A stretch of 64,000 nt of DNA from contig NZ_CP108352.1 of NCBI RefSeq assembly GCF_036237275.1, positions 4,588,001-4,652,000 of the forward strand, written 5' to 3'. Source of the DNA: Streptomyces sp. NBC_01353 (GTDB lineage Bacteria > Actinomycetota > Actinomycetes > Streptomycetales > Streptomycetaceae). The notes under the pieces are model-generated. The model had not been told where the DNA came from. It did not search any database and was given only the letters and a program-made list of their open reading frames with translations. Positions 1 through 64,000 of the stretch are shown here, in pieces (positions within the stretch are counted from its first letter, which is position 1; each line of letters begins with the position of its first letter). The translations under genes were made by a program, and so were the position numbers.

Positions 1-1
1 G

Positions 2-79
2 GCCGTGACGGAGTTCCTCGCGGAGGACGAGAAGGAGGGGGAGGACGGGGAGAAGGAGGCGGAGCGGGAGCCCGTATGA
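2..79 (+). CDS. C-terminal end of an unidentified protein (partial)
   Basis: An open frame enters from the left edge and ends at the TGA at 77-79. The 25 visible residues are very acidic and Lys/Glu-rich (pattern EDEKEGEDGEKEAERE), as in a disordered tail. The codons are GC-rich at third positions, so the frame is plausible. The family cannot be named from this fragment. Confidence 0.5.
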   Translation, partial: AVTEFLAEDEKEGEDGEKEAEREPV

Positions 80-123
80 GGGTCGTCCCCGACGAGGTTC
101 GGTCCCCTACCCGGTGACGAGGT

Positions 124-867
124 TCAGTCCCCCACCCGGACGAGCGCGAGGGTGATGTTGTCGGGTCCGCCGGCCTCGATGGCGGCCTTCCACAGCTCGA
201 AGGCCGCCTTCCCGTCGTCGTGCACCCGCAGCAGATCCTCGATCTCCTCGTCCGGCACCGGGTCGGTGAGGCCGTCGCTGCACACCAGATAGCGATCGCC
301 CAGGGAGAGCGGGAAGCTCACCACATGGGGCGTGACGGCGTTGTACGTGTGGCTGCCGCCGAGGGTCTGCAGGACGGCCGAGGTGGTGCGCTGTCCGGGT
401 GGGGGCGGCGGGCTGTCGTCCACGCTGACCTGGCGCAACCCGGTCTGCGTCGCGTTGTACACCTTGCTGTCGCCGACGTTGAACGACAGCAGCGACCCCT
501 CCAGGACGAGCGTGCCCGCCACCGTGGTCCCCATGGTGGCCAGGTCCGGGCGGCCGTCGGCCGCCGCGTACACGGCCCGGTTGCACAGCTCCAACGCCTC
601 GCCCATGGCCTCCGTGCCGACCAGCGCCGGCGCGAGCGCGGCGAGTCGGCGCACGACCAGCCCGCTGGCCACCTCACCGGCCGGCTGCCCGCCCAGTCCG
701 TCGGCGACGGCGACGAGAAGTGGCCGGTCGAGGGGGAACAGCATCGTCTGGGGGCTGTCGGTCACGGTCCCGCAGAGCGTCCACGGCCCGACGACGAGAC
801 TGTCCTCGTTGTGGTCGCGCAGCAGCCCCGCATGGCTCAGGGCGGTCACGGCTATGTACGGCGTCAC
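124..867 (-). CDS. PP2C-family serine/threonine protein phosphatase
   Basis: Cytosolic metal-dependent phosphatase, about 247 aa, that would dephosphorylate Ser/Thr-phosphorylated proteins, often the partner of a Pkn-type kinase. The PP2C metal-binding motifs are visible in order: RDHNEDSL near the N terminus, VADGLGGQPAGEVAS, GTTVAGTLV, CSDGLTD and a C-terminal GGPDNITLALV. No membrane segment is seen, and the length suits a stand-alone PP2C domain. The GTG start at 867 is chosen because AGGAGG lies 8 nt upstream; an in-frame extension to 945 is Arg/Gly-rich and not conserved-looking. No kinase gene is in the window, so its substrate is unknown. Confidence 0.85.
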   Translation of the reverse strand: MTPYIAVTALSHAGLLRDHNEDSLVVGPWTLCGTVTDSPQTMLFPLDRPLLVAVADGLGGQPAGEVASGLVVRRLAALAPALVGTEAMGEALELCNRAVYAAADGRPDLATMGTTVAGTLVLEGSLLSFNVGDSKVYNATQTGLRQVSVDDSPPPPPGQRTTSAVLQTLGGSHTYNAVTPHVVSFPLSLGDRYLVCSDGLTDPVPDEEIEDLLRVHDDGKAAFELWKAAIEAGGPDNITLALVRVGD

Positions 868-1029
868 GGCGTCCGCCTCCTCACGCCCTCCGCGGTCGTT
901 CCCCGGCCTCTCTTCGTGTCCTCCCCGCGCCCTCCTCGCCCCCATTGTCCCGCGCTGACATGCGGGGCGCGGTCCGCCGTCGCACGCTGGTGCTGAGCTG
1001 CCTGGCCGCCGAGGAAAGGACGTCCGTCG

Positions 1030-1329
1030 ATGTACGCGAGGCTGAGCACGTACCAGGGGTCACCCGTTCCCGTGGAGGGCGACCTGGCCGCCAAGTCGGA
1101 GGTGATCGTCAAGCTGGTGGAGACCCTGCCGGGCTTCCGGGGCGCGTACTACCTCGTCGACCGCGCCACGGGGAAGGCGACGTCGCTGACCCTGTGGGAG
1201 GACGAGGCGTCCATGGTGGCCAGCGAGGACCGGGCGGCCGCGGTACGGGACGAGTCGTCGCAGCGGGAAGGGCAGCGGGTGGTGTCGGTGGAGCACTTCG
1301 AGGTGGCGTTCAGCCGGCTGGCACCGTAG
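1030..1329 (+). CDS. Small dimeric alpha/beta-barrel (ABM monooxygenase-like) protein
   Basis: A 99-aa protein starting at ATG 1030 after a GGAAAGG ribosome site. The pattern (an opening strand MYARLSTYQG, a helix with Lys/Leu, then RGAYYLVDRATGK and SLTLWEDEASM, ending in VVSVEHFEVAFSRL) fits the antibiotic-biosynthesis monooxygenase / dimeric ferredoxin-like fold, in which two short subunits form a barrel. No cofactor motif is expected in this fold. It could act as a quinol-type monooxygenase or simply as a small-molecule-binding protein; the sequence does not decide. It lies just upstream of the XRE-cupin regulator, on the same strand. Confidence 0.6.
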   Translation: MYARLSTYQGSPVPVEGDLAAKSEVIVKLVETLPGFRGAYYLVDRATGKATSLTLWEDEASMVASEDRAAAVRDESSQREGQRVVSVEHFEVAFSRLAP

Positions 1330-1351
1330 AAGGCCATGGCAGTGAATCCCG

Positions 1352-1374
1352 TATCTGAGATAGGTTCTCAGATA
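1352..1374 (+). promoter_or_regulatory. Perfect inverted repeat over the promoter/start of the XRE-cupin gene
   Basis: TATCTGAGA and TCTCAGATA form a perfect 9-bp inverted repeat with a 5-nt spacer. The right arm ends on the A of the ATG at 1374. The spacer region contains TAGGTT (1361-1366), a good -10 hexamer exactly 7 nt before the ATG, which is the leaderless arrangement. There is no ribosome site upstream of this ATG. A regulator bound here would cover both promoter and transcription start, so autorepression by the XRE-cupin protein is the simplest reading (inference). Confidence 0.7.
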
Positions 1375-1964
1375 TGGGATCAGTGGGATCAGGTGCCGAA
1401 TCCGAGCCGGCCGCGCTCGACACCCGCCTGGCGGGCCGTCTCGCCGAGCTGCGGACGGAGCGCCGCTGGTCGCTGGAGGACCTGGCCGGCCGTACGGGAG
1501 CGAGCCGGTCGACCCTGTCGCGCCTGGAGCGGGTCGAGCTGAGCCCGACGGCGGTCCTGCTGGGCAGGCTCTGTGCGGCGTACGGGCTGACGATGTCCCA
1601 GCTCCTCGCGGAGGTGGAGTCCGAGCCGCCCCTGGTGGTCCGCGCCGGGCGCCAGGAGGTGTGGCGTGACGAGTCCGTGGGGTTCACCCGCCGCTCGGTG
1701 TCGCCCCCGCATCCGGGGCTGCGCGGCGAGCTCGTCGAGGGGGTGCTCGGACCCGGTGGGGACATCGCGTACGACGGGCCTCCGGTCGCGGGCCTCGAGC
1801 AGCACATCTGGGTCCTTGAGGGGGTCCTGGAGGTGACCGAGGGCGGTCGCGTGCACGAGCTGGCGTCGGGGGACTGTCTGCGGTTCCGGCTCTGGGGACG
1901 CTCGCGCTTCCGCTGCCTGGGCCTGGAGCCGGTGCGGTACGCGCTCCTGATCGTCCTGCCCTGA
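1374..1964 (+). CDS. XRE-family regulator with C-terminal cupin domain
   Basis: A 196-aa DNA-binding regulator. Residues about 18-75 form a classic lambda-repressor-like HTH (RLAELRTERRWSLEDLAGRT, then ASRSTLSRLERVELSPT). Residues about 110-190 form a small cupin, with the region GLEQHIWVLEGVLEV and a following GDCLRF turn, the usual ligand-sensing half in this family. The ATG at 1374 has no ribosome site but a -10-like TAGGTT 7 nt upstream, so translation is probably leaderless. It is likely autoregulated through the overlapping palindrome. It is followed 43 nt later by a GNAT gene on the same strand, which may be co-transcribed. Confidence 0.85.
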   Translation: MGSVGSGAESEPAALDTRLAGRLAELRTERRWSLEDLAGRTGASRSTLSRLERVELSPTAVLLGRLCAAYGLTMSQLLAEVESEPPLVVRAGRQEVWRDESVGFTRRSVSPPHPGLRGELVEGVLGPGGDIAYDGPPVAGLEQHIWVLEGVLEVTEGGRVHELASGDCLRFRLWGRSRFRCLGLEPVRYALLIVLP

Positions 1965-2007
1965 GCGCGCCGCTCCGAGAACTCAGAGGAACCGAGGAAC
2001 CGACACC

Positions 2008-2526
2008 GTGCCCACCATCACCCACCTCTCCCCCGAAGCGTTCGCCCCGGCCGTCGACGGCCTCGCCGAGGTCCTGGTCGACGCCGTCGCGAGCGGCGCG
2101 TCGCTGGGCTTCCTCCAGCCCTTCGACCACGAGGCCGCGGCCGCCTGGTGGCACACCCGGCAGCCGGCCCTCGACGCCGGCACCTTGAGGGTCTGGGCCG
2201 CCCACACCCCCGACGGTCTCGTCGGCACGGTGAGCCTGGCCCTCGAACCGAAGGCCAACGGCCGCCACCGCGCCGAGATCGTCAAGCTGATGGTCCACCG
2301 GAAGGCTCGGGGCCAGGGCCTCGCCCGCCGCCTGCTGTCCACGGCCGAACGGGCCGCCCAAGAAGCGGGCGTCACCCTGCTGTTGCTCGACACGGAGAGC
2401 GACAGCACGGCCGACCGCCTCTACGCGACGACCGGCTGGACGCGCTTCGGCAAGGTCCCCGCATACGCCACCGACCCCACGGGCGCGCTCCAGGACTGCA
2501 GCTTCTTCTTCAAGTCGCTGGTGTAG
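2008..2526 (+). CDS. GNAT-family N-acetyltransferase
   Basis: A 172-aa acetyl-CoA-dependent acetyltransferase. The GNAT core is clear: VWAAHTPDGLVGTVSLAL, then EIVKLMVHRKARGQGLARRL, which carries the Q/R-x-x-G-x-G/A pyrophosphate loop, and the late strand ADRLYATTGWTRFG. It resembles acyltransferases that modify small molecules or antibiotics, but the substrate is not readable. The GTG start at 2008 is supported by GAGGAAC just upstream. It ends 11 bp from the converging pentapeptide-repeat gene. Confidence 0.85.
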   Translation: MPTITHLSPEAFAPAVDGLAEVLVDAVASGASLGFLQPFDHEAAAAWWHTRQPALDAGTLRVWAAHTPDGLVGTVSLALEPKANGRHRAEIVKLMVHRKARGQGLARRLLSTAERAAQEAGVTLLLLDTESDSTADRLYATTGWTRFGKVPAYATDPTGALQDCSFFFKSLV

Positions 2527-2537
2527 GGCGGGACGCC

Positions 2538-3137
2538 TCAGGGGCTGAGCGAACCGCGCCGTACGCCGTCCAGGATCGCGTCGGTCAGGACCGTCCCCTC
2601 GGTTCTCGCCGCGATCAGCACGGCCTCCGAGAGGTCAGCGTGCGAGAGGTCGGCGTCGGTGAGTTCGGCTCCGACGAGCTTCGCGCGACGCAGGGAGGCT
2701 CCGCGCAAGGTGGCGCCGATCAGCCGCGCCCGGGAGAACGTCGCGTCGTCGGCCTGGGCGCCGCTGAGGTCGGCGCCGGTGAGGTCGCAGAGGCCGCCGT
2801 TCACCCGCGTCAGCGTCGCGTTCACCAGGGTGGCTCCGCCCAGGTCGGTGCCGGTCAGGAACGCGTCGGTGAGGTCGCAGCCGCTCAGATCGGCGCCCCG
2901 CAGGTCGGCATAGCTCAGGTGAACGCCGGTCAGGTCCGCGCCCGTGAGGTCGACGCCCGCCAGCGGGATGCCGGCGAGGTCGTTGTCGTTGCCCCACGGC
3001 TGGGTCCACGCGCGCACCAGGGAGCGCCAGTCGCCGCCGCCGGTCAGCGCGTCGCGCAGTCCGGCGAGGACGGAGTCGTTCTCCGGCCGGGCCCACCGGT
3101 CCCGTACCTCGGCCTCGTGGCTGTTCTCGTCGGTCAT
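2538..3137 (-). CDS. Pentapeptide-repeat protein, candidate immunity protein of the RHS toxin
   Basis: About 199 aa. After a short N-terminal segment (MTDENSHEAEVRDRW...), residues from about 65 onward are a run of A(D/N)LXX pentapeptides such as ADLTGVHLSYADLRGADLSG, forecasting a right-handed quadrilateral beta-helix. The ATG (3137-3135) overlaps the TGA of the RHS toxin gene in an ATGA, so it should be translationally coupled and made together with the toxin. Toxin genes of this class are normally followed directly by their immunity gene, so immunity is a reasonable inference, although pentapeptide proteins also do other things (for example gyrase protection). A longer in-frame start at 3284 lies inside the toxin gene and is unlikely. 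Confidence 0.8.
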   Translation of the reverse strand: MTDENSHEAEVRDRWARPENDSVLAGLRDALTGGGDWRSLVRAWTQPWGNDNDLAGIPLAGVDLTGADLTGVHLSYADLRGADLSGCDLTDAFLTGTDLGGATLVNATLTRVNGGLCDLTGADLSGAQADDATFSRARLIGATLRGASLRRAKLVGAELTDADLSHADLSEAVLIAARTEGTVLTDAILDGVRRGSLSP

Positions 3138-6100
3138 CCGCCTGAAGTTCCGTTCCGGTTCTGGATCTGGTGCAGGAAGCCTTTCACACGGTCGAGGTGG
3201 TAGACGGTCTCGTCGTGCTTCTTCAGGAGGACTTCGAGGCCGCGTTCCGTCATGCCGTCCGGCAGCCGTTCCATCTCCTTCCACAGCGCCTTGCGGACGT
3301 TCTCCAGGCCCTGCTGCGCCTGCGTGAGGTCCTGGACGTGGTCGAACGGTGTTCCGTCCGGCTTACGGGCCACCACCTCGCCCCCCGCCTCCCGCCGCGC
3401 CGCCGAGTAGTGGTTGTGGTCGGGGTCGGAGTTGATGCGGCCGATCGGGTCGGCCTTGATGTTCTCCAGCTTCTGGATGGCGTTCATCGCCTCGTCGCTG
3501 AGGCCGAGGCCCCGGTACGGCGAGAGACCCAGCGGGTCGGACCAGGTGAACGGGTTGTGGACGTAGGCGGCCGGGTTGGGCGCCGGGGCGAGGCCCAGCG
3601 GGTCGGGCGTCAGGTAGCGGGCGGTCTCGGGGTCGTACTGCCGGAAGTAGTTGTGGTGGAGGCCGGTTTCGGGGTCGTAGTACTGCCCCGGGAATCGCAG
3701 CGGGGTGTACGCCGTCGCGGAGCTGTTCCACGCGGTGGTGCCCCAGAGCGTGGCGCGGGCGTGCCAGGCCGGTTCGCCCGCCTCGTCGACGAGTTCGGTG
3801 GGGGTGCCCACGATGTCGGTGGCGATCGCGAAGAAGCGTTCGTCGAAGATCTCCTGGGAGGCGTCCGTGCCGAGTACGCGCTCCGTCTGGGCCAGCGGCC
3901 GGTTCTGCCGGTGGTCCCAGGTCAGGGCGACGGGGCGGGGCATCCCGGGGGCGGTGGTGGTCTGTTCGCACAGGGTCGAGCCGTCCCAGGTGAACCGGAC
4001 CTCCTCGACGACCGTCTCGCCGTCGTCGGCCAGACGCTGTTTCGCCGTGCGCCGGCCCAGCGGGTCGTACCGGTAGCGCCAGCGGGTGCCGTCGGGCGTG
4101 GTGACGGCCGTGAGGCGGTCCTCGGCGTCCCAGGTGTACCGCCAGGTGTCGGCCTTCCGGGACAGCCGGGTCTTGCGGCGCAGGGTGATCCGGCCGCCGG
4201 CGTCGTGCTCGTACCGCACCGCGCCCGCGCGGGTCACCACCGTCCCGGTGTAGCTGCGGGGGCCGGTCGCCTCGTGACCGGGATGGCCGTCGGGCCAGGA
4301 CGCGGAGGTCTGGTTGCCGGCCGCGTCGTAGGCGTACGTCTCCGTCCAGCCGGCGGCCGTCACCGTCGTCACCCGGCCCGTGGCGTCCAGGCCGTAGCGG
4401 AACGAGCCGCGCAGGGCGTCGTCGAGCGCCGTGAGGTGCCCGTCGGCGCGATAGGTGTACGTGCGGCGGTTGACCGTGCGGTCGCCGGCGGTGAGGTGCT
4501 GTCCGGTCAGCCGGCCGGCCTCGTCCCAGGCCGAGGTCAGGGCCACCGTGTCGCCGAAGGCTCGGCGCACCTCGTGTCCCGCCGCGTCGTGGGCGAAGGC
4601 GATCCGGCGTGTACCGCTGGTCAGCCGGGTGAGGAGGCCTGCCTCGTCGTAGCCGTAGGAGGTGACGTGTCCGGTGGGTGTGACGCGGCGGGCCCGGCGC
4701 CCGGCGTCGTCGTAGCCGTAGGTGAGGGGGCGGCCGTCGACGAGTTCGGCCTTGATCTCGCCGCGGCGGCCGTACGTCCGGAGCAGCTCGCAGTCGGGGC
4801 CCGTGGCCCGGATCATCCGTCCGGCCGTGTCGTACGCGTAGGTGGTGACGGCGCCTGCCGCGTCCTTCCGGACGACCCGGTCGAGCGCGTCCCGCTCGTA
4901 GGAGACGGTCTCGCCCGTGGGGGTGGTGCGGGTGACCACCTGGCCGACCGGGTCGAGGGTGTAGCCGACGGTACGCCCGTCGAAGTCGGTCTCGGACACC
5001 GTCCGGCCGGCCCGGTCGTAGCCGTACGTCCAGGTCAGGCCCTGTGGGTCGGTGACCTTGGTGAGGCGCAGCGCCGCGTCGTGCTCGAAGGTGTGGCGGG
5101 CGCCGTCCGGGCCGGTGCGGGCGGAGAGCAGGTCGAAGTGGGTGTACTCGAAGCGCGTCGTGAGGCCCGTCGCGTCGGTGTGGGCGGTGCAGTTGCCCTC
5201 GCCGTCGTACGTCCAGGACTCGGTGGAGCCGTCGGGGAGGGTGCGCCGGGCGGGATCGCCGTCTGCGTTCCATTCGAGGGTGGTGGTCGCTCCGAGAGCG
5301 TCGGTGATGCGGGTGAGCCTGCCGAAGGCGTCGCGTTCGCACCGGGTGGTGCCGCCGAGCGGGTCGGTGACCGCCACGGGCAGGCCGGCCGGGTCGCAGC
5401 GGAAGGTGGTCACGGCGCCGAACACGTCGGTGGCGGAGCGGAGATGGCCGCGGTCGTCGTACGCGTACCGGGTGGTGTGGCCGCCGGGGTCCGTGACCGA
5501 GATGAGGTTGCCCAGGTCGTCGAACTCCTGGAGCGTGCGCCCGCCGTCCGCGTCGGTGAACTCCACCGGCAGCCCCCGTGCGTCGCGGACGGTGCCGATG
5601 CGGCTGCCGTCGGCGCGGACGACCGAGAGCAGCCGGCCCTCCTCGTCGTACGAGAAGGCGGTGACACGGCCCAGGGGATCGGTGCGGGTCAGCAGGTTGC
5701 CGCGCGTGTCATGGGTGAAGCGGGTGGTGTGGCCGAGCGGGTCGGTGGTGGCGACGACCCGGCAGGCACTGTCGATCAGATGGCGGACGACGCGGCCGTC
5801 GGCGGTGGTCAGCGTGGTGACGCGGTGGCCCGTGGCGGGGTCGGGGGTGCCGTACGCCAGGGTGAGCTGGACGTGTCCTGCCTGGCCGCCCTCGCCGATC
5901 ACCCGGTCGTGCTCGTCGTAGGCGTAGTCGTAGCGGCTCTCGTTGGAGTCGATCCAGGCGATCACCCGCCGCCGGTCGTCGTACTCGAAGGTGAGGGTGG
6001 CGCCGGAGGGTCTGGTGACGGCAGTGAGGTTGCCGTCGGTGTAGGCGTAACGGACGACGTCCTGCCGGGCGCCGTCGGGGAGTTCCAGGGCCAGGCCGGC

Positions 6101-7861
6101 CACCCGGCCGTCCGCCGTGGCGACGGCCAGGCGGCGGCCCGCCGAGTCGGCGAGGGCGAGCGGTGTGCCGTCCGTACCGCGGTCGACGCTGACGGTGTGG
6201 CCGCTCCGGTCGGCGGTGTGGACGAGCCAGGCGTCCCCGTCGTCACCGGGTGCGACGCCGGGCGGCGCGGTGAAGTGGCGGGTCAGGCCGGACTCGGGGT
6301 CGGTGAGGACGTAGTCGCCGCTCGCGTCGCGGGTGAGGAGGCGGCGCACGGTGCCGGACTCGGGGAGGGTGGGGACCCCGGGCACGGGATGCGGGTACGT
6401 GAGCAGGAGGCCGTCGTCGGTGACATGGACGACCCCTCGGGCGTCGATCTCCAGGTGCTCGTCCACGGTGGAGGACCAGGACGGGCCGAAGAAGCGGCCG
6501 GCGGTGTAGCCGGACTCGACGCGCCTGGTGAAGGCCAGCGGCAGCGTGCCCGGCAGGACCACGTCCGTCTGGGGCAGGAACATCCGTCCCGAGGCGAGGT
6601 CCACCGGGTCGGTCTCGTCGACCAGGCGCTGCCCGTCGGGCCGGTTGTGGGTGCCGTTGGGGCCGTTGTCGAGCAGCCTGCGGGCCCGATTGGCGTCACT
6701 GGCGAGGTCCGCCGCGTCCGCCGCGACCCGCACGCCCTTGACGGCGCCCCCTGCGCCGCCGGTCGCCGCGGTCAGCAGCGCGTCGGGGACGAGCCGTCCG
6801 AAGCCCTCCGCGGGGTCCTTCATGAAGTCGTTGATCAACGCCTTGCCCGTGCCCCAGGGGTCGTTGGCGGCGAGGACGAGGCCGGAGGCGAGGCTGTTCA
6901 GATTGGTGAGGTACTCGGCGGGGTGGGTGATGTTGTACGGGTCGGTGGGGTTGATGCCCCGTACGAAGGTGACCAGGCCGGCCGTGCCCTTGATGATGCC
7001 GGCGCCGAAGTGGTCCTTCATCACCTGCAGTTCCTCGAGGCCGTCCATGGCCTGCTCGGCGTAGCTCGGCTTCGCCGGGGCCTCGTCCCTGGCCGCCCGG
7101 ACCGCCGTACGCGCCGTCTCGGCTGCCGAGTTCCGTTGCTTGCGGGCCTCGGCGAGGATCTCCTGCGCCTCCTCCATCTGCGCCTTGCCGGGATCGCTGA
7201 ACGAACCCGGCTTCGGCGGCAGGGAGGACGGGTTCCGCTTGTCGGAGGGCTGGGCGTTGTAGCTGTCGACGGCCTTGTTGTAGTCGTCGACCTGCTTGTT
7301 GTGCGCGTTCGCCGCGTTCTCGGAGGCCTTGGTGCCGGCCTTCCACTTGTCGATCGCCGTCTGCGCCTGCCCCTGCGCCCACTCCACCGTCAGCGCGAAG
7401 CTCGCGATGGCGTCGGCGGCCTTCCCGAAGGCGTCCGCGCCCTTGAACCACTTCGGCGGCTCGATCGCCACGCTCTCGCGGAACGCGTCCGCGGCCTCAC
7501 CCTTGACGGCGGACGAGTCGAGCCCCTTGAGCCCCTTGCCCACCTTGTCGAACGACGACTGGAGATCCCGCAGGTGGGAGGCTGTGGAGCGCAGCTTGGA
7601 CGGGCTGCCGTAGATCAGTTTGGTCTTGTCCTCGGTCTGCCCGAGGTCCATCTCGTCGACCTCGGCGCCCATCCGGTTGGCCAGCGAACGCGACTGCTCG
7701 CGCACCCAGTCCGCGCCGGACTCCCAGCCGACGTCGTCCAGCCGGTCCGCGGTCCAGTTGCCGGCGTCCTCGACCCGGTTGCCGGCCCACTCCACGCCGT
7801 CCTCGACTGCGTCCTCGACGACGTCGGGCGTGATGTCGCTGACGAAATCCCCGATGCCCAC
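3134..7861 (-). CDS. RHS/YD-repeat polymorphic toxin with T7SS-like N terminus
   Basis: A 1575-aa secreted toxin. Residues 1-330 are helical and Ala/Lys-rich, like the trafficking regions of type VII-exported toxins (for example KLRSTASHLRDLQSSFDKVG). About 418-500 is a DUF6531-type module (DPVDLASGRMFLPQTDVVLP). About 560-1400 holds dozens of YD repeats (YDxxGRLTxxTD), which fold into a shell around the toxin. The RHS core ends with RYLTPDPLGL and, at 1442-1446, a second DPLGL, the usual self-cleavage point. The last 129 residues (3137-3523) are the toxin: HYSAARREAGGEVVARKPDG then PFDHVQDLTQAQQGLENV, which I recognise as polymorphic toxin type 28 (Ntox28-like, a predicted RNase). The GTG start at 7861 is 2 nt after the upstream stop; longer in-frame extensions overlap other genes. 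Confidence 0.9.
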   Translation of the reverse strand: MGIGDFVSDITPDVVEDAVEDGVEWAGNRVEDAGNWTADRLDDVGWESGADWVREQSRSLANRMGAEVDEMDLGQTEDKTKLIYGSPSKLRSTASHLRDLQSSFDKVGKGLKGLDSSAVKGEAADAFRESVAIEPPKWFKGADAFGKAADAIASFALTVEWAQGQAQTAIDKWKAGTKASENAANAHNKQVDDYNKAVDSYNAQPSDKRNPSSLPPKPGSFSDPGKAQMEEAQEILAEARKQRNSAAETARTAVRAARDEAPAKPSYAEQAMDGLEELQVMKDHFGAGIIKGTAGLVTFVRGINPTDPYNITHPAEYLTNLNSLASGLVLAANDPWGTGKALINDFMKDPAEGFGRLVPDALLTAATGGAGGAVKGVRVAADAADLASDANRARRLLDNGPNGTHNRPDGQRLVDETDPVDLASGRMFLPQTDVVLPGTLPLAFTRRVESGYTAGRFFGPSWSSTVDEHLEIDARGVVHVTDDGLLLTYPHPVPGVPTLPESGTVRRLLTRDASGDYVLTDPESGLTRHFTAPPGVAPGDDGDAWLVHTADRSGHTVSVDRGTDGTPLALADSAGRRLAVATADGRVAGLALELPDGARQDVVRYAYTDGNLTAVTRPSGATLTFEYDDRRRVIAWIDSNESRYDYAYDEHDRVIGEGGQAGHVQLTLAYGTPDPATGHRVTTLTTADGRVVRHLIDSACRVVATTDPLGHTTRFTHDTRGNLLTRTDPLGRVTAFSYDEEGRLLSVVRADGSRIGTVRDARGLPVEFTDADGGRTLQEFDDLGNLISVTDPGGHTTRYAYDDRGHLRSATDVFGAVTTFRCDPAGLPVAVTDPLGGTTRCERDAFGRLTRITDALGATTTLEWNADGDPARRTLPDGSTESWTYDGEGNCTAHTDATGLTTRFEYTHFDLLSARTGPDGARHTFEHDAALRLTKVTDPQGLTWTYGYDRAGRTVSETDFDGRTVGYTLDPVGQVVTRTTPTGETVSYERDALDRVVRKDAAGAVTTYAYDTAGRMIRATGPDCELLRTYGRRGEIKAELVDGRPLTYGYDDAGRRARRVTPTGHVTSYGYDEAGLLTRLTSGTRRIAFAHDAAGHEVRRAFGDTVALTSAWDEAGRLTGQHLTAGDRTVNRRTYTYRADGHLTALDDALRGSFRYGLDATGRVTTVTAAGWTETYAYDAAGNQTSASWPDGHPGHEATGPRSYTGTVVTRAGAVRYEHDAGGRITLRRKTRLSRKADTWRYTWDAEDRLTAVTTPDGTRWRYRYDPLGRRTAKQRLADDGETVVEEVRFTWDGSTLCEQTTTAPGMPRPVALTWDHRQNRPLAQTERVLGTDASQEIFDERFFAIATDIVGTPTELVDEAGEPAWHARATLWGTTAWNSSATAYTPLRFPGQYYDPETGLHHNYFRQYDPETARYLTPDPLGLAPAPNPAAYVHNPFTWSDPLGLSPYRGLGLSDEAMNAIQKLENIKADPIGRINSDPDHNHYSAARREAGGEVVARKPDGTPFDHVQDLTQAQQGLENVRKALWKEMERLPDGMTERGLEVLLKKHDETVYHLDRVKGFLHQIQNRNGTSGG

Positions 7862-7863
7862 GG

Positions 7864-8511
7864 TCAGTTCCCCCCGGTGTTCGGCTGCTGCTGGGCGGCC
7901 CGCTCCTCGGGAGACGGGCCGAAGGTGTCGTCCACCGCGCGGTCGAAGGCGCCCTGGTCCACGCCGAGCATCTCGTTGAGGATCCGCGACTGGCGCCCGC
8001 CGTTCCCCTCCGTGACGAGCGCCCGCCCGGTGTCCTTCCAGGTCTGCGCGGCCTCGTCCCCGGCGCGCTCGAACGACTCGGCGCTCCAGTCGGGGTTCAG
8101 GTAGTCGGGGGTGAACACATCGCCCCAGTTCTGCTTGACGACATCCGCCTCGGAGGCGTGCGGATTGCCGACGGCGGCGTTCACCGCGATCTTGAAGGTG
8201 CCCTGGAGGTACTGGTCCTCCTCCCAGACGAGCCCGGCGGCGAGACCCAGCGCCGCCGCGAGGGTGTTGGCGTCCTGGACCAACGCCCGTACGCCCCACT
8301 CCCAGCGCTCGCAGTAGTCCTCGAAGTCCACGGAGAGACCGTGGTGCCCGGCCTCCATGCCGGTCATCGACAGGTCCGAGAACCCCTTGCCGAGCACGGC
8401 GCCCGTGCCCGAACCGATGTCGCGCAGCTCGGCGGTGGCCGCCCGGAGGCCGTCGGTGACCTGCTTGATGCTCTCCGCGTCGAACCGCAGGTCCTCCGGC
8501 CCGCCGCCCAT
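7864..8511 (-). CDS. WXG/T7SS-like partner protein of the RHS toxin
   Basis: A 215-aa mostly helical protein (MGGGPEDLRFDAESIKQVTD opening, then GLRAATAELRDIGSGTG and DFEDYCERWEWGVRALVQDA), similar in layout to ESX/WXG100-type helical hairpins, followed by a disordered Gln/Pro tail ending QQQPNTGGN. It has no signal peptide. It sits between the SseB-like gene (TGATG overlap at 8509-8513) and the RHS toxin (2-nt gap), so the three are one operon. A role as chaperone or co-exported partner in T7SS delivery of the toxin is inferred from this position and the helical pattern, not from a specific motif. Confidence 0.75.
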   Translation of the reverse strand: MGGGPEDLRFDAESIKQVTDGLRAATAELRDIGSGTGAVLGKGFSDLSMTGMEAGHHGLSVDFEDYCERWEWGVRALVQDANTLAAALGLAAGLVWEEDQYLQGTFKIAVNAAVGNPHASEADVVKQNWGDVFTPDYLNPDWSAESFERAGDEAAQTWKDTGRALVTEGNGGRQSRILNEMLGVDQGAFDRAVDDTFGPSPEERAAQQQPNTGGN

Positions 8512-8975
8512 CAGACGCCCCCGTCCTCGGCCGGTACGTCGACGGCGACGGCGTCGGGGACGATGCCGTGGGCCGGCGGGAAGAGCATCGCCCCGTCGGG
8601 ATCGGCGATGTCGACGGCGACGCCGGCGGGGACGGCCATGGCGGGGATGATCTCGTCGAGGAGACGGGCGCCGCGCAGCTCGGCGAACTCCCAGGGAGGA
8701 CTGGCCGCCGGCCCTTCCGGCCCATCCGCTTCTTCCGGGCCATCCGCTGGTTCCGGCCCTTGAGCGCCCCTGGCTCGGGCGAACCGGGCGAGCGAGGCCT
8801 CGTCGGTGAAGGCGCAGATCCAGCGCACGCCGCCGAGCTCCGCCGTCCACAGGCCGCGGGAGTCCACCGGTACCAGCAGCAGGGCCCGGCGCAACTCCCC
8901 CACCATGTCCATGGGATCGCCCCGCCCGGCCCGCCGCTCGGCGATCCGTTCCGCCAGTGCCGCACCGTCGCTCAT
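8511..8975 (-). CDS. SseB-like protein, first gene of the toxin operon
   Basis: A 154-aa protein. The segment LLLVPVDSRGLWTAELGGVR followed by WICAFTDEASLARFARA is typical of the SseB N-terminal domain found as an accessory in many actinobacterial toxin or secretion loci. A Gly/Pro/Glu-rich linker (about 70-95) separates it from a C-terminal part containing GVAVDIADPDGAMLFPP. The ATG at 8975 has GGGAGGAG upstream, a strong ribosome site. Its stop overlaps the next start, so it is translationally coupled to the T7SS-like gene. Its exact function is unknown. Confidence 0.7.
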   Translation of the reverse strand: MSDGAALAERIAERRAGRGDPMDMVGELRRALLLVPVDSRGLWTAELGGVRWICAFTDEASLARFARARGAQGPEPADGPEEADGPEGPAASPPWEFAELRGARLLDEIIPAMAVPAGVAVDIADPDGAMLFPPAHGIVPDAVAVDVPAEDGGV

Positions 8976-9125
8976 CGGTTCTCCTCCCGACGTCGCTTTG
9001 CGCCTCCCCGCTTTGAGAGGAGAACACGCCTGTGTCGGGGGTTCGGTTCCGCAACGGTCGACTGACGTGCTGTCAGCAGCGGTCCGTCGAGCCACTCTGA
9101 CGGGTGGGGTGCCCGTATCGCCACG

Positions 9126-9160
9126 TCGGCCCCGGACCGCTGGGTGCGGTCCGGGGCCGA
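9126..9160 (-). terminator. Hairpin terminator of the sortase-anchored protein gene
   Basis: A perfect 15-bp stem (TCGGCCCCGGACCGC paired with its complement) around the 5-nt loop TGGGT, placed 48 nt after the stop codon at 9208 on the minus strand. There is no strong U-tract, as is usual in streptomycetes. It separates the surface-protein gene from the toxin operon. Confidence 0.75.
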
Positions 9161-9207
9161 AGGCGTTCATGCCGCCCGCGGGCGCGGGCTCGGGGCGCCA
9201 GGTGGTG

Positions 9208-11523
9208 TTACGCGGTCGCCTTGCGGCGCTTGAGCCACCACACCAGGCCACCGCCGAGGGCGACCAGGAGGGCGGCGAGACCGGCGATCAGCCCCGTGGG
9301 GGCGCTGGAGCCGGTGTCGGCGAGGTCGCCGTGGGGGTCCTGCGCACCGCCGGTCGGCTTGGGGCCGCCCGGGGTGGAGGTGGACGGCGCCGGGGTGGAC
9401 GGCTGGTCCGTCGGCTTCGGGTCGTCCGTGGGGGTCGGGGTGGGCTTCGGGTCCGTACCGCCGTCTCCGCCGCCGGTGTGCTTGGTGTTGCCGCCGAGGA
9501 ACAGCGTGTCGTCGCTCTCGGCGTCATCGGTCATGGCCTGCGTGGACGTCTTCGTGGTCCGCGGAAGGTGCCGGTGCTCGGTGGTGAACTCCACGCGGCT
9601 CACATTGCGCTTGGGGGCCTTGGAGAAGTCGACGCCGCCCATGACGCAGATCTTGTTCTGCCCGTTGACCTCGCACGGGAAGGAGTAGTCGCCCTTGGTG
9701 AACGACTTCACGTAGTCGTCGAAGGTCTGCTTCGGCGTCCACGACTTGTTGGCGCCGCGCAGCGGCCACTTGGCGACGTCGTTGCTGTTGATGATCGACC
9801 GGAAGTCCGTCGACGTCGCCTGGTCCTGCTGGCGGATGTACTCCGCGGCCACCCGGGCCGTGTAGACCCGGCGCAGGTCCGCGTAGTTCGGCGCGTTGTT
9901 CACGCGCCTCTCCACCTCGGGGATGATGATCCGGTTGATCAGGCTCTCCGACGTCTTGCGCTGCTCAGGAGTGAGCTTGCATTCGACGCCGTTCGGGTCC
10001 GGGGTCTCCACGTCGGACGCCTCGGAGTTGACCTTCAGCGGTGCGTCGAGGATGTAGAGCCCGCCCTCGTCCACGCGGACCTTCGCGGTCTTGGGGACGA
10101 TCCAGTTACGCGTCACCGTCCCGCACGGCACACCGGCCTCGCGCATCGCGTCCTGGTACTGCTTCCCGAGCCCCTCGCGGGGGTCCAGGAGCTTGGCGTA
10201 GTCGTGCTTCATCTCCAGGTCGGCCTGGAGCAGCACCCGCCCGGCGTCGGTCTTCCCGAACTGCTTGTCCATGACCCGGTCGGGCTCGTCCGGGTTGAGG
10301 TTGACCCAGAACTTCTCCGGGGTCAGCGCCATCCACGTGAAGAAGGAGTCGGAGATGAGCTGTGCCTTCTCCTGGCCGCCCCAGCCCGGCTGGTCTCCGG
10401 TGACCTCCTTCGCGGAGAAGGAGTAGTCGAGGCCCTTGCCCTTCACGGGCTTGCCGACGTAGCGCAGGTCGAGGGTGGTGAAGTCCACGCCACCCGGGCC
10501 CTTCACGCCGGAGCCGTTCCGGTTCGCGGCGTTCGCGCGTTCCTGCTGGCGGCGGGCGTCGTTGGGGGTGGGCTGGGACCTGTTGATGTTGTCCGTGCCC
10601 GGCGAGGCCGGCGTCTGGCCCGGGGTGGGCGTCATGATCTGGCCCGGCTTGGTCCACTTGCCGGTCTTGTAGTCCGGCGTCGCGGTGGCGTGGTGCGCGT
10701 ACCCGGTGACACGGTTGTTGCCGCTCGCGTCCGGGCCGATCTTCAGGTTCATGTTCTTGATGCGGTTGGTGGTGTCGTCGGAGACGGCCTCGCCGAACGC
10801 GAACCGGATCTTGAAGTCCTTGTACTTGGTGCTCGTGAGGAGCTTGCGGTCCTTGGGAGTCTGGCCGCCGTCGTTGTCCCCGCCGGACTTCATCTCGACG
10901 AAGATGCCCCGCTTGTAGTTCACCGCGTCGTACTTGCGGTACAGGGGCTTGCCGTTGGCGTCCCGCTCGTACTCCACGTACTCCTGGCACAGCCAGTCCG
11001 GGCCGACGAGACCGAGATCCTCGACGACCTTCGCCTCGAAGGCATCACCGCGGGTGCGGCGCGCCTCCAGCTCGATATAGGCGTCGTTCAGCCAGTTGTC
11101 GAACGACCCGTACTTCTGGTCGTTCCAGTTCTTCCCCTCCATGTAGTTCTTGTACGTGGCGTAGACCCGCTCCGGCGTGCCCTCCTTGTACTCCTTGTAG
11201 GGCTTGTCGAGCTTGGCGAGGAACGCCTTCTGCTGGGCGATGTCGGTCGGCAGCTTCAGGCCGTCCATCGCGTGACGCTGGTTGGGGAACTTGTACGCGT
11301 CCCACTTCGCCTTGATGCGGGAAGCGTCCCCGGGGAAGTCGGTGGCGGGCTTGATGTTCTTGCCCCGCAGGTTGTACTTGTCGTCGCAGCGGACCTGCTT
11401 CGGCGCCGCCACGGCTTCGCCGGCGAGCGGGGAGAGGCCGGAGAACGCCAGCACTCCCGCACAGGCGACGGCGACCGTGACTCGCGCGGTGCGACCTCGG
11501 GAAACGGATATCGGGTAGTTCAA
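9208..11523 (-). CDS. Sortase-anchored surface protein with a PD-(D/E)XK-like domain
   Basis: A 771-aa exported, wall-anchored protein. An N-terminal signal peptide (RTARVTVAVACAGVLAFSGL, cleavage near AVAA) and a C-terminal sorting signal are both clear: LADTG at 734-738, a hydrophobic helix, then a KRRK tail. LAXTG-type motifs are used by actinobacterial class E sortases. A Thr/Pro/Lys-rich stalk precedes the motif. Residues about 155-245 resemble a restriction-endonuclease fold: E163 in RGDAFEAKVVEDLG, D199 in YRKYDAV, and E210-x-K212 in GIFVEMKSGG, followed by a helix and the strand KIRFAFGE. The remaining ectodomain is not recognised. The TTG start at 11523 follows GGGAGAG; an ATG at 11601 gives a non-signal extension. 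Confidence 0.75.
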   Translation of the reverse strand: MNYPISVSRGRTARVTVAVACAGVLAFSGLSPLAGEAVAAPKQVRCDDKYNLRGKNIKPATDFPGDASRIKAKWDAYKFPNQRHAMDGLKLPTDIAQQKAFLAKLDKPYKEYKEGTPERVYATYKNYMEGKNWNDQKYGSFDNWLNDAYIELEARRTRGDAFEAKVVEDLGLVGPDWLCQEYVEYERDANGKPLYRKYDAVNYKRGIFVEMKSGGDNDGGQTPKDRKLLTSTKYKDFKIRFAFGEAVSDDTTNRIKNMNLKIGPDASGNNRVTGYAHHATATPDYKTGKWTKPGQIMTPTPGQTPASPGTDNINRSQPTPNDARRQQERANAANRNGSGVKGPGGVDFTTLDLRYVGKPVKGKGLDYSFSAKEVTGDQPGWGGQEKAQLISDSFFTWMALTPEKFWVNLNPDEPDRVMDKQFGKTDAGRVLLQADLEMKHDYAKLLDPREGLGKQYQDAMREAGVPCGTVTRNWIVPKTAKVRVDEGGLYILDAPLKVNSEASDVETPDPNGVECKLTPEQRKTSESLINRIIIPEVERRVNNAPNYADLRRVYTARVAAEYIRQQDQATSTDFRSIINSNDVAKWPLRGANKSWTPKQTFDDYVKSFTKGDYSFPCEVNGQNKICVMGGVDFSKAPKRNVSRVEFTTEHRHLPRTTKTSTQAMTDDAESDDTLFLGGNTKHTGGGDGGTDPKPTPTPTDDPKPTDQPSTPAPSTSTPGGPKPTGGAQDPHGDLADTGSSAPTGLIAGLAALLVALGGGLVWWLKRRKATA

Positions 11524-11688
11524 AGTGAACTCTCCCGGGAGCCCAGGAAGATCATGGGGTTGGTGCGACGCCAGGGGCCCCCGTGGTCGGTGGCGCCGCA
11601 CGAGCTGCCCACCCTAGGGGTTCAACTCACGCTCTGCGTATGCAAATAACGGGCGTGTCGGGACCAACTCATGCTCATATCAGGACAG

Positions 11689-12417
11689 TTACTGACGAGC
11701 GAGCCACAATTCCTCCATGGTCGCCGTGTATTCACGGGTGTGCCGCACCCTGAACACGGACACCTCCAGACGCGGCTGACGCCGCGGATCCCGCCCCTGG
11801 AAGGCCAGCGAGACGAGCATCTCCCAGTTCGTGATGTGGGGTTCCGCGTCCAGGCCGAGGTCTTCCTGTGTCTCCTCGTCCAGCGCGTCGACATCCACTC
11901 CGAGCGCCTGGAGCACCGAACGGGGATCGCCCTCGCTCTCCCACGGCTCCTCGAAGCCCGCATAGCCCGAGGCGTGCAGCATCGTCCCGTCCGGCAGCAG
12001 GACGACGTCCTCGACATGGTCCTCCCCGAGGTCCACATGGGCCGACCCGACGACCAGCGACCCCGGATACCGCGCATGCAGGGCCCGCGCCTCCTCGCGC
12101 ACCGTGCAATCCGTCCCGTCGTCCGCGAGCGCCGGATCCGATATGCAGATCACCCCGCCCCAGCAGCCCACCGAGATCACGTCCAGACCCTCACGGGTCT
12201 CGGGCTCCGGCACCTGATCCGCGGCCATGACGCCGAGGTCTTCCACGACCTGCTCGACGGTGGGGAAGCCCTCGGCGAACGCGCGGGCCCGCACCGGATC
12301 GTGCGGGGCGAACGCGCCGATCGACTCCGGGAACGGAGGAGTGAAGACGGTGAGCGTGCACTCGCCCGACGCCGACACCCGAGTGTCCGCCGGACGGGTC
12401 CAGAAGGTATGGGTCAT
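11689..12417 (-). CDS. DUF6333-like conserved hypothetical protein
   Basis: A 242-aa acidic cytosolic protein beginning MTHTFWTRPADTRVSASG. Recognisable stretches are VISVGCWGGVICISDPALAD and VVLLPDGTMLHASGYAG, then a C-terminal NWEMLVSLAFQGRD region. I believe it belongs to the Streptomyces family DUF6333, whose function is unknown. No catalytic motif or membrane helix is visible. The ATG at 12417 was preferred over an upstream GTG at 12426 because family members start at MTHTFW; neither has a strong ribosome site. It lies 25 nt downstream of a small codirectional ORF. Confidence 0.7.
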   Translation of the reverse strand: MTHTFWTRPADTRVSASGECTLTVFTPPFPESIGAFAPHDPVRARAFAEGFPTVEQVVEDLGVMAADQVPEPETREGLDVISVGCWGGVICISDPALADDGTDCTVREEARALHARYPGSLVVGSAHVDLGEDHVEDVVLLPDGTMLHASGYAGFEEPWESEGDPRSVLQALGVDVDALDEETQEDLGLDAEPHITNWEMLVSLAFQGRDPRRQPRLEVSVFRVRHTREYTATMEELWLARQ

Positions 12418-12442
12418 GGCCGCCACGGTAGCGGCGGCTCCC

Positions 12443-12616
12443 TCAGGACTTCTTCAGGTCCAGGCGGAAGTCCGGGCAGGTGTCGGGGTCGTCGTTCTCG
12501 TAGATGACGGTGCGTTCGGAGTCCGCGACGATCGTCAGGAGGTCCACGGTGTCCCCGCGGAGAATGCCCTCGGGCTTCTCGAAGTGCAGCCCGGGATGCG
12601 TTTCGGTCCGGACCAT
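12443..12616 (-). CDS. Small hypothetical protein (57 aa), possibly a truncated gene
   Basis: Reading MVRTETHPGLHFEKPEGILR and ending in DDPDTCPDFRLDLKKS, with third codon positions almost all G or C, so the frame looks real. It lies 25 nt upstream of the DUF6333-like gene on the same strand and could be co-transcribed. The start is weakly supported: only GCAGG precedes the ATG. A different upstream frame (MAMDGAAGWSG) runs into it, so the present ORF may be the 3' piece of a frameshifted gene. No family recognised. Confidence 0.4.
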   Translation of the reverse strand: MVRTETHPGLHFEKPEGILRGDTVDLLTIVADSERTVIYENDDPDTCPDFRLDLKKS

Positions 12617-12796
12617 CCTGCGGCGCCGTCCATGGCCATGCCAAGGATCTGCCAGGTCGCCGGCCTGGGCCTTCCGGGGTGCCGGCCGCAAGGCGGGCGG
12701 TCTCCCGGCCGGGGTACGTCGCGGATCGCGTGCCGATGTCGAGCGCCGGTCGGGTCCTCCCCGGTGTCGGCGGTTTCCGCGACTAGCCTCCGCATC

Positions 12797-13627
12797 ATGC
12801 TGCGTATCGTCGACACCCGTACCGGCCACCTCGTGGAGATTCCCTCCGTACGCCGCCATCTGCTGAGCATCTGCGTCCACCTGCCGGTCGGCGAGGCCGG
12901 GATCGGCATGGTGGACCTGCGGGCGCTCCTGGTCGGTGACGTACTGGCGCGCACAGCGGAGCTCCACGGCCTGCCGTCCCGGACGTTCCTCACCACGCCG
13001 GACCTGCCTCACGAGCAGGCCCGGGCGCTTGATCGCGCCATGTCCGCCCTGGGCATCCACCCGCCCACCACCGTGGGTGTTCACCATCCGAACGGAACGC
13101 TCTGCGCCGCTGCCGACGTACACGTCCACGCGTACGGGACCGCAGCACAGGACGCGGTCGGCGGGGTCCGCATCGACGTGGGCCAGGTCGGCCCGGCATC
13201 CCGGGAGAGAGGCGTCCAGGACCGTGCCCACCTCCTGGCCCCAGGGCTCCTGGACGCCGTCGCCCCGGAGGGGACCGATCCGCTGGCCGTGAGGATGCTG
13301 ATGCTCGGCCACGCATACCGCGCACCCGTCACGGTCACCAGCGCTGCGCTCGACGAGGCCCGGCGGACGCTGGGGGACTGGCGGCAGCTGGTGGCCGACT
13401 GGGCACAGGCGCCGTCCAGGCCGATCCCAGCCGATGTGCTGCGACACGCCCATGCCGTGCTGGCTGATGACCTCGGCGTCCCCGCCGTCCTGGATACGCT
13501 GGTCACCCTGGCGACGCGCGCCGACGTACCGACCGGTGCCAAGTTCGAGACGTTCGCGTTTCTCGACCGCGTCCTCGGACTGGACCTCGCGCGCGAGGTG
13601 GGGCACCAGCACCGGGCGGCGACATGA
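12797..13627 (+). CDS. Degenerate, shortened cysteinyl-tRNA synthetase-like protein
   Basis: A 276-aa protein. Residues 1-70 follow the start of CysRS: LRIVDTRTGHLVEIPSV, then SICVHLP in place of MYVCGPTVY, and GMVDLRALLVGDVLARTAEL in place of HIGHxRTxxVxDVxxRxL, so the HIGH histidines are gone. The middle catalytic part, including KMSKS, is missing. Residues 160-267 match the CysRS C-terminal helical region well: DPLAVRMLMLGHAYRAPVTV (family pattern RYFLxSxHYRSPL), ALDEARRTL, then HAHAVLADDLGVPAVLDTL and FLDRVLGLDLA. It therefore cannot be a normal synthetase; tRNA binding, regulation or decay are possible. TAGCCT lies 7 nt before the ATG, so it is probably leaderless. Confidence 0.7.
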   Translation: MLRIVDTRTGHLVEIPSVRRHLLSICVHLPVGEAGIGMVDLRALLVGDVLARTAELHGLPSRTFLTTPDLPHEQARALDRAMSALGIHPPTTVGVHHPNGTLCAAADVHVHAYGTAAQDAVGGVRIDVGQVGPASRERGVQDRAHLLAPGLLDAVAPEGTDPLAVRMLMLGHAYRAPVTVTSAALDEARRTLGDWRQLVADWAQAPSRPIPADVLRHAHAVLADDLGVPAVLDTLVTLATRADVPTGAKFETFAFLDRVLGLDLAREVGHQHRAAT

Positions 13628-13888
13628 CGTCGGGCGCCTGGGCCTCATGGCGGCGGTCATCACAACGGCCCCAGCGCATTCACTCCGCCGGGGCCGCCCC
13701 TTCCGGATCGCCACACATGAGCGTGCTCGATCCAGTTCCCATTGTACGACTGCGTGCCGGACGGGCCGGGAGGAGAGAGCAGGCCATCGGGCAGGCCCCG
13801 TCCCCCTCGTTCGTGTGCGCAAGTGGGGCCGTGCAGGCCGTAAGTGCCGGGCTGAGCGGTGAACGGGTCAGCCCTCGGACACTTCGGC

Positions 13889-14158
13889 TCAGCCGCGTTC
13901 TTCTTCCGCCTCCATGCGGCGGATTCCCTGGTGGGTGAGGGAGACCATCGCGGGTGTGTTGCCCGGTTCCCAGTCGACGGTGATCAGGCCCTCGCCGGCC
14001 AGGTACGTGCATGCGGCGGCCAGGTCTTCCTCCGGGATGCGCAGGTCGTTCCGCAGTTTCCGCCCCGGGACTCCGAGGAGACGGTTGCCTTCGGTGGCTT
14101 CGTAGAGGGCGGTCAGGACCCGTTCGCGGTAGACCTGTCGCTCGCGGAGAGTCGCCAT
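13889..14158 (-). CDS. Small winged-helix-like protein (89 aa)
   Basis: MATLRERQVYRERVLTALYE, then LLGVPGRKLRNDLRIPEEDL and CTYLAGEGLITVDWEPGNTP, reads as three helices followed by a beta wing, a typical small winged-helix or MarR-like fold without extra domains. The charged C terminus is RRMEAEEERG. The ATG at 14158 is preceded by AAAGGACTC. It would act as a DNA-binding protein or protein partner; no target is visible. A frameshifted partial copy lies at about 19507-19620. Confidence 0.7.
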   Translation of the reverse strand: MATLRERQVYRERVLTALYEATEGNRLLGVPGRKLRNDLRIPEEDLAAACTYLAGEGLITVDWEPGNTPAMVSLTHQGIRRMEAEEERG

Positions 14159-14196
14159 GATCGAGTCCTTTGGTTCAGGCGAAGATCCGATGCTTC

Positions 14197-14475
14197 TCAG
14201 ACTTCGTCGACGTGGGCGCCTGTGCGGGTGAGCGGTCTGCTGGTGGTGAGCCAGGAGAGGACGGGTCCTGCAGCGGATTCGGTGTCCACGGTGAGGTGGA
14301 GCCTGGTGCCGCCTTCGGGAACGGGGTAGCTGCGCTGTTCCGTCCCGGCGAAGCAGCGGCGAATGACTTCGGCGACCGCGCGGGCGGCTTCGGGGGTCGC
14401 GGCGACGATACGGATGTCGGCGTGCCCTGCCTGCGGCAGGGCCTCGTTCTCGACGGGGTGCAAGACGGGGTACAA
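14197..14475 (-). CDS. Conserved hypothetical protein (92 aa)
   Basis: A small alpha/beta protein: DIRIVAATPEAARAVAEVIR, then SYPVPEGGTRLHLTVDTE and LSWLTTSRPLTR. Streptomycetes carry several such short proteins, all of unknown function. The start is a TTG at 14475 with AAGGGA about 10 nt upstream. Two 12-bp tandem copies of GTCTTG(T/C)ACCCC fall at the very 5' end and give a second in-frame TTG, so the start is uncertain by a few codons. It lies 38 nt upstream of the winged-helix gene, same strand. Confidence 0.55.
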   Translation of the reverse strand: MYPVLHPVENEALPQAGHADIRIVAATPEAARAVAEVIRRCFAGTEQRSYPVPEGGTRLHLTVDTESAAGPVLSWLTTSRPLTRTGAHVDEV

Positions 14476-14578
14476 GACGGTGTGTTCCCTTCGGGCGAAG
14501 TCGAGAGGCCGGGCGGGTGGGTTGTCCCGGGTGTCGGGTGCCCCACCCGCGGCCTTCGGTCGGAGGAGTGGTCTGAGG

Positions 14579-14788
14579 TCAGGGCCAGGTGCCCGTACGC
14601 CTGCGGCTGGGGGCTTGCCCTGACGAACTGCGGGGGCTGTGGCCCGGTGGACGGGCGATGGCCGGGTAGGGGTCGCTGAAGTGGTAGGCCACGATGCGTG
14701 CGTCGTGCTGGGCGTTGAGCCGGTTGATCAGGCGCATGCCGAGCGCGATCAGGAGGGCGCCTGCCGCGAGCGCGATCAAGGTCTCCAT
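14579..14788 (-). CDS. Small single-pass membrane protein (69 aa)
   Basis: The N terminus METLIALAAGALLIALGMRL is one transmembrane helix, followed by a basic NRLNAQHDAR segment and a Pro/Ser/Arg-rich tail, so most of it faces the cytoplasm or is disordered. The ATG at 14788 is preceded by a strong GGAGGTGA. It is 4 nt from the stop of the DUF5994 gene upstream, suggesting one transcript. Function unknown. Confidence 0.6.
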   Translation of the reverse strand: METLIALAAGALLIALGMRLINRLNAQHDARIVAYHFSDPYPAIARPPGHSPRSSSGQAPSRRRTGTWP

Positions 14789-14792
14789 GACG

Positions 14793-15344
14793 TCACCTCC
14801 GCGGGTTCCCGGGCAGTGGGATCATCCGCGCTCCGACGACCGGGTGCCGGAGCGGCGGCAGAGCGGACCCGCCTTCGGTCTCCCAGGCGTCCTCGCTGCC
14901 TCGGGCGTCCTGCGTACGGCGGCCGCTCGCGGCCTCGTCGGACATCAGGACACCGGCGGTGAGGGCGCTGCCGGGGACGGCGGCGGCGGTCATCAGCCTG
15001 GCGGCTGCGGCGGGTTCGGTGTCGGGCGGGATCACCAGCAGGTCGCAGCGGCCGACGGTGTAGGAGAGCAGGATCATCTTGTCGGGATCCTGTTCGGTGA
15101 ACCAGCCCACGTGCACGGTGTGCCCGGTGACGGGAACCTTGTGCGGGACGACGGGCCAACGAGTGGGGTTCACCATGACGCGTGTGATGCGTCCGAAGCG
15201 GTCCTCCAGCGCGTCGACCAGGGGAGGAAGCTCGGCTTCGAGGTCGCGTGAGTACGGCCACCAGGCACCGTCCAACAGGCCGGCGAGGGTGGTCTTCGGA
15301 GTCAGCGACAGGCGCGCCGAAAGCAGGGGGGCGGTGGTGATCAT
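14793..15344 (-). CDS. DUF5994 family protein
   Basis: About 183 aa. It shares with the divergent gene at 15628 the family core: LLDGAWWPYSRDLEAELPPL, a GRITRVMVNPTRWPVVP block, and LLVIPPDTEPAAAARLM. Function of DUF5994 is unknown; these proteins are common in streptomycetes, often near stress or small membrane protein genes. The C terminus has a 40-residue variable tail. The start is uncertain: ATG 15344 is used, but ATG 15395 in the same frame is possible and neither has a strong ribosome site. Confidence 0.75.
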   Translation of the reverse strand: MITTAPLLSARLSLTPKTTLAGLLDGAWWPYSRDLEAELPPLVDALEDRFGRITRVMVNPTRWPVVPHKVPVTGHTVHVGWFTEQDPDKMILLSYTVGRCDLLVIPPDTEPAAAARLMTAAAVPGSALTAGVLMSDEAASGRRTQDARGSEDAWETEGGSALPPLRHPVVGARMIPLPGNPRR

Positions 15345-15627
15345 GATCGCGGACCCGTCCCCGGGCCGTCCTGCAGGGCGGCCCAGTGTCTTCATCGCCG
15401 GAAACGACGTCCGCGTGGGAGCGGGTGTTCGAGTTACTCCCGGTACCTTCAGCGTACTCCGCGCCGGGGTCGGACGAGCGGTTTCCGACCAGCTGATCTC
15501 CGACCGGGAACACTGCTCAGCCGGTGGTCGCGGGCGTGACCGCAGGCACGCGGGTACCGTGAGAACCACGGCGGTATCTCGTCGGCCATGAGGTGTCGGC
15601 GGCGCCGCGCAGTCAGGCGAACCCACC

Positions 15628-16122
15628 ATGGCCGAATCAGACGCCCCCACCCCTCCGAAGCTCCTTCCGGACGAGATCCACCGAGCGGTGAAACCCGGCA
15701 CGGCCCTGCTTCGGCTGCAGACGACTCCCGCCCGCGAAGGCGTCCTCGACGGCGCGTGGTGGCCCCGCTCCCGGCACATCACGGCCGAGTTGCCCGCCCT
15801 GATCCAGGTGCTCACCGAGCACCTCGGTCCCATCACGCGGGTCGGCCTCGACACCGCCGCCTGGGAGGAGGTCCCGACTCGTGTGGTCGTCGACGACCGT
15901 GTCGTGCACCTCGACTCCTTCCCCGTCGGCGACGACACCGTCCTCATCACCCGTGGCGGCAGCGACCACTTCGCCCTGATGGTGGTGCCGCCGGACACGA
16001 CGCCCGACGCGGCACGTGACGCCATGGCCCGTGCGGTCCGAGCCGACAACGTCACCCGGGCCGCCGAGATCCTCGTCGCCACGCTTCCCGAACCAGCGAC
16101 CGACCGCGAGGAGTCGGCATGA
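15628..16122 (+). CDS. DUF5994 family protein, first gene of a three-gene operon
   Basis: A 164-aa paralogue of the DUF5994 gene on the other side of the 283-bp divergent region. Core: GVLDGAWWPRSRHITAELPA, then GPITRVGLDTAAWEEVPTRV and FALMVVPPDTTPDAARDAM. Its stop overlaps the next start in an ATGA (16119-16122), so it is coupled to the PRC-barrel gene. No enzymatic motif is visible. The two paralogues are only moderately similar, so this is an old duplication. Confidence 0.8.
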   Translation: MAESDAPTPPKLLPDEIHRAVKPGTALLRLQTTPAREGVLDGAWWPRSRHITAELPALIQVLTEHLGPITRVGLDTAAWEEVPTRVVVDDRVVHLDSFPVGDDTVLITRGGSDHFALMVVPPDTTPDAARDAMARAVRADNVTRAAEILVATLPEPATDREESA

Positions 16123-16475
16123 TCCAGATGGCGGACATCCGTGAGTGGCGAACCCAGGACGTGGTGGACACACGGGGCCACAGGATCGGAGAGCTGGAGG
16201 CGATCTACGTCGACACCAGCACCGACGAGCCGGCCATGGCCACGATCCGGGTCGGCCTGCCCACCCGGCACCGTCTGGTGTTCGTCCCCCTGGAAGGGGC
16301 GATGGTGGGGCCGGGCTATGTGAAGGTCGTTCACGACAAGGCGCTGGTGAAGCAGTGCCCTTCGATCGACACCGACGGCGTCCTTCCCGCCGGGGATGAG
16401 GAAGCGGTCTTCCGGCACTACGACCTCCCCTACGAGCCCGGGGCGAACGGTGAACGGCAGCTGGCCCGCCGCTGA
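16119..16475 (+). CDS. PRC-barrel domain protein
   Basis: A 118-aa protein. Residues 8-75 form a PRC-barrel: WRTQDVVDTRGHRIGELEAI, YVDTSTDEPAMATIRVGLP, then HRLVFVPLEGAMVGPGYVKV. The C-terminal part (EEAVFRHYDLPYEPG) matches the YDLPY-type tail seen in actinobacterial PRC-barrel proteins. Such proteins bind RNA, proteins or membranes in stress or electron-transfer contexts. It is translationally coupled to the DUF5994 gene and followed 30 nt later by a small membrane protein. Confidence 0.8.
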   Translation: MIQMADIREWRTQDVVDTRGHRIGELEAIYVDTSTDEPAMATIRVGLPTRHRLVFVPLEGAMVGPGYVKVVHDKALVKQCPSIDTDGVLPAGDEEAVFRHYDLPYEPGANGERQLARR

Positions 16476-16505
16476 GCCCCCCGACCGACCGAGGAGGTGG
16501 CCCTC

Positions 16506-16676
16506 GTGTCGCTCTTCCTGGCCCTGATCATCGTGGCGATCGTGCTGGGCATCATCGGCGCCGTCGTCGACGGACTGCTCTTCCTTCTGTTCATCGGCAT
16601 CGTGCTGCTCGTGGCAGACCTCATCTACATCGCCATGCGCACGCGCCGCTCCGCCCGCCACCGCCCAGTCCGGTGA
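16506..16676 (+). CDS. Small hydrophobic membrane protein (56 aa)
   Basis: Too short for most gene callers. It starts at GTG 16506 with GGAGGTGG upstream and reads VSLFLALIIVAIVLGIIGAV, then a second hydrophobic stretch LLFLLFIGIVLLVADLIYIA and a basic tail (RTRRSARHRPVR). Two adjacent membrane helices with a positive-inside C terminus are predicted. It is the third gene of the DUF5994/PRC-barrel operon. Function unknown. Confidence 0.65.
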   Translation: MSLFLALIIVAIVLGIIGAVVDGLLFLLFIGIVLLVADLIYIAMRTRRSARHRPVR

Positions 16677-16712
16677 CCTGACCTACTGGCACGTTGTGGC
16701 ACGGCCTTCCGT

Positions 16713-17912
16713 TCATCCGCGCCACTCGAACAGGACGAGCGTCGCGTCGTCCGAGGTGGTTTCGCCGCGCGCCCGCTTGAGGGTGTGGGACAGGTCCCGG
16801 GCCACCGTGCGGATCCCGTGGTCAGCCTGCTCCAGTTGGTTCACCCAGTCGATCAGCTGCTCCTCGCCGAACTGTTCCTGCCCGCTTTCGTGTTCTTCGA
16901 TCAGGCCGTCGGTGAAGCAGAGGACGCGGTCGCCCGGCTCCAGCGCCACCGCGCTGACCTGCGGCTGGGCCCCTCCGAAGCCGACGGGGAGGGTCGTGGG
17001 GCTGTCCAGACGGCGTACGACGCGGTGCGCGCGGATCAGCATCGGCGCGGGATGCCCCGCGTTGACCCACTGGAGGCGCCCCGTGTCCGTGTCCAGGCGC
17101 ATCATCTGGGCGGTCACGAAGTGGTCCGGGTCGAACTGCTCGGCGATGGCCCGGTCCATGAAGAGGTAGATCTCGGACAGTTCGATGCTGATCCGGCGGG
17201 CGTGGCGGTATGCGCCGATGGCCACCGTGGCCATCGTGGCCGCGTCCAGGCCGTGCCCCATGGCGTCGACCATGGCGAGGTGCAGGACGTCGCCGTTCAG
17301 GGCGTAGTCGAAGCTGTCCCCCGCCACGGCGTAGGCGGGCTCCAGGACTCCGGCGACCGCGACGCGCGGCATCACCATCGACAGCGGGGGCAACAGGGAC
17401 CACTGGATCTCCGCGGCCACGCTCATCGGTTCACCGCGGCGGGTCCGGAAGAAGAGGTCGGTGTAGCCGTTCTTGGTCTGCAGCAGGTCGGCCGCCAGGC
17501 CCGCGATCCTGCGGAGGAGGCGGCGGGCGTCGTCGTCGATCCCGTCCAGGGTGACCCCGAGGACCCCCACCTGGTCGCCGCCGTCCAGCAGGGGCAGGTG
17601 GACCCGTATGCCGTCGGGCGTCAGGACTTCGACGGGGCGTGACTCCAGGAAGCACCGGCCGGCTTCGGACCGGTCGATGGGCTGCGGATCACCGGCGTCC
17701 ACGCCGTCAGCGGACAGAGGGACCAGCTGTTGCTGTCCGTAGTCCTGGAGCAGGATCTGTGGTTCGCGGCCCCCCATTCGGGCCACCGTCTCGGCGACGA
17801 GCGGGCCGACCATGTGCGGCGGCAGCTCGTGCGCCCGGTCCAGGAGCACCCCGAGCAGTTCCTCCCCGAAGCTCTCCGAGCAGTCCGGGTCCCCGAGCCC
17901 TCCGACGGTCAT
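16713..17912 (-). CDS. SpoIIE-type PP2C phosphatase with N-terminal sensory region
   Basis: A 399-aa protein. Residues about 1-180 form a GAF-like or variable sensor region (LLGVLLDRAHELPPHMVGPL, then RVHLPLLDGGDQVGVLGVTL). Residues about 195-399 are a SpoIIE/RsbU phosphatase domain with metal-binding acids in AVAGDSFDYALNGD, MVDAMGHGLDAATMA, CFTDGLIEEHES and TSDDATLVLFEW. Such phosphatases usually dephosphorylate an anti-sigma antagonist and so release a sigma factor, but no RsbV/RsbW partner is next to it here. ATG 17912 is preceded by GGAGG. It is divergent from the GNAT-AAA fusion across a 326-bp gap. Confidence 0.85.
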   Translation of the reverse strand: MTVGGLGDPDCSESFGEELLGVLLDRAHELPPHMVGPLVAETVARMGGREPQILLQDYGQQQLVPLSADGVDAGDPQPIDRSEAGRCFLESRPVEVLTPDGIRVHLPLLDGGDQVGVLGVTLDGIDDDARRLLRRIAGLAADLLQTKNGYTDLFFRTRRGEPMSVAAEIQWSLLPPLSMVMPRVAVAGVLEPAYAVAGDSFDYALNGDVLHLAMVDAMGHGLDAATMATVAIGAYRHARRISIELSEIYLFMDRAIAEQFDPDHFVTAQMMRLDTDTGRLQWVNAGHPAPMLIRAHRVVRRLDSPTTLPVGFGGAQPQVSAVALEPGDRVLCFTDGLIEEHESGQEQFGEEQLIDWVNQLEQADHGIRTVARDLSHTLKRARGETTSDDATLVLFEWRG

Positions 17913-18238
17913 CCTGTTGCCTCCAACCGGGCGGCGGGCCGGCGTCCGGCTGCACGGGCGGCGTGGCCTCCAGGATGCTCCCCCGCGACAGGGCACGCCA
18001 CACGGCTTCCGTGCCCGGCGGCCTCCGCGACCCGGATTCCCCGCTGGGCCTGTTCACACAGGGCCTGCACGGTCGGGTCCCCTCGCAAGCCGGTGGCCTG
18101 ACCGGCTGCTACCAGGCCTTTTCCAGCCCGCGGCACCGGCGTCGCCGTGGAGGTCCTGGACCACACCGTTCGCCCGGCGTGCGCGTCCCGCGCACATCGG
18201 CCGATGATGGGAGTACGGCCGAACACGCGGAGCTGACC
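17913..18238. other. 326-bp divergent intergenic region
   Basis: Lies between the SpoIIE-type phosphatase gene (minus) and the GNAT-AAA gene (plus) and must hold both promoters. Long open frames exist on both strands but show no consistent coding signature or recognisable domain. I see no clear hairpin or operator. Confidence 0.5.
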
Positions 18239-19507
18239 ATGACGGGTTGGCATGTGAGGGACTACACCCAGGACGATCTCGAAGCGGTGCTCCGAGTCGA
18301 CGCGGAGAGCAGCACGGCCGAGGAGTCACCTCTCTTTCCGCTCTCGGACGCCGTGGCGGCCCTCCAGACTCTCCACCCGGCGGTGGTGGCCACCGCGGAC
18401 GAGGAGGTGGTCGGCGCCGCGGTGAGCAGGGTGGAGGGTGACCGGGCGTGGATCCTGCGCATCAGCATGGCGCCCGCCTGGCGGCACCAGGGGCTGGGCA
18501 GCGACCTGATCACGGCCCTGGAGCACCGGCTGTTCGCCGGTGGCGTCCGAACGGTGCACGCGGTCCTGCCCGACGGCGAGACCGGTGCCACCGCCCTGCA
18601 CAACTGCGGCTTCGGCGCCCGTCAGGGCCTGGTCTTCTTCGAGAAGCGCGGGCGAGTGACCCCTCAGGCGGTCAGCATGCTCGCGTCGCTGGGAGCGGAG
18701 CTGCCGCCCGGGGGACTGTGGCAGAAGGTCGCGGGCATGCAGAGGGAGAAGCAGCTCATCGAGCGGCGCCTGGTCCTGCCACTGGCCCATCCCGAAATGG
18801 CCGAGCAGCACGGAGTGGAGCTGCCGCGGGCGGTGATGCTGTTCGGTCCGCCCGGGACGGGGAAGAGCACCTTCGCGCACGCGATCGCCAGCCGCCTGGG
18901 ATGGCCGTTCCTCGAACTGTTCCCCGCCCGGCTGGCCGCCGAGTACGGACTGGCCAGCGGGCTGAACCGGCGCTTCGACGAGATTGCCCGGCTCGACCAC
19001 GTCCTGGTCTTCATCGACGAGGTCGAGGAGATCGCGGGGACCCGGAGCGGTGCGGACGCGACCGCGGTCGGTGTCGTCAACGAACTGCTCAAGGCGATCG
19101 TCCGGTTCCGCAGCCAGGACGGGCGACTGCTCGTCTGCGCCACGAACGACGTGACCACGCTCGACCCCGCGTTCCTGCGGCACGGCCGTTTCGACTACGT
19201 GCTGCCGATCGGCCCGCCCGACGACCGCGCGAGGACCGCGCTGTGGGAGAGCTACCTGACCCGAGCGGGCGCGGAGGCCGACAGCGCGGCGCTGGCGTCC
19301 GCCAGCGAGGGGTTCACCCCTGCCGACATCGCCCATGTGGCGCGCACCGTTTCCCAGGTCCAGTTCGAGCGCACCTTCGACACCGGAGCCCGGGTCCGCC
19401 CCACCAGCGAGGACTACCTGCGCACGATCGGCGAAACCAGGCCCACGGTCAGCGCCGCCATGGCTCAGGAACTCGTCCACCAGACCGAGAAGTTCGCCCG
19501 CATCTAG
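18239..19507 (+). CDS. GNAT acetyltransferase / AAA+ ATPase fusion
   Basis: A 422-aa protein with two enzymes. Residues 1-135 are a GNAT domain, with VVGAAVSRVEGDRAWILRIS and the acetyl-CoA loop RHQGLGSDLI (82-91). Residues about 190-400 are an AAA+ module of the FtsH/Cdc48 type: Walker A GPPGTGKST (203-211), Walker B VLVFIDE (255-261), sensor-1 CATN (300-303) and the arginine-finger region RHGRFDYVLP. A helical linker carries QREKQLIERRL. No protease motif follows, so it may be a remodelling ATPase whose substrates or self are acetylated (inference). The ATG at 18239 has GGAG 6 nt upstream; longer in-frame starts overlap the intergenic region. Confidence 0.8.
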   Translation: MTGWHVRDYTQDDLEAVLRVDAESSTAEESPLFPLSDAVAALQTLHPAVVATADEEVVGAAVSRVEGDRAWILRISMAPAWRHQGLGSDLITALEHRLFAGGVRTVHAVLPDGETGATALHNCGFGARQGLVFFEKRGRVTPQAVSMLASLGAELPPGGLWQKVAGMQREKQLIERRLVLPLAHPEMAEQHGVELPRAVMLFGPPGTGKSTFAHAIASRLGWPFLELFPARLAAEYGLASGLNRRFDEIARLDHVLVFIDEVEEIAGTRSGADATAVGVVNELLKAIVRFRSQDGRLLVCATNDVTTLDPAFLRHGRFDYVLPIGPPDDRARTALWESYLTRAGAEADSAALASASEGFTPADIAHVARTVSQVQFERTFDTGARVRPTSEDYLRTIGETRPTVSAAMAQELVHQTEKFARI

Positions 19508-19620
19508 GCTGTCCCTTCCTCCTCGGCCTCCAGGCGCCGGATTCCCTCGCGGGGGTGACCATCGCGGGGGTGTTGCCGGGTTCCCGGTCGGCGGTGATCA
19601 GTCCTTCACCGGCCCGGCAG
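19507..19620 (-). pseudogene. Frameshifted 3' fragment of a copy of the winged-helix gene at 13889
   Basis: On the minus strand this reads AGEGLITADREPGNTPAMV, nearly identical to AGEGLITVDWEPGNTPAMV of the 89-aa protein, then loses one base relative to the intact gene. Restoring it gives GIRRLEAEEE, matching GIRRMEAEEE. The first half of the gene is absent or too diverged to see. This is a decayed duplicate, directly adjacent to the end of the GNAT-AAA gene. Confidence 0.7.
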
Positions 19621-19840
19621 CCTGATCCGGAAGCCTCAGCGGCCGAGGTACCGCTCGACGGCCGAGGCCACGGCCTCCGGGGCGGGCCCGGACGTATCCC
19701 TTGTCGAGCGCCGTACACCGCCTCTACCGGCAGGTTGTGGCGCGCGCTTCTCCGCGGAGGGACCGTGGCGAAACGGGACCAGCGCACCTGCGATGCAGCG
19801 CACCACGTCCGCCGAAAGCCGCAGTTCGGCCGTGGCGAGG
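19621..19840. other. Remainder of a gap with no supported gene
   Basis: Together with the pseudogene fragment this makes a 333-bp gap. A minus-strand frame ends PEAVASAVERYLGR at 19636 and might be another decayed coding piece, but it has no credible start or family match. No hairpin seen. Confidence 0.35.
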
Positions 19841-21043
19841 TCAGGCCGCTGCCTCCGCCCGTGCGCCCCTCCGGGTCTCCTGCCATACGACACGCCTGCG
19901 CCGGGACGGCATGCCCAATGTCGGGTTGGCGACGCCCCAGGCCGCGCCCTTGCAGATCAGTTCCTTGTAGAAGGCGGCCACGCGGCCCGTCAGGGCCCTG
20001 TCGACCGCTTCGTCTTCGGCGGTGACGAACTGGATCAGGCCCTCCTTGCGGCCGAGGGAGATGCACTGCTGGGAGTAGGCGATGGAGACGCGGGGGACCT
20101 CGGTGTCGGCGAGACGGGCGGCGATGGCGTCGGCGGCCTGCCATGCCATGGGGACACCCGAGGCGCAGGACATGCGGAGGGGCTTGCCGCCCGGGCCGAT
20201 CGCCATCGCCGCGTCGCCCACGGCGTACACGTCCGGGTGGGAGACCGAGCGCATCGTGGTGTCGACCACGATCTGGCCGCGGTCGGTGACCTCCAGGGCG
20301 GTGGCCCGGGCGATCGGGTGGACGGCGAAGCCGGTGGTCCAGACCGTGACCTCGGCGGGGATGGTCCGGCCGTCGGCGGTCGTCACGCCGTCCGCCTGCA
20401 CGGCGTTGACCGCGGTGTGTTCGTGGACCGTGATGCCGAGCCTGTCCACCACCTTCCGCAGGTGGGCGCGGCCCTTCTCCGCGAGCCAGTCGCCGAGGGC
20501 GCCGTGGGCGGCCAGGGCGACGTCGAGGTCCGGGCGGGCCTCGGCGATCTCGGTCGCGGCCTCCAGGCCGGTCAGGCCGCCGCCGACCACGACCACGGGC
20601 CGGCCGGCGTCCAGGGTGGCCAGGCGGTCGCGGAGGCGGAGGGCGCCGGGGCGGCTGGAGATCTCGTGGGCGTGCTCGGCGGTGCCGGGGATGCCTCCGT
20701 CATTCCAGCCGCTGCCGAGGGCGTAGACCAGGGTGTCGTACTCCAGTTCCTCCCGCCCGAGGGCGTTCGCGGCAGTGACCGTCACCGTCTTGCGGTCCAC
20801 GTCCACGGCGGTGACCTTCGCGAGCTTCAAGTCCACGCCCGTGCCCGCGAACATCTCGCCGAACGGCCGGGGCGTGAGGTCCTGGCCGGCCGCGAGCTGG
20901 TGCAGCCGGACGCGCTCGACGAAGTCGGGCTCGGGGTTGACGAGGGTGATGGTGACGTCCTCGTGGTGCAGCCGCTTGGCGAGGCGGCCGGCGGCGACGG
21001 CACCGGTGTAGCCGGCTCCGAGGACGACGATGCGGTGCTGCAT
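19841..21043 (-). CDS. NAD(P)/FAD-dependent oxidoreductase (NDH-2-like)
   Basis: A 400-aa flavoprotein. The N-terminal FAD-binding Rossmann motif is IVVLGAGYTGAVAAGRLA, the second NAD(P)H-binding motif is PVVVVGGGLTGLEAATEIAE (about 150-170), and the late FAD motif is HPDVYAVGDAAMA. The arrangement matches the type II NADH dehydrogenase / ferredoxin reductase-like family; a C-terminal membrane-binding helix is not obvious. ATG 21043 has AGGAG upstream. It lies 112 nt downstream of an ECF41 sigma factor on the same strand; ECF41 factors typically control an adjacent oxidoreductase-type gene, so this is its likely target or operon partner. Confidence 0.85.
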   Translation of the reverse strand: MQHRIVVLGAGYTGAVAAGRLAKRLHHEDVTITLVNPEPDFVERVRLHQLAAGQDLTPRPFGEMFAGTGVDLKLAKVTAVDVDRKTVTVTAANALGREELEYDTLVYALGSGWNDGGIPGTAEHAHEISSRPGALRLRDRLATLDAGRPVVVVGGGLTGLEAATEIAEARPDLDVALAAHGALGDWLAEKGRAHLRKVVDRLGITVHEHTAVNAVQADGVTTADGRTIPAEVTVWTTGFAVHPIARATALEVTDRGQIVVDTTMRSVSHPDVYAVGDAAMAIGPGGKPLRMSCASGVPMAWQAADAIAARLADTEVPRVSIAYSQQCISLGRKEGLIQFVTAEDEAVDRALTGRVAAFYKELICKGAAWGVANPTLGMPSRRRRVVWQETRRGARAEAAA

Positions 21044-21155
21044 GTCCGTGCTCCTGTCTGGGCGGGGCCGCCGTTGTCCGGCGTGGTTTCGCCTCTTGAA
21101 CCGGACAGCCCCCCGTTCCCTGACAGGATCAGGATGTGACCTGCGCCACACTCCT

Positions 21156-22100
21156 TCAGAGGGTGTGGAGCGGGGCCTCCCCGTGGTCCGCGGCGGCCCA
21201 CTGCTCGGTCGCACGGACGAGCTTGTCGGGGTTGACCTGGTGGCGGACCGCGGCGACGCCCTCGGCGGTGACCTCCAGGCAGGTGATCCCGACGACCCGG
21301 CCGTCCACGACTGCCACGATGGCGGGCCCTCCGTTGGCGGTCGTGGCGTAGATGTCGGGTGCGCCGCCGACGTGGGCCCGCTTGGCCGCGCTGGGCTTGA
21401 ACAGGCCGCGCAGGAACGTGGCGACCGCGAGCGCGCCCTCGAACGCCTTCGCGCGGGCCGGGACCTTCCCGCCGCCGTCGCCGACCGAGACGGCGTCCTG
21501 GGTGAGCAGGCGTACGAGGGGTTCGGTACGGCCACTGGTCGCCGCGGCCAGGAACTCCTCGACGATTCTCCGGGCGGCGACCTCGTCGATCTCGGTGCGT
21601 GCCTTGCCGTCCGCGATGTGCTTCTTGGCCCGGTGGTAGATCTGCTGGCCGGCCGCCTCGGTGATCTCCAGGATCTCGGCGATCTCCCGGTGCGGGTAGT
21701 CGAAGGCCTCGCGCAACACGTACACCGCCCGCTCGTTGGGCGACAGGCGCTCGAGCAGGACGAGGACGGCGTACGACACCGACTCGCGCTGCTCGGCGGT
21801 GTCGGCCGGGCCGAGCATCGGGTCCCCGGCGAGCAGCGGCTCGGGGAGCCACCTTCCCACGTACGTCTCGCGCCGGGCACGTGCCGAAGTGAGCATGTTG
21901 AGGCACCAGTTGGTGAGGACCTTCGTCAGCCAGGCCTCAGGCACCTCGATCCGCTCGACATCGGCTGCCTGCCAGCGCAGGAACGTCTCCTGCACGGCAT
22001 CCTCCGCCTCACTCGCCGAGCCGAGCAGCCGGTAGGCAATGGCCTCCAGCCGGGGCCTGGCGGTCTCGAAGCGGTCCACGTCACTCATGATCAGGGCCAT
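21156..22100 (-). CDS. sigJ: ECF41-type RNA polymerase sigma factor (SigJ-like)
   Basis: A 314-aa sigma factor. Region 2 contains AYRLLGSASEAEDAVQETFL, and region 4 is SPNERAVYVLREAFDYPHRE with EIAEILEITEAAGQQIYHRA. After about residue 180 comes a SnoaL-like extension that acts as a built-in regulator in ECF41 proteins, and the three family signatures WLPEP, DGGGK and NPDKL are all present. No anti-sigma gene is needed. The start is ATG 22100, because TAGGAT lies exactly 7 nt upstream (leaderless pattern); ATG 22088 is possible. The FAD oxidoreductase follows directly. Confidence 0.85.
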   Translation of the reverse strand: MALIMSDVDRFETARPRLEAIAYRLLGSASEAEDAVQETFLRWQAADVERIEVPEAWLTKVLTNWCLNMLTSARARRETYVGRWLPEPLLAGDPMLGPADTAEQRESVSYAVLVLLERLSPNERAVYVLREAFDYPHREIAEILEITEAAGQQIYHRAKKHIADGKARTEIDEVAARRIVEEFLAAATSGRTEPLVRLLTQDAVSVGDGGGKVPARAKAFEGALAVATFLRGLFKPSAAKRAHVGGAPDIYATTANGGPAIVAVVDGRVVGITCLEVTAEGVAAVRHQVNPDKLVRATEQWAAADHGEAPLHTL

Positions 22101-22260
22101 GCCCGCGATCCTAGGCGCCCCCGAGGTGGAACGGCAGGGAGGCAATGCGCTCCGGTGAGCAGCGAGTTGTATGTGACGAAGACGCCTGGAGAGGCCTGGG
22201 CCTTCGTTGAAGAGCGGATGACGAAGGTGGAGGTTATCGCCCTGGTCCCTGCGGCACGGT

Positions 22261-22296
22261 GTGCGCGGGGCCCGCCGGTGTCCGGCGGGCGCGCAC
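22261..22296 (-). terminator. Hairpin terminator after the MerR-type gene
   Basis: CCCGCCGG and CCGGCGGG pair around TGT, and the stem continues with GTGCGCG/CGCGCAC across a 3-nt bulge. It begins 4 nt past the stop codon of the MerR gene on the minus strand. Confidence 0.65.
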
Positions 22297-22300
22297 CGTC

Positions 22301-22639
22301 TCAGTCCGCGGTCGGTGGGTCGGCCGCTTCGGCGGCGCGGCGGTATTCGGCGTTGATGCGCTGCGCCTCTTCGAGCTGGTCCTCGAGGATGATGATGCGG
22401 CACGCGGCCTCGATGGGGGTGCCCTGGTCGACGAGTTCCCGGGCGCGGGCGGCGATGCGCAGTTGGTAGCGGGAGTAGCGGCGGTGGCCGCCCTCGGAGC
22501 GCAGCGGGGTGATGAGACGGGCTTCGCCGATGGCGCGGAGGAAGCCCTGTGTGGTGCCGAGCATTTCGGCGGCCCGGCCCATCGTGTAGGCAGGGTAGTC
22601 GTCGTCGTCGAGACGGCCGTACGAGTCGTCTGCTGTCAT
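22301..22639 (-). CDS. Small MerR-family regulator
   Basis: A 112-aa protein. The N-terminal MerR HTH reads YTMGRAAEMLGTTQGFLRAI, GEARLITPLRSEGGHRRYSR, then YQLRIAARARELVDQG, and a short coiled coil follows (IILEDQLEEAQRINAEYRR). An acidic leader (SYGRLDDDDYP) is typical of the Streptomyces copies found near cold-shock genes. It lacks a C-terminal sensor domain. ATG 22639 has GAGAGGTG upstream. A perfect 14-bp hairpin lies in its leader, 27-58 nt before the start, so translation or elongation may be controlled. Confidence 0.85.
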   Translation of the reverse strand: MTADDSYGRLDDDDYPAYTMGRAAEMLGTTQGFLRAIGEARLITPLRSEGGHRRYSRYQLRIAARARELVDQGTPIEAACRIIILEDQLEEAQRINAEYRRAAEAADPPTAD

Positions 22640-22665
22640 TGCACCTCTCTCGTGGAACGCGTTGA

Positions 22666-22697
22666 GGGGCCCTGGTGCCGTATGGCACCAGGGCCCC
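22666..22697 (-). promoter_or_regulatory. Perfect 14-bp hairpin in the 5' leader of the MerR gene
   Basis: GGGGCCCTGGTGCC pairs perfectly with GGCACCAGGGCCCC around a GTAT loop. It is 27 nt upstream of the MerR start codon, between its ribosome site and the long non-coding stretch to the right. It looks like an intrinsic terminator but no upstream minus-strand gene needs one, so attenuation of the MerR transcript or the end of a non-coding RNA are the options. Confidence 0.65.
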
Positions 22698-23686
22698 GAA
22701 GGAACTACTACACCACCTGCCGGCCCTGATACTGCGCCGGCCTTCTGTTTCCGCGGACCCGACCTGGCTGCTGTCGGGGGTGCGGGGATCGCGGTTGCCT
22801 GACCGGAGACCACCTCACTATCGATGTCCTGCGGTACCCGGACTCACGACTTCCGCCCGGGCGATCCTGATGGCGCGGGTTCCTCCGTTCTTCCTCGGTG
22901 ATCAACTACGTACTACGGGGTACTGCGGGTACTGCTGGTGATGCGAACTGCTCAGTGGCCTGTGACAGCGCCACTCTTCGGCAGCCAGCCCCGTCGCCCG
23001 TCCTGCGTCTGCTCTGGCTTAGAACCCCACTGCCGAACTTCCCGGTGCGCGCGTCCGCAGCCGACGCCTTCACCAGGGGTACCGCCTCACTGACTTCACT
23101 GCTGGGTACTGCGTACTGCACTTACGGGTACCGCGACTGCCATGACAGCGGTACCGATCAGGCGGCCCCTGATCACTGCGGGCCCCCGGTCCGGCCGTCA
23201 GTCCCGTCGCCGTCCTGCAACAACCCTGGCTTCGAAACTCCACTGCCGCACCGTCCTGCGCACTGCAACTACATGTACTTCCGGCCGGCAGTTCGTCTCT
23301 GCCAGGCCCTGCTGTCTCTCTGGGCTACGAGAGAAACCATAATCAGGTCACCACCCAATGTCTACTCCGGCCGAGATAGATTTTTGCGTGTTCGGCGGTG
23401 AGGTAATCGACCTCGAACAGCGACACGGGTGGGGCGCAGGGCGGTCACGCCGGGCTGACCCCGCAGGCCGGGGCGCGAGCCCCGGACCGGCAGGGGTGGG
23501 TCTTGGCGATCCAGAGACCAGGGGGCCTGATGGACGCGATCATGGACCGGACCGCGCACCTGGACAGCATCGAGGTGTCCGTGCACGACCGTGGCCCGCA
23601 GGTCCCGCGCAAGACGGTGACGGCCTTCCCGCCCGGTAGCGCGACCGGTCGACGGGACGGAACGCCCGTGAATAGGATCGACTTTC
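22698..23686. other. Long gene-poor region with imperfect direct repeats
   Basis: About 1 kb without a convincing gene. Base composition drops around 22900-23350 and the motif (G)TACTGC recurs many times. A 49-bp segment at 22990-23038 is repeated imperfectly at 23203-23251. From about 23530 a plus-strand frame (MDAIMDRTAHLDSIEVSVHD) has GC-rich third positions and could be a gene remnant overlapping the next promoter. The rest may be an extended leader, a non-coding RNA region or decayed mobile DNA; I cannot tell which. Confidence 0.5.
22990..23251 (+). repeat. Pair of 49-bp imperfect direct repeats, 213 bp apart
   Basis: Copy 1 (22990-23038) and copy 2 (23203-23251) share the blocks CCCGTCGCC, GTCCTGC, CTGGCTT, GAA and CCACTGCCG in the same order with nearly the same spacing; copy 2 has one 1-base gap and about ten substitutions. 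They are outside any supported gene. Confidence 0.6.
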
Positions 23687-24046
23687 ATGTCGAAGCCTGA
23701 CGAGCTGCTCGTTGTCGTCGCCGCCCTGGTGGAGTCCGGGCAGAGCAACCAGATGTCCCTGACCGTGGTCACCGGTGGCGCTGTCATCACCGGGCGGCTG
23801 GCTCCAGAAGCCGTGTGGAGGCAGCGGGTGTCGGAAGTCCTGGCAGACTCGGCCCGCCTGGGCGAGTTCTCCGCCGTCTTCACCGCTACGACGCGGAGGG
23901 AAGGGCCGCCCGCGTATCTGCACTTCCATATGGCCCGGATCCTTCAGGGCACGTTGGGGATCCCGGAAACGGGTGGGATGTACCGCGTCTCGATCGCGGA
24001 TGTCAGCGCCTGGACCATGGGCGACTTCAGCTACTCCGACCACTGA
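23687..24046 (+). CDS. GvpU-like conserved hypothetical protein
   Basis: A 119-aa protein: MSLTVVTGGAVITGRLAPEA, then PPAYLHFHMARILQGTLGIP and MYRVSIADVSAWTMGDFSYS. The opening (Asn/Gln-x-Leu-T-Val-GGA-x-I-x-G) resembles gas-vesicle accessory protein GvpU, and streptomycete relatives carry that label, but no other gas-vesicle gene is nearby, so a role in gas vesicles is doubtful. No membrane helix. The ATG at 23687 has TAGGAT 8 nt upstream and no ribosome site, so it is probably leaderless. A strong hairpin follows. Confidence 0.65.
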   Translation: MSKPDELLVVVAALVESGQSNQMSLTVVTGGAVITGRLAPEAVWRQRVSEVLADSARLGEFSAVFTATTRREGPPAYLHFHMARILQGTLGIPETGGMYRVSIADVSAWTMGDFSYSDH

Positions 24047-24080
24047 TGTCGCGCCGCATGGAGAAGCCCATCGGTACGCG

Positions 24081-24116
24081 GGAGGGCCCGACCGGCGTGT
24101 ACCGGTCGGGCCCTCC
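24081..24116. terminator. Bidirectional hairpin terminator between convergent genes
   Basis: A perfect 15-bp stem (GGAGGGCCCGACCGG and its complement) with loop CGTGTA, sitting between the GvpU-like gene (plus) and the SCO5918-like gene (minus). It can end both transcripts. Confidence 0.8.
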
Positions 24117-24159
24117 TGGCTGTTCGGGCGTCAGCTCGCGCTCTCCATCGGTCCGACGG

Positions 24160-24471
24160 TCAGACGGCCACCGGGATGCCGAGCAGCGCGGAGGCGTGCT
24201 GGAACGGGTCGAGGGCGCGGGTGGGCGCGGCGGTCCGGGGGAGGCCGCGGCAGGTGAAGCCGAGCTTGGTCATGGCCCGGAGGACTTCGTCGGCGCTGAA
24301 ATCGCGGCGGTCCTGGCGGGTGATGACCTGGCCGACCTGCTTGACGGGGTAGGTGCGGCGGCCGATGATCACGGACTCGCCGACGACCTCCTCGGGCTTG
24401 ACGCCCTTCATGGAGTCCAGGACGCCGCTCTTGGTGAGTTCGAACGGGAAGCGGGCGATGACACAGCGCAT
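24160..24471 (-). CDS. SCO5918-family protein
   Basis: A 103-aa protein beginning MRCVIARFPFELTKSGVLDS, then MKGVKPEEVVGESVIIGRRT, and LRAMTKLGFTCRGLP. It matches the Streptomyces family known from SCO5918, which lies near a DEAD-box helicase and a cold-shock gene, the same company as here. Function unknown. The ATG at 24471 has GAGGC upstream. Downstream and codirectional with the CBS protein gene, 47 nt away. Confidence 0.8.
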   Translation of the reverse strand: MRCVIARFPFELTKSGVLDSMKGVKPEEVVGESVIIGRRTYPVKQVGQVITRQDRRDFSADEVLRAMTKLGFTCRGLPRTAAPTRALDPFQHASALLGIPVAV

Positions 24472-24518
24472 GATGCCTCACAGGGAGAAGAGGGGGTGTT
24501 CCGCCGTGGTGAGACGGA

Positions 24519-24923
24519 TCAGCGGGCAAGGGCAAGGGCGAGGACGCCCGGAGCGCTGTCCTGTTCGTCCACGACGGACGGCGTAGCGAGCCGGCGGTGG
24601 TGCATGGCCTGCTCGGCAATCATGTTGGCGGGCGAGGTGAGCGGCCCGCCGTCGCCGGCGATGTCGCGCAGCTGCAGCCGGTCCGTGTAGGCGGAGCTGT
24701 CGCGGACGGTGCTGAGCTGGGCCTGGGTGACCAGTCCGGTGCACAGACCGTCGTTGTCGCAGACGAGCAGGTGCCCGGTGCGGGCGCCGGCCATGACGGA
24801 CAGGGCCACCTCGACGGTCATGTCGTCGCAGACCTGCGGTCCGCCCGTGTCCACGGCGTCGGCCTCCGGCCTGTGCACGGGGGTGGTACCCGCCGAGCGG
24901 GGCTGCATCTGGACCAGCGTCAC
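24519..24923 (-). CDS. CBS-domain-like small protein
   Basis: A 134-aa protein. One CBS pair element is visible: DMTVEVALSVMAGARTGHLL, then VCDNDGLCTGLVTQAQLSTV, with the usual DxxGxxxGxVT turn. The C terminus (AMHHRRLATPSVVDEQDSAP) looks like the start of a second, incomplete motif. CBS motifs bind adenosine nucleotides. The GTG at 24923 has AGGAGG 6 nt upstream, so it is preferred over ATG 24962 and ATG 24908. It lies 45 nt after the DEAD-box helicase gene and is probably in its transcript. Confidence 0.75.
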   Translation of the reverse strand: MTLVQMQPRSAGTTPVHRPEADAVDTGGPQVCDDMTVEVALSVMAGARTGHLLVCDNDGLCTGLVTQAQLSTVRDSSAYTDRLQLRDIAGDGGPLTSPANMIAEQAMHHRRLATPSVVDEQDSAPGVLALALAR

Positions 24924-24968
24924 AACGTGCCTCCTGCAGAGATGGGTCGGCTTTCGAATCACGCGGCG

Positions 24969-26480
24969 TCAGGCGGCCGCGTCGACGGCAGTACGCCGCA
25001 CGTTGCCGCGCCGGGCAGCTGTGGTGGGACCGCGCCGACCGCGGGAGGCCGCGCCGCGCTTGCGCCGCTCGGCAGGCGGCGCGGTGATCGTCACGGGGAT
25101 GCCGGAAGGGGCCTGGGCGCCCGTGATCCGGCGCAGCGACTCCTCGCCGGAGCGCACCTGGGTGGTCTGGGGCACGATGCCGGCGGCCGTCATGAGGCGG
25201 GTCATGTCGCGGCGCTGGTTGGGGGTCACGAGGGTGACGACGCTGCCGGACTCGCCGGCTCGCGCGGTACGGCCGCCGCGGTGGAGATAGTCCTTGTGGT
25301 CGGTCGGCGGGTCCACGTTGACGACGAGGTCGAGGTTGTCGACGTGGATGCCGCGGGCTGCGACGTTCGTCGCGACCAGGACGGTGACGTGCCCGGTCTT
25401 GAACTGGGCGAGGGTGCGGGTGCGCTGCGGCTGCGACTTCCCGCCGTGCAGGGCGGCGGCCCGGACACCACTGTTGAGGAGGTCCTGGGTGAGACGGTCC
25501 ACGGCGTGCTTGGTGTCCAGGAACATGATCACCCGGCCCTCGCGCGCCGCGATCTCCGTCGTCGTCCGGTGCTTGTCGGCTCCGTGCACGTGTAGGACGT
25601 GGTGTTCCATCGTGGTGACCGCGCCCTGGGAGGGGTCCACGGAGTGGACGACGGGGTCGGTGAGGTAGCGGCGGACCAGGAGGTCGACGTTGCGGTCCAG
25701 CGTCGCGGAGAACAGCATGCGCTGGCCCGCGGGGCGGACTTGGTCCAGGAGCGCGGTGACCTGAGGCATGAAGCCCATGTCGGCCATCTGGTCGGCCTCG
25801 TCCAGGACGGTGATCGCGACCTGGTTCAGCCGGCAGTCGCCGCGGTCGATGAGGTCCTTGAGACGGCCGGGGGTTGCCACGACGACTTCGGCGCCACCGC
25901 GCAGCGCACCCGCCTGCCTGCCGATCGACATCCCGCCGACGACGGTGGCCAGGCGCAGCTTCACGGCGCGGGCGTAGGGGGTGAGGGCATCGGTGACCTG
26001 CTGGGCGAGTTCCCGGGTGGGGACCAGGACCAGGGCCAGCGGCTGACGGGGCTCGGCGCGCTGTCCGGCGGTGCGGGCCAGCAAAGCCAGACCGAAGGCG
26101 AGGGTCTTGCCAGAGCCGGTCCGGCCGCGGCCCAGGACGTCACGGCCCGCCAGGGAGTTCGGCAGCGTCGCGCCCTGGATCGGGAACGGAACGGACACGC
26201 CCTGCGCGGTGAGCGCGGCCAGGAGCTCCCGGTCCATGTCGAGGTCGGCGAACGCCTCGACGGCGGGCAGCGCCGGAGTCATCGTCTTCGGCAGGGCGAA
26301 CTCTCCCTGCACCGCGGGAGTCCGCCGGCCGTAGCCGCCCGAGCGGCTCGGGCTTCCCGAGCGGTTCGGGGCGGACGAACCGAAGCGACTGCCCCGAACC
26401 GAAGCGGCGGTGGAGCCGAACGCGGGGCCGCCGGTGCGGCGGGTGCCGGAGGAACGGTTGTTCGTACGTGTGGGGTTCAT
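24969..26480 (-). CDS. DEAD-box ATP-dependent RNA helicase
   Basis: A 503-aa RNA helicase that would unwind structured RNA, for instance in cold or ribosome assembly. Motifs in order: Q motif VPFPIQGATLP, motif I GRTGSGKT, Ia PTRELAQQ, II VLDEADQM (DEAD), III SATL, then IV-VI including VATNVAARGIHV and HRGGRTARAGESG. Both ends are low-complexity and basic: the N terminus is Arg/Ser/Gly-rich, and the C terminus ends RRKRGAASRGRRGP, typical RNA-binding tails. ATG 26480 has GGAAGG, which is part of a perfect palindrome in the leader. It faces cspA-like and CBS genes in one minus-strand cluster. Confidence 0.95.
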   Translation of the reverse strand: MNPTRTNNRSSGTRRTGGPAFGSTAASVRGSRFGSSAPNRSGSPSRSGGYGRRTPAVQGEFALPKTMTPALPAVEAFADLDMDRELLAALTAQGVSVPFPIQGATLPNSLAGRDVLGRGRTGSGKTLAFGLALLARTAGQRAEPRQPLALVLVPTRELAQQVTDALTPYARAVKLRLATVVGGMSIGRQAGALRGGAEVVVATPGRLKDLIDRGDCRLNQVAITVLDEADQMADMGFMPQVTALLDQVRPAGQRMLFSATLDRNVDLLVRRYLTDPVVHSVDPSQGAVTTMEHHVLHVHGADKHRTTTEIAAREGRVIMFLDTKHAVDRLTQDLLNSGVRAAALHGGKSQPQRTRTLAQFKTGHVTVLVATNVAARGIHVDNLDLVVNVDPPTDHKDYLHRGGRTARAGESGSVVTLVTPNQRRDMTRLMTAAGIVPQTTQVRSGEESLRRITGAQAPSGIPVTITAPPAERRKRGAASRGRRGPTTAARRGNVRRTAVDAAA

Positions 26481-26490
26481 TCAGAACCTT

Positions 26491-26513
26491 CCTCGATACG
26501 GCGCGTATCGAGG
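26491..26513 (-). promoter_or_regulatory. Palindrome overlapping the ribosome site of the DEAD-box helicase
   Basis: CCTCGATACG and CGTATCGAGG form a perfect 10-bp inverted repeat with a GCG loop. On the mRNA the 3' arm ends GAGG and runs straight into AAGG, so the Shine-Dalgarno GAGGAAGG is half inside the stem, 11 nt before the ATG. Folding should limit ribosome access. Confidence 0.7.
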
Positions 26514-26727
26514 AATTCCGGCAGTGAACGAGCAGTGCGGGGAATCACAGGAACGGGCCGGACGGAATTCGAAATCAAACTTGGCCCACGCGAAATCTGT
26601 GTCGGCGTAGGCGGAAATGGGTGATGGCGCGTGGAAGCGAATCCGGCGCATCAACGGCTGCGGCTCAGGGGAGGCTGAATCCCTGAGTACCCTTTCCCGC
26701 AGGTGAAACCACTGCGGAAATGCGTGC
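26514..26727. other. Rest of the intergenic region between DEAD-box and cold-shock genes
   Basis: Part of a 303-bp gap. It is less GC-rich than the genes and presumably carries the helicase promoter and leader. A short plus-strand ORF is present but has no ribosome site or coding bias. Confidence 0.4.
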
Positions 26728-26765
26728 AGCTGGGGCCCGCACCCCGAGGGATGCGGGCCCCAGCT
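26728..26765 (-). terminator. Hairpin terminator of the cold-shock gene
   Basis: AGCTGGGGCCCGCA pairs perfectly (14 bp) with its complement around a 10-nt loop, beginning 18 nt after the CspA-like stop codon on the minus strand. Confidence 0.8.
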
Positions 26766-26783
26766 ACGAGTTGGGCGTCAGCG

Positions 26784-26987
26784 TCAGGCGGGAACGATGT
26801 TCTCGGCCGTCGGGCCCTTCTGGCCCTGCGCGATGTCGAAGGTGACCTTCTGGCCTTCCTGGAGCTCGCGGAAGCCCTGGGCGGCGATGTTCGAGAAGTG
26901 GGCGAACACGTCAGGGCCGCCACCGTCCTGCTCGATGAAGCCGAATCCCTTTTCCGCGTTGAACCACTTCACGGTGCCAGCAGCCAT
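26784..26987 (-). CDS. CspA-family cold-shock protein
   Basis: A 67-aa single cold-shock domain, full length for the family: [20 protein letters not shown] with RNP1 (KGFGFI), then [17 protein letters not shown] with RNP2-like VFAHF, and a C-terminal [10 protein letters not shown]. It binds single-stranded RNA and melts secondary structure. ATG 26987 has a strong AAGGAG. More than 600 bp of gene-free DNA lies upstream, consistent with the long leaders of cold-shock genes. Confidence 0.95.
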
Positions 26988-27658
26988 GTCATATCTCCTT
27001 TGGGCAGTACGCCGGAATCCGTACGGTACGGATGCCGTGTCGCCGCGATGATGCCCTGCCCGGAAAATGACCGGAAATACAAAGCGCTTCCATGCGGCCG
27101 GGGCCGACGGGAGGCGCTTGAAGTTTCTTGGGTACCAAAACTGCAACTGAGTTCGACAGTAGCACGCCGCCGCAGCATGTGTGCGTCGAATATTTCCCCC
27201 TCCGTGTTGCCTGCAAAAACTCTCCCTGCGAGGGCCGTTAAATTCTCAGACCGCGAGCACAGGTATTCATTCACTCCGAGCGCAGCGTTTCGGAAGCGAG
27301 GAGGTCAACCAGGTACGACGTCTGCAAGCCATCCGCACGCGGTGGGGGTGATCGCCGCGTTCAGGCTCTCGACGAAGACCTCGATCGGCGGGCAGCCCCC
27401 GTCGCCATTGACGCTCAGCGCGGTGATCTGGCCGCCGTCGCGGGTCCCGCGGGCGTCCGGCTCGCGGACATGGGCCGGTTCCCGTGTGCAACCGGTGTGC
27501 GGGGCCGGCGGAACCGGGTAACGTCTTTGTCATGTTCTTCCAGACGCCGATTTACGAGTGAGAGCGTGACGGGCTCCTGCTGACGTCCTTCGACGTCGCC
27601 GCGCCCGTCCCCCACCGATGAATCCGTAGATCACTTCACATCGTTACCGGGAGAACCT
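26988..27658. other. 671-bp gap: probable long leader/promoter of the cold-shock gene and a decayed reading frame
   Basis: The part next to the cold-shock gene is comparatively AT-rich and probably is its untranslated leader and promoter. Around 27290-27530 a minus-strand frame reads ITALSVNGDGGCPPIEVFVE and ends LADVVPG at a stop, with good codon bias but no start codon after its upstream stop, so it looks like a gene remnant. No strong hairpin was found. Confidence 0.45.
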
Positions 27659-27874
27659 ATGACCGTGAGCAAGAACATCAACAACCCCGTGGGCCAGGGC
27701 GGCGGCCAGCGCAAGAGGCTGTCCCGCGCCGAAAGGCAGAACAACGGTCCTCACCGCAACCTCGACCGCCAGGGTGCCGCCGACCAGAAGGCGGAGCTGG
27801 TGCGCAAGATGCGCGAGAAGGCAGGCGCAGCCGAGGGCGCCGGGCAGAGGGGCGACGACACCGCACAGAGCTGA
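27659..27874 (+). CDS. DUF6243 family protein
   Basis: A 71-aa highly basic, disordered protein: MTVSKNINNPVGQGGGQRKR, LSRAERQNNGPHRN, then AADQKAELVRKMREKAGA. It matches the streptomycete family DUF6243, of unknown function; the charge suggests nucleic-acid or ribosome binding (inference). ATG 27659 has GGGAG upstream. Confidence 0.8.
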   Translation: MTVSKNINNPVGQGGGQRKRLSRAERQNNGPHRNLDRQGAADQKAELVRKMREKAGAAEGAGQRGDDTAQS

Positions 27875-27964
27875 CGCACCGCCGCCGCGGGGCGGCAGCG
27901 CACCGGGGGAGCCGCAAGTCCAGCAGCCCTGGCAGGCGGGTCCGAAGAGGTCGGGACAATGACG

Positions 27965-27991
27965 AAGGCCCAGGTCGCTGACCTGGGCCTT
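27965..27991 (-). terminator. Hairpin terminator downstream of tRNA-Gly
   Basis: AAGGCCCAGGTC and GACCTGGGCCTT form a perfect 12-bp stem with a GCT loop, starting 9 nt beyond the tRNA 3' end on the minus strand. Confidence 0.75.
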
Positions 27992-27999
27992 CATTCAAG

Positions 28000-28070
28000 A
28001 GCGGATGACGGGAATCGAACCCGCGCTATAAGCTTGGGAAGCTCATGTTCTACCATTAAACTACATCCGC
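28000..28070 (-). tRNA. tRNA-Gly (anticodon TCC)
   Basis: A 71-nt cloverleaf on the minus strand: acceptor GCGGATG/CATCCGC with discriminator T, a D arm containing TGGTAGAAC, an anticodon loop TTCCCAA giving anticodon TCC, and a T arm with GGTTCGATTCC. No CCA is encoded. It reads glycine GGA/GGG codons. Confidence 0.95.
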
Positions 28071-28233
28071 GCGGCGGTCCGAAGATCGGTACCGCAGACT
28101 CGGACACTGTACCCCATCCCGAAGTCGAGGCGTACGAGCCGTACTCGGCCGTGACGGAGTGCCGCCTGGAGTGGTGTCCCGTTGATCCCCTAATGTGGCT
28201 GTCTCGTCCACCACTTGTCGGGGAAGGGACTTG

Positions 28234-28407
28234 ATGGGTTCGATGGAGCGCACCGTCGTTCGTTGTGCCGAGGGGCATGTGTTCAGTACCGCTTCGTTCC
28301 CGCTGCAGCAGCTCGGTGCCGGGCGGATCGGGCCAGGGCGGCTCATTAGGTGTCCACGCTGTGCGCGGCTGAGGCACGCGGTGCCCGTGGAGCTCGAGCG
28401 GCGCTGA
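28234..28407 (+). CDS. Small conserved protein with two Cys motifs (57 aa)
   Basis: [20 protein letters not shown] then a C-terminal [20 protein letters not shown]. One cysteine plus histidine near the N terminus (RCAEGH) and CPRC near the C terminus could coordinate one zinc as a small ribbon. GGGAAGGGA lies upstream of the ATG at 28234; ATG 28243 is an alternative. It precedes dcd by 68 nt on the same strand. Function unknown. Confidence 0.65.
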
Positions 28408-28475
28408 TGTCCGAAGGACGGGCGCGGAGTCTTCCCGATTGGGGCAGGTCCGCGCCCCCTGCGTATCGTGGGGGC

Positions 28476-29051
28476 GTGCTTCTCTCAGACAAGGACATCC
28501 GGGCCGAGATCGATGCCGGACGGGTGCGCATCGACCCGTACGACGAATTCATGGTGCAGCCCTCGAGCATCGACGTGAGGCTTGACCGCTTCTTCCGGGT
28601 GTTCGAGAACCACCGCTACCCCCACATCGACCCCGCCGTCGAGCAGCTCGACCTGACCCGTGAGGTCGAGCCCGAGGGCGACGAGGCGTTCATCCTTCAC
28701 CCCGGTGAGTTCGTGCTCGCCTCGACCTACGAGGTCATCACGCTGCCGGACGACATCGCGTCCAGGCTCGAGGGGAAGAGTTCGCTCGGGCGGCTGGGGC
28801 TTGTCACCCACTCCACCGCCGGGTTCATCGACCCCGGCTTCTCCGGGCACGTGACCCTGGAGCTGTCGAACCTCGCCACCCTGCCGATCAAGCTGTGGCC
28901 GGGGATGAAGATCGGGCAGCTGTGCATGTTCCGTTTGAGCTCGCCCGCCGAGTTCCCGTACGGCAGCGAGCGGTACGGCTCGCGCTACCAGGGGCAGCGG
29001 GGACCGACGGCCTCGCGCTCCTTCCTGAACTTCCATCGGACCCAGGTGTGA
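28476..29051 (+). CDS. dcd: dCTP deaminase
   Basis: A 191-aa homotrimeric enzyme that deaminates dCTP to dUTP for thymidylate synthesis. Clear family signature: [58 protein letters not shown] with catalytic Glu, then [15 protein letters not shown] and WPGMKIGQL. Full length for the monofunctional actinobacterial enzyme. The GTG at 28476 is chosen because the protein begins VLLSDKDI as in relatives; TATCGT 7 nt upstream fits a leaderless start. Confidence 0.95.
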
Positions 29052-29064
29052 GGCGGCGGCCGGC

Positions 29065-29562
29065 ATGAGTGAAGTACGCGAGAACCTGACCTACGAGGGC
29101 TTCGGGCGCGCGATCCGCGAGCTCGCGCAGACGATCGCCGACGACGGCTACGAGCCCGACGTCGTGCTCTCCATCGCCCGCGGCGGCGTCTTCGTCGCCG
29201 GCGGTCTGGCCTACGCCCTGGACTGCAAGAACATCCACCTCGTGAACGTGGAGTTCTACACCGGCGTGGGGACGACCCTGGAGATGCCGGTCATGCTGGC
29301 GCCCGTCCCGAACGCCATCGACTTCAGCGACAAGAAGGTGCTCATCGCCGACGATGTCGCCGACACCGGCAAGACCCTGAAGCTCGTCCACGACTTCTGC
29401 GTCGACCACGTCGCCGAGGTCCGCTCCGCCGTCATCTACGAGAAGTCGCACTCCCTCGTGAAGTGCGAGTACGTGTGGAAGAAGACCGACGAGTGGATCA
29501 ACTTCCCCTGGTCGGTCGAACCGCCCGTCGTGAAGCGTGAGGGCCAGGTCCTCGACGCCTGA
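29065..29562 (+). CDS. Phosphoribosyltransferase-domain protein
   Basis: A 165-aa type I PRTase. The PRPP-binding loop is VLIADDVADTGKTLKLV, with the PPi loop at VVLSIARGGVFVAGGLA and a flexible region around YTGVGTTLEMP. It resembles the Gpt/hypoxanthine-like group used in purine or queuine-type salvage, but the base specificity cannot be read. It lies 13 nt after dcd and is probably co-transcribed with it. A terminator follows. Confidence 0.9.
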   Translation: MSEVRENLTYEGFGRAIRELAQTIADDGYEPDVVLSIARGGVFVAGGLAYALDCKNIHLVNVEFYTGVGTTLEMPVMLAPVPNAIDFSDKKVLIADDVADTGKTLKLVHDFCVDHVAEVRSAVIYEKSHSLVKCEYVWKKTDEWINFPWSVEPPVVKREGQVLDA

Positions 29563-29581
29563 CGGATGGCCATATAAAGGG

Positions 29582-29613
29582 AGGCCCCCGCCGCTTCGGT
29601 GCGGTGGGGGCCT
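29582..29613 (+). terminator. Hairpin terminator after the phosphoribosyltransferase gene
   Basis: AGGCCCCCGCCGC pairs with GCGGTGGGGGCCT (13 bp, one G-T wobble) around TTCGGT and is followed by TTCTC. It also faces the converging Yip1-like gene. Confidence 0.85.
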
Positions 29614-29637
29614 TTCTCGTTCCCTACGGGTACGTGG

Positions 29638-30492
29638 TTACAGCGTGCCCAGCTTGATCAGGCTCAGCAGCGCGACCAGTTGGATCGCCGAGGCGCCCAG
29701 GGCCTTCGGCCACGGCAGGTCGTGCGAGCGGCTCACCATCGTCGTGAACAGCGCGCCCGCCGCCAGCCAGGTGATCCAGCCGAGGACCTGCACCAGGCCG
29801 TTCTCGCCGCCCAGGAAGAGCGCGAAGACCAGCCGGGGCGCGTCCGTGATCGACATGATCAGCATCGACAGGCCCACCGTCGGCTGCCACGTGCCGTCGC
29901 CGCCGAGCTGGCGGGCCAGCGTGTGCGTGACCGAGCCCAGGATCAGACCGGCGACGACGAAGCCGACGCCCGTCATCAGGACGTACGGGATCGCCGTCGA
30001 CAGCGTCGCGTTGATCGCCTCGTCGCGCGCCTTGTCGAACCCGAAGATCGCGAGCAGTCCGTAGAGGAACGTGACGGTCAGCGCCGGGCCCCACACCGCG
30101 TGGTCCCGCATCTGCAGGAACGTCGGCGCCGGGCGCAGCACGATGCCGCTCAGAAGGGCCTTCCAGGGCAGGCGCGGCCCCGTGGGCGCGGGGGCGGTGC
30201 CGGCCTGGTACGTCGCGCCGGCGCCGTACGGGTCCTCGTTCACGCTGAACATCTGCGTGTGTCCCGGCGTGTTCGCCGCGTAGTGCTGCTGCTGTTGCTG
30301 CTGTGCCCCGTACGGGTCCCCGAAGTACTCCGGCTCCCCGTCGTAGCCACCGCCGCTGCCCTGCGGGGCCTGCCGGCCCCACTGCTGCTGCGGGTGGGGC
30401 GGCGGGGCCGCGTTGTACCCGTACGGCGCCTGCTGCGGTTGTTGTTGCGGGGGGCGGTTGTCCCGGCCGCGTCCGTTCCTGAATCCAGCCAC
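29638..30492 (-). CDS. Yip1-domain membrane protein with Gln-rich N terminus
   Basis: A 284-aa integral membrane protein. Residues 1-115 are disordered and rich in Gln, Pro, Gly and Tyr, including runs of four to six glutamines. Residues about 115-284 carry about five membrane helices in the Yip1 pattern, with WKALLSGIVLRPAPTFLQMR followed by ALTVTFLYGLLAIFGFDKAR and IPYVLMTGVGFVVAGLILGS. Function unknown. The start is GTG 30492; the preceding TACGTTCAAGGT could serve as a leaderless -10 or weak ribosome site. Confidence 0.75.
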   Translation of the reverse strand: MAGFRNGRGRDNRPPQQQPQQAPYGYNAAPPPHPQQQWGRQAPQGSGGGYDGEPEYFGDPYGAQQQQQQHYAANTPGHTQMFSVNEDPYGAGATYQAGTAPAPTGPRLPWKALLSGIVLRPAPTFLQMRDHAVWGPALTVTFLYGLLAIFGFDKARDEAINATLSTAIPYVLMTGVGFVVAGLILGSVTHTLARQLGGDGTWQPTVGLSMLIMSITDAPRLVFALFLGGENGLVQVLGWITWLAAGALFTTMVSRSHDLPWPKALGASAIQLVALLSLIKLGTL

Positions 30493-30587
30493 ACCTTGAA
30501 CGTACCCGTTTCCGCTGTCAGGGCGCTCCTTTGCCACTGAGCTGTGACATCCCCTAGGGGGTCCACCAGGGATGGCCCGCCGGTACG

Positions 30588-30676
30588 ACCCGTACGACCA
30601 AGACCCGTACGTCCAAGACCCGTACGTCCAAGACCCGTACGACCGGGACCGTACGACCGCGACCCGTACGACGAAG
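30588..30676 (+). repeat. Tandem 15-bp repeat (six units, one of 14 bp)
   Basis: Units of ACCCGTACG(A/T)CCAAG repeat head to tail: 30588, 30603, 30618, 30633, a 14-bp unit at 30648, and 30662. Each carries CGTACG. On the plus strand the first units read DPY(D/V)Q repeats after an ATG at 30572, but the 14-bp unit breaks that frame. It lies between the Yip1-like gene and the iron-sulfur oxidoreductase terminator. Confidence 0.8.
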
Positions 30677-30709
30677 AGGGCCGCCCCGCGACTGCGCGGG
30701 ACGGCCCTC
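30676..30709 (-). terminator. Hairpin terminator of the iron-sulfur oxidoreductase gene
   Basis: GAGGGCCGCCCCGCG pairs with CGCGGGACGGCCCTC (15 bp with one mismatch) around ACTG, 14 nt after the stop codon on the minus strand. Confidence 0.75.
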
Positions 30710-30722
30710 TCGTGCGTGACGA

Positions 30723-32972
30723 CTACTCGGCGGAGACGGCCTCCGACACGGACTCCGGCTCCGGCTTCGCCTTCACCGAGTCGAGCAGCAGCTGGGCCAC
30801 GTCCACGACCTGGACGGACTCCTTCGCCTTGCCCTCGTTCTTCTTGCCGTTGACCGAGTCGGTCAGCATGACCAGGCAGAACGGGCAGGCCGTGGAGACG
30901 ATGTCGGGGTTCAACGACAGGGCTTCGTCCACGCGCTCGTTGTTGATGCGCTTGCCGATCCGCTCCTCCATCCACATCCGCGCGCCACCGGCGCCACAGC
31001 AGAAGCCGCGCTCCTTGTGGCGGTGCATCTCCTGCTGACGCAGGCCCGGGACGGCCGACATGATCTCGCGCGGGGGCGTGTAGACCTTGTTGTGGCGGCC
31101 CAGGTAGCACGGGTCGTGGTACGTGATGAGCCCGTCGACCGGGGTCACCGGGATCAGCTTGCCCTCGTCGATGAGGTGCTGGAGCAGCTGCGTGTGGTGG
31201 ATGACCTCGAACTCGCCGCCCAGCTGCGGGTACTCGTTCGCGATCGTGTTGAAGCAGTGCGGGCAGGTCGCGACGATCTTCTTGGCCGACTTCGGCTTCT
31301 TCGTCGACTCGTCCTCGTCGTCCTCGCCGAACGCCATGTTCAGCATCGCGACGTTCTCCTGGCCGAGCTGCTGGAACAGCGGCTCGTTGCCCAGGCGGCG
31401 GGGCGAGTCACCGGTGCACTTCTCCTCGCCGCCCATGATCGCGAACTTGACGCCCGCCATGTGCAGCAGCTCGGCGAAGGCCTTGGTGGTCTTCTTGGCC
31501 CGGTCCTCCAGGGCGCCGGCGCAGCCGACCCAGTACAGGTAGTCGACCTCGGTGAGGTCCTCGACGTCCTTGCCGACGATCGGGACCTCGAAGTCGACCT
31601 CCTTGGTCCACTCGACGCGCTGCTTCTTGGCCAGACCCCAGGGGTTGCCCTTCTTCTCCAGGTTCTTGAGCATCGTGCCGGCCTCCGAGGGGAAGGCGGA
31701 CTCGATCATCACCTGGTAGCGGCGCATGTCGACGATGTGGTCGATGTGCTCGATGTCGACCGGGCACTGCTCGACGCAGGCGCCGCAGGTGGTGCAGGAC
31801 CACAGGACGTCCGGGTCGATGACGCCGTTCTCCTCGGCGGCGCCGATGAGGGGGCGCTCCGCCTCGGCGAGGGCGGCCGCGGGCACGTCCTTGAGCTGCT
31901 CCTCGGACGCCTGCTCGTTGCCCTCCATGTCCTTGCCGCCGCCGGCCAGCAGGTACGGGGCCTTGGCGTGCGCGTGGTCGCGCAGCGACATGATCAGGAG
32001 CTTGGGGGAGAGCGGCTTGCCCGTGTTCCAGGCGGGGCACTGCGACTGGCAGCGACCGCACTCGGTGCAGGTGGAGAAGTCGAGGATGCCCTTCCAGGAG
32101 AACTGCTCGACCTGGGAGACACCGAAGACGGCGTCCTCGGCCGGGTCCTCCCAGTCGATCTCCTTGCCGGCCGTCGTCATCGGCTGCAGCGCGCCGAGGG
32201 CGGTGGAGCCGTCGGCGTTCCGCTTGAACCAGATGTTCGGGAAGCCGAGGAAGCGGTGCCAGGCCACACCCATGTTGGTGTTCAGCGAGACCGTGATCAT
32301 CCAGGTGAAGGACGTGACGATCTTCAGCGCCGCGAAGAAGTAGGTGAGGTGCTGGATCGTGCTCAGGTCCAGCCCGTCGAGCAGCGCGATCAGCGGGTAC
32401 GAGGCGAAGAAGCCCGGCTCCCAGCTGGTCACGTGGTGCTGGACGCCTTCCAGGGCGCGCAGCGTCATGATGCAGACGCCGACGATCAGGATGACGGCCT
32501 CGACGAAGTACGCCTGGCCCGTCTTGGAGCCCGCGAAGCGGGACTTGCGGCCCGCCCCGCCCGGCCGGTTCAGCTGCCGGATGATGATCAGCGTCACGAT
32601 GCCGAGGACGGTCATCAGGCCGAGGAACTCGGTGAAGATCTCGTACGGCAGCCAGTCGCCGATGATCGGGATCAGCCAGTCGGCCTGGAAGAGCTGGCCG
32701 AAGGCGTTGACGATCGTGAGCAGCAGTGAGAAGAAGCCCACCGCCACGAACCAGTGCGCCACGCCGACGATGCCCCAGCGGTTCATGCGCGTATGGCCGA
32801 GGAACTCCTTGACCAGCGTGATGGTGCGCTGTGTGGGATCGCCGGTGCGCGTTCCCGCGGGCACGGGCTGGCCGAGCTTCACGAAGCGGTAGATCTGCGC
32901 GGTGGCGCGGCCGAACAGCGCGACGGCCACCACCGTGATGGCGATCGACACGATGATCGCGGCGAGTTGCAT
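30723..32972 (-). CDS. Membrane-bound heterodisulfide-reductase-like (Fe-S) oxidoreductase
   Basis: A 749-aa fusion. The N terminus has about five to six membrane helices of the NarI/HdrE type (LAAIIVSIAITVVAVALFGR, then GIVGVAHWFVAVGFFSLLLT), suggesting quinone contact. The middle holds two [4Fe-4S] motifs, CTECGRCQSQCP and CTTCGACVEQCP. The C-terminal half has two CCG-type motifs, with HDPCYLGRHN and GFCCGAGGARMW, plus CPHCFN. It should pass electrons between a soluble donor and the quinone pool. An acidic tail ends SVSEAVSAE. The ATG at 32972 has GAGGAG upstream and was chosen over one at 33011. A perfect inverted repeat lies just upstream. Confidence 0.9.
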   Translation of the reverse strand: MQLAAIIVSIAITVVAVALFGRATAQIYRFVKLGQPVPAGTRTGDPTQRTITLVKEFLGHTRMNRWGIVGVAHWFVAVGFFSLLLTIVNAFGQLFQADWLIPIIGDWLPYEIFTEFLGLMTVLGIVTLIIIRQLNRPGGAGRKSRFAGSKTGQAYFVEAVILIVGVCIMTLRALEGVQHHVTSWEPGFFASYPLIALLDGLDLSTIQHLTYFFAALKIVTSFTWMITVSLNTNMGVAWHRFLGFPNIWFKRNADGSTALGALQPMTTAGKEIDWEDPAEDAVFGVSQVEQFSWKGILDFSTCTECGRCQSQCPAWNTGKPLSPKLLIMSLRDHAHAKAPYLLAGGGKDMEGNEQASEEQLKDVPAAALAEAERPLIGAAEENGVIDPDVLWSCTTCGACVEQCPVDIEHIDHIVDMRRYQVMIESAFPSEAGTMLKNLEKKGNPWGLAKKQRVEWTKEVDFEVPIVGKDVEDLTEVDYLYWVGCAGALEDRAKKTTKAFAELLHMAGVKFAIMGGEEKCTGDSPRRLGNEPLFQQLGQENVAMLNMAFGEDDEDESTKKPKSAKKIVATCPHCFNTIANEYPQLGGEFEVIHHTQLLQHLIDEGKLIPVTPVDGLITYHDPCYLGRHNKVYTPPREIMSAVPGLRQQEMHRHKERGFCCGAGGARMWMEERIGKRINNERVDEALSLNPDIVSTACPFCLVMLTDSVNGKKNEGKAKESVQVVDVAQLLLDSVKAKPEPESVSEAVSAE

Positions 32973-33003
32973 GAGGGGCTCCTCGGGCGGGCCTGCGAGG
33001 CGG

Positions 33004-33029
33004 AGTGCCACACTGCCGAGTGTGGCACT
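33004..33029 (-). promoter_or_regulatory. Perfect 11-bp inverted repeat upstream of the Fe-S oxidoreductase
   Basis: AGTGCCACACT and AGTGTGGCACT face each other across GCCG, 32-57 nt before the start codon. The size and symmetry suit a dimeric repressor operator (TetR- or GntR-like). No regulator gene adjoins it, so the binder is unknown. The minus-strand sequence just upstream contains TTACCGCTTAGTAGT, which may include the -10 element. Confidence 0.7.
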
Positions 33030-33114
33030 ACTAAGCGGTAACTTATTCAGTCCGTGCTGAGATTACCGTCTCCCGGTGCCGCGCTGTAGCGGCGCTTGCG
33101 GTGATCTGTGTCGC

Positions 33115-33600
33115 TCAGGCAAGCCTTGCCGCGCGACGCCTCCGGACTGCTGGAAGCGTACGCGCCAGGATCGCGAGATCCATCCCCAGCCAGTGATGGT
33201 CCACATAGTGGAGATCGAGCAGCTCGCGTTCCTCCCACGGCAGCTCCGAACGTCCGCTGATCTGCCACAGCCCGGTCATCCCCGGCCGGACCGACAGCCG
33301 GCGCCTCGCCTCGCCCACGCACTCCCGGTGTCCGGGGGTGAGGGGGCACGGGCCGACCAGGGACATCTCTCCCCGTACGACATGGAACAGAAGGGGCAGT
33401 CCGGCCAGCGCGCTCTTCGTACGGAACGTGACCATCGTGAAGGCGTTTCCGCCCCGGCCCGCGACGGTCCGGCGGCGCATCACCCCGCCGGCGCCGGCCG
33501 TCGCGAGTGCGAGCGAGAGGGCGACGGCCGCGATCAGTGGCGACAGGACGGCCAGCAGGACGAGTCCGCCGAGGAGGTCGAGTGCGCGCTTGGCCGTCAT
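33115..33600 (-). CDS. Small sugar transferase (WcaJ/PssA-type, initiating glycosyl-phosphate transferase)
   Basis: A 161-aa protein. After one membrane helix (DLLGGLVLLAVLSPLIAAVA) it has the family core: FTMVTFRTKS, GEMSLVGPCPLTPGH, then RPGMTGLWQISGRSELPW and DLHYVDHHWLGMDLAILART. This enzyme class moves a sugar-phosphate from a nucleotide sugar to undecaprenyl phosphate. It is shorter than typical (about 200 or more), mainly in the middle, so it may be reduced. No other exopolysaccharide genes are beside it. The ATG at 33600 follows GGGGA; ATG 33624 has no ribosome site. Confidence 0.85.
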   Translation of the reverse strand: MTAKRALDLLGGLVLLAVLSPLIAAVALSLALATAGAGGVMRRRTVAGRGGNAFTMVTFRTKSALAGLPLLFHVVRGEMSLVGPCPLTPGHRECVGEARRRLSVRPGMTGLWQISGRSELPWEERELLDLHYVDHHWLGMDLAILARTLPAVRRRRAARLA

Positions 33601-33753
33601 TCCCCACACCCTTTCGAGTGACATTCATGGGATATTCGTGGGATATGCCCGCTATGCCCGACAGGGGCACCCCGGACTCTCTCATGCGGAGAGGTGTCCG
33701 GGCAGGGAATGACGCGCCAGCGCCGCCTCTTTGAGCGGCTCTCAGGGTGAAGA

Positions 33754-33774
33754 GTTGAGTCGCCTCCACTCAGG
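33754..33774 (+). promoter_or_regulatory. HAIR operator (HspR site), upstream copy
   Basis: GTTGAGT-N7-ACTCAGG matches the HspR/HAIR consensus CTTGAGT-N7-ACTCAAG with two differences, and lies 95 nt before dnaK. Confidence 0.75.
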
Positions 33775-33778
33775 TCTG

Positions 33779-35692
<1,914 letters not shown>

Positions 35693-35693
<1 letters not shown>

Positions 35694-36358
35694 TGACGGA
35701 GGAGACCCCGGGCTTCGACGAGCAGCCCGACGTCCCCTCCGGCGCCACCCCTGACGACGCCGCCGACGCCGCCGAGGCCCCCTCCACGGAGGAGGGCCCG
35801 GCGGCCCCGGCCGGGGACGCAAGCAGCAAGAGCTCGGCCGAGACCGCAGGTCTCACCGCCCAGCTGGACCAGGTCCGCAGCGCGCTCTCCGAGCGCACCG
35901 GGGACCTCCAGCGGCTCCAGGCCGAGTACCAGAACTACCGCCGTCGGGTGGAGCGGGACCGGGTCACCGTCAAGGAGATCGCGGTCGCGGGCCTTCTGAC
36001 GGAGCTTCTGCCCGTGCTCGACGACATCGGTCGGGCCCGGGACCACGGCGAGCTCGTGGGCGGCTTCAAGTCGGTGGCCGAGTCGCTGGAGACGGTGGCC
36101 GCCAAGATGGGGCTGCAGCAGTTCGGCAAGGAGGGCGAGCCCTTCGACCCGACGATCCACGAGGCCCTGATGCACTCGTACGCGCCGGATGTCACCGAGA
36201 CGACCTGCGTGGCGATCCTGCAGCCGGGGTACCGGATCGGCGAGCGGACCATCCGGCCCGCGCGCGTGGCGGTGGCCGAGCCCCAGCCCGGGGCGACGCC
36301 GGCCGCGAAGGAAGAGAAGTCGGCAGACGAGGAGAGCGCCGGCCCCGAGGAGGGCTAG
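35693..36358 (+). CDS. grpE: Nucleotide exchange factor GrpE
   Basis: A 221-aa DnaK co-chaperone that speeds ADP release. The first 60 residues are Asp/Glu/Ala/Pro-rich and disordered. A long coiled coil follows (DLQRLQAEYQNYRRRVERDR), then the beta domain with PFDPTIHEALMHSYAPDVTE and ILQPGYRIGERTIRPARVAV. The start overlaps the dnaK stop (TGATG), so translation is coupled. Confidence 0.97.
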
Positions 36359-36388
36359 CGCGAAGATCGTCCGAGAGGAGGGACGTCG

Positions 36389-37576
36389 ATGAGCACGAAG
36401 GACTTCGTCGAGAAGGACTACTACAAGGTTCTCGGCGTCCCCAAGGACGCCACCGACGCCGAGATCAAGAAGGCGTACCGGAAGCTCGCCCGCGAGAACC
36501 ACCCGGACGCCAACAAGGGCGACACCAAGGCGGAGGAGCGCTTCAAGGAGATCTCCGAGGCGAACGACATCCTCGGCGACCCCAAGAAGCGCAAGGAGTA
36601 CGACGACGCCCGCGCGCTCTTCGGCAACGGAGGCTTCCGTGCCGGAGGCCCGGGCGGCGGCAACTTCAACTTCGACCTGGGCGACCTCTTCGGCGGCGCC
36701 CAGGGCCCCGGCGGCCCGGGCGGGGCCGGCGGCTTCGGCGGCGGCCTCGGCGACGTCTTCGGCGGACTGTTCAACCGGGGCGCGGGCGGCGGCGCGGGTC
36801 CGCGTACGCAGCCGCGCCGCGGTCAGGACATCGAGTCCGAGGTGACGCTCAGCTTCACCGAGGCCGTGGACGGCGCCACCGTGCCCCTGCGGATGTCCTC
36901 CCAGGCGCCCTGCAAGGCCTGTTCGGGCACCGGCGACAAGAACGGCACGCCCCGCGTGTGCCCGACCTGCGTCGGCACCGGCCAGGTCTCGCGTGGCGGC
37001 AGCGGATCCTTCTCGCTCACCGACCCGTGCGTGGACTGCAAGGGCCGCGGCCTGATCGCCGAGACCCCCTGCGAGGTCTGCAAGGGCAGCGGGCGGGCCA
37101 AGTCCTCCCGCACCATGCAGGTCCGTATCCCCGCCGGAGTCTCCGACGGCCAGCGGATCCGGCTGCGGGGCAAGGGAGCGCCGGGCGAGCGCGGCGGCCA
37201 GAGCGGTGACTTGTACGTCGTCGTCCATGTCGACGCCCACCCGGTCTTCGGCCGCAAGGACGACAACCTGACCGTCACCGTGCCCGTCACCTTCGACGAG
37301 GCGGCGCTCGGCGGCGAGATCAAGGTGCCGACCCTGGGAGGCCCGGCGGTCACGCTGAAGCTGCCCGCCGGCACCCCCAACGGCCGGACCATGCGCGCCC
37401 GCGGCAAGGGCGCGGTCCGCAAGGACGGTACGCGCGGCGATCTGCTGGTGACGGTGGAGGTCGCGGTACCGAAGGAGCTCGACGACAAGGCCCGCGAGGC
37501 CCTCGAGACCTACCGTCAGGCGACGGCGGGCGAGGACCCCAGGGCAGAGTTGTTCCAGGCCGCGAAGGGAGCTTGA
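36389..37576 (+). CDS. dnaJ: Molecular chaperone DnaJ (Hsp40)
   Basis: A 395-aa type I Hsp40. The J domain (10-75) has DYYKVLGVPKDATDAEIKKA with the HPD motif in ENHPDANKGD. A Gly/Phe-rich region follows, then the zinc-binding domain with four CXXCXGXG-type repeats (CKACSGTG, CPTCVGTG, CVDCKGRG, CEVCKGSG), and C-terminal client-binding domains (LRGKGAPGERGGQSGDLYV). It stimulates DnaK ATPase and delivers substrates. A strong GAGGAGGG precedes ATG 36389. Streptomycetes usually carry a second DnaJ elsewhere. Confidence 0.97.
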   Translation: MSTKDFVEKDYYKVLGVPKDATDAEIKKAYRKLARENHPDANKGDTKAEERFKEISEANDILGDPKKRKEYDDARALFGNGGFRAGGPGGGNFNFDLGDLFGGAQGPGGPGGAGGFGGGLGDVFGGLFNRGAGGGAGPRTQPRRGQDIESEVTLSFTEAVDGATVPLRMSSQAPCKACSGTGDKNGTPRVCPTCVGTGQVSRGGSGSFSLTDPCVDCKGRGLIAETPCEVCKGSGRAKSSRTMQVRIPAGVSDGQRIRLRGKGAPGERGGQSGDLYVVVHVDAHPVFGRKDDNLTVTVPVTFDEAALGGEIKVPTLGGPAVTLKLPAGTPNGRTMRARGKGAVRKDGTRGDLLVTVEVAVPKELDDKAREALETYRQATAGEDPRAELFQAAKGA

Positions 37577-37580
37577 CCCG

Positions 37581-38039
37581 ATGGACAGCAGACCGGGACG
37601 CAGCCGTAATCCGTACGAACTGACCGACGAGACGCCGGTGTACGTCATCTCGGTGGCGGCCCAGCTCTCGGGCCTGCACCCGCAGACGCTCCGGCAGTAC
37701 GACCGCCTCGGCCTGGTCTCGCCCGACCGCACTGCGGGCCGGGGCCGGCGCTACTCGGCCCGTGACATCGAACTGCTCCGTACGGTGCAGGCGTTGTCGC
37801 AGGACGAGGGCATCAACCTGGCGGGCATCAAGCGCATCATCGAGCTGGAGAACCAGGTCGCGGCGCTCCAGCAGCGTGTCGCCGAGCTGTCGGCGGCCGT
37901 CGAGGGCGCCGCGTCGGCGATGCGTCAGCGCGAGGCGCAGGTGCACGCCTCGTACCGGCGGGACCTGGTGCCGTACACCGACGTGCAGCAGGCGAGCGCG
38001 CTGGTGGTGTGGCGCCCCAAGCGGCCCGGCGGCGAGTAG
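37581..38039 (+). CDS. hspR: Heat-shock repressor HspR (MerR family)
   Basis: A 152-aa MerR-type repressor. HTH: TPVYVISVAAQLSGLHPQTL, RQYDRLGLVSPDRTAGRGRR, YSARDIELLRTVQALSQDEG, and the coiled coil IIELENQVAALQQRVAEL. It represses its own operon and clpB through HAIR sites when bound with DnaK (established in Streptomyces), so loss of free DnaK in heat stress derepresses it. The start is 4 nt after dnaJ, within its AAGGGAG ribosome site. This is the operon's last gene. Confidence 0.96.
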   Translation: MDSRPGRSRNPYELTDETPVYVISVAAQLSGLHPQTLRQYDRLGLVSPDRTAGRGRRYSARDIELLRTVQALSQDEGINLAGIKRIIELENQVAALQQRVAELSAAVEGAASAMRQREAQVHASYRRDLVPYTDVQQASALVVWRPKRPGGE

Positions 38040-38054
38040 ATCTCGGAACGGCGC

Positions 38055-38084
38055 GAAGGCCCCCTCCCACAGGAGGGGGCCTTC
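38055..38084 (+). terminator. Hairpin terminator of the dnaK operon
   Basis: GAAGGCCCCCTCC and its perfect complement (13 bp) around CACA, 16 nt after the hspR stop and also facing the converging hypothetical gene. Confidence 0.85.
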
Positions 38085-38096
38085 GTGTGTGCGGTG

Positions 38097-38570
38097 CTAC
38101 GGGATGAGTTCGCCGACGATGTCCCCGAGGGTCTCCCACCACGGCGCGGCGCCGGTGCCGAAGGCGGCGGCGAGGGCGGTGCCGACGGCCCGGTCAAGGG
38201 GCTCCGGCTCCGTGCCGGGGGCCCAGTCGTCGTCGACACGGCCGTCGCCGGAGGACTCCAGGGTGCCGAGCGGACGTCCGTCCCGGATCAGCCGGCTGTC
38301 GACGTAACCGCACGGCACGAGGCGGTAGCGCACCCCGCCGACATGGACATCGACCCGGTACGAGCGCCGCAGCAGCCGCCCTCGCGAGGGCCGGATGCGG
38401 GCGGGCTCCCCGTCGACGGTGAGGGTGAGCAGGTCGCGCTTGCGGGTCCCGATGGGGATGTGCGGGTCCGGGGTGGTTCCCGGGGCCCGTACGAGCTCCA
38501 CGGTCGGCATCCCGTACCCGGACACCCGCAGGGTGCCGGTCTGGCTGTCCAGGTCGATCTGTGCGTACAT
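38097..38570 (-). CDS. Conserved hypothetical protein (157 aa) in the LuxR/DPVWD unit
   Basis: MYAQIDLDSQTGTLRVSGYG, TPDPHIPIGTRKRDLLTLTV, VDVHVGGVRYRLVPCGYVDS, ending TGAAPWWETLGDIVGELIP. Mostly beta strand, no membrane helix, no catalytic motif that I recognise. The ATG at 38570 is 5 nt after the LuxR-type gene's stop, so the two form an operon, and the ribosome site falls inside the LuxR gene. It may be a substrate- or lipid-binding accessory of the DPVWD system (inference from position only). Confidence 0.6.
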   Translation of the reverse strand: MYAQIDLDSQTGTLRVSGYGMPTVELVRAPGTTPDPHIPIGTRKRDLLTLTVDGEPARIRPSRGRLLRRSYRVDVHVGGVRYRLVPCGYVDSRLIRDGRPLGTLESSGDGRVDDDWAPGTEPEPLDRAVGTALAAAFGTGAAPWWETLGDIVGELIP

Positions 38571-38575
38571 TTCGG

Positions 38576-39559
38576 TCAGCGGTCCTGGTTCAGAATTCCG
38601 GACTGGGCGATGAGATAGCCGAGTTGGGCTCGGCTGCCGCTGCCGAGGGCGGCGGCGAGCTTGGCGATGTGGGCGCGGCAGGTACGGACGTTCATGCCGA
38701 GCCGGCGGGCGATGGCCTCGTCGACGTGGCCCTCGACGAGGAGCTTGGCGATGGAGCGCTGGATGCCGCTGATGCCGTCGTGGGTCTGCGCGTAGGGCAC
38801 CTGCTCGCCGAACGGGGTGGCCCGGGCCCAGGACTGTTCGAAGACGGTCGCAAGATACTCGACCAGGCCGGGATGGCGCAGTTCCAGGGCGACTTGGCGG
38901 TCCTGACGGGCGGGTATCAGGGCCACCGAGCGGTCGATGATGATGAGCCGCTCGATGGACTCCTCCAGGGTCCGGACCTGGAGCCGGTCCATGCCGGCCT
39001 GTTCCAGATAGACCTGCATTCCGTGGCTGTGGCGCGCCGTGTGCTGGTAGAGGGTGCGGACGCGGACCCCGCGTTCGAGGAGCGGCTGGATGCGGTGGAG
39101 CGCCGTGTTGAGGGTGTGTTCGCTGCGTCCGCCGCCGGGCTGGATGGTCAGCAACTCCTGCGAGCACTCGGCGGTGGCGCGGCCGAGGACGGCGTCGATG
39201 CGGTTGATGCCTTCGAGGACGGTGATCGCGTGGGTCGTCGAGGGGTCCTGGGCGCTGATGGCCATGAACGGCTCGAAAACGCTGGATAGTCCCGTGGCCA
39301 GGCTGCGACGCTCCTGGATTTCCCGCTCCAGGGGGTGGACGAGCCGGGCCAGTGCCGCCGAGGGTGGGACCGGCCGCAGCCACGCGGGGTCGTCGGCGTC
39401 GGGGTGGAGAAGTGCCAGGTCCATGAGGCAGGGCGCGGCTTCTGCCTCGCTCCTGGTTATTCGCCCGGTACGCAACGCACTGGCGTACAAGTCCGATCCG
39501 GCTGCACAGAGATCGACATGACCGTGGGGATGTGTCGCTTCTGGTTCGTTCTGCGGCAT
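38576..39559 (-). CDS. LuxR-family transcriptional regulator with TrmB-like middle domain
   Basis: A 327-aa regulator. The middle (about 110-240) resembles a TrmB/PLD-like effector domain: SQELLTIQPGGGRSEHTLNT, LLERGVRVRTLYQHTARHSH, LEESIERLIIIDRSVALIPA. The C-terminal LuxR HTH is about 270-325 (SIAKLLVEGHVDEAIARRLG, MNVRTCRAHIAKLAAALGSG). It is divergent from the DPVWD peptide gene, with only 109 bp between, so it probably controls that pair. ATG 39559 follows GGGGGGTG; ATG 39595 is a weaker alternative. Confidence 0.8.
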   Translation of the reverse strand: MPQNEPEATHPHGHVDLCAAGSDLYASALRTGRITRSEAEAAPCLMDLALLHPDADDPAWLRPVPPSAALARLVHPLEREIQERRSLATGLSSVFEPFMAISAQDPSTTHAITVLEGINRIDAVLGRATAECSQELLTIQPGGGRSEHTLNTALHRIQPLLERGVRVRTLYQHTARHSHGMQVYLEQAGMDRLQVRTLEESIERLIIIDRSVALIPARQDRQVALELRHPGLVEYLATVFEQSWARATPFGEQVPYAQTHDGISGIQRSIAKLLVEGHVDEAIARRLGMNVRTCRAHIAKLAAALGSGSRAQLGYLIAQSGILNQDR

Positions 39560-39576
39560 TTGAACACCCCCCAGGA

Positions 39577-39591
39577 TCCTGTATTTCAGGA
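39577..39591. promoter_or_regulatory. Short inverted repeat in the LuxR/DPVWD divergent region
   Basis: TCCTG-TATTT-CAGGA, 5-bp arms with a 5-nt spacer, lies just upstream of the LuxR start and about 80 nt from the peptide start. It is a possible operator, but such short palindromes occur by chance. Confidence 0.35.
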
Positions 39592-39668
39592 ACATGATGC
39601 ATTGCCCTGGTGGTGGAAGCGCAAAGACTGAGCCATCGTCTTGTACGCGGGGGAGAGGAAACCATCAA

Positions 39669-39956
39669 GTGAGGTCGAAGCCGCTCATGTCCAGAAAACT
39701 GCTTCGCTCGGTACTTGCTTCCGTCTTCATAGGGGCGGCGGCAGTAGGAGCGCTGGCCACCAGCGACCCGGTATGGGACAGCGCTCCTGTCAGTGTTGTC
39801 GCCGCTCCCGGTGATCCGGTGTGGGATGTCGCCCCGGCCGGTGATCCTGTGTGGGACGTATCTCCGGCGGGTGTGACCGACCCGGTGTGGGACGCGTCCC
39901 CGGCCGCCCAGGCCGATCCGGTGTGGGACTCCTCCCCGGCGGGCGCGGACGCATGA
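39669..39956 (+). CDS. Secreted peptide with five DPVWD repeats
   Basis: A 95-aa pre-protein. The signal peptide is clear: basic start (VRSKPLMSRKLLRS), hydrophobic core VLASVFIGAAAVGA, and an ALA-type cleavage site. The mature part is acidic and carries five copies of DPVWD(S/V/A)(A/S)P, at 39765-39938, separated by 2 to 8 residues rich in Ala, Gly and Val. There is no cysteine, Lys or Arg in the mature part. The GTG at 39669 follows GAGAGGAAA; ATG 39687 is a second possibility. It ends in an ATGA overlap with the next gene. I know no characterised family of this kind. Confidence 0.85.
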   Translation: MRSKPLMSRKLLRSVLASVFIGAAAVGALATSDPVWDSAPVSVVAAPGDPVWDVAPAGDPVWDVSPAGVTDPVWDASPAAQADPVWDSSPAGADA

Positions 39957-40273
39957 CCGTGCCGCCGGACGACCGGGTCTTCCGGCGAGAGATGGCTTCG
40001 GCCTATCGATCCGGGTGGCATTTCATCGATCTCGTCACGGCCATCCCCCACCGTGGCGATTCGTTGATGGTCACCCTCTTCGGAGAACCGATCGTCGTCG
40101 CTCGTGAGCAGGACGAGGACGTTCGCGCCTACCGGTGTCTGCGCCGGCCCCGCGGAGCCCCGCAGCCCGTTCGCTGTGCCATCCGGTACGGCATGATTTT
40201 CGTCAATCTCGACCAGCGGGACCACCAGCTGCTCGAGCCCGAGACCATCACCGCCACCCCCCGCAGTGCCTGA
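39953..40273 (+). CDS. Degenerate Rieske-like protein, coupled to the DPVWD peptide
   Basis: A 106-aa protein. The pattern SAYRSGWHFIDLVTAIPHRG, DSLMVTLFGEPIVVAREQDE, then VRAYRCLRRPRGAPQPVRCA and YGMIFVNLDQRD follows the N-terminal strands of Rieske [2Fe-2S] domains of ring-hydroxylating oxygenases (GDSxxVxLxGEPIVVxRxxDGxVRAYxN), but the CXH...CXXH cluster ligands are mostly lost: one Cys remains in each half and the histidines are replaced. It is therefore unlikely to hold a normal cluster. Its ATG overlaps the peptide stop (39953-39956), so the two are made together. No signal peptide. Confidence 0.6.
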   Translation: MTVPPDDRVFRREMASAYRSGWHFIDLVTAIPHRGDSLMVTLFGEPIVVAREQDEDVRAYRCLRRPRGAPQPVRCAIRYGMIFVNLDQRDHQLLEPETITATPRSA

Positions 40274-40320
40274 GCGGTTCCCCCGTCGTTGTAGATCGCT
40301 CAGGTGCTTCCCCCACACAG

Positions 40321-40355
40321 CGGCGCCATCGCGGACCTGAAACGCGATGGCGCCG
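40321..40355 (+). terminator. Hairpin terminator after the DPVWD/Rieske-like pair
   Basis: CGGCGCCATCGCG and its perfect 13-bp complement around GACCTGAAA, followed by TTGTG. It also faces the converging oxidase-like gene. Confidence 0.8.
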
Positions 40356-40433
40356 TTGTGCTGCCCGCGTACGGAAGCTCATGCGGGAGCACGCGCGGAA
40401 GCCCGTGCGGAGGAACTCGTACGCAAGCGCGCG

Positions 40434-40847
40434 CTACGCCCGGCCCATGGCCCGCGTCAGCGCGATCTCGATGACCACCCGGTCCGGGTTCGGGGCCGGG
40501 GTCCGGCCGTAGCGCGTCGCGTAGCGGTCCACCGCGTCCGCGACGACGTCCGCCTCCGTACGGATGCGCGCCACGCCCTCCAGCGTCGCCCAGCGCCCCT
40601 TGTCCACCTGGCAGACCGCGACGCGCGCGCCCTCGGGGCCCGCCGCCAGGACGTTGGCGACCTTGTGGCTGTGCTTGTTGGTGATCACCCGGGCGATGCC
40701 GTTCTCGCCGCCCTCGGGGTCGTACGTCACGCCCACCGCCACCACGTGCGGAGTGCCGTCCGCGCGCGGGGTCGTCAGGGTGCTCATGTGGTACTCGCGC
40801 CAGAAGCTGAGATACGGGTCGTCCGGGTTCCGCGGGTCAGTCGCCAT
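40434..40847 (-). CDS. Pyridoxamine-5'-phosphate-oxidase-fold protein (F420/FMN-type)
   Basis: A 137-aa split-barrel flavoprotein: FWREYHMSTLTTPRADGTPH, VVAVGVTYDPEGGENGIARV, ITNKHSHKVANV, and RVAVCQVDKGRWATLEG. The pattern fits the group predicted to use F420 rather than FMN (TIGR03618-type), common in actinobacteria. Its substrate is unknown. TAGGTT lies 6 nt before the ATG and there is no ribosome site, so it is probably leaderless. Confidence 0.8.
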   Translation of the reverse strand: MATDPRNPDDPYLSFWREYHMSTLTTPRADGTPHVVAVGVTYDPEGGENGIARVITNKHSHKVANVLAAGPEGARVAVCQVDKGRWATLEGVARIRTEADVVADAVDRYATRYGRTPAPNPDRVVIEIALTRAMGRA

Positions 40848-40884
40848 GCCCGGAACCTACCCGCGGCACGGGCATGTGCGACAC

Positions 40885-40905
40885 CTTGAGCGGAATAGAC
40901 TCAAC
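40885..40905 (+). promoter_or_regulatory. HAIR operator (HspR site) of clpB
   Basis: CTTGAGC-N7-ACTCAAC matches the HspR/HAIR consensus in 12 of 14 positions and is 62 nt before the clpB start, so clpB belongs to the same regulon as the dnaK operon 7 kb away. Confidence 0.88.
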
Positions 40906-40967
40906 TTTGTGTACGCTGGATGAGTCATAGATCGTGTACAGCGCATACCGAGGAGGAGAAAGCGCAC

Positions 40968-43553
40968 GTGGACGCCGAACTGACCAACAGGAGCCGGGAC
41001 GCGATCAACGCGGCCACCAGCCGCGCCGTGTCCGAGGGGCACCCCGATCTGACCCCCGCGCATCTGCTCCTCGCACTGCTGGCCGGCCAGGACAACGAGA
41101 ACATCATCGACCTGCTCGCGGCCGTCGAGGCCGACCAGGCCGCGGTACGGTCCGGGGCGGAGCGGCTGCTCGCCGCCCAGCCCAGCGTGACCGGCTCCAC
41201 GGTCGCGCCGCCGCAGCCCAACCGGGAACTGCTCGCCGTCATCGCCGAGGCCGCCAAGGTGGCCAAGGAGCTCGGCGACGAGTACCTCTCGACCGAGCAC
41301 CTGCTCATCGGGATCGCCGCGAAGGGCGGCCAGGCGGGCCAGGTCCTCGACCGGCAGCGGGCGAGCGCGAAGAGGCTGCTGGACGCGTTCGAGAAGGCAA
41401 GGGGAGGACGCCGGGTGAACACACCCGACCCGGAGGGTCAGTACAAGGCGCTGGAGAAGTTCGGTACGGACTTCACGGCCGCCGCGCGCGAAGGGAAGCT
41501 GGACCCCGTCATCGGGCGCGACCAGGAGATCCGGCGCGTCGTCCAGGTCCTCTCCCGCCGCACCAAGAACAACCCGGTCCTCATCGGTGAGCCCGGCGTC
41601 GGCAAGACCGCCGTCGTCGAGGGACTCGCCCAGCGGATCGTGAAGGGCGACGTCCCCGAGTCGCTCCGCGAGAAGCGCCTGGTCTCGCTCGACCTCGGCG
41701 CGATGGTCGCCGGCGCCAAGTACCGCGGCGAGTTCGAGGAGCGCCTGAAGACCGTCCTCTCCGAGATCAAGGCCAGTGACGGCCAGATCATCACCTTCAT
41801 CGACGAGCTGCACACGGTCGTCGGCGCGGGCGCCGGCGGCGACTCCGCCATGGACGCCGGCAACATGCTCAAGCCGATGCTGGCCCGCGGCGAGCTGCGC
41901 ATGGTCGGCGCGACGACCCTCGACGAGTACCGCGAGCGGATCGAGAAGGACCCCGCCCTGGAGCGCCGCTTCCAGCAGGTCCTGGTCGCCGAGCCGAGCG
42001 TCGAGGACACCATCGCGATTCTGCGCGGACTCAAGGGCCGGTACGAGGCCCACCACAAGGTCCAGATCGCCGACTCCGCGCTCGTGGCCGCCGCCTCCCT
42101 CTCCGACCGGTACATCACCTCCCGCTTCCTGCCCGACAAGGCCATCGACCTGGTCGACGAGGCGGCCTCCCGGCTCCGGATGGAGATCGACTCCTCGCCC
42201 GTCGAGATCGACGAGCTCCAGCGCTCCGTGGACCGGCTGCGCATGGAGGAGCTCGCGCTCAAGAACGAGACCGACGAGGCGAGCAAGCAGCGCCTGGAGA
42301 AGCTCCGCCGCGACCTCGCCGACCGCGAGGAGGAGCTGCGCGGCCTGACCGCCCGCTGGGAGAAGGAGAAGCAGTCCCTCAACCGCGTCGGCGAGCTCAA
42401 GGAACAGCTCGACGAGCTCCGCGGCCGCGCCGAGCGGGCCCAGCGCGACGGCGACTTCGACACCGCCTCCAAGCTGCTCTACGGAGAGATCCCGACGCTC
42501 GAACGGGAGCTGGAGGAGGCGTCCGAGGCCGAGCAGGAGGTCTCCAAGGACACCATGGTCAAGGAGGAGGTCGGCCCCGACGACATCGCGGACGTGGTCG
42601 GCGCCTGGACCGGCATCCCCGCCGGTCGCCTTCTGGAGGGCGAGACGCAGAAGCTGCTGCGCATGGAGGACGAGCTCGGCAGGCGGCTGATCGGCCAGAC
42701 CGAGGCCGTACGGGCCGTCTCCGACGCCGTCCGCCGTACGCGCGCCGGGATCGCCGACCCCGACCGTCCCACCGGCTCGTTCCTCTTCCTCGGCCCCACC
42801 GGCGTCGGCAAGACCGAGCTGGCGAAGGCGCTCGCGGACTTCCTCTTCGACGACGAGCGGGCCATGGTCCGCATCGACATGTCGGAGTACGGCGAGAAGC
42901 ACTCCGTCGCCCGGCTCGTCGGCGCGCCCCCCGGCTACGTCGGCTACGAGGAGGGCGGCCAGCTCACGGAGGCGGTGCGCCGCCGTCCGTACAGCGTGGT
43001 GCTGCTCGACGAGGTGGAGAAGGCCCACCCGGAGGTCTTCGACATCCTGCTCCAGGTCCTCGACGACGGCCGGCTCACCGACGGCCAGGGCCGGACGGTC
43101 GACTTCCGCAACACCATCCTGATCCTGACCTCCAACCTGGGCAGCCAGTACCTGGTCGATCCGCTGACCTCCGAGGAGGAGAAGAAGCGGCAGGTGCTGG
43201 AGGTGGTGAGGGCCTCCTTCAAGCCGGAGTTCCTCAACCGGCTCGACGACCTCGTGGTCTTCTCGGCGCTCGACGAGGCCGAGCTGGGGCGGATCGCGCA
43301 GCTCCAGATCGACCGGCTCGCCAAGCGCCTCGCCGAACGCCGGCTGACGCTGGAGGTCACCCCGGAGGCGCTGGCCTGGCTGGCCGAGGAGGGCAACGAC
43401 CCGGCGTACGGCGCCCGGCCGCTGCGCCGCCTCATCCAGACGGCGATCGGCGACCGACTGGCGAAGGAGATCCTGGCGGGCGAGGTCCGCGATGGCGACA
43501 CGGTCCGCGTGGACCGCTTCGAGGACGGCCTGATCGTGGGCGCGGCGCAGTAG
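40968..43553 (+). CDS. clpB: ATP-dependent disaggregase ClpB
   Basis: An 861-aa hexameric AAA+ disaggregase that works with DnaK. The N domain is followed by NBD1 with Walker [14 protein letters not shown] and Walker B FIDELHT, a long coiled-coil M domain (about 410-520; [20 protein letters not shown]), and NBD2 with Walker [14 protein letters not shown] and Walker [11 protein letters not shown]. The GYVGYEEGG pore loop is present, and no ClpP-binding IGF loop, so it disaggregates rather than degrades. The GTG at 40968 follows GAGGAGGAG; an ATG at 40920 lies too close to the HAIR operator. Confidence 0.97.
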
Positions 43554-43563
43554 GCGGGCGCGG

Positions 43564-44025
43564 TCAGCTGTCGAAGGCCAGCAGATGTACGAGGGCGGCC
43601 TCGCCCTCGTACGTCACGGTCACATCGACCGCGACCGGGCCGTTCAGCTCGGCCTCACCGTTGTACTGCACGTTCAGGCACAGGTCGTGGTCGCAGAACT
43701 GGGGCTTGTCGGGTTCGGTGCCCGGGTAGGTCCCGGCGAGCCACTGCGCCGCCTCGCTGCGCGGCATCCGGAAGTCGGCCGTGACCTGGGTGTCCAGCCA
43801 GCTCGCGGTGGTGCACCGGGGCTCCACCGCGCTCTTCGGCAAGGTCGCCTGTGCCCATTTCATGGCGTCCGCGCAGTCCATCGGCTGCGCCTTGCCGGCC
43901 TCGCTGAAGGCCATCGCTCCCCAGGCCAGCAGGGCGATCGGCCCCCCGCAGAAGAACGACACCAGCACCGTCACCCAGATCCAGGTGCGCGCACGCGGCT
44001 TCACCGGCCTCACTTTGTCCCCCAT
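43564..44025 (-). CDS. Single-pass membrane protein, unknown function
   Basis: A 153-aa protein. The N terminus is basic, then one membrane helix (TWIWVTVLVSFFCGGPIALL), and the rest is an exported domain with four cysteines (DCADAMKWAQATLPKSAVEP, ...PRCTTASW, QFCDHDLCLNVQYNGE), which may form disulfides. The C terminus is a beta sandwich-like VAVDVTVTYEGEAALVHLLA. The ATG at 44025 lacks a ribosome site; a GTG 12 nt further in has GGGGGA. Convergent with clpB. Confidence 0.7.
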   Translation of the reverse strand: MGDKVRPVKPRARTWIWVTVLVSFFCGGPIALLAWGAMAFSEAGKAQPMDCADAMKWAQATLPKSAVEPRCTTASWLDTQVTADFRMPRSEAAQWLAGTYPGTEPDKPQFCDHDLCLNVQYNGEAELNGPVAVDVTVTYEGEAALVHLLAFDS

Positions 44026-44131
44026 AGGAACCAGATCTTGTCAGCCCGCAGCGGATCGCGGGAGGTGGGGCTTGCGCCGTACCGCCCGGCATGGGGGAGG
44101 ATGGCGGCAACCGTACGAAGGGATATTCACG

Positions 44132-44662
44132 GTGAGCATCGACCCGTCCTCGATTCCGAATTTCGGGGGCCAGCCCCAGCCTCAGGCCGCAGGACCGGCG
44201 GGCCCCGTCGTCCCCGACCAGGACCTGGTCAAGCAGCTCCTGGACCAGATGGAGCTGAAGTACGTCGTCGACGACGAGGGTGACCTCGCGGCGCCGTGGG
44301 AGGAATTCCGGACGTACTTCATGTTCCGCGGCGAGGAGGACCAGCGTGTCTTCTCGGTGCGGACGTTCTACGACCGCCCGCACTCCGCCGACGACCGCGC
44401 CAAGATTCTCGACGCGATCGACGACTGGAACCGCCGCACCCTGTGGCCCAAGGTGTACACGCACCTGCACGAGGAGGAGGACGGCTCCGCCACCCTCCGC
44501 CTGATCGGTGAGGCCCAGATGCTGATCGGCACCGGCGTCGCGCTGGAGCACTTCGTGTCCTCCACCGTCAGCTGGGTGCGCGCCTCCATCGAGTTCGACA
44601 AGTGGCTCGTGGAGCAGTTCGGCCTGGAGTCCCCCGAGGACAAGGAGCCCGAGGGCGAATAG
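44132..44662 (+). CDS. YbjN-domain protein (T3SS chaperone-like fold)
   Basis: A 176-aa cytosolic protein. After a disordered Pro/Gln-rich start it has the YbjN core: QDLVKQLLDQMELKYVVDDE, WEEFRTYFMFRGEEDQRVFS, ILDAIDDWNRRTLWPKVYTH, and EAQMLIGTGVALEHFVSST. The C terminus is acidic. Such proteins act as small chaperone-like adaptors; the partner is unknown. The GTG at 44132 follows GAAGGGA. Divergent from the preceding membrane protein and ends close to the converging small membrane gene. Confidence 0.8.
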   Translation: MSIDPSSIPNFGGQPQPQAAGPAGPVVPDQDLVKQLLDQMELKYVVDDEGDLAAPWEEFRTYFMFRGEEDQRVFSVRTFYDRPHSADDRAKILDAIDDWNRRTLWPKVYTHLHEEEDGSATLRLIGEAQMLIGTGVALEHFVSSTVSWVRASIEFDKWLVEQFGLESPEDKEPEGE

Positions 44663-44673
44663 CCCTCGGCTCC

Positions 44674-44892
44674 TCACAGGGGCATGTACGCCATCGTCAA
44701 CGCGTACACCCCGTAACTGAACGAGAGCCCGGCCAGAGCCGTGATCACCACGATCGCGGCCCTCGGCCGGGCTTTCGTCAGTGCGTGGGCCGTGTCGCAC
44801 CACTGTCCGCCTCGCGAGGCGGGGTGGCGGTATTGGTGCCGTCCCGCCTCGCGAGGCGGGGTGGCGGTATTGGTGCCGTCCGCCTTCGCCAT
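44674..44892 (-). CDS. Small single-pass membrane protein with a duplicated 5' end
   Basis: About 72 aa. The real family feature is the C terminus: TKARPRAAIVVITALAGLSF, then YGVYALTMAYMPL, one membrane helix. The first 35 codons are a 37-bp tandem duplication (44807-44880), not a multiple of 3, so the frame used upstream is only open because of it, and another frame starting MAQRGRHGEGG would serve in a one-copy version. The start at ATG 44892 is therefore uncertain. Confidence 0.6.
   Translation of the reverse strand: MAKADGTNTATPPREAGRHQYRHPASRGGQWCDTAHALTKARPRAAIVVITALAGLSFSYGVYALTMAYMPL
44807..44880 (-). repeat. Perfect tandem duplication of 37 bp
   Basis: 44807-44843 and 44844-44880 are identical. 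Each copy begins with the 16-bp palindrome CCGCCTCGCGAGGCGG. Because 37 is not divisible by 3, copy-number change would alter the reading frame of the overlapping small membrane gene. Confidence 0.92.
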
Positions 44893-44958
44893 GGCGCCCC
44901 CGCTGCGCCATACTTCCCCAACGGCACGTGACCACGTGTGCGGGGAGGGCGGACGACA

Positions 44959-45429
44959 GTGAGCGGCACCGAAGGCCAGGAGGCCAGGCTTCTCGCCGAG
45001 CGCCTGGAGTACCTCTTCGAGAACGTCCAGCCGCTGGGCCGGCGCCACACGCTGCAGGAGGTCGTGGACGGCATCAAGAGCGCCGACGACCCCGACGGGA
45101 TCTCCCTGAGCGTGGGCCGGCTCTCGATGCTCATGAACGGCAAGGCCAGCAACCCGACCATCGGGACGCTGCGGGCCATCGCCGTCTTCTTCGGCGTCCC
45201 CGTCGCGTACTTCATCGACGACGACGTCGCCGAGCAGACGGTCGCGCAACTGGCGCTGCTGGGCGCCATGCGGCGCAACGACGTCCGCGCCGTGGCCATG
45301 CGGGCGGCGGCCGTGGCCACCTCGTCCGCGCAGGGAATCGACCTCGTACGGAGCCTGGTCGAGCAGGCCGCGCACGCGGCCCGTACGGCCCGTTCGGACG
45401 CCGGCGAACCGGAGTCGCGTTCCGATTGA
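44959..45429 (+). CDS. XRE-family regulator, first gene of a triad
   Basis: A 156-aa protein with an HTH at about 18-85 (RRHTLQEVVDGIKSADDPDG, LSVGRLSMLMNGKASNPTIG, TLRAIAVFFGVPVAYFIDDD) and a helical C-terminal half (AMRRNDVRAVAMRAAAVATS). The layout resembles XRE regulators paired with ImmA/IrrE proteases. The GTG at 44959 has GGGAGGG upstream. It is 72 nt before the metallopeptidase gene. Confidence 0.85.
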   Translation: MSGTEGQEARLLAERLEYLFENVQPLGRRHTLQEVVDGIKSADDPDGISLSVGRLSMLMNGKASNPTIGTLRAIAVFFGVPVAYFIDDDVAEQTVAQLALLGAMRRNDVRAVAMRAAAVATSSAQGIDLVRSLVEQAAHAARTARSDAGEPESRSD

Positions 45430-45501
45430 TCTTCCCGCCGAACGGCCCCTCCCGGCTGCCATACTGCGCTCGGGCGGGGGGCCCTAGGGGGAGGGGGCGC
45501 G

Positions 45502-46032
45502 ATGCGCCACGACGTGTGGTCGGACTTCAGCGGACGCTGTGCGCGGATCCTGAGCGGTCTGCGAACAGGGCGGCCGCAGACCGTCGAGGAACTGTGCCGG
45601 ACCATATCCGAGCAGCGCGGCCGAGGTCTCACGCTCTCGCCGCTCCCCGCCGGCGCGGGTGAATCCGGCGGCGTGTGCGGCCTGTTGGTGAGTCTCGGGG
45701 ACGCGGACCACATCTTCTACGAGTCGTCCACGAACAGGCTCCACCAGAAGCACATCATTCTTCATGAGATCGCCCATCTGCTCCTCGACCACGGGAGCAC
45801 GGCCGGCGACGCGGCCTCCTCGGGCCTCGAGCGGCTCTTTCCGGGTCTCGACCCCGCGATGGTCCGCCGGCTGCTCGCCCGCGGGCGGACCGACTACTCC
45901 CAGGTGCAGGAGCGCGAGGCGGAGCTGCTCGCCACCCTGATCCACAGCCGGACCACGGGCCCGGTGGCCGACGGAGCCGGCACGGCACTGTCCGAGCTGC
46001 AGCGCATCCTCGCGCCCGAGGCGCGCGGATGA
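45502..46032 (+). CDS. ImmA/IrrE-family metallopeptidase-like protein
   Basis: A 176-aa protein with a zinc-protease signature HEIAHLLLDHGS (HEXXH with a third ligand downstream in the family), preceded by HIILHEIAHLLLDH. In this family the peptidase cleaves a partner repressor when induced. Upstream sequence ELCRTISEQRGRGLTLSPLP and the C terminus are helical. It should act on the adjacent XRE protein (inference from neighbour). GGGGGAGGGGGCG precedes the ATG. Its stop overlaps the next start (ATGA). Confidence 0.85.
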   Translation: MRHDVWSDFSGRCARILSGLRTGRPQTVEELCRTISEQRGRGLTLSPLPAGAGESGGVCGLLVSLGDADHIFYESSTNRLHQKHIILHEIAHLLLDHGSTAGDAASSGLERLFPGLDPAMVRRLLARGRTDYSQVQEREAELLATLIHSRTTGPVADGAGTALSELQRILAPEARG

Positions 46033-47264
46033 CCGCGATACGCCCCTTCGAACTGGTCCTGCTCGGCCCGCTGTGGATGGCGACCGTGTACTCCGCGCGG
46101 CGGGCGCTCACCAGGGACCCCCGGTCCGGACTGCTCAGCGGCATGATCGCGCTGATCACGCTCTCCGTCACCATCGGCACGCCCGGCATCCGCAGGACAC
46201 TGGAGGCGGCGACCGGTGCGGAGGGCGTCACCAACCTCCTGACCCACCTGCTCTCCCTGTCGGCCGTGACGTGCCTGATGGCGTTCATCCGCAGCCTCAC
46301 CCGGGGATCGGCCACGGGGACCGGCCCGGAGGCGCCTCCCGCGCCCCGAAGAGCCCGATGGCAGGCGTTCGCCCTCCCTGTGGTGGCAGCAGCCCTGTCC
46401 GGCGCCTTCTTCCTGAGTCCGCGCCCGGATCCCGAGGCCTATCTGCTGACGCAGACGCCCACGGCACCGGTCTACGCGTACTGGAGCATCCTTCTGCTCT
46501 ACCTCGGCTGGGGCATGGCCGAGGCCGGACGGATGTGTCACCGCTACCGGCACCAGGCGCCGCCCGGCCCGCTGCGGACCTCGCTCCGGCTCCTGCACGC
46601 GGCCAGCGTCTCCGGCCTCGTGTACGCGGCGCACCGCGCGGTCTTCCTGGCCGTCGGCCGACGGGACTTATGGCTGTTCCACGACGACGTCGTGATCGCG
46701 ACCACGCAGATCCTGCTGGCTCCCACGCTGCTCCTGATCGTCGCAGGGATCGCCTGGCCGGGGCTGGTCGATCTCGAACGCGCCCGGCGGGGCCGCCGCC
46801 GGCTGCGCCGGATCCGCCCGCTGTGGAAGGCGATCGGGGAGGCCGTACCGGAGGTCGTCCTGCCGCTGCCGTCCGAGCTGTCGAGCGCGTCCGATGTGCT
46901 CCTGTACCGGCGGATCATCGAGATCAGCGACGGGATGCTGGTCCTCGCCCCTTACTGCGGCGAAGGGGCCCGGGCCGAGGCGCGCCGCCTGCTGGTCTCC
47001 GCCGGGCTGACGGGCGGACGACTGGAGGCGGCGGTGGAGGCGGTCTGTCTCCGGCGCGCGATCACCCGCCGGTGTTCCGGTGCCGATGCCTCGGCGGTGC
47101 CGGAGTACGCGCCGGAGCCGTCCGGGCCGGCCGGGCACGGACCCGACCCGGACGACTGGGAAGCGTTGGGGGCCCGGCTGGAGCTGGTGGCCCGGGCCTA
47201 CGCGCACCCTGTGGTGATCCGGACCGCAGATGCGCTCCGGCACGGTCCGCTCAGAGCTGCTTGA
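46029..47264 (+). CDS. MAB_1171c-like membrane protein (DUF6545-type)
   Basis: A 411-aa membrane protein with about seven hydrophobic segments in the first 240 residues (GPLWMATVYSARRALTRDPR, LPVVAAALSGAFFLSPRP, YAYWSILLLYLGWGMAEAGR, HAASVSGLVYAAHRAVFLAV, QILLAPTLLLIVAGIAW). The soluble C-terminal half contains LWKAIGEAVPEVVLPLPSEL. The family, seen in mycobacteria as MAB_1171c, sits after XRE and ImmA/IrrE genes in several actinobacteria; its function is unknown (possible transporter or sensor). Translationally coupled to the protease. Confidence 0.75.
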   Translation: MTAIRPFELVLLGPLWMATVYSARRALTRDPRSGLLSGMIALITLSVTIGTPGIRRTLEAATGAEGVTNLLTHLLSLSAVTCLMAFIRSLTRGSATGTGPEAPPAPRRARWQAFALPVVAAALSGAFFLSPRPDPEAYLLTQTPTAPVYAYWSILLLYLGWGMAEAGRMCHRYRHQAPPGPLRTSLRLLHAASVSGLVYAAHRAVFLAVGRRDLWLFHDDVVIATTQILLAPTLLLIVAGIAWPGLVDLERARRGRRRLRRIRPLWKAIGEAVPEVVLPLPSELSSASDVLLYRRIIEISDGMLVLAPYCGEGARAEARRLLVSAGLTGGRLEAAVEAVCLRRAITRRCSGADASAVPEYAPEPSGPAGHGPDPDDWEALGARLELVARAYAHPVVIRTADALRHGPLRAA

Positions 47265-48417
47265 GCCGAGAGACCGCCTCGGCGAGGACGTCGAGCCTCT
47301 TGCAGAACGCGAAGCGTACGAAGGGTGCGCCCTGGTCCTGGTGGTCGTAGAAGACCGCGTTGGGGATGGCGACCACGCCCGCCCGTTCCGGCAGGGCGCG
47401 GCAGAAGGCGAAGCCGTCGGACTCGCCGAGGGGGCGGATGTCGGTGGTGACGAAGTAGGTGCCCGCCGGTCGGTAGACCTCGAAGCCCGCCTGGGCCAGG
47501 CCGTCGCTCAGCAGGTCGCGCTTGGCCAGCAGATCCGCGCGCAGGTCGTCGAAGTACGTGTCGGGCAGGCGCAGCGCCTCGGCGACCGCGTACTGGAAGG
47601 GGCCCGAGGAGACATAGGTCAGGAACTGCTTCGCCGACCGGACGGCGGTGGTCAGCGCGGGGGTCGCGGTGATCCAGCCGACCTTCCAGCCGGTGAAGGA
47701 GAAGGTCTTGCCGGCCGAGCCGATGGTGACCGTGCGCTCGCGCATCCCCGGCAGGCTCGCGATCGGCACGTGCTCGGCGTCGTCGAAGACCAGGTGCTCG
47801 TACACCTCGTCGGTGACGACGAGGAGATCGCGTGCGACGGCGAGCTCCGCGACGGCGGTGAGTTCTCCGCGGGTCAGGACGGTGCCGGTGGGGTTGTGCG
47901 GGGTGTTGAGGAGGATGAGCCGCGTCCGGTCGGTGACGGCGTTCCGCAGCTCGTCCAGGTCGAGGTGGTACGCACCCTCGTGCGGGTGGAGCGTGACCGG
48001 TACGCGCGTGGCGCCGGCCATCGCGATGCAGGCGGCGTAGGAGTCGTAGTACGGCTCCAGGGCGATCACCTCGTCGCCCGGTTCGAGGAGGGCGAGGAGC
48101 GAGGCGGCGATCGCCTCCGTCGCGCCGGCGGTGACCAGGACCTCCGTGTCGGGGTCGTAGGCAAGGCCGTACCGCTCCAGCTGGTGCTCGGCGACGGCCG
48201 TGCGCAGCTCGGGGACGCCGGATCCCGGCGGGTACTGGTTGCCGCGTCCGTCGCGCAGGGCCCGGACCGCTGCCTCCCGGATCTGCTCCGGGCCGTCGGT
48301 GTCGGGGAAGCCCTGTCCGAGGTTGATCGCCCCCGTCCGGACAGCCAGCGCGGACATCTCGGCGAAGATCGTCGTCCCGAACTCGGCGAGCCGGCGATTG
48401 AGCAGCGGTCGTGTCAT
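47251..48417 (-). CDS. PLP-dependent aminotransferase (kynurenine-aminotransferase-like)
   Basis: A 388-aa fold-type I aminotransferase. N-terminal signature AINLGQGFPDTDGPEQIREA, the substrate and PLP region LILLNTPHNPTGTVLTRGEL, catalytic lysine in IGSAGKTFSFTGWKVGW, and the C-terminal arginine region. The pattern is close to the class of kynurenine aminotransferases and methionine/glutamine-type transaminases. A kynurenine operon lies at 61-63 kb. The ATG at 48417 has CAGGAT 7 nt upstream, a leaderless arrangement; GTG 48426 is an alternative. Overlaps the MAB_1171c-like gene by 14 bp at its 3' end. Confidence 0.85.
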   Translation of the reverse strand: MTRPLLNRRLAEFGTTIFAEMSALAVRTGAINLGQGFPDTDGPEQIREAAVRALRDGRGNQYPPGSGVPELRTAVAEHQLERYGLAYDPDTEVLVTAGATEAIAASLLALLEPGDEVIALEPYYDSYAACIAMAGATRVPVTLHPHEGAYHLDLDELRNAVTDRTRLILLNTPHNPTGTVLTRGELTAVAELAVARDLLVVTDEVYEHLVFDDAEHVPIASLPGMRERTVTIGSAGKTFSFTGWKVGWITATPALTTAVRSAKQFLTYVSSGPFQYAVAEALRLPDTYFDDLRADLLAKRDLLSDGLAQAGFEVYRPAGTYFVTTDIRPLGESDGFAFCRALPERAGVVAIPNAVFYDHQDQGAPFVRFAFCKRLDVLAEAVSRLKQL

Positions 48418-48520
48418 GCCCGCCATCCTGCGGTGAAGCTCTGGACTTCCTCAAGTGCGCTTTGGGCCGGAGCGGTGGGGGGCATCCCCCTGTCACACAA
48501 GACCTACGGGGGTGTCACTC

Positions 48521-48733
48521 ATGGAAGTACTGGTCATCGGAATCTTCGTGCTGATCGTGCTGGTGGCCGTGATCGCCGCTGCCACCAGCGGCAGCAGGGG
48601 ACGCGGCAGGCAGCGTCGGCGCGGCTGGTCGGGCGGCGGCGGCTCGTCCTGCGGGGGCGGCTCGTCGTGCGGCTCCTCGTCCTGCGGGGGCGGTGGCGGC
48701 GGCTGCGGGGGCGGTGGCGGCGGGGGCGACTGA
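48521..48733 (+). CDS. Small Cys/Gly-rich membrane-anchored protein (70 aa)
   Basis: MEVLVIGIFVLIVLVAVIAA forms one membrane helix, followed by a basic GSRGRGRQRRRGW segment, then a low-complexity tail of Gly, Ser and five cysteines (SSCGGGSSCGSSSCGGGGGG). The positive charges after the helix suggest the tail is cytoplasmic. GGGGGTG lies upstream. I know no function; it may bind metal or be a redox-sensing tail. A hairpin follows. Confidence 0.65.
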   Translation: MEVLVIGIFVLIVLVAVIAAATSGSRGRGRQRRRGWSGGGGSSCGGGSSCGSSSCGGGGGGCGGGGGGGD

Positions 48734-48761
48734 CACGGGGCAGTCGACTCCGCGATCACCC

Positions 48762-48796
48762 AGGTGCCCGGCCGGTCCAACATCCGCCGGGCACCT
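48762..48796 (+). terminator. Hairpin terminator after the Cys/Gly-rich gene
   Basis: AGGTGCCCGGC and its perfect 11-bp complement around a 13-nt loop, 29 nt after the stop. Confidence 0.7.
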
Positions 48797-49042
48797 CTGT
48801 GTTGGAGCTCGATTCGATTCTGATTGAACAAGTGAACTGTTGGGTCCCCGAAGGGGATGGAAACCGCTCGAAGTTGGGTAAAAACGCTGCGAGTCGCTCG
48901 ACGTCCATGATTCCCTCGCTGTTGAAAAGAGACAGCCCTCGGACCGTGTGTGGACCCGAGTCGGCGATCCCCCACTCCCGTTGAACCTTTTCTCCGGGGC
49001 GCCCCCGGCCCACCCGTCAAACCGTGTTTGCGGAGCCGACCC
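48797..49042. other. Rest of the gap before the DUF2617 gene
   Basis: Part of a 309-bp gap. It contains a small CCCC-GA-AGGGG hairpin at about 48845 followed by ATGGAAACC, and a relatively AT-rich stretch (48797-48940). No ORF is supported. The promoter of the DUF2617 gene must be here. Confidence 0.45.
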
Positions 49043-49561
49043 ATGCTCACGACCCTGAAGACCTCTTACACCGACACGCGCGCGGCCGATCTGGCCTGGG
49101 CACTCGGGCGCGAGCCGCTGCCCGCCCTCGCCGTGCTCGACCTCGAACTGACTGGCGCCAAGCTGCAGTTGCGGCTTCTCGGCGCCTCCCATCAGGTGCT
49201 TCTGGAGGAGAAGGAGCACAGCTGCTCGGAGACCGTCGCCTGTATGCCCGGCAGCAGCACGCCGCTGCCGCTGGGCGTCTCCAAGCGCTTCGGCGCGTGG
49301 GAGTACGAATTCGCGGCGCGTGTCGAAATGTTGTCCCACGGCTCGTTCGCGGGCCGCGCACAGGAGTTGCTCGCGCTCGTCGCCGACCATCCCAACGGCC
49401 TCGCGGGGACGTTCCCCGGCTCCCCGCACGCCTTCACGGCGATGCTGGCGCAGCGCCACGAGGGCCAGGTGTGGTGGCGCACCTGGCATGCGTACCCGCA
49501 GGAAGGGCAGTTGGTCGTCACCAGGACGCGGATCGGCGTTCGTATGCCCGCAAAGCGGTAA
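49043..49561 (+). CDS. DUF2617 family protein
   Basis: A 172-aa cytosolic protein: DTRAADLAWALGREPLPALA, LDLELTGAKLQLRLLGASHQ, SVSCSE-like ETVACMPGSSTPLP, FGAWEYEFAARVEMLSHGSF, then HEGQVWWRTWHAYPQEGQLV. This matches the actinobacterial family DUF2617, whose genes usually neighbour a spermidine-synthase-like gene, as here. Function unknown. The ATG at 49043 has GGAG upstream. Confidence 0.85.
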   Translation: MLTTLKTSYTDTRAADLAWALGREPLPALAVLDLELTGAKLQLRLLGASHQVLLEEKEHSCSETVACMPGSSTPLPLGVSKRFGAWEYEFAARVEMLSHGSFAGRAQELLALVADHPNGLAGTFPGSPHAFTAMLAQRHEGQVWWRTWHAYPQEGQLVVTRTRIGVRMPAKR

Positions 49562-49636
49562 CGCGCCACCCCTGAGCCTCAGGTGCACTCGTGTGGGTGA
49601 CAAGCGGCGACAGTTCTGTGACGTAGCGTTACGAAC

Positions 49637-51304
<1,668 letters not shown>

Positions 51305-51372
51305 GCGTCGCGGGAAGCGCACCCGGGACAAACAGGCGACGCCGACGCCCGGTCTGAGTAGGCTCGGTTTCC

Positions 51373-52206
51373 ATGGAGCATGAGGTGTTCGTTCCGGTAC
51401 CGGCCGACGTCCTGCGCGAGACGCTCACGGACCCTGCCCGGGTGGCGCGCTGCGTCCCCGGTCTCCAGCAGGACGCCGACGCGGAGGCGGACCCGCTGTC
51501 GGGCCGGCTGAGGATCCGCGCCGGCGGCAACACGATCACCTACCGCGGCGCACTGCGCATGGCCGAGCGCGACGGCGTCATCGCCGTCGAGGGCAAGGGC
51601 AGCGAGGTCCGCGGCAAGGGCTCGGTGACGTTCTCCCTGGCGATCGTGCTCACCCCGGTGGCCGACGGGACGACGCTCACCTTCACCGGTGGCGCCAAGC
51701 AGACCGGCCGCCTCGCGGACCTCTCCGAGGAGGCGCGGGAGTCGGCGGCCCAGCGGCTCATCGAGAAGTTCGTCGCGGGCCTGGCCGCCGTCGCGGACCT
51801 GGACACCGCCGGCGCGGACGACGGGGTGGGCGACGAGGCCGAGGAGGAGGCCGACAGTGACAGCGACGGCGTCGACGACGGCGTCGAGGAGCCCCATCGC
51901 CCTACGGTCTTCGACACGCCGGTCCCGCCGCCGTCCCTCGACCCCTTCGTCGGCGCGGACTTCGAGGGCGCGCCGGTCGAGTACCCCGCCGAGCCGCCTG
52001 CCGCCGAGGCCGCCCACGCCCGGCGGACCATGATCGGGCGGTCTGCCGAGGAGGTCGACCACGCCCCGCCGCGCGGGCGGTACGCACCCGTCCCGGCACC
52101 CGAGTCGACCACCGCGGGCGCCACCCTGCGCTGGATCGCCCCCGCGGCCGCGCTCGCGCTCGCCTCCGCGGTCGTCGTCGGCCGGGCCCTGCGCCGTCGG
52201 CGCTGA
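51373..52206 (+). CDS. SRPBCC (CoxG-like) protein with a C-terminal membrane anchor
   Basis: A 277-aa protein. Residues 1-145 are a SRPBCC domain of the CoxG family: VFVPVPADVLRETLTDPARV, ARCVPGLQQDADAEADPLSG, RGKGSVTFSLAIVLTPVADG, and LADLSEEARESAAQRLIEKF. This fold binds lipids or hydrophobic cofactors. The middle is acidic and disordered (DEAEEEADSDSDGVDDGVEE), and the C terminus ends in a helix, ALALASAVVVGRALRRRR. TAGGCT is 8 nt before the ATG, suggesting leaderless translation. Confidence 0.8.
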   Translation: MEHEVFVPVPADVLRETLTDPARVARCVPGLQQDADAEADPLSGRLRIRAGGNTITYRGALRMAERDGVIAVEGKGSEVRGKGSVTFSLAIVLTPVADGTTLTFTGGAKQTGRLADLSEEARESAAQRLIEKFVAGLAAVADLDTAGADDGVGDEAEEEADSDSDGVDDGVEEPHRPTVFDTPVPPPSLDPFVGADFEGAPVEYPAEPPAAEAAHARRTMIGRSAEEVDHAPPRGRYAPVPAPESTTAGATLRWIAPAAALALASAVVVGRALRRRR

Positions 52207-52227
52207 TCCCCGTCTACTGTCGGAGAC

Positions 52228-53028
52228 GTGAGCGAGCTGACACGACTGACGGCGGGCGACGCCGAGTTGACCATCAACCCCGACAACGGCTGCCGGATCG
52301 AGAGCCTGCGGATCGCGGGAACGGAACTGCTGCGCCAGGGCGAGCGGTACGGATGCTTCCCGATGGTGCCGTGGTGCGGGCGGATCGAGGACGGGCGGTT
52401 CCGCAACGGCGCCGAGGTGCACCAGTTGCCCCTCAACGCCCCGCCGCACGCGATCCACGGCACCGGGCGCGACACCGCGTGGAAGGCCGCCCGGACGGCG
52501 GACGGGGACGGCCGCACGGCCGCGTTCACCTTTGAACTGGGGGACCCCTGGCCGTACGCCGGACGGGTCACGCAGCTCTTCGAGCTGACCGAGGACGGGC
52601 TCACGCTCACCCTGGGCGTCGAGACCCACGCCGACTCCTTCCCCGCCCAGGCCGGCTGGCACCCCTGGTTCAACCGCACGCTCGGTGAGGACGGCAAGGA
52701 CGTCCGTATCGACTTCACGGCCGACTGGCAGGAGGAGCGCGGCGCCGACCACCTCCCGACCGGACGCCGGATCGGCCCCACCCCGGGCCCCTGGGACGAC
52801 TGCTTCGGAATGCCCGGCGGTGTGGACGTCACCCTGACCTGGCCGGAGCGGCTGGAGCTGAAGGTGACCAGCCGTGCGGAGTGGGTGGTGATCTACGACA
52901 AGCAGGAGGACGCGGTCTGCGTGGAGGCGCAGACCGGTCCGCCGAACGGGCTCAACACCCACCCGACGTACGTGACCCCGATCGAGCCGCTGGAGATCGC
53001 GGCAACGTGGGCCTGGCGGCGGTTGTGA
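52228..53028 (+). CDS. Aldose 1-epimerase (mutarotase-type) family protein
   Basis: A 266-aa cytosolic enzyme expected to convert the anomers of aldoses. Galactose-mutarotase pattern: GCRIESLRIAGTELLRQGER, YGCFPMVPWCGRIEDGRFRN (family motif NRI), LPLNAPPHAIHGTGRDTAWK with the catalytic-type His, AGWHPWFNRTLGEDG, and CVEAQTGPPNGLNTHPTYVT. TACTGT lies 7 nt before the GTG at 52228 and no ribosome site is present, so it is probably leaderless. Confidence 0.88.
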   Translation: MSELTRLTAGDAELTINPDNGCRIESLRIAGTELLRQGERYGCFPMVPWCGRIEDGRFRNGAEVHQLPLNAPPHAIHGTGRDTAWKAARTADGDGRTAAFTFELGDPWPYAGRVTQLFELTEDGLTLTLGVETHADSFPAQAGWHPWFNRTLGEDGKDVRIDFTADWQEERGADHLPTGRRIGPTPGPWDDCFGMPGGVDVTLTWPERLELKVTSRAEWVVIYDKQEDAVCVEAQTGPPNGLNTHPTYVTPIEPLEIAATWAWRRL

Positions 53029-53083
53029 GGCCAGGCGTCGGGAGCCCGGCGTGATCCACAAGACACCCCCTAAGCTCGTGGGC

Positions 53084-53632
53084 ATGACTGACGTACGCGC
53101 TGACCTGCTCCAGCAGATCAAGGACAAGGCCGTGGTGCACGGCAAGGTGACCCTTTCGTCGGGTCTTGAGGCCGACTACTACGTCGATCTGCGCCGGATC
53201 ACGCTGGACGGCGCCGCCTCCCCGCTGGTCGGTCAGGTCATGCTCGATCTGACCGCCGACCTCGAGTTCGACGCCGTGGGCGGTCTGACGCTCGGCGCCG
53301 ACCCGGTCGCGACCGCGATGCTGCACGCCTCCGCCGCGCAGGGGAAGCGCCTGGACGCCTTCGTCGTCCGCAAGGCCGCCAAGGCACACGGGATGCAGCG
53401 CCAGGTCGAGGGCCCGGAGATCAAGGGCCGCCGGGTCCTGATCGTCGAGGACACCTCCACCACCGGCGGCTCCCCGCTCACCGCCGTCGAGGCGGCGCGG
53501 GCGGCCGGCGCCGAGGTCGTCGCGGTCGCCACGATCGTGGACCGGGCGACGGGCGCGGGCGAGAAGATCAGCACCACGGCGGGGGTGCCGTACCTGTACG
53601 CCTTCGCGCTGGACGAGCTGGGCCTGGCCTAG
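53084..53632 (+). CDS. pyrE: Orotate phosphoribosyltransferase
   Basis: A 182-aa enzyme making orotidine-5'-phosphate from orotate and PRPP in pyrimidine synthesis. Signature: KVTLSSGLEADYYVDLRRIT, GGLTLGADPVATAMLHASAA, FVVRKAAKAHGMQRQVEGP, and the PRPP loop RVLIVEDTSTTGGSPLTAVE. Full length. The ATG at 53084 has TAAGCT 7 nt upstream (leaderless pattern); ATG 53051 is upstream of the -10. Confidence 0.95.
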   Translation: MTDVRADLLQQIKDKAVVHGKVTLSSGLEADYYVDLRRITLDGAASPLVGQVMLDLTADLEFDAVGGLTLGADPVATAMLHASAAQGKRLDAFVVRKAAKAHGMQRQVEGPEIKGRRVLIVEDTSTTGGSPLTAVEAARAAGAEVVAVATIVDRATGAGEKISTTAGVPYLYAFALDELGLA

Positions 53633-53733
53633 CAGCTGGACCGACGCTCGGCACGGTCCCGGCCTGACCGACGCGAAGTCGTGACTTAGGTCCCGGGTCA
53701 GCGACGGTGCGGGCCTGACCTGCGGCTTTGATG

Positions 53734-53769
53734 AGGGGCGGAGTGTTTCACGTGAAACGCTCCGCCCCT
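53734..53769 (+). terminator. Hairpin terminator of pyrE containing the parS site
   Basis: AGGGGCGGAG pairs with CTCCGCCCCT, and the stem is continuous inward through a T-G wobble to GTTTCACGTGAAAC, which folds on itself. It lies 101 nt after the pyrE stop and before fba. Confidence 0.7.
53745..53758 (+). promoter_or_regulatory. parS: parS site (ParB binding)
   Basis: GTTTCACGTGAAAC, identical to the 14-bp Streptomyces parS consensus bound by ParB for chromosome segregation. Established: such sites cluster around oriC. Its exact match is unlikely by chance and places this locus in the origin-proximal part of the chromosome. Confidence 0.92.
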
Positions 53770-53877
53770 TCGTCCTGGCGTCCGCAGGAGAGTCTGGAAA
53801 GATGGGCCCCGACGATGACGTCGCCCCAGGTCAGGGACAAGCAACGCACCCCACCGCACATCACAAGGAGCGGACGA

Positions 53878-54900
53878 ATGCCCATCGCAACCCCCGAGGT
53901 CTACAACGAGATGCTCGACCGGGCGAAGGCAGGCAAGTTCGCCTACCCGGCCATCAATGTGACTTCGTCCCAGACCCTGCACGCTGCGCTGCGCGGCTTC
54001 GCGGAGGCCGAGAGCGACGGCATCATCCAGATCTCGACCGGTGGCGCCGAGTTCCTGGGCGGCCAGTACAACAAGGACATGGTCACGGGCGCGGTCGCCC
54101 TGGCCGAGTACGCGCACATCGTCGCCGCCAAGTACGACATCACGGTCGCGCTGCACACCGACCACTGCCCCAAGGACAAGCTGGACGGCTACGTCCGCCC
54201 GCTGCTCGACATCTCCGCCGAGCGCGTCAAGGCCGGTCGCAACCCGCTGTTCCAGTCGCACATGTGGGACGGCTCCGCCGAGACCCTCGCCGACAACCTG
54301 GCCATCGGCCAGGAGCTGCTCGCGAAGGCCGCCGCCGCCAAGATCATCCTCGAGGTCGAGATCACCCCGACCGGTGGCGAGGAGGACGGCGTCACCCACG
54401 AGATCAACGACGAGCTGTACACCACCGTCGACGACGCGATCCGCACCGCCGAGGCCCTGGGCCTGGGCGAGAAGGGCCGCTACCTGCTGGCCGCCTCCTT
54501 CGGCAACGTGCACGGCGTCTACAAGCCGGGCAACGTCGTCCTGCGCCCCGAGCTCCTCAAGGACCTCCAGGCCGGTGTCGCCGAGAAGTACGGCAAGGCC
54601 AACCCGTTCGACTTCGTCTTCCACGGCGGCTCGGGCTCGACGGCCGAGGAGATCGCCACCGCGCTGGAGAACGGCGTCGTGAAGATGAACCTCGACACCG
54701 ACACCCAGTACGCCTTCACCCGCCCGGTCGTGGACCACATGTTCCGCAACTACGACGGTGTCCTGAAGGTCGACGGCGAGGTCGGCAAGAAGTCCACCTA
54801 CGACCCGCGCACCTGGGGCAAGCTGGCCGAGGCCGGCATGGCCGCGCGCGTCACCGAGGCGTGCGCCGCGCTGCGCTCGACCGGCACGAAGCTGAAGTAA
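53878..54900 (+). CDS. fba: Class II fructose-bisphosphate aldolase
   Basis: A 340-aa zinc-dependent glycolytic aldolase. Signatures: FAYPAINVTSSQTLHAALRG, AAKYDITVALHTDHCPKDKL with the zinc His-Thr-Asp-His, EVEITPTGGEEDGVTHEIND, PFDFVFHGGSGSTAEEIATA, VVKMNLDTDTQYAFTRPVVD. Full length for the FbaA type used in actinobacteria. ATG 53878 has AAGGAG upstream. The ORF continues upstream in frame but without a ribosome site. Confidence 0.97.
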   Translation: MPIATPEVYNEMLDRAKAGKFAYPAINVTSSQTLHAALRGFAEAESDGIIQISTGGAEFLGGQYNKDMVTGAVALAEYAHIVAAKYDITVALHTDHCPKDKLDGYVRPLLDISAERVKAGRNPLFQSHMWDGSAETLADNLAIGQELLAKAAAAKIILEVEITPTGGEEDGVTHEINDELYTTVDDAIRTAEALGLGEKGRYLLAASFGNVHGVYKPGNVVLRPELLKDLQAGVAEKYGKANPFDFVFHGGSGSTAEEIATALENGVVKMNLDTDTQYAFTRPVVDHMFRNYDGVLKVDGEVGKKSTYDPRTWGKLAEAGMAARVTEACAALRSTGTKLK

Positions 54901-54913
54901 GGCTCTGTTCGAC

Positions 54914-54948
54914 GGGCCCGGTACGACCCTCTCGGTGGTGCCGGGCCC
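54914..54948 (+). terminator. Hairpin terminator of fba
   Basis: GGGCCCGGTAC pairs with GTGCCGGGCCC (11 bp, one T-G wobble) around 13 nt, 13 nt after the fba stop. Confidence 0.7.
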
Positions 54949-54971
54949 TCGGCATGTCCGGAGGACTTGAG

Positions 54972-56144
54972 TTGACGACGCACACATACGACTTCGACCG
55001 GGAGATCGACCGGCGCGGGACCTGGTCGGTGCAGTGGGACGGCATCGCGGACCGCTTCGGGGTGTCCGACCTGCTCCCCTTCACCATCTCCGACATGGAC
55101 TTCGCCTCGCCGCCGGAGGTGCTGAGCGCCCTGAAGGAGCGGGTCGAGCACGGGGTGTTCGGCTACACGGACTGGCGGCTCGGCGAGTTCCGGGAGGCGA
55201 TCCGCCACTGGTACGCGACCCGCTACGACACCGCGCTCGACATCGAGACGCTGGTCTACGCACCCTCCGTGCTGAACCAGCTCTCGCAGCTGCTCCAGAT
55301 GTGGACGGAGCCCGGCGACGGGGTGGTCGTGCACACCCCGACGTACGACGGCTTCCGCAAGGCGGTCACAGGACTGGGGCGCGAGCTGCGCGGCGTACCG
55401 GTCGGGGACATGGAGGCGCTGGAGGCGGAGCTGGCGCGGCCCGACGCCCGGACGCTGCTGCTCTGCTCGCCGCACAACCCGACCGGCCGGGTCTGGCGGG
55501 AGGACGAGCTGACGGAGTTCGCGCGCCTCGCCGAGCGGCACGGCGTCGCCGTCGTCAGCGACGAGATCCATGCGGACCTGGTGGCGGACGGCCACCGCCA
55601 TCTGCCCTTCAGCCCCATCGCCGAGGCCGGGCGCATCCGGCGCTGGGCCCTGATCACCTCGGGCACCAAGGCCTTCAACTTCCCCGCCCTGTCGGGCTCG
55701 TACGGGATCATCGGCGACCCCGAAGAGCGCGAGACGTTCATCCGCCGCATGGAGACCGGCCAGGGCCTCGCCTCCCCGGCCGTGCTCTCGCTGACCGCCC
55801 ATATCGCCGCGTACACACGGGGCGGACCGTGGCTGGACGAGCTGCGGACGTACGTGGCCGGCACCATGCGACTCCTCGAGGAGCGGCTCGCGGACGGGCT
55901 GCCGGGCGTGACCTGGACGCCCCCGCAGGCGGGCTACCTTGCCTGGATCGACCTGCGCCCGCTCGGCATCGACGAGAGCGCGCTCCAGCGGGAGCTGGTG
56001 GAGACCGAGAAGGTCGCGATCATGCCGGGCGGCGTCTACGGCCAGCCCGGCTTCGTGCGGCTGAACATCGGCTGTCCGCGGAAGAAGGCAGAGCGGGGAG
56101 TGGACGCGCTGGTCCGCGCGGCGAACAGGCTGCGGACGGCCTGA
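54972..56144 (+). CDS. MalY/PatB-family PLP aminotransferase (C-S lyase-like)
   Basis: A 390-aa fold-type I enzyme. MalY/PatB pattern: VSDLLPFTISDMDFASPPEV, HGVFGYTDWRLGEFREAI, PTYDGFRKAV, LLLCSPHNPTGRVWREDEL, DEIHADLV, and the lysine in ITSGTKAFNFPALSGSYGII. Members cleave cystathionine-type C-S bonds and some also act as regulators. TTG at 54972 is chosen because GGAGG lies 7 nt upstream; ATG 54954 is a possible earlier start. A terminator separates it from fba. Confidence 0.85.
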   Translation: MTTHTYDFDREIDRRGTWSVQWDGIADRFGVSDLLPFTISDMDFASPPEVLSALKERVEHGVFGYTDWRLGEFREAIRHWYATRYDTALDIETLVYAPSVLNQLSQLLQMWTEPGDGVVVHTPTYDGFRKAVTGLGRELRGVPVGDMEALEAELARPDARTLLLCSPHNPTGRVWREDELTEFARLAERHGVAVVSDEIHADLVADGHRHLPFSPIAEAGRIRRWALITSGTKAFNFPALSGSYGIIGDPEERETFIRRMETGQGLASPAVLSLTAHIAAYTRGGPWLDELRTYVAGTMRLLEERLADGLPGVTWTPPQAGYLAWIDLRPLGIDESALQRELVETEKVAIMPGGVYGQPGFVRLNIGCPRKKAERGVDALVRAANRLRTA

Positions 56145-56258
56145 AGCGGGCGAGGGGATACCGGGAGGCGGGCTGTCGGTGGCGTGATCTAGTCTTCGCT
56201 CACCGTGCCCCGATCCGAGGGGCCGGAGGCCATGTTTTTTTGGGGGGTCTCTTTCATC

Positions 56259-58250
56259 GTGCGCAAGCGCACTCTCTCGGCCGCGACGTCGCTCGCGGTC
56301 CTCTTCAGCTCCGCGGCCCTGGTCGCGGGAACGGCCGGCCACGCGGCCGCCGACAGCAACAAGGTCCTGCCCGTGTCGTCCGTGGGCGACATGGTGGTGG
56401 ACGGCGTCCACCAGAAGATCTTCATCAGTGACCCGTACCTCGGGAAGGTCGTCGCGACCGACTACGCGGGTACGGTCCTGGCCACGGCCACGGGCCTGCC
56501 GGGCGTCACCGGTCTGGCGCTCTCCGGGGATGCGGGGAGCCTGTACGCCGCGGTTCCGGGTGCGGATGTCGTCGTCTCCCTGGAGACGCAGACGGTCACC
56601 GAGACCGCCCGGTACGCGATCGGCGAGGGCACCGACCCGCAGCACCTCGCGCTCGCGGGCGGAAAGATCTGGTTCGGCTACGGCAACGGCGACCACGGAG
56701 ACATCGGCTCGCTCGACGTCTCCGGTGCCGAGCCCGTGGTGACCCTGGCGCAGGACGCCGAGACGAACTACTCGGGCGCCCCGAGGCTCGTCTCCTCGCC
56801 GACGAACCCGAACAGCATCGCCGCCGCGTCGTCCTACTACCACCGGTTCAAGGTGGGCGTGTACGACGTGACCGCGGGCACGGCGAGCCGCACCGCGCGG
56901 ACCGCCGACAGCGTGAGCAATCGCAGCATGATCAACGATCTCGCGTACACCCCGGACGGCAGCCGTCTCATCACTGCCGGCGCCGGAAACCAGCACTTCG
57001 TGTGGCAGAGCTCGGACCTCGCCGAGGTCGGCGCCTATGCCAGCGACCACCACGGCGCGGCCGTGGCCGTCGCACCCGACGGCACCGTCGCCGCGGGCTC
57101 CGACTCGTCGTACGGCAAGGACGTCTTCGTCTACCGGCCCGGCGAGACCACCTCCGTGCGGCAGTACGACTTCCCCGGCACGGGCACCTCCAGCGGCGGG
57201 GACGAACTCGCCGACGGCGGCCTGGCCTGGGAGCCGGGCGGCAGCCGCCTCTTCGCGGTCACCACCGCGTACGGGGCGAACGCCCGCCTGCACGTCCTGG
57301 ACACGCCGACGATGTCGGCGCCGGCCGTCACGGTCAAGGTGCCCGCCACCGCGCCCGTGCTCAAGCCGCTCACCGTCACCGGTACGGTCACGGCGTCCCT
57401 GCCCCTCCCGGCCGGCACGCCGCTCACCGTCACCCGGTACGACGTCGACGCCCCGCAGGGCAAGGTGCTCGGGACCAAGGCGCTCGGAGCGAACGGGGCC
57501 TTCTCGTTCACCGACACGCCGACCGCGGGCGGCGGCGTGACCTACAAGGTCGAGTACGCCGGCGACGCCACGCACAACGGCGCCTCCGCGACCGCCAAGG
57601 TCGAGGTCTCGCGGAACAAGACCGCGCTGACGCTGGACCGCAACGGGCTCACCGTCAACTTCAACACCCCCGTCTGGTACACGGCCACGCTCGGCCCGAC
57701 GTACAAGAACCGTGAGGTGGAGATCTGGGCCGACCCGTACGGCCCGGAGCCCAAGAAGCTGCTCCGGCGCGGCACGGTCAACTCGGAGGGCAAGCTCGCG
57801 GCGCAGCTCAAGATGACCCGCGACACCTGGGTGTCCGTGAACTTCGCCGGTGACACTCGCTCCGCCCCGGCCGAAGCCCGTTCGGCCGTGTACACGCGGG
57901 CGGGTCTGACGACCACGCTGTCGCGCCACTACAAGTGGACGAAGATCGGTAGCACCTGGTATCAGACCTACCACCAGACGGCCGACCCGATGATCGCCGC
58001 CTGGCACAACTCCTACCCGAACCGCAAGACCCGGCTGGACCTCCAGATCTGGTACGGCGGTGCCTGGCAGCACGTCGCCTCGGACTACTTCCAGCTGAAC
58101 GCCAACGGCATGGCGTACGTGACGGTGGACGGCGACGGGGCGGCCGGTTACCGGTTCCGGGTCCGCTCGGCGTACATCGACGGCTCGTCCGGCGACAGCG
58201 CGAACACCAACGCCTACGGTGGCTGGAAGTACTTCAACTTCACCAGCTGA
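56259..58250 (+). CDS. Secreted beta-propeller / Ig-like-domain protein
   Basis: A 663-aa exported protein. Signal peptide: KRTLSAATSLAVLFSSAALV, cleaved near HAAA. Residues about 40-350 are a YncE/YVTN-like propeller with repeats such as GDMVVDGVHQKIFISDPYLG and NDLAYTPDGSRLITAGAGN. About 355-460 is an Ig-like module (KVEYAGDATHNGASATAKVE), followed by a C-terminal beta-rich region. Probably a cell-surface or matrix protein. The GTG at 56259 gives the cleanest signal peptide; ATG 56232 and GTG 56205 are alternatives, and a T7G6 tract lies between. Confidence 0.8.
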   Translation: MRKRTLSAATSLAVLFSSAALVAGTAGHAAADSNKVLPVSSVGDMVVDGVHQKIFISDPYLGKVVATDYAGTVLATATGLPGVTGLALSGDAGSLYAAVPGADVVVSLETQTVTETARYAIGEGTDPQHLALAGGKIWFGYGNGDHGDIGSLDVSGAEPVVTLAQDAETNYSGAPRLVSSPTNPNSIAAASSYYHRFKVGVYDVTAGTASRTARTADSVSNRSMINDLAYTPDGSRLITAGAGNQHFVWQSSDLAEVGAYASDHHGAAVAVAPDGTVAAGSDSSYGKDVFVYRPGETTSVRQYDFPGTGTSSGGDELADGGLAWEPGGSRLFAVTTAYGANARLHVLDTPTMSAPAVTVKVPATAPVLKPLTVTGTVTASLPLPAGTPLTVTRYDVDAPQGKVLGTKALGANGAFSFTDTPTAGGGVTYKVEYAGDATHNGASATAKVEVSRNKTALTLDRNGLTVNFNTPVWYTATLGPTYKNREVEIWADPYGPEPKKLLRRGTVNSEGKLAAQLKMTRDTWVSVNFAGDTRSAPAEARSAVYTRAGLTTTLSRHYKWTKIGSTWYQTYHQTADPMIAAWHNSYPNRKTRLDLQIWYGGAWQHVASDYFQLNANGMAYVTVDGDGAAGYRFRVRSAYIDGSSGDSANTNAYGGWKYFNFTS

Positions 58251-58326
58251 GGCGCTCCCGAACCGACATGGGCCCCGTCCGCCGTTCCGGCGGGCGGGGC
58301 TCCGTGGTTCGCGGGACCATGCAGGC

Positions 58327-59763
58327 ATGGACATCCGGCTGAGCTCCGGCACGGGGCGGTGGATCGTGTTCACCACCGTGCTCGGGTCCGGGATGGCGCT
58401 GCTGGACTCCACCGTCGTCAATGTCGCCCTGCCGCACATCGGCGAGGACCTGGGGGCGGACATGGCCGACCTCCAATGGACCGTCAACGCCTACATGCTC
58501 ACGCTCGCCGGGCTGATCCTGCTCGGTGGGGCGCTCGGTGACCGGTACGGGCGGCGGAAGGTCTTCGTCGTCGGGATCGTGTGGTTCGCGATCGCTTCGC
58601 TGCTGTGCGGGATCGCGCCGAACGTCGGTGTGCTGATCGCCGCCCGTGCCCTCCAGGGCATCGGCGGCGCGCTGCTCACCCCCGGCTCGCTCGCGCTGAT
58701 CCAGGCGAGTTTCCATCCGGACGACCGGGCGAAGGCCGTCGGGCTGTGGTCCGGGTTCGGCGGGGTGGGCGCGGCCATCGGGCCGTTCGTCGGCGGGTGG
58801 CTGGTCGACGGGCCCGGCTGGCGATGGGTGTTCCTGCTGAACGTGCCGCTGGCCGCGCTGTGCGTACCGGTCGCGCTGCGCCATGTGCCCGAGTCGCGGG
58901 ACGAGTCCGCGCGGGGCCGTTTCGACGTCCTCGGCGCGTTTCTCGGTGCGGCGGGGCTCGCCCTCGTCACGTACGCGCTGATCGCCGAGGCGTGGTGGGC
59001 GGGGGCGCTCGGATTCGTGGTCGGGGCGGCGTTCGTCCTGGTGGAGCGGCGGCGGGGGGAGACCGCGATGGTGCCGCCTTCGGTCTTCGCGTCCCGGCTG
59101 TTCACCGTGGTCAATCTGGTGACGCTGTGCGTGTACGCGGCGCTCGGCGGCTTCTTCTTCCTGGCCACGCTCCAGCTCCAGGTGGTGTCCGGCTACTCGG
59201 CGCTCGCGGCCGGGACGGCGCTGCTGCCGACCACCGTGCTGATGCTGCTGCTGTCGGCGAAGGCGGGGGAGCTGGGCGAGAAGATCGGGCCGCGGATCCC
59301 GCTGACCGTGGGGCCGCTGCTGTGCGCCGGCGGGATGATGCTGATGCTGCGGGTCGGCGAGGACGCCTCGTACGTCCAGGACGTGCTGCCGGCGATGGTG
59401 GTGCTGGGCCTCGGCCTGACCGTCGTGGTGGCGCCGCTGACGGCGACCGTCCTGGCCTCGGTGGACGTGGCGCGCGCCGGTCTGGCGAGCGGGATCAACA
59501 ACGCGGCGGCCCGCGCGGCGGGCCTGCTCGCCGTGGCGGCGCTGCCGACGCTGGCGGGCATGGGGCCCGAGGCGTACCGCTCGGCGGAGGAGTTCGGGGA
59601 GACGTTCCGGCGGGCGATGCCGATGTGCGCGGGCCTCATGGTGGCGGGGGCGGTGCTCGCCTGGGCGACGGTGCGGGTGCCCGTCGGCGGGGCCGACTGC
59701 CACCCCGAGTGCAAGGTGCACTGCGGGGTGACGGCGCCGCCGCTGGACCCGGGGAGCGGCTGA
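58327..59763 (+). CDS. MFS drug-exporter (DHA2, EmrB/QacA type)
   Basis: A 478-aa transporter with 14 predicted helices. Family motifs: SGMALLDSTVVNVALPHIGE (motif D1), LTLAGLILLGGALGDRYGRR (motif A), ALQGIGGALLTPGSLALIQA (motif B-like) and GGVGAAIGPFVGGWLVDGPG WRWVF (motif C region). Such proteins export drugs or metabolites using proton antiport. Helices near the end are followed by a Cys/Pro-rich tail (DCHPECKVHC). Weak ribosome site before ATG 58327. Confidence 0.9.
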   Translation: MDIRLSSGTGRWIVFTTVLGSGMALLDSTVVNVALPHIGEDLGADMADLQWTVNAYMLTLAGLILLGGALGDRYGRRKVFVVGIVWFAIASLLCGIAPNVGVLIAARALQGIGGALLTPGSLALIQASFHPDDRAKAVGLWSGFGGVGAAIGPFVGGWLVDGPGWRWVFLLNVPLAALCVPVALRHVPESRDESARGRFDVLGAFLGAAGLALVTYALIAEAWWAGALGFVVGAAFVLVERRRGETAMVPPSVFASRLFTVVNLVTLCVYAALGGFFFLATLQLQVVSGYSALAAGTALLPTTVLMLLLSAKAGELGEKIGPRIPLTVGPLLCAGGMMLMLRVGEDASYVQDVLPAMVVLGLGLTVVVAPLTATVLASVDVARAGLASGINNAAARAAGLLAVAALPTLAGMGPEAYRSAEEFGETFRRAMPMCAGLMVAGAVLAWATVRVPVGGADCHPECKVHCGVTAPPLDPGSG

Positions 59764-59777
59764 GGCAGACTGGCCCC

Positions 59778-60191
59778 ATGGCCATGCATGAGAACCTGCT
59801 GGGGGGACCGCCCCCCACCCACCTGCCCGACGACCCGGAGCCGCGCGAGCTGCTCGCGAACGGCGCGGCGCCGGCCGATGTCGCCGCGAAGTACCCGACC
59901 TCCTCGCTGGCCTGGGCCCAGCTCGCCGACGAGGCGTACGAGGGCGGTCGTGTCGTCGAGTCGTACGCGTACGCCCGTACGGGCTACCACCGCGGCCTGG
60001 ACGCACTGCGCCGCAGTGGCTGGAAGGGACACGGTCCGGTGCCGTGGGAGCACGAGCCGAACCGTGGCTTCCTGCGGGCGCTGCACGCGCTGGCGCGGGC
60101 CGCCGGCGAGATCGGCGAGAAGGACGAGTACGAGCGCTGCTCGACGTTCCTGCGCGACTCCTCCGAGACGGCGGCCGAGACCCTCGGCTGA
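59778..60191 (+). CDS. DUF3151 family protein
   Basis: A 137-aa cytosolic protein beginning MAMHENLLGGPPPTHLPDDP, then YPTSSLAWAQLADEAYEGGR and SYAYARTGYHRGLDALRRSG, and FLRALHALARAAGEIGEKDE. It matches the actinobacterial family DUF3151, helical, of unknown function. The start lies 15 nt after the MFS gene stop; CAGACT 6 nt upstream could drive a leaderless message. A terminator follows. Confidence 0.85.
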   Translation: MAMHENLLGGPPPTHLPDDPEPRELLANGAAPADVAAKYPTSSLAWAQLADEAYEGGRVVESYAYARTGYHRGLDALRRSGWKGHGPVPWEHEPNRGFLRALHALARAAGEIGEKDEYERCSTFLRDSSETAAETLG

Positions 60192-60267
60192 CACCTGGCG
60201 GAGCCGTGAGGTGACGCTCGGCGGAGACCTCGGCCGACGCCTGGCGCAGCCTCGCGGTGACGCTCGG

Positions 60268-60295
60268 TTCCCCCTGTCCCCAAGGGCAGGGGGAA
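60268..60295 (+). terminator. Hairpin terminator after the DUF3151 gene
   Basis: TTCCCCCT...CCC pairs with GGG...AGGGGGAA around CAA with a small internal bulge, 77 nt after the stop. Confidence 0.65.
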
Positions 60296-60427
60296 TTCCG
60301 GTCATAGTCCCGTGGCCGTTCGAAGGCGTTCGAAGTGACGGTTACGATCCTTCGGACCGTTACCGAGCCGCCGGCACAGAGGCCCCACCCTCTCCCCACT
60401 CCGGCTGACGCAGGGGAGAAGTCTGTC

Positions 60428-61312
60428 TTGGGCAAGCGTGCCGCCGCACCCGCAGGCCGGGGCCGCACACAGAGCCGCCGGCGGGGCCGGTCCAAGAGGC
60501 GCCCGAAAAGCCCCATAAGACGGCTCGCCCTGCCGACGCTCGCACTGGTCGCCCTCTCCCTCGGCGCGGGCGCCGCCCTCGCCCACTACAACGGCGGCCA
60601 GAAGCCCGATTCCACCGAGGCCGCGGCCCCCACCGCCGAGCGGACGACCGTGCCGCCCCCGCCGCCTGCCACGACGCCCCCGCCGAAGCCGAAGCCGACC
60701 ACCCCGAAGCCGAAGCCGTCGACCACGCCCAAGAAGACGACCGTGCCGGCCTCCGGCGCCGGTACCTTCACCACCGCCCGGTCCACCGGCGAAGCCGTCG
60801 GCAGCGGCGGCACCCTGCGCCGTTACCGCGTCCAGGTCGAGGACGGCATCGACCTCTCCGCCCGGCAGGTCGCGACCGAGATCCAGCAGATCCTCGACCA
60901 TCCGCGCGGCTGGGCCGCCCACGGCCGCGGACGCTTCCAGCTGGTCTCCGAGAACGCCGACTTCGTCATCCGGATCGCCACCCCGACGACCGCCGACAAG
61001 CTCTGTCTCGCGCAGGGCCTCAACACCCGCGGCGAGCTGAACTGCGAGACCACCCAGGGTGTCGTGGTGAACCTCAAGCGCTGGATGCTCGGCTCCCCGA
61101 CCTTCTCCGGCACACCGGCGGAGTACCGGCATCTGATCATCAACCACGAGGTCGGACACGAGATCGGCATCCGGATGCACATGACCTGCCCGGGGCCGGG
61201 CAAGCCCGCGCCGGTGATGATGCAGCAGATCAAGGGCCTCAACGGTTGCCGATCGAACGCATTTCCGTATGACGAAGACGGTAGCTACATCCAGGGCCCG
61301 ATCGTGCCATGA
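60428..61312 (+). CDS. DUF3152 protein, putative secreted metalloprotease-like
   Basis: A 294-aa membrane-anchored protein. A basic N-terminal segment (SRRRGRSKRRPKSP) precedes one helix, RRLALPTLALVALSLGAGAA, then a Pro/Lys/Thr-rich linker. The C-terminal domain (130-294) has YRVQVEDGIDLSARQVATEI and a zincin-like motif IINHEVGHEIGIRMH, as in DUF3152. Activity is not proven. The TTG at 60428 is preceded by GGGGAGAA; ATG-like extensions upstream are not supported. Confidence 0.85.
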   Translation: MGKRAAAPAGRGRTQSRRRGRSKRRPKSPIRRLALPTLALVALSLGAGAALAHYNGGQKPDSTEAAAPTAERTTVPPPPPATTPPPKPKPTTPKPKPSTTPKKTTVPASGAGTFTTARSTGEAVGSGGTLRRYRVQVEDGIDLSARQVATEIQQILDHPRGWAAHGRGRFQLVSENADFVIRIATPTTADKLCLAQGLNTRGELNCETTQGVVVNLKRWMLGSPTFSGTPAEYRHLIINHEVGHEIGIRMHMTCPGPGKPAPVMMQQIKGLNGCRSNAFPYDEDGSYIQGPIVP

Positions 61313-61424
61313 TGCGCATGGGACCGCGCGCGACGAAGCACGCGGCCCCGAGGGGACCGGGGCTCCACTTGCCAAACGGAAGGAGCGGACCGCTACCCGG
61401 TAGTTGCGTATCGAGGAGACAGCG

Positions 61425-62273
61425 ATGTCCACCTTCCCCGATGCCTCCGGAGCCGGTTCGGTCGCAGACCCGAATCTCGACTTCGCGGGCACGACGCCGT
61501 ACGAGGACTACGTACAGGCGGACGTTCTCACCCACCTCCAGCACCTCCGCTCCGACGATCCGGGCGAGATGGTCTTCCTGGTCACCACCCAGGTCATGGA
61601 GCTGTGGTTCACCGTCATCGTCCACGAGTGGGAGACCGCGGGCCGCGCGCTGCGCGAGGACCGCATCCCGGTGGCGATGGACGCGCTCAAGCGCTCCGTG
61701 CGCGAGCTGGAGGCGCTGAACCAGTCCTGGCGGCCGCTCGCCCAGCTCACCCCCGCGCAGTTCAACTCCTACCGCGCCGCCCTCGGCGAGGGCTCCGGCT
61801 TCCAGTCGGCGATGTACCGGCGGATGGAGTTCCTGCTCGGCGAGAAGTCGGCGTCGATGCTGGTGCCGCACCGCGGCGCGCCCCGCGTCCATGCCGAGCT
61901 GGAGAAGGCGATCCAGGAGCCCAGCCTGTACGACGAGGTGCTCAGGCTCCTCGCCCGGCGCGGCCTGCCCGTGCCGGAGGCCGTGCTCGGCCGCGATCTG
62001 GCGAAGAAGTACGAGCCGTCGCCCGAGATCGAGCAGATCTGGGCCGGGATCTACGCCGACACCGACCAGAACGCCGAACTCGTCCGTCTGGGTGAGGCGC
62101 TGAGCGATGTCGCCGAGCTGATCTGGCGCTGGCGCAACGACCACCTCGTCGCCACCCGCCGCGCCATGGGCTCCAAGACGGGCACCGGCGGCTCGGCCGG
62201 CGTGGCCTGGCTGGAGAAGCGGGCGCAGAAGAACGTGTTCCCCGAGCTGTGGACGGCGCGCAGCCATGTCTGA
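61425..62273 (+). CDS. kynA: Tryptophan 2,3-dioxygenase
   Basis: A 282-aa haem dioxygenase that opens the indole ring of tryptophan, giving N-formylkynurenine. Signature: LDFAGTTPYEDYVQADVLTH, GEMVFLVTTQVMELWFTVIV with the haem-side histidine region, FQSAMYRRMEFLLGEKSASM, and the C-terminal WRWRNDHLVATRRAMGSKTG, TGGSAGVAWLEKRAQKNVFP. Full length. GAGGAGA precedes ATG 61425. Overlaps kynU by 8 nt. Confidence 0.95.
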   Translation: MSTFPDASGAGSVADPNLDFAGTTPYEDYVQADVLTHLQHLRSDDPGEMVFLVTTQVMELWFTVIVHEWETAGRALREDRIPVAMDALKRSVRELEALNQSWRPLAQLTPAQFNSYRAALGEGSGFQSAMYRRMEFLLGEKSASMLVPHRGAPRVHAELEKAIQEPSLYDEVLRLLARRGLPVPEAVLGRDLAKKYEPSPEIEQIWAGIYADTDQNAELVRLGEALSDVAELIWRWRNDHLVATRRAMGSKTGTGGSAGVAWLEKRAQKNVFPELWTARSHV

Positions 62274-63495
62274 GTCCCTGCGCGAGAACGCGCTGCGCAG
62301 GGACGCGGAGGACCCGCTGGGCAAGCTGCGCGAGAAGTTCGCCCTCGACGACGAGACCGTCTACCTCGACGGGAACTCGCTCGGCGCCCTGCCCGCGCAC
62401 GTCCCCGCCCGGATGGCCGACGTCATCACCCGCGAGTGGGGGCAGCTGCGCATCCGCTCCTGGGACGAGAGCGGCTGGTGGACCGCTCCCGAGCGGATCG
62501 GCGACCGGATCGCCCCGCTCGTCGGCGCCGCGCCCGGACAGATCGTGGTCGGCGACTCGACCAGCGTGAACGTCTTCAAGGCGATGGTCGCCGCCGCCCG
62601 GCTGAGCACGGACGACCGGGACGAGATCCTCGTCGACGCGACGACCTTTCCCACGGACGGGTACATCGCTCAGTCCGCGGCCCGCGTGACCGGCCGCCGG
62701 ATCGTGCCGGTCGCGCCCGCCGACATGCCGGGCGCCGTCGGGCCCCGCACGGCCGCCGCTCTGGTCAACCATGTCGACTTCCGCACCGGCCGGCTGCACG
62801 ACCTGCCCGGGATCACGGCCGCGCTCCGGTCGGCGGGCGCGCTCGCCGTCTGGGACCTGTGCCACAGCGCGGGCGCCCTGCCGGTCGGCCTGGACGAGCA
62901 CGGGGTCGACCTGGCCGTCGGCTGCACCTACAAGTACCTGAACGGCGGCCCCGGTTCGCCCGCGTACCTGTACGTCGCCGAGCGCCACCAGGCCGCCTTC
63001 GACTCGCCGCTGCCCGGCTGGAACTCGCACGTCGACCCGTTCGGGATGACCCCGGGCTACGAGGCGGCGGCAGGCGCGCTCCGGGGCCGTGTCGGCACCC
63101 CCGACATCCTGTCCATGCTGGCGCTCGAAGCGGCACTGGACGTCTGGGACGACGTCGACATCGAGGACGTGCGGGTGAAGTCCCTTGCCCTGACGGACTT
63201 CTTCCTGGAGTGCGTACGGGAGTACGTGCCGGCCGGCCGCGTCGCGTCGCTCACCCCGGAGCCGTACGGGGAGCGCGGCAGCCAGGTCGCGCTGCGCTGC
63301 GCCGAGGCGCCGGACGTCATGGCGGAGTTGATCCGGCGCGGGGTGGTCGGCGATCTGCGCCGCCCCGATGTGCTGCGGTTCGGATTCACGCCGCTGTACG
63401 TCGGCTTCGCGGACGCGGAGCGGGCGGCGCGCGTCCTCGCCGACGTCCTGGCCGAGGTCCCGGCGGGGGCCCCGGCCGACGTGTCGGGTTCGTAG
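62266..63495 (+). CDS. kynU: Kynureninase
   Basis: A 409-aa PLP enzyme that splits kynurenine to anthranilate and alanine. Signature: VYLDGNSLGALPAHVPARMA, TTFPTDGYIAQSAA, DLCHSAGALPVGLDEHGVDL, AVGCTYKYLNGGPGSPAYLY with the PLP lysine. Its start overlaps the kynA stop, so the two are translationally coupled. Confidence 0.95.
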   Translation: MSESLRENALRRDAEDPLGKLREKFALDDETVYLDGNSLGALPAHVPARMADVITREWGQLRIRSWDESGWWTAPERIGDRIAPLVGAAPGQIVVGDSTSVNVFKAMVAAARLSTDDRDEILVDATTFPTDGYIAQSAARVTGRRIVPVAPADMPGAVGPRTAAALVNHVDFRTGRLHDLPGITAALRSAGALAVWDLCHSAGALPVGLDEHGVDLAVGCTYKYLNGGPGSPAYLYVAERHQAAFDSPLPGWNSHVDPFGMTPGYEAAAGALRGRVGTPDILSMLALEAALDVWDDVDIEDVRVKSLALTDFFLECVREYVPAGRVASLTPEPYGERGSQVALRCAEAPDVMAELIRRGVVGDLRRPDVLRFGFTPLYVGFADAERAARVLADVLAEVPAGAPADVSGS

Positions 63496-63589
63496 GTCCG
63501 ATGATCGCTTGATCTGTGGGGGCGTCAGTCCTGGTACGGTCCCCGCAGGTCAGGCCAATTCGGCCGCGTCCCCGAGAGGTTGGAACAGA

Positions 63590-64000
63590 ATGCCGGACCC
63601 CGCCGCGCGCGACGCCGCCGAAGAAGCATCGGCCTTCTCGCACCCGGCCGTCGCCCCTGACGTGTCCGCCGCGTACGGCGAACACCCCGACCAGGTCGTC
63701 GACTTCTACGCGCCGCGCGACGACCGGCAGCGGGCCCCGCTCGTCGTCGCGCTGCACGGTGGTGCCTGGCGGGCGCCGTACGACCGGCAGCACCTGACTC
63801 CTTTCGTGGACTTTCTGGCCCGTAGAGGTTTCGCCGTCGCCAACGTCGAGTACCGGCGCGGCAGTGCCATCCCCCGGCAGGGTGGGACCGCCCCCGTCGC
63901 GGGGCGCTGGCCGGAGACCTTCGACGACGTGGCCGCGGCGCTGGACGCCGTACCGCGGCTGGCCGCCGAGCATCTGCCGCAGGCCGATCCCCGCCGGATC
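63590..64000 (+). CDS. kynB: Alpha/beta hydrolase, probable kynurenine formamidase (partial, runs off the window)
   Basis: The first 137 residues of an esterase-type hydrolase: QVVDFYAPRDDRQRAPLVVA, LHGGAWRAPYDRQHLTPFVD (oxyanion HGGAW motif), FLARRGFAVANVEYRRGSA. The nucleophile serine and catalytic His lie beyond the window. By position after kynA and kynU it should hydrolyse N-formylkynurenine, completing the pathway; by sequence alone it could be another esterase. ATG 63590 has GAGAGG upstream. Start of a 94-nt gap from kynU. Confidence 0.75.
   Translation, partial: MPDPAARDAAEEASAFSHPAVAPDVSAAYGEHPDQVVDFYAPRDDRQRAPLVVALHGGAWRAPYDRQHLTPFVDFLARRGFAVANVEYRRGSAIPRQGGTAPVAGRWPETFDDVAAALDAVPRLAAEHLPQADPRRI

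Follow-up and report, generated by a model that had tools for sequence, protein, structure and literature searches.

Between the dnaK-grpE-dnaJ-hspR genes and clpB, beside a heat-shock cluster of Streptomyces sp. NBC_01353, lies a small gene for a secreted-looking protein that repeats the sequence DPVWD five times. What purpose do these repeats serve, and which neighboring gene product, if any, recognizes them? We analyzed the window, the stretch of 64,000 nucleotides that contains this locus, together with related loci from other genomes. The features concerned are the following, LuxR1 residue numbers being counted from the open-frame end at 39595 throughout.

38576..39559, minus strand: LuxR1, a predicted TrmB/PLD-like sensor with a LuxR-type HTH and putative peptide receptor; the open frame extends to 39595
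39577..39601, no strand assigned: candidate operator, the conserved block TCCTG-N5-CAGGA then ACATGATGCA, from the alignment of 196 loci
39669..39956, plus strand: peptide precursor, 95 aa, with a GTG start; an alternative ATG is possible at 39687
39765-39779, 39813-39827, 39843-39857, 39879-39893 and 39915-39929, plus strand: DPVWD cores 1-5, within the precursor (39669-39956)
39953..40273, plus strand: Rieske-derived protein, 106 aa, whose start overlaps the precursor stop (ATGA) and whose [2Fe-2S] cluster-binding segment is lost

The precursor has a basic and hydrophobic N-terminus up to ..GALA|TS, where the cleavage site was placed by eye. DPVWD then occurs five times without change, at residues 33, 49, 59, 71 and 83; Cys, Lys and Arg are absent after residue 30. 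An initial annotation of this DNA had described the signal-bearing repeat ORF, the ATGA overlap of the 95-aa and 106-aa ORFs and a divergent LuxR/TrmB-like regulator, all of which are borne out; the start of LuxR1 at 39559 lies 109 bp from the precursor GTG. A further gene at 38097, counted there as a possible fourth partner, exists in the window but was rejected as a member of the set, since a relative was matched in just 3 of 100 long loci.

To what extent this set is conserved was examined in 210 loci (L026-L235); of these, 130 were selected through a match to the Rieske-like protein and 80 through a match to LuxR1, and some genomes are counted twice. The Rieske hit was found in all 210, and in 208 the Rieske-like gene was preceded by a secreted-looking precursor: 200 came from an initial search that required Trp and start patterns, and eight more from looser or hand-set patterns. 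The two excluded loci are L144, a second Rieske copy with no peptide, and L148, a true dioxygenase. The 208 loci collapse to 196 distinct precursor-Rieske pairs. Among the 210, all 80 loci fetched via LuxR1 alone had a precursor, and 89 of 89 further loci had one as well. As a side observation, the copy in L144 (G023:C1:93194-93517) is distant, about 68% identical, and no LuxR or peptide gene was found beside it.

The 106-aa protein was matched in 127 of 150 genomes of the genus (E ≤ 1e-3). In four of these (G048, G055, G073 and G086), from which L148 was fetched, the match is confined to open frames of 414-551 aa, and by our reading 123 of the 150 carry the Rieske-like gene. LuxR1 orthologs at E ≤ 1e-60 were found in none of the 24 genomes searched among the 27 without the Rieske-like gene; in most matching genomes the LuxR1 query scores 1.1e-122 or better. 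Beyond the genus, no Rieske-like gene was found at E ≤ 1e-12, the matches in the class (20 of 246 genomes, 1 of 103 genera) all falling in the genus itself. Mapping of seven query genes in the 100 long loci placed LuxR1 divergently within 700 bp in 98, with ClpB nearby in 98 and PPOX in 82. The dedicated, co-occurring set envisaged in the initial annotation is supported both by the constancy of the pair and by the absence of LuxR1 from the Rieske-less genomes searched.

All 196 distinct pairs contain at least one core of the pattern [D/E/N]-x-x-W in the precursor, the copy number ranging from 1 to 12. Single copies occur in 43 precursors; among the 153 with several, all copies are identical in 145 (shuffled labels: mean 4.3, maximum 12, a shuffle that takes no account of relatedness) and eight have mixed cores. 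Between species we count 46 core tetrapeptides, for example DPVW, EPSW, DSHW, DTSW, DIGW and NSSW. The repeats thus differ between species and hardly inside one precursor; free variation, which the initial annotation had named as evidence against a dedicated system, was not found, and its idea of multiple copies of a Trp-containing peptide gains support from the identical cores. In 60 of the 196, the precursor terminates one residue past the last Trp (..DSKWD and ..DTVWD, for example), and in three of the most divergent loci it ends in DPAWD or DPTWG. The endings in the 60 precursors suggest that the signal form may be a C-terminal pentapeptide.

Repeats of this kind could also belong to a structural or surface protein, homogenized by slippage, with LuxR1 a mere neighbor, and a copy number anywhere between 1 and 12 would be in keeping with that. 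Over 744 within-precursor copy pairs, however, the core codons comprise 1588 identical, 626 synonymous and 18 non-synonymous comparisons, against 517, 519 and 1642, respectively, for the linker codons of the same pairs. Because 626 synonymous differences face only 18 non-synonymous ones, the core copies are not merely recent duplicates: the amino acids are kept while synonymous codons differ between copies. The 43 single-copy precursors likewise argue against a structural repeat, as does the covariation described below, which is specific to sensor columns of LuxR1 and does not extend to the Rieske gene that overlaps the precursor. We consider this explanation extremely improbable.

The Rieske-like protein, whose gene overlaps that of the precursor, is the partner proposed in the initial annotation. 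It is matched by the NCBIfam model GbcA with an E-value of 9.5e-8, partially and far under that model's whole-protein cut-off, and by Pfam Rieske with 15.3 bits (cut-off 20.3); a profile built from 74 orthologs matches ring-hydroxylating dioxygenase alpha subunits with a best E of 1.3e-5. Its structural model has a pLDDT of 69, and the best fold match given by Foldseek, to the alpha subunit of a biphenyl dioxygenase, is weak (E 0.045). The degenerate Rieske relation proposed in the initial annotation therefore holds by sequence, while the support from the fold is weak. Judged by these matches, the 106-aa protein descends from a ring-hydroxylating dioxygenase alpha subunit, more precisely from its Rieske domain. 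It comprises part of that domain only, the catalytic domain being absent. In near orthologs the first ligand motif reads C-L-R, with His replaced by Arg, and that Cys is gone in L145-L147; the second motif is deleted, and the CxH and CxxH ligands are not found. Since the cluster ligand set is lacking, the usual Rieske redox role is impossible. The protein is well conserved (77-90% identity to that of the window in alignment A2), and no signal sequence is evident by eye.

None of 38 columns of the Rieske-like protein covaries with the core (the lowest p is 0.10 for x(-2) and 0.03 for x(-1)), and we rejected this protein as the specificity partner. The earlier suggestion that it binds or modifies the peptide is not supported, given this result and the missing ligand set; the signal resides in the LuxR sensor instead. 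A constant task, such as holding the precursor or tuning LuxR1, is what we infer for it. The same findings bear on a RiPP-like product, in which the cores would undergo modification and be set free as a bioactive peptide, with LuxR1 as a regulator that senses this product. Such a system would account for a precursor with a signal and several cores and for the small protein coupled to it, but between hspR and clpB the window holds no candidate for a modifying enzyme, and the Rieske-like protein is without cluster ligands; we find this origin quite unlikely.

The PLD-like sensor of TrmB is present in LuxR1 according to a profile match to 5box (E 4e-7) and a Foldseek match to 5bpi (E 2e-12). The Pfam families TbsP_N (19.3 bits, cut-off 27.1) and GerE (17.6 bits, cut-off 23.5) were both scored under their cut-offs, and the LuxR1 profile matches the HTH of DosR/DevR with an E of 1.4e-6; the model of the protein has a pTM of 0.52. 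No TPR was found among the listed hits of the Pfam scan, the PDB profile search and the fold search. On these profile and model comparisons, LuxR1 is a TrmB/PLD-like sensor fused to a probable LuxR-type HTH.

Core distance correlates with distance in the LuxR1 sensor, with a partial rho of 0.33 when HTH, Rieske and ClpB are controlled for (179 genomes, 0 of 300 permutations) and of 0.41 with LuxR2, the tandem LuxR, as the control (105 genomes); the control partial correlations lie between −0.06 and 0.03, LuxR2 itself giving −0.02 (105 genomes). At the level of residues, MI-APC pairs x(-2) with LuxR1 positions 148 (z 17.1) and 169 (z 13.5) and x(-1) with 157 (z 11.4), the 99.9th percentile of all pairs being 7.3; a weaker signal between the acidic core position and 121/122 (z 5.0-5.5) falls below that percentile. 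When the main LuxR1 columns are left out of the tree, position 148 changes 27 times and x(-2) 33 times over 356 branches, and 21 of the changes at 148 fall on branches where x(-2) changes too (p 2e-20, p-values being uncorrected for about 208 columns). The best x(-2) co-change p elsewhere is 0.10 for the Rieske-like protein, 0.013 for ClpB and 1e-4 for LuxR2. For x(-1), the best columns on the tree are 161, 155 and 164, with 157 outside the top 14, and residue 26, outside the PLD-like part, co-changes with x(-2) too (p 1.4e-5). The distance and tree tests correct for relatedness in part, and ten of the 196 LuxR1 rows, absent from the distance, MI and tree analyses, were read separately afterwards. 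Linkage alone cannot explain the covariation of LuxR1, because the Rieske gene, which overlaps the precursor, shows none, with the caveat that the Rieske protein varies less than LuxR1. As far as covariation can identify it, the partner matched to the peptide core is the divergent LuxR1 and not the Rieske-like protein.

The pairing can be written as a simple code. Ser at x(-2) accompanies M148 with D169 (94 of 94), Thr accompanies D169 with V148 (n = 47) or L148 (n = 2), Pro accompanies L148 with V or I169 (9 of 9), and Ile, Leu or Val accompanies G, A or S169 (34 of 34). The LuxR1 of the window has L148, I169 and R157. The code fits 186 of 186 aligned LuxR1 rows (shuffled mean 67, maximum 86), a figure that omits the EPSW clade with L148/M169, which the code does not cover; the ten rows outside the aligned table add five fits and five no-calls, all EPSW with L148/M169. 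The resulting 191 of 196 loci, with five no-calls, is a fit and not a test, because the code was written after the covariation table had been viewed. For x(-1), R157 was present in 0 of 35 rows with a basic residue there, against 102 of 151.

The code, fixed beforehand, was correct in 62 of 67 held-out loci. These remained after 22 of 89 had been set aside for a LuxR1 at least 97% identical to one in the first set, and at least one of them (L274) is from a genome of the first set, whose L039 LuxR1 row was missing. Three of the five misses are EPSW loci with L148/M169, for which the code makes no call; by their residues they are consistent with a rule in which L148 and a hydrophobic residue at 169 go with Pro. 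The other two are DFGW loci with A148/A169, where Ala at both positions would make the room that a larger core side chain needs; the same pair of Ala residues occurs in two DLxW loci.

Across the 196 aligned regions corresponding to 39577-39601, conservation is at least 95% for GAACATGATGC and at least 80% for most of TCCTG-N5-CAGG. The full conserved block has one perfect copy in the genome, at 39577-39601, and is partly coding if LuxR1 starts at 39595. We read it as a putative LuxR1 operator for autoregulation. A broad regulon via the full block was rejected: 23 sites occur at up to three mismatches (one perfect), and the backward control gives 11. No sigma-70-like promoter was found.

Two or three LuxR genes occur in 78 of the 100 long loci, one or two extra genes adjoining LuxR1 (in L060 and L145, for example). 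LuxR2 was rejected as a receptor of the local peptide, with a code fit of 39 of 112 against 27.6 (22-33) in shuffles; since the first extra LuxR fits in only these 39, the extra LuxRs may read other peptides. A second pair of the same kind lies elsewhere in the genome of the window:

G000:C1:4757949-4759130: second TrmB-LuxR (L237/L336) with a divergent precursor that has three DTGWG copies, the last one C-terminal

This LuxR is 39% identical to LuxR1 and carries V148/D169, for which the code predicts Thr, as found in the DTGWG core opposite it. LuxR proteins of the L237 type were detected in 13 of 81 genomes (E ≤ 1e-70; 13 loci). A DxxW peptide is present in three of the 13 loci; it is DTGW each time, and the receptor has V or I148 together with D169. 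One of the three peptide genes lies on the same strand as its LuxR rather than divergently; no convincing peptide was found in the other ten.

A third type, L239, is 32-35% identical to LuxR1 and has matches in 50 of 121 genomes. In 23 of 30 loci it is accompanied by a short ORF that looks secreted and terminates one or two residues after a W. The endings include TLGWQ, DAGWQ (repeated), DMGWQ, DMIWQ, DMSWQ, DLGWQ, DFGWQ, DSGWQ and DVTWGG, as well as TTVWE, VIGWD and SINWD, each repeated; the seven loci without a convincing peptide were dropped by eye. Endings of W plus zero to two residues occur in 26 of 85 secretory-like ORFs of the 30 loci (three dismissed) versus 33 of 489 elsewhere, a background that omits DxxW ORFs. 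Two associations were seen in the 23 loci, that of 148 with x(-2) and that of 157 with x(-1), neither being reached in any of 5000 permutations. Q157 is present in 15 of 15 with G at x(-1) and in 0 of 8 with other residues; these rows are interrelated, and the permutation does not correct for kinship. The swapped pairings, 148 with x(-1) and 157 with x(-2), were not significant (2777 and 3698 of 5000). Since related LuxR proteins have their own W-peptides, sequence evidence makes parallel peptide channels within one genome likely.

Some observations were made alongside. L239 itself (397-573 and 758-1141, minus strand) comprises a LuxR paralog, a precursor ending in DTLGWQ and a 127-aa ORF between them; the next gene (2414-3487, minus strand) presumably resembles a clavaminate synthase-type oxygenase. 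In L241, a small secreted-looking ORF with ENDWP (2491-2682, minus strand) is convergent to another LuxR paralog.

What mechanism would connect these parts? The locus very probably belongs, on the comparative evidence, to a peptide-pheromone family with intracellular TrmB-LuxR receptors. The precursor, we infer, would leave the cell via the Sec route and outside be cut into short acidic-Trp peptides that are about one residue longer than D-x-x-W, DPVWD in this case. The peptide would return into the cell and bind the TrmB/PLD-like sensor domain of LuxR1, which would then control its own divergent promoter and other genes. Within LuxR1, the peptide would be held in place by its constant acidic residue and its Trp. 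Its x(-2) would face residues 148 and 169, and its x(-1) would face 157 together with the 155-165 stretch; such contacts would give each species its own pherotype.

Covariation indicates recognition, not its location, and LuxR1 might instead bind the core of the cytoplasmic precursor and report the state of secretion, with no cell-to-cell signal. The coupled Rieske-like protein, with no evident signal sequence, could hold the precursor in such an export checkpoint. An internal gauge, however, needs no core that differs between species, and identical cores amid varied linkers, together with the 60 of 196 precursors ending just past Trp, fit release of a short peptide; we regard the checkpoint as unlikely.

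Returning to the pheromone reading, we think it reasonably probable that it represents a large class of peptide quorum sensing in Streptomyces, so far undescribed: TrmB-LuxR receptors and D-x-x-W peptides, with a code of two positions in which x(-2) is matched by 148/169 and x(-1) by 157, dozens of pherotypes, several parallel channels in a genome and orphan receptors that might eavesdrop, acting upstream of antibiotics or development. Streptomyces produce antibiotics in large number, and gamma-butyrolactones are their well-known signals. If the reading is correct, a peptide pheromone found in much of the genus and with a readable receptor code would be a new handle on silent antibiotic clusters, would supply natural insulated signal-receptor pairs usable in synthetic biology, and could be tested as the candidate behind an imported oligopeptide signal. 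As to output, a passage in PMC6585502 places a transposon insertion in SCO3664 ("regulator") among those raising actinorhodin more than 50-fold in S. coelicolor, and sizes of 327 and 394 aa are listed for SCO3665 and SCO3666 in a table of PMC3282765. The LuxR ORFs of L114 and L117 have starts that give 327 and 394 aa; by gene order and these matching sizes, SCO3664 would be LuxR1. The link to actinorhodin via SCO3664 is suggestive only.

A close analogy is to the RRNPP systems, which use a short, often C-terminal peptide in strain-specific pairs. In these (Rap-Phr, PlcR-PapR, NprR, ComR and AimR-AimP), a secreted propeptide gene lies beside an intracellular receptor gene, according to a passage in PMC10075063; the present loci would share this arrangement, with a signal-like precursor adjacent in 208 of 210 and an end one residue past Trp in 60 of 196. 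Unlike RRNPP, the receptor is predicted to be TrmB/PLD-like with a LuxR-type HTH and no TPR among the listed hits, the host is an actinomycete, of the Actinomycetota, and the precursor is often multi-copy. Actinobacterial signals are typically enzyme-made small molecules in the account given in that passage (PMC10075063), and an excerpt of PMC13220807 names gamma-butyrolactones for Streptomyces. An imported oligopeptide signal is described for S. coelicolor, the BldK importer and a 655-Da signal, in a passage of PMC9640686, which also suggests that different strains may use different peptides. BldK and our locus might have in common an imported Streptomyces oligopeptide. In the open-access library searched, no description of the locus, the receptor family or the peptide was found among the matches listed.

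Yeast alpha-factor and animal neuropeptide precursors carry several copies of one signal peptide per secreted precursor; unlike these, the present system is bacterial and its putative receptor an intracellular transcription factor. Archaeal TrmB has its HTH at the N-terminus. TrmB and TrmBL2 share the PLD-like sensor with LuxR1 (TrmBL2 profile E 4e-7, Foldseek E 2e-12), but in LuxR1 a predicted LuxR-type HTH is C-terminal to it. Residues 6-66 and, weakly (0.7 bits), 79-93 of the 106-aa protein align to the flanks of the cluster-binding region in the dioxygenase alpha subunit 9jp5, unlike which it lacks that region and the catalytic domain. By its parts, then, the system matched no described peptide-signaling family that we found; by analogy, the mechanism we propose would be one of intracellular peptide signaling.
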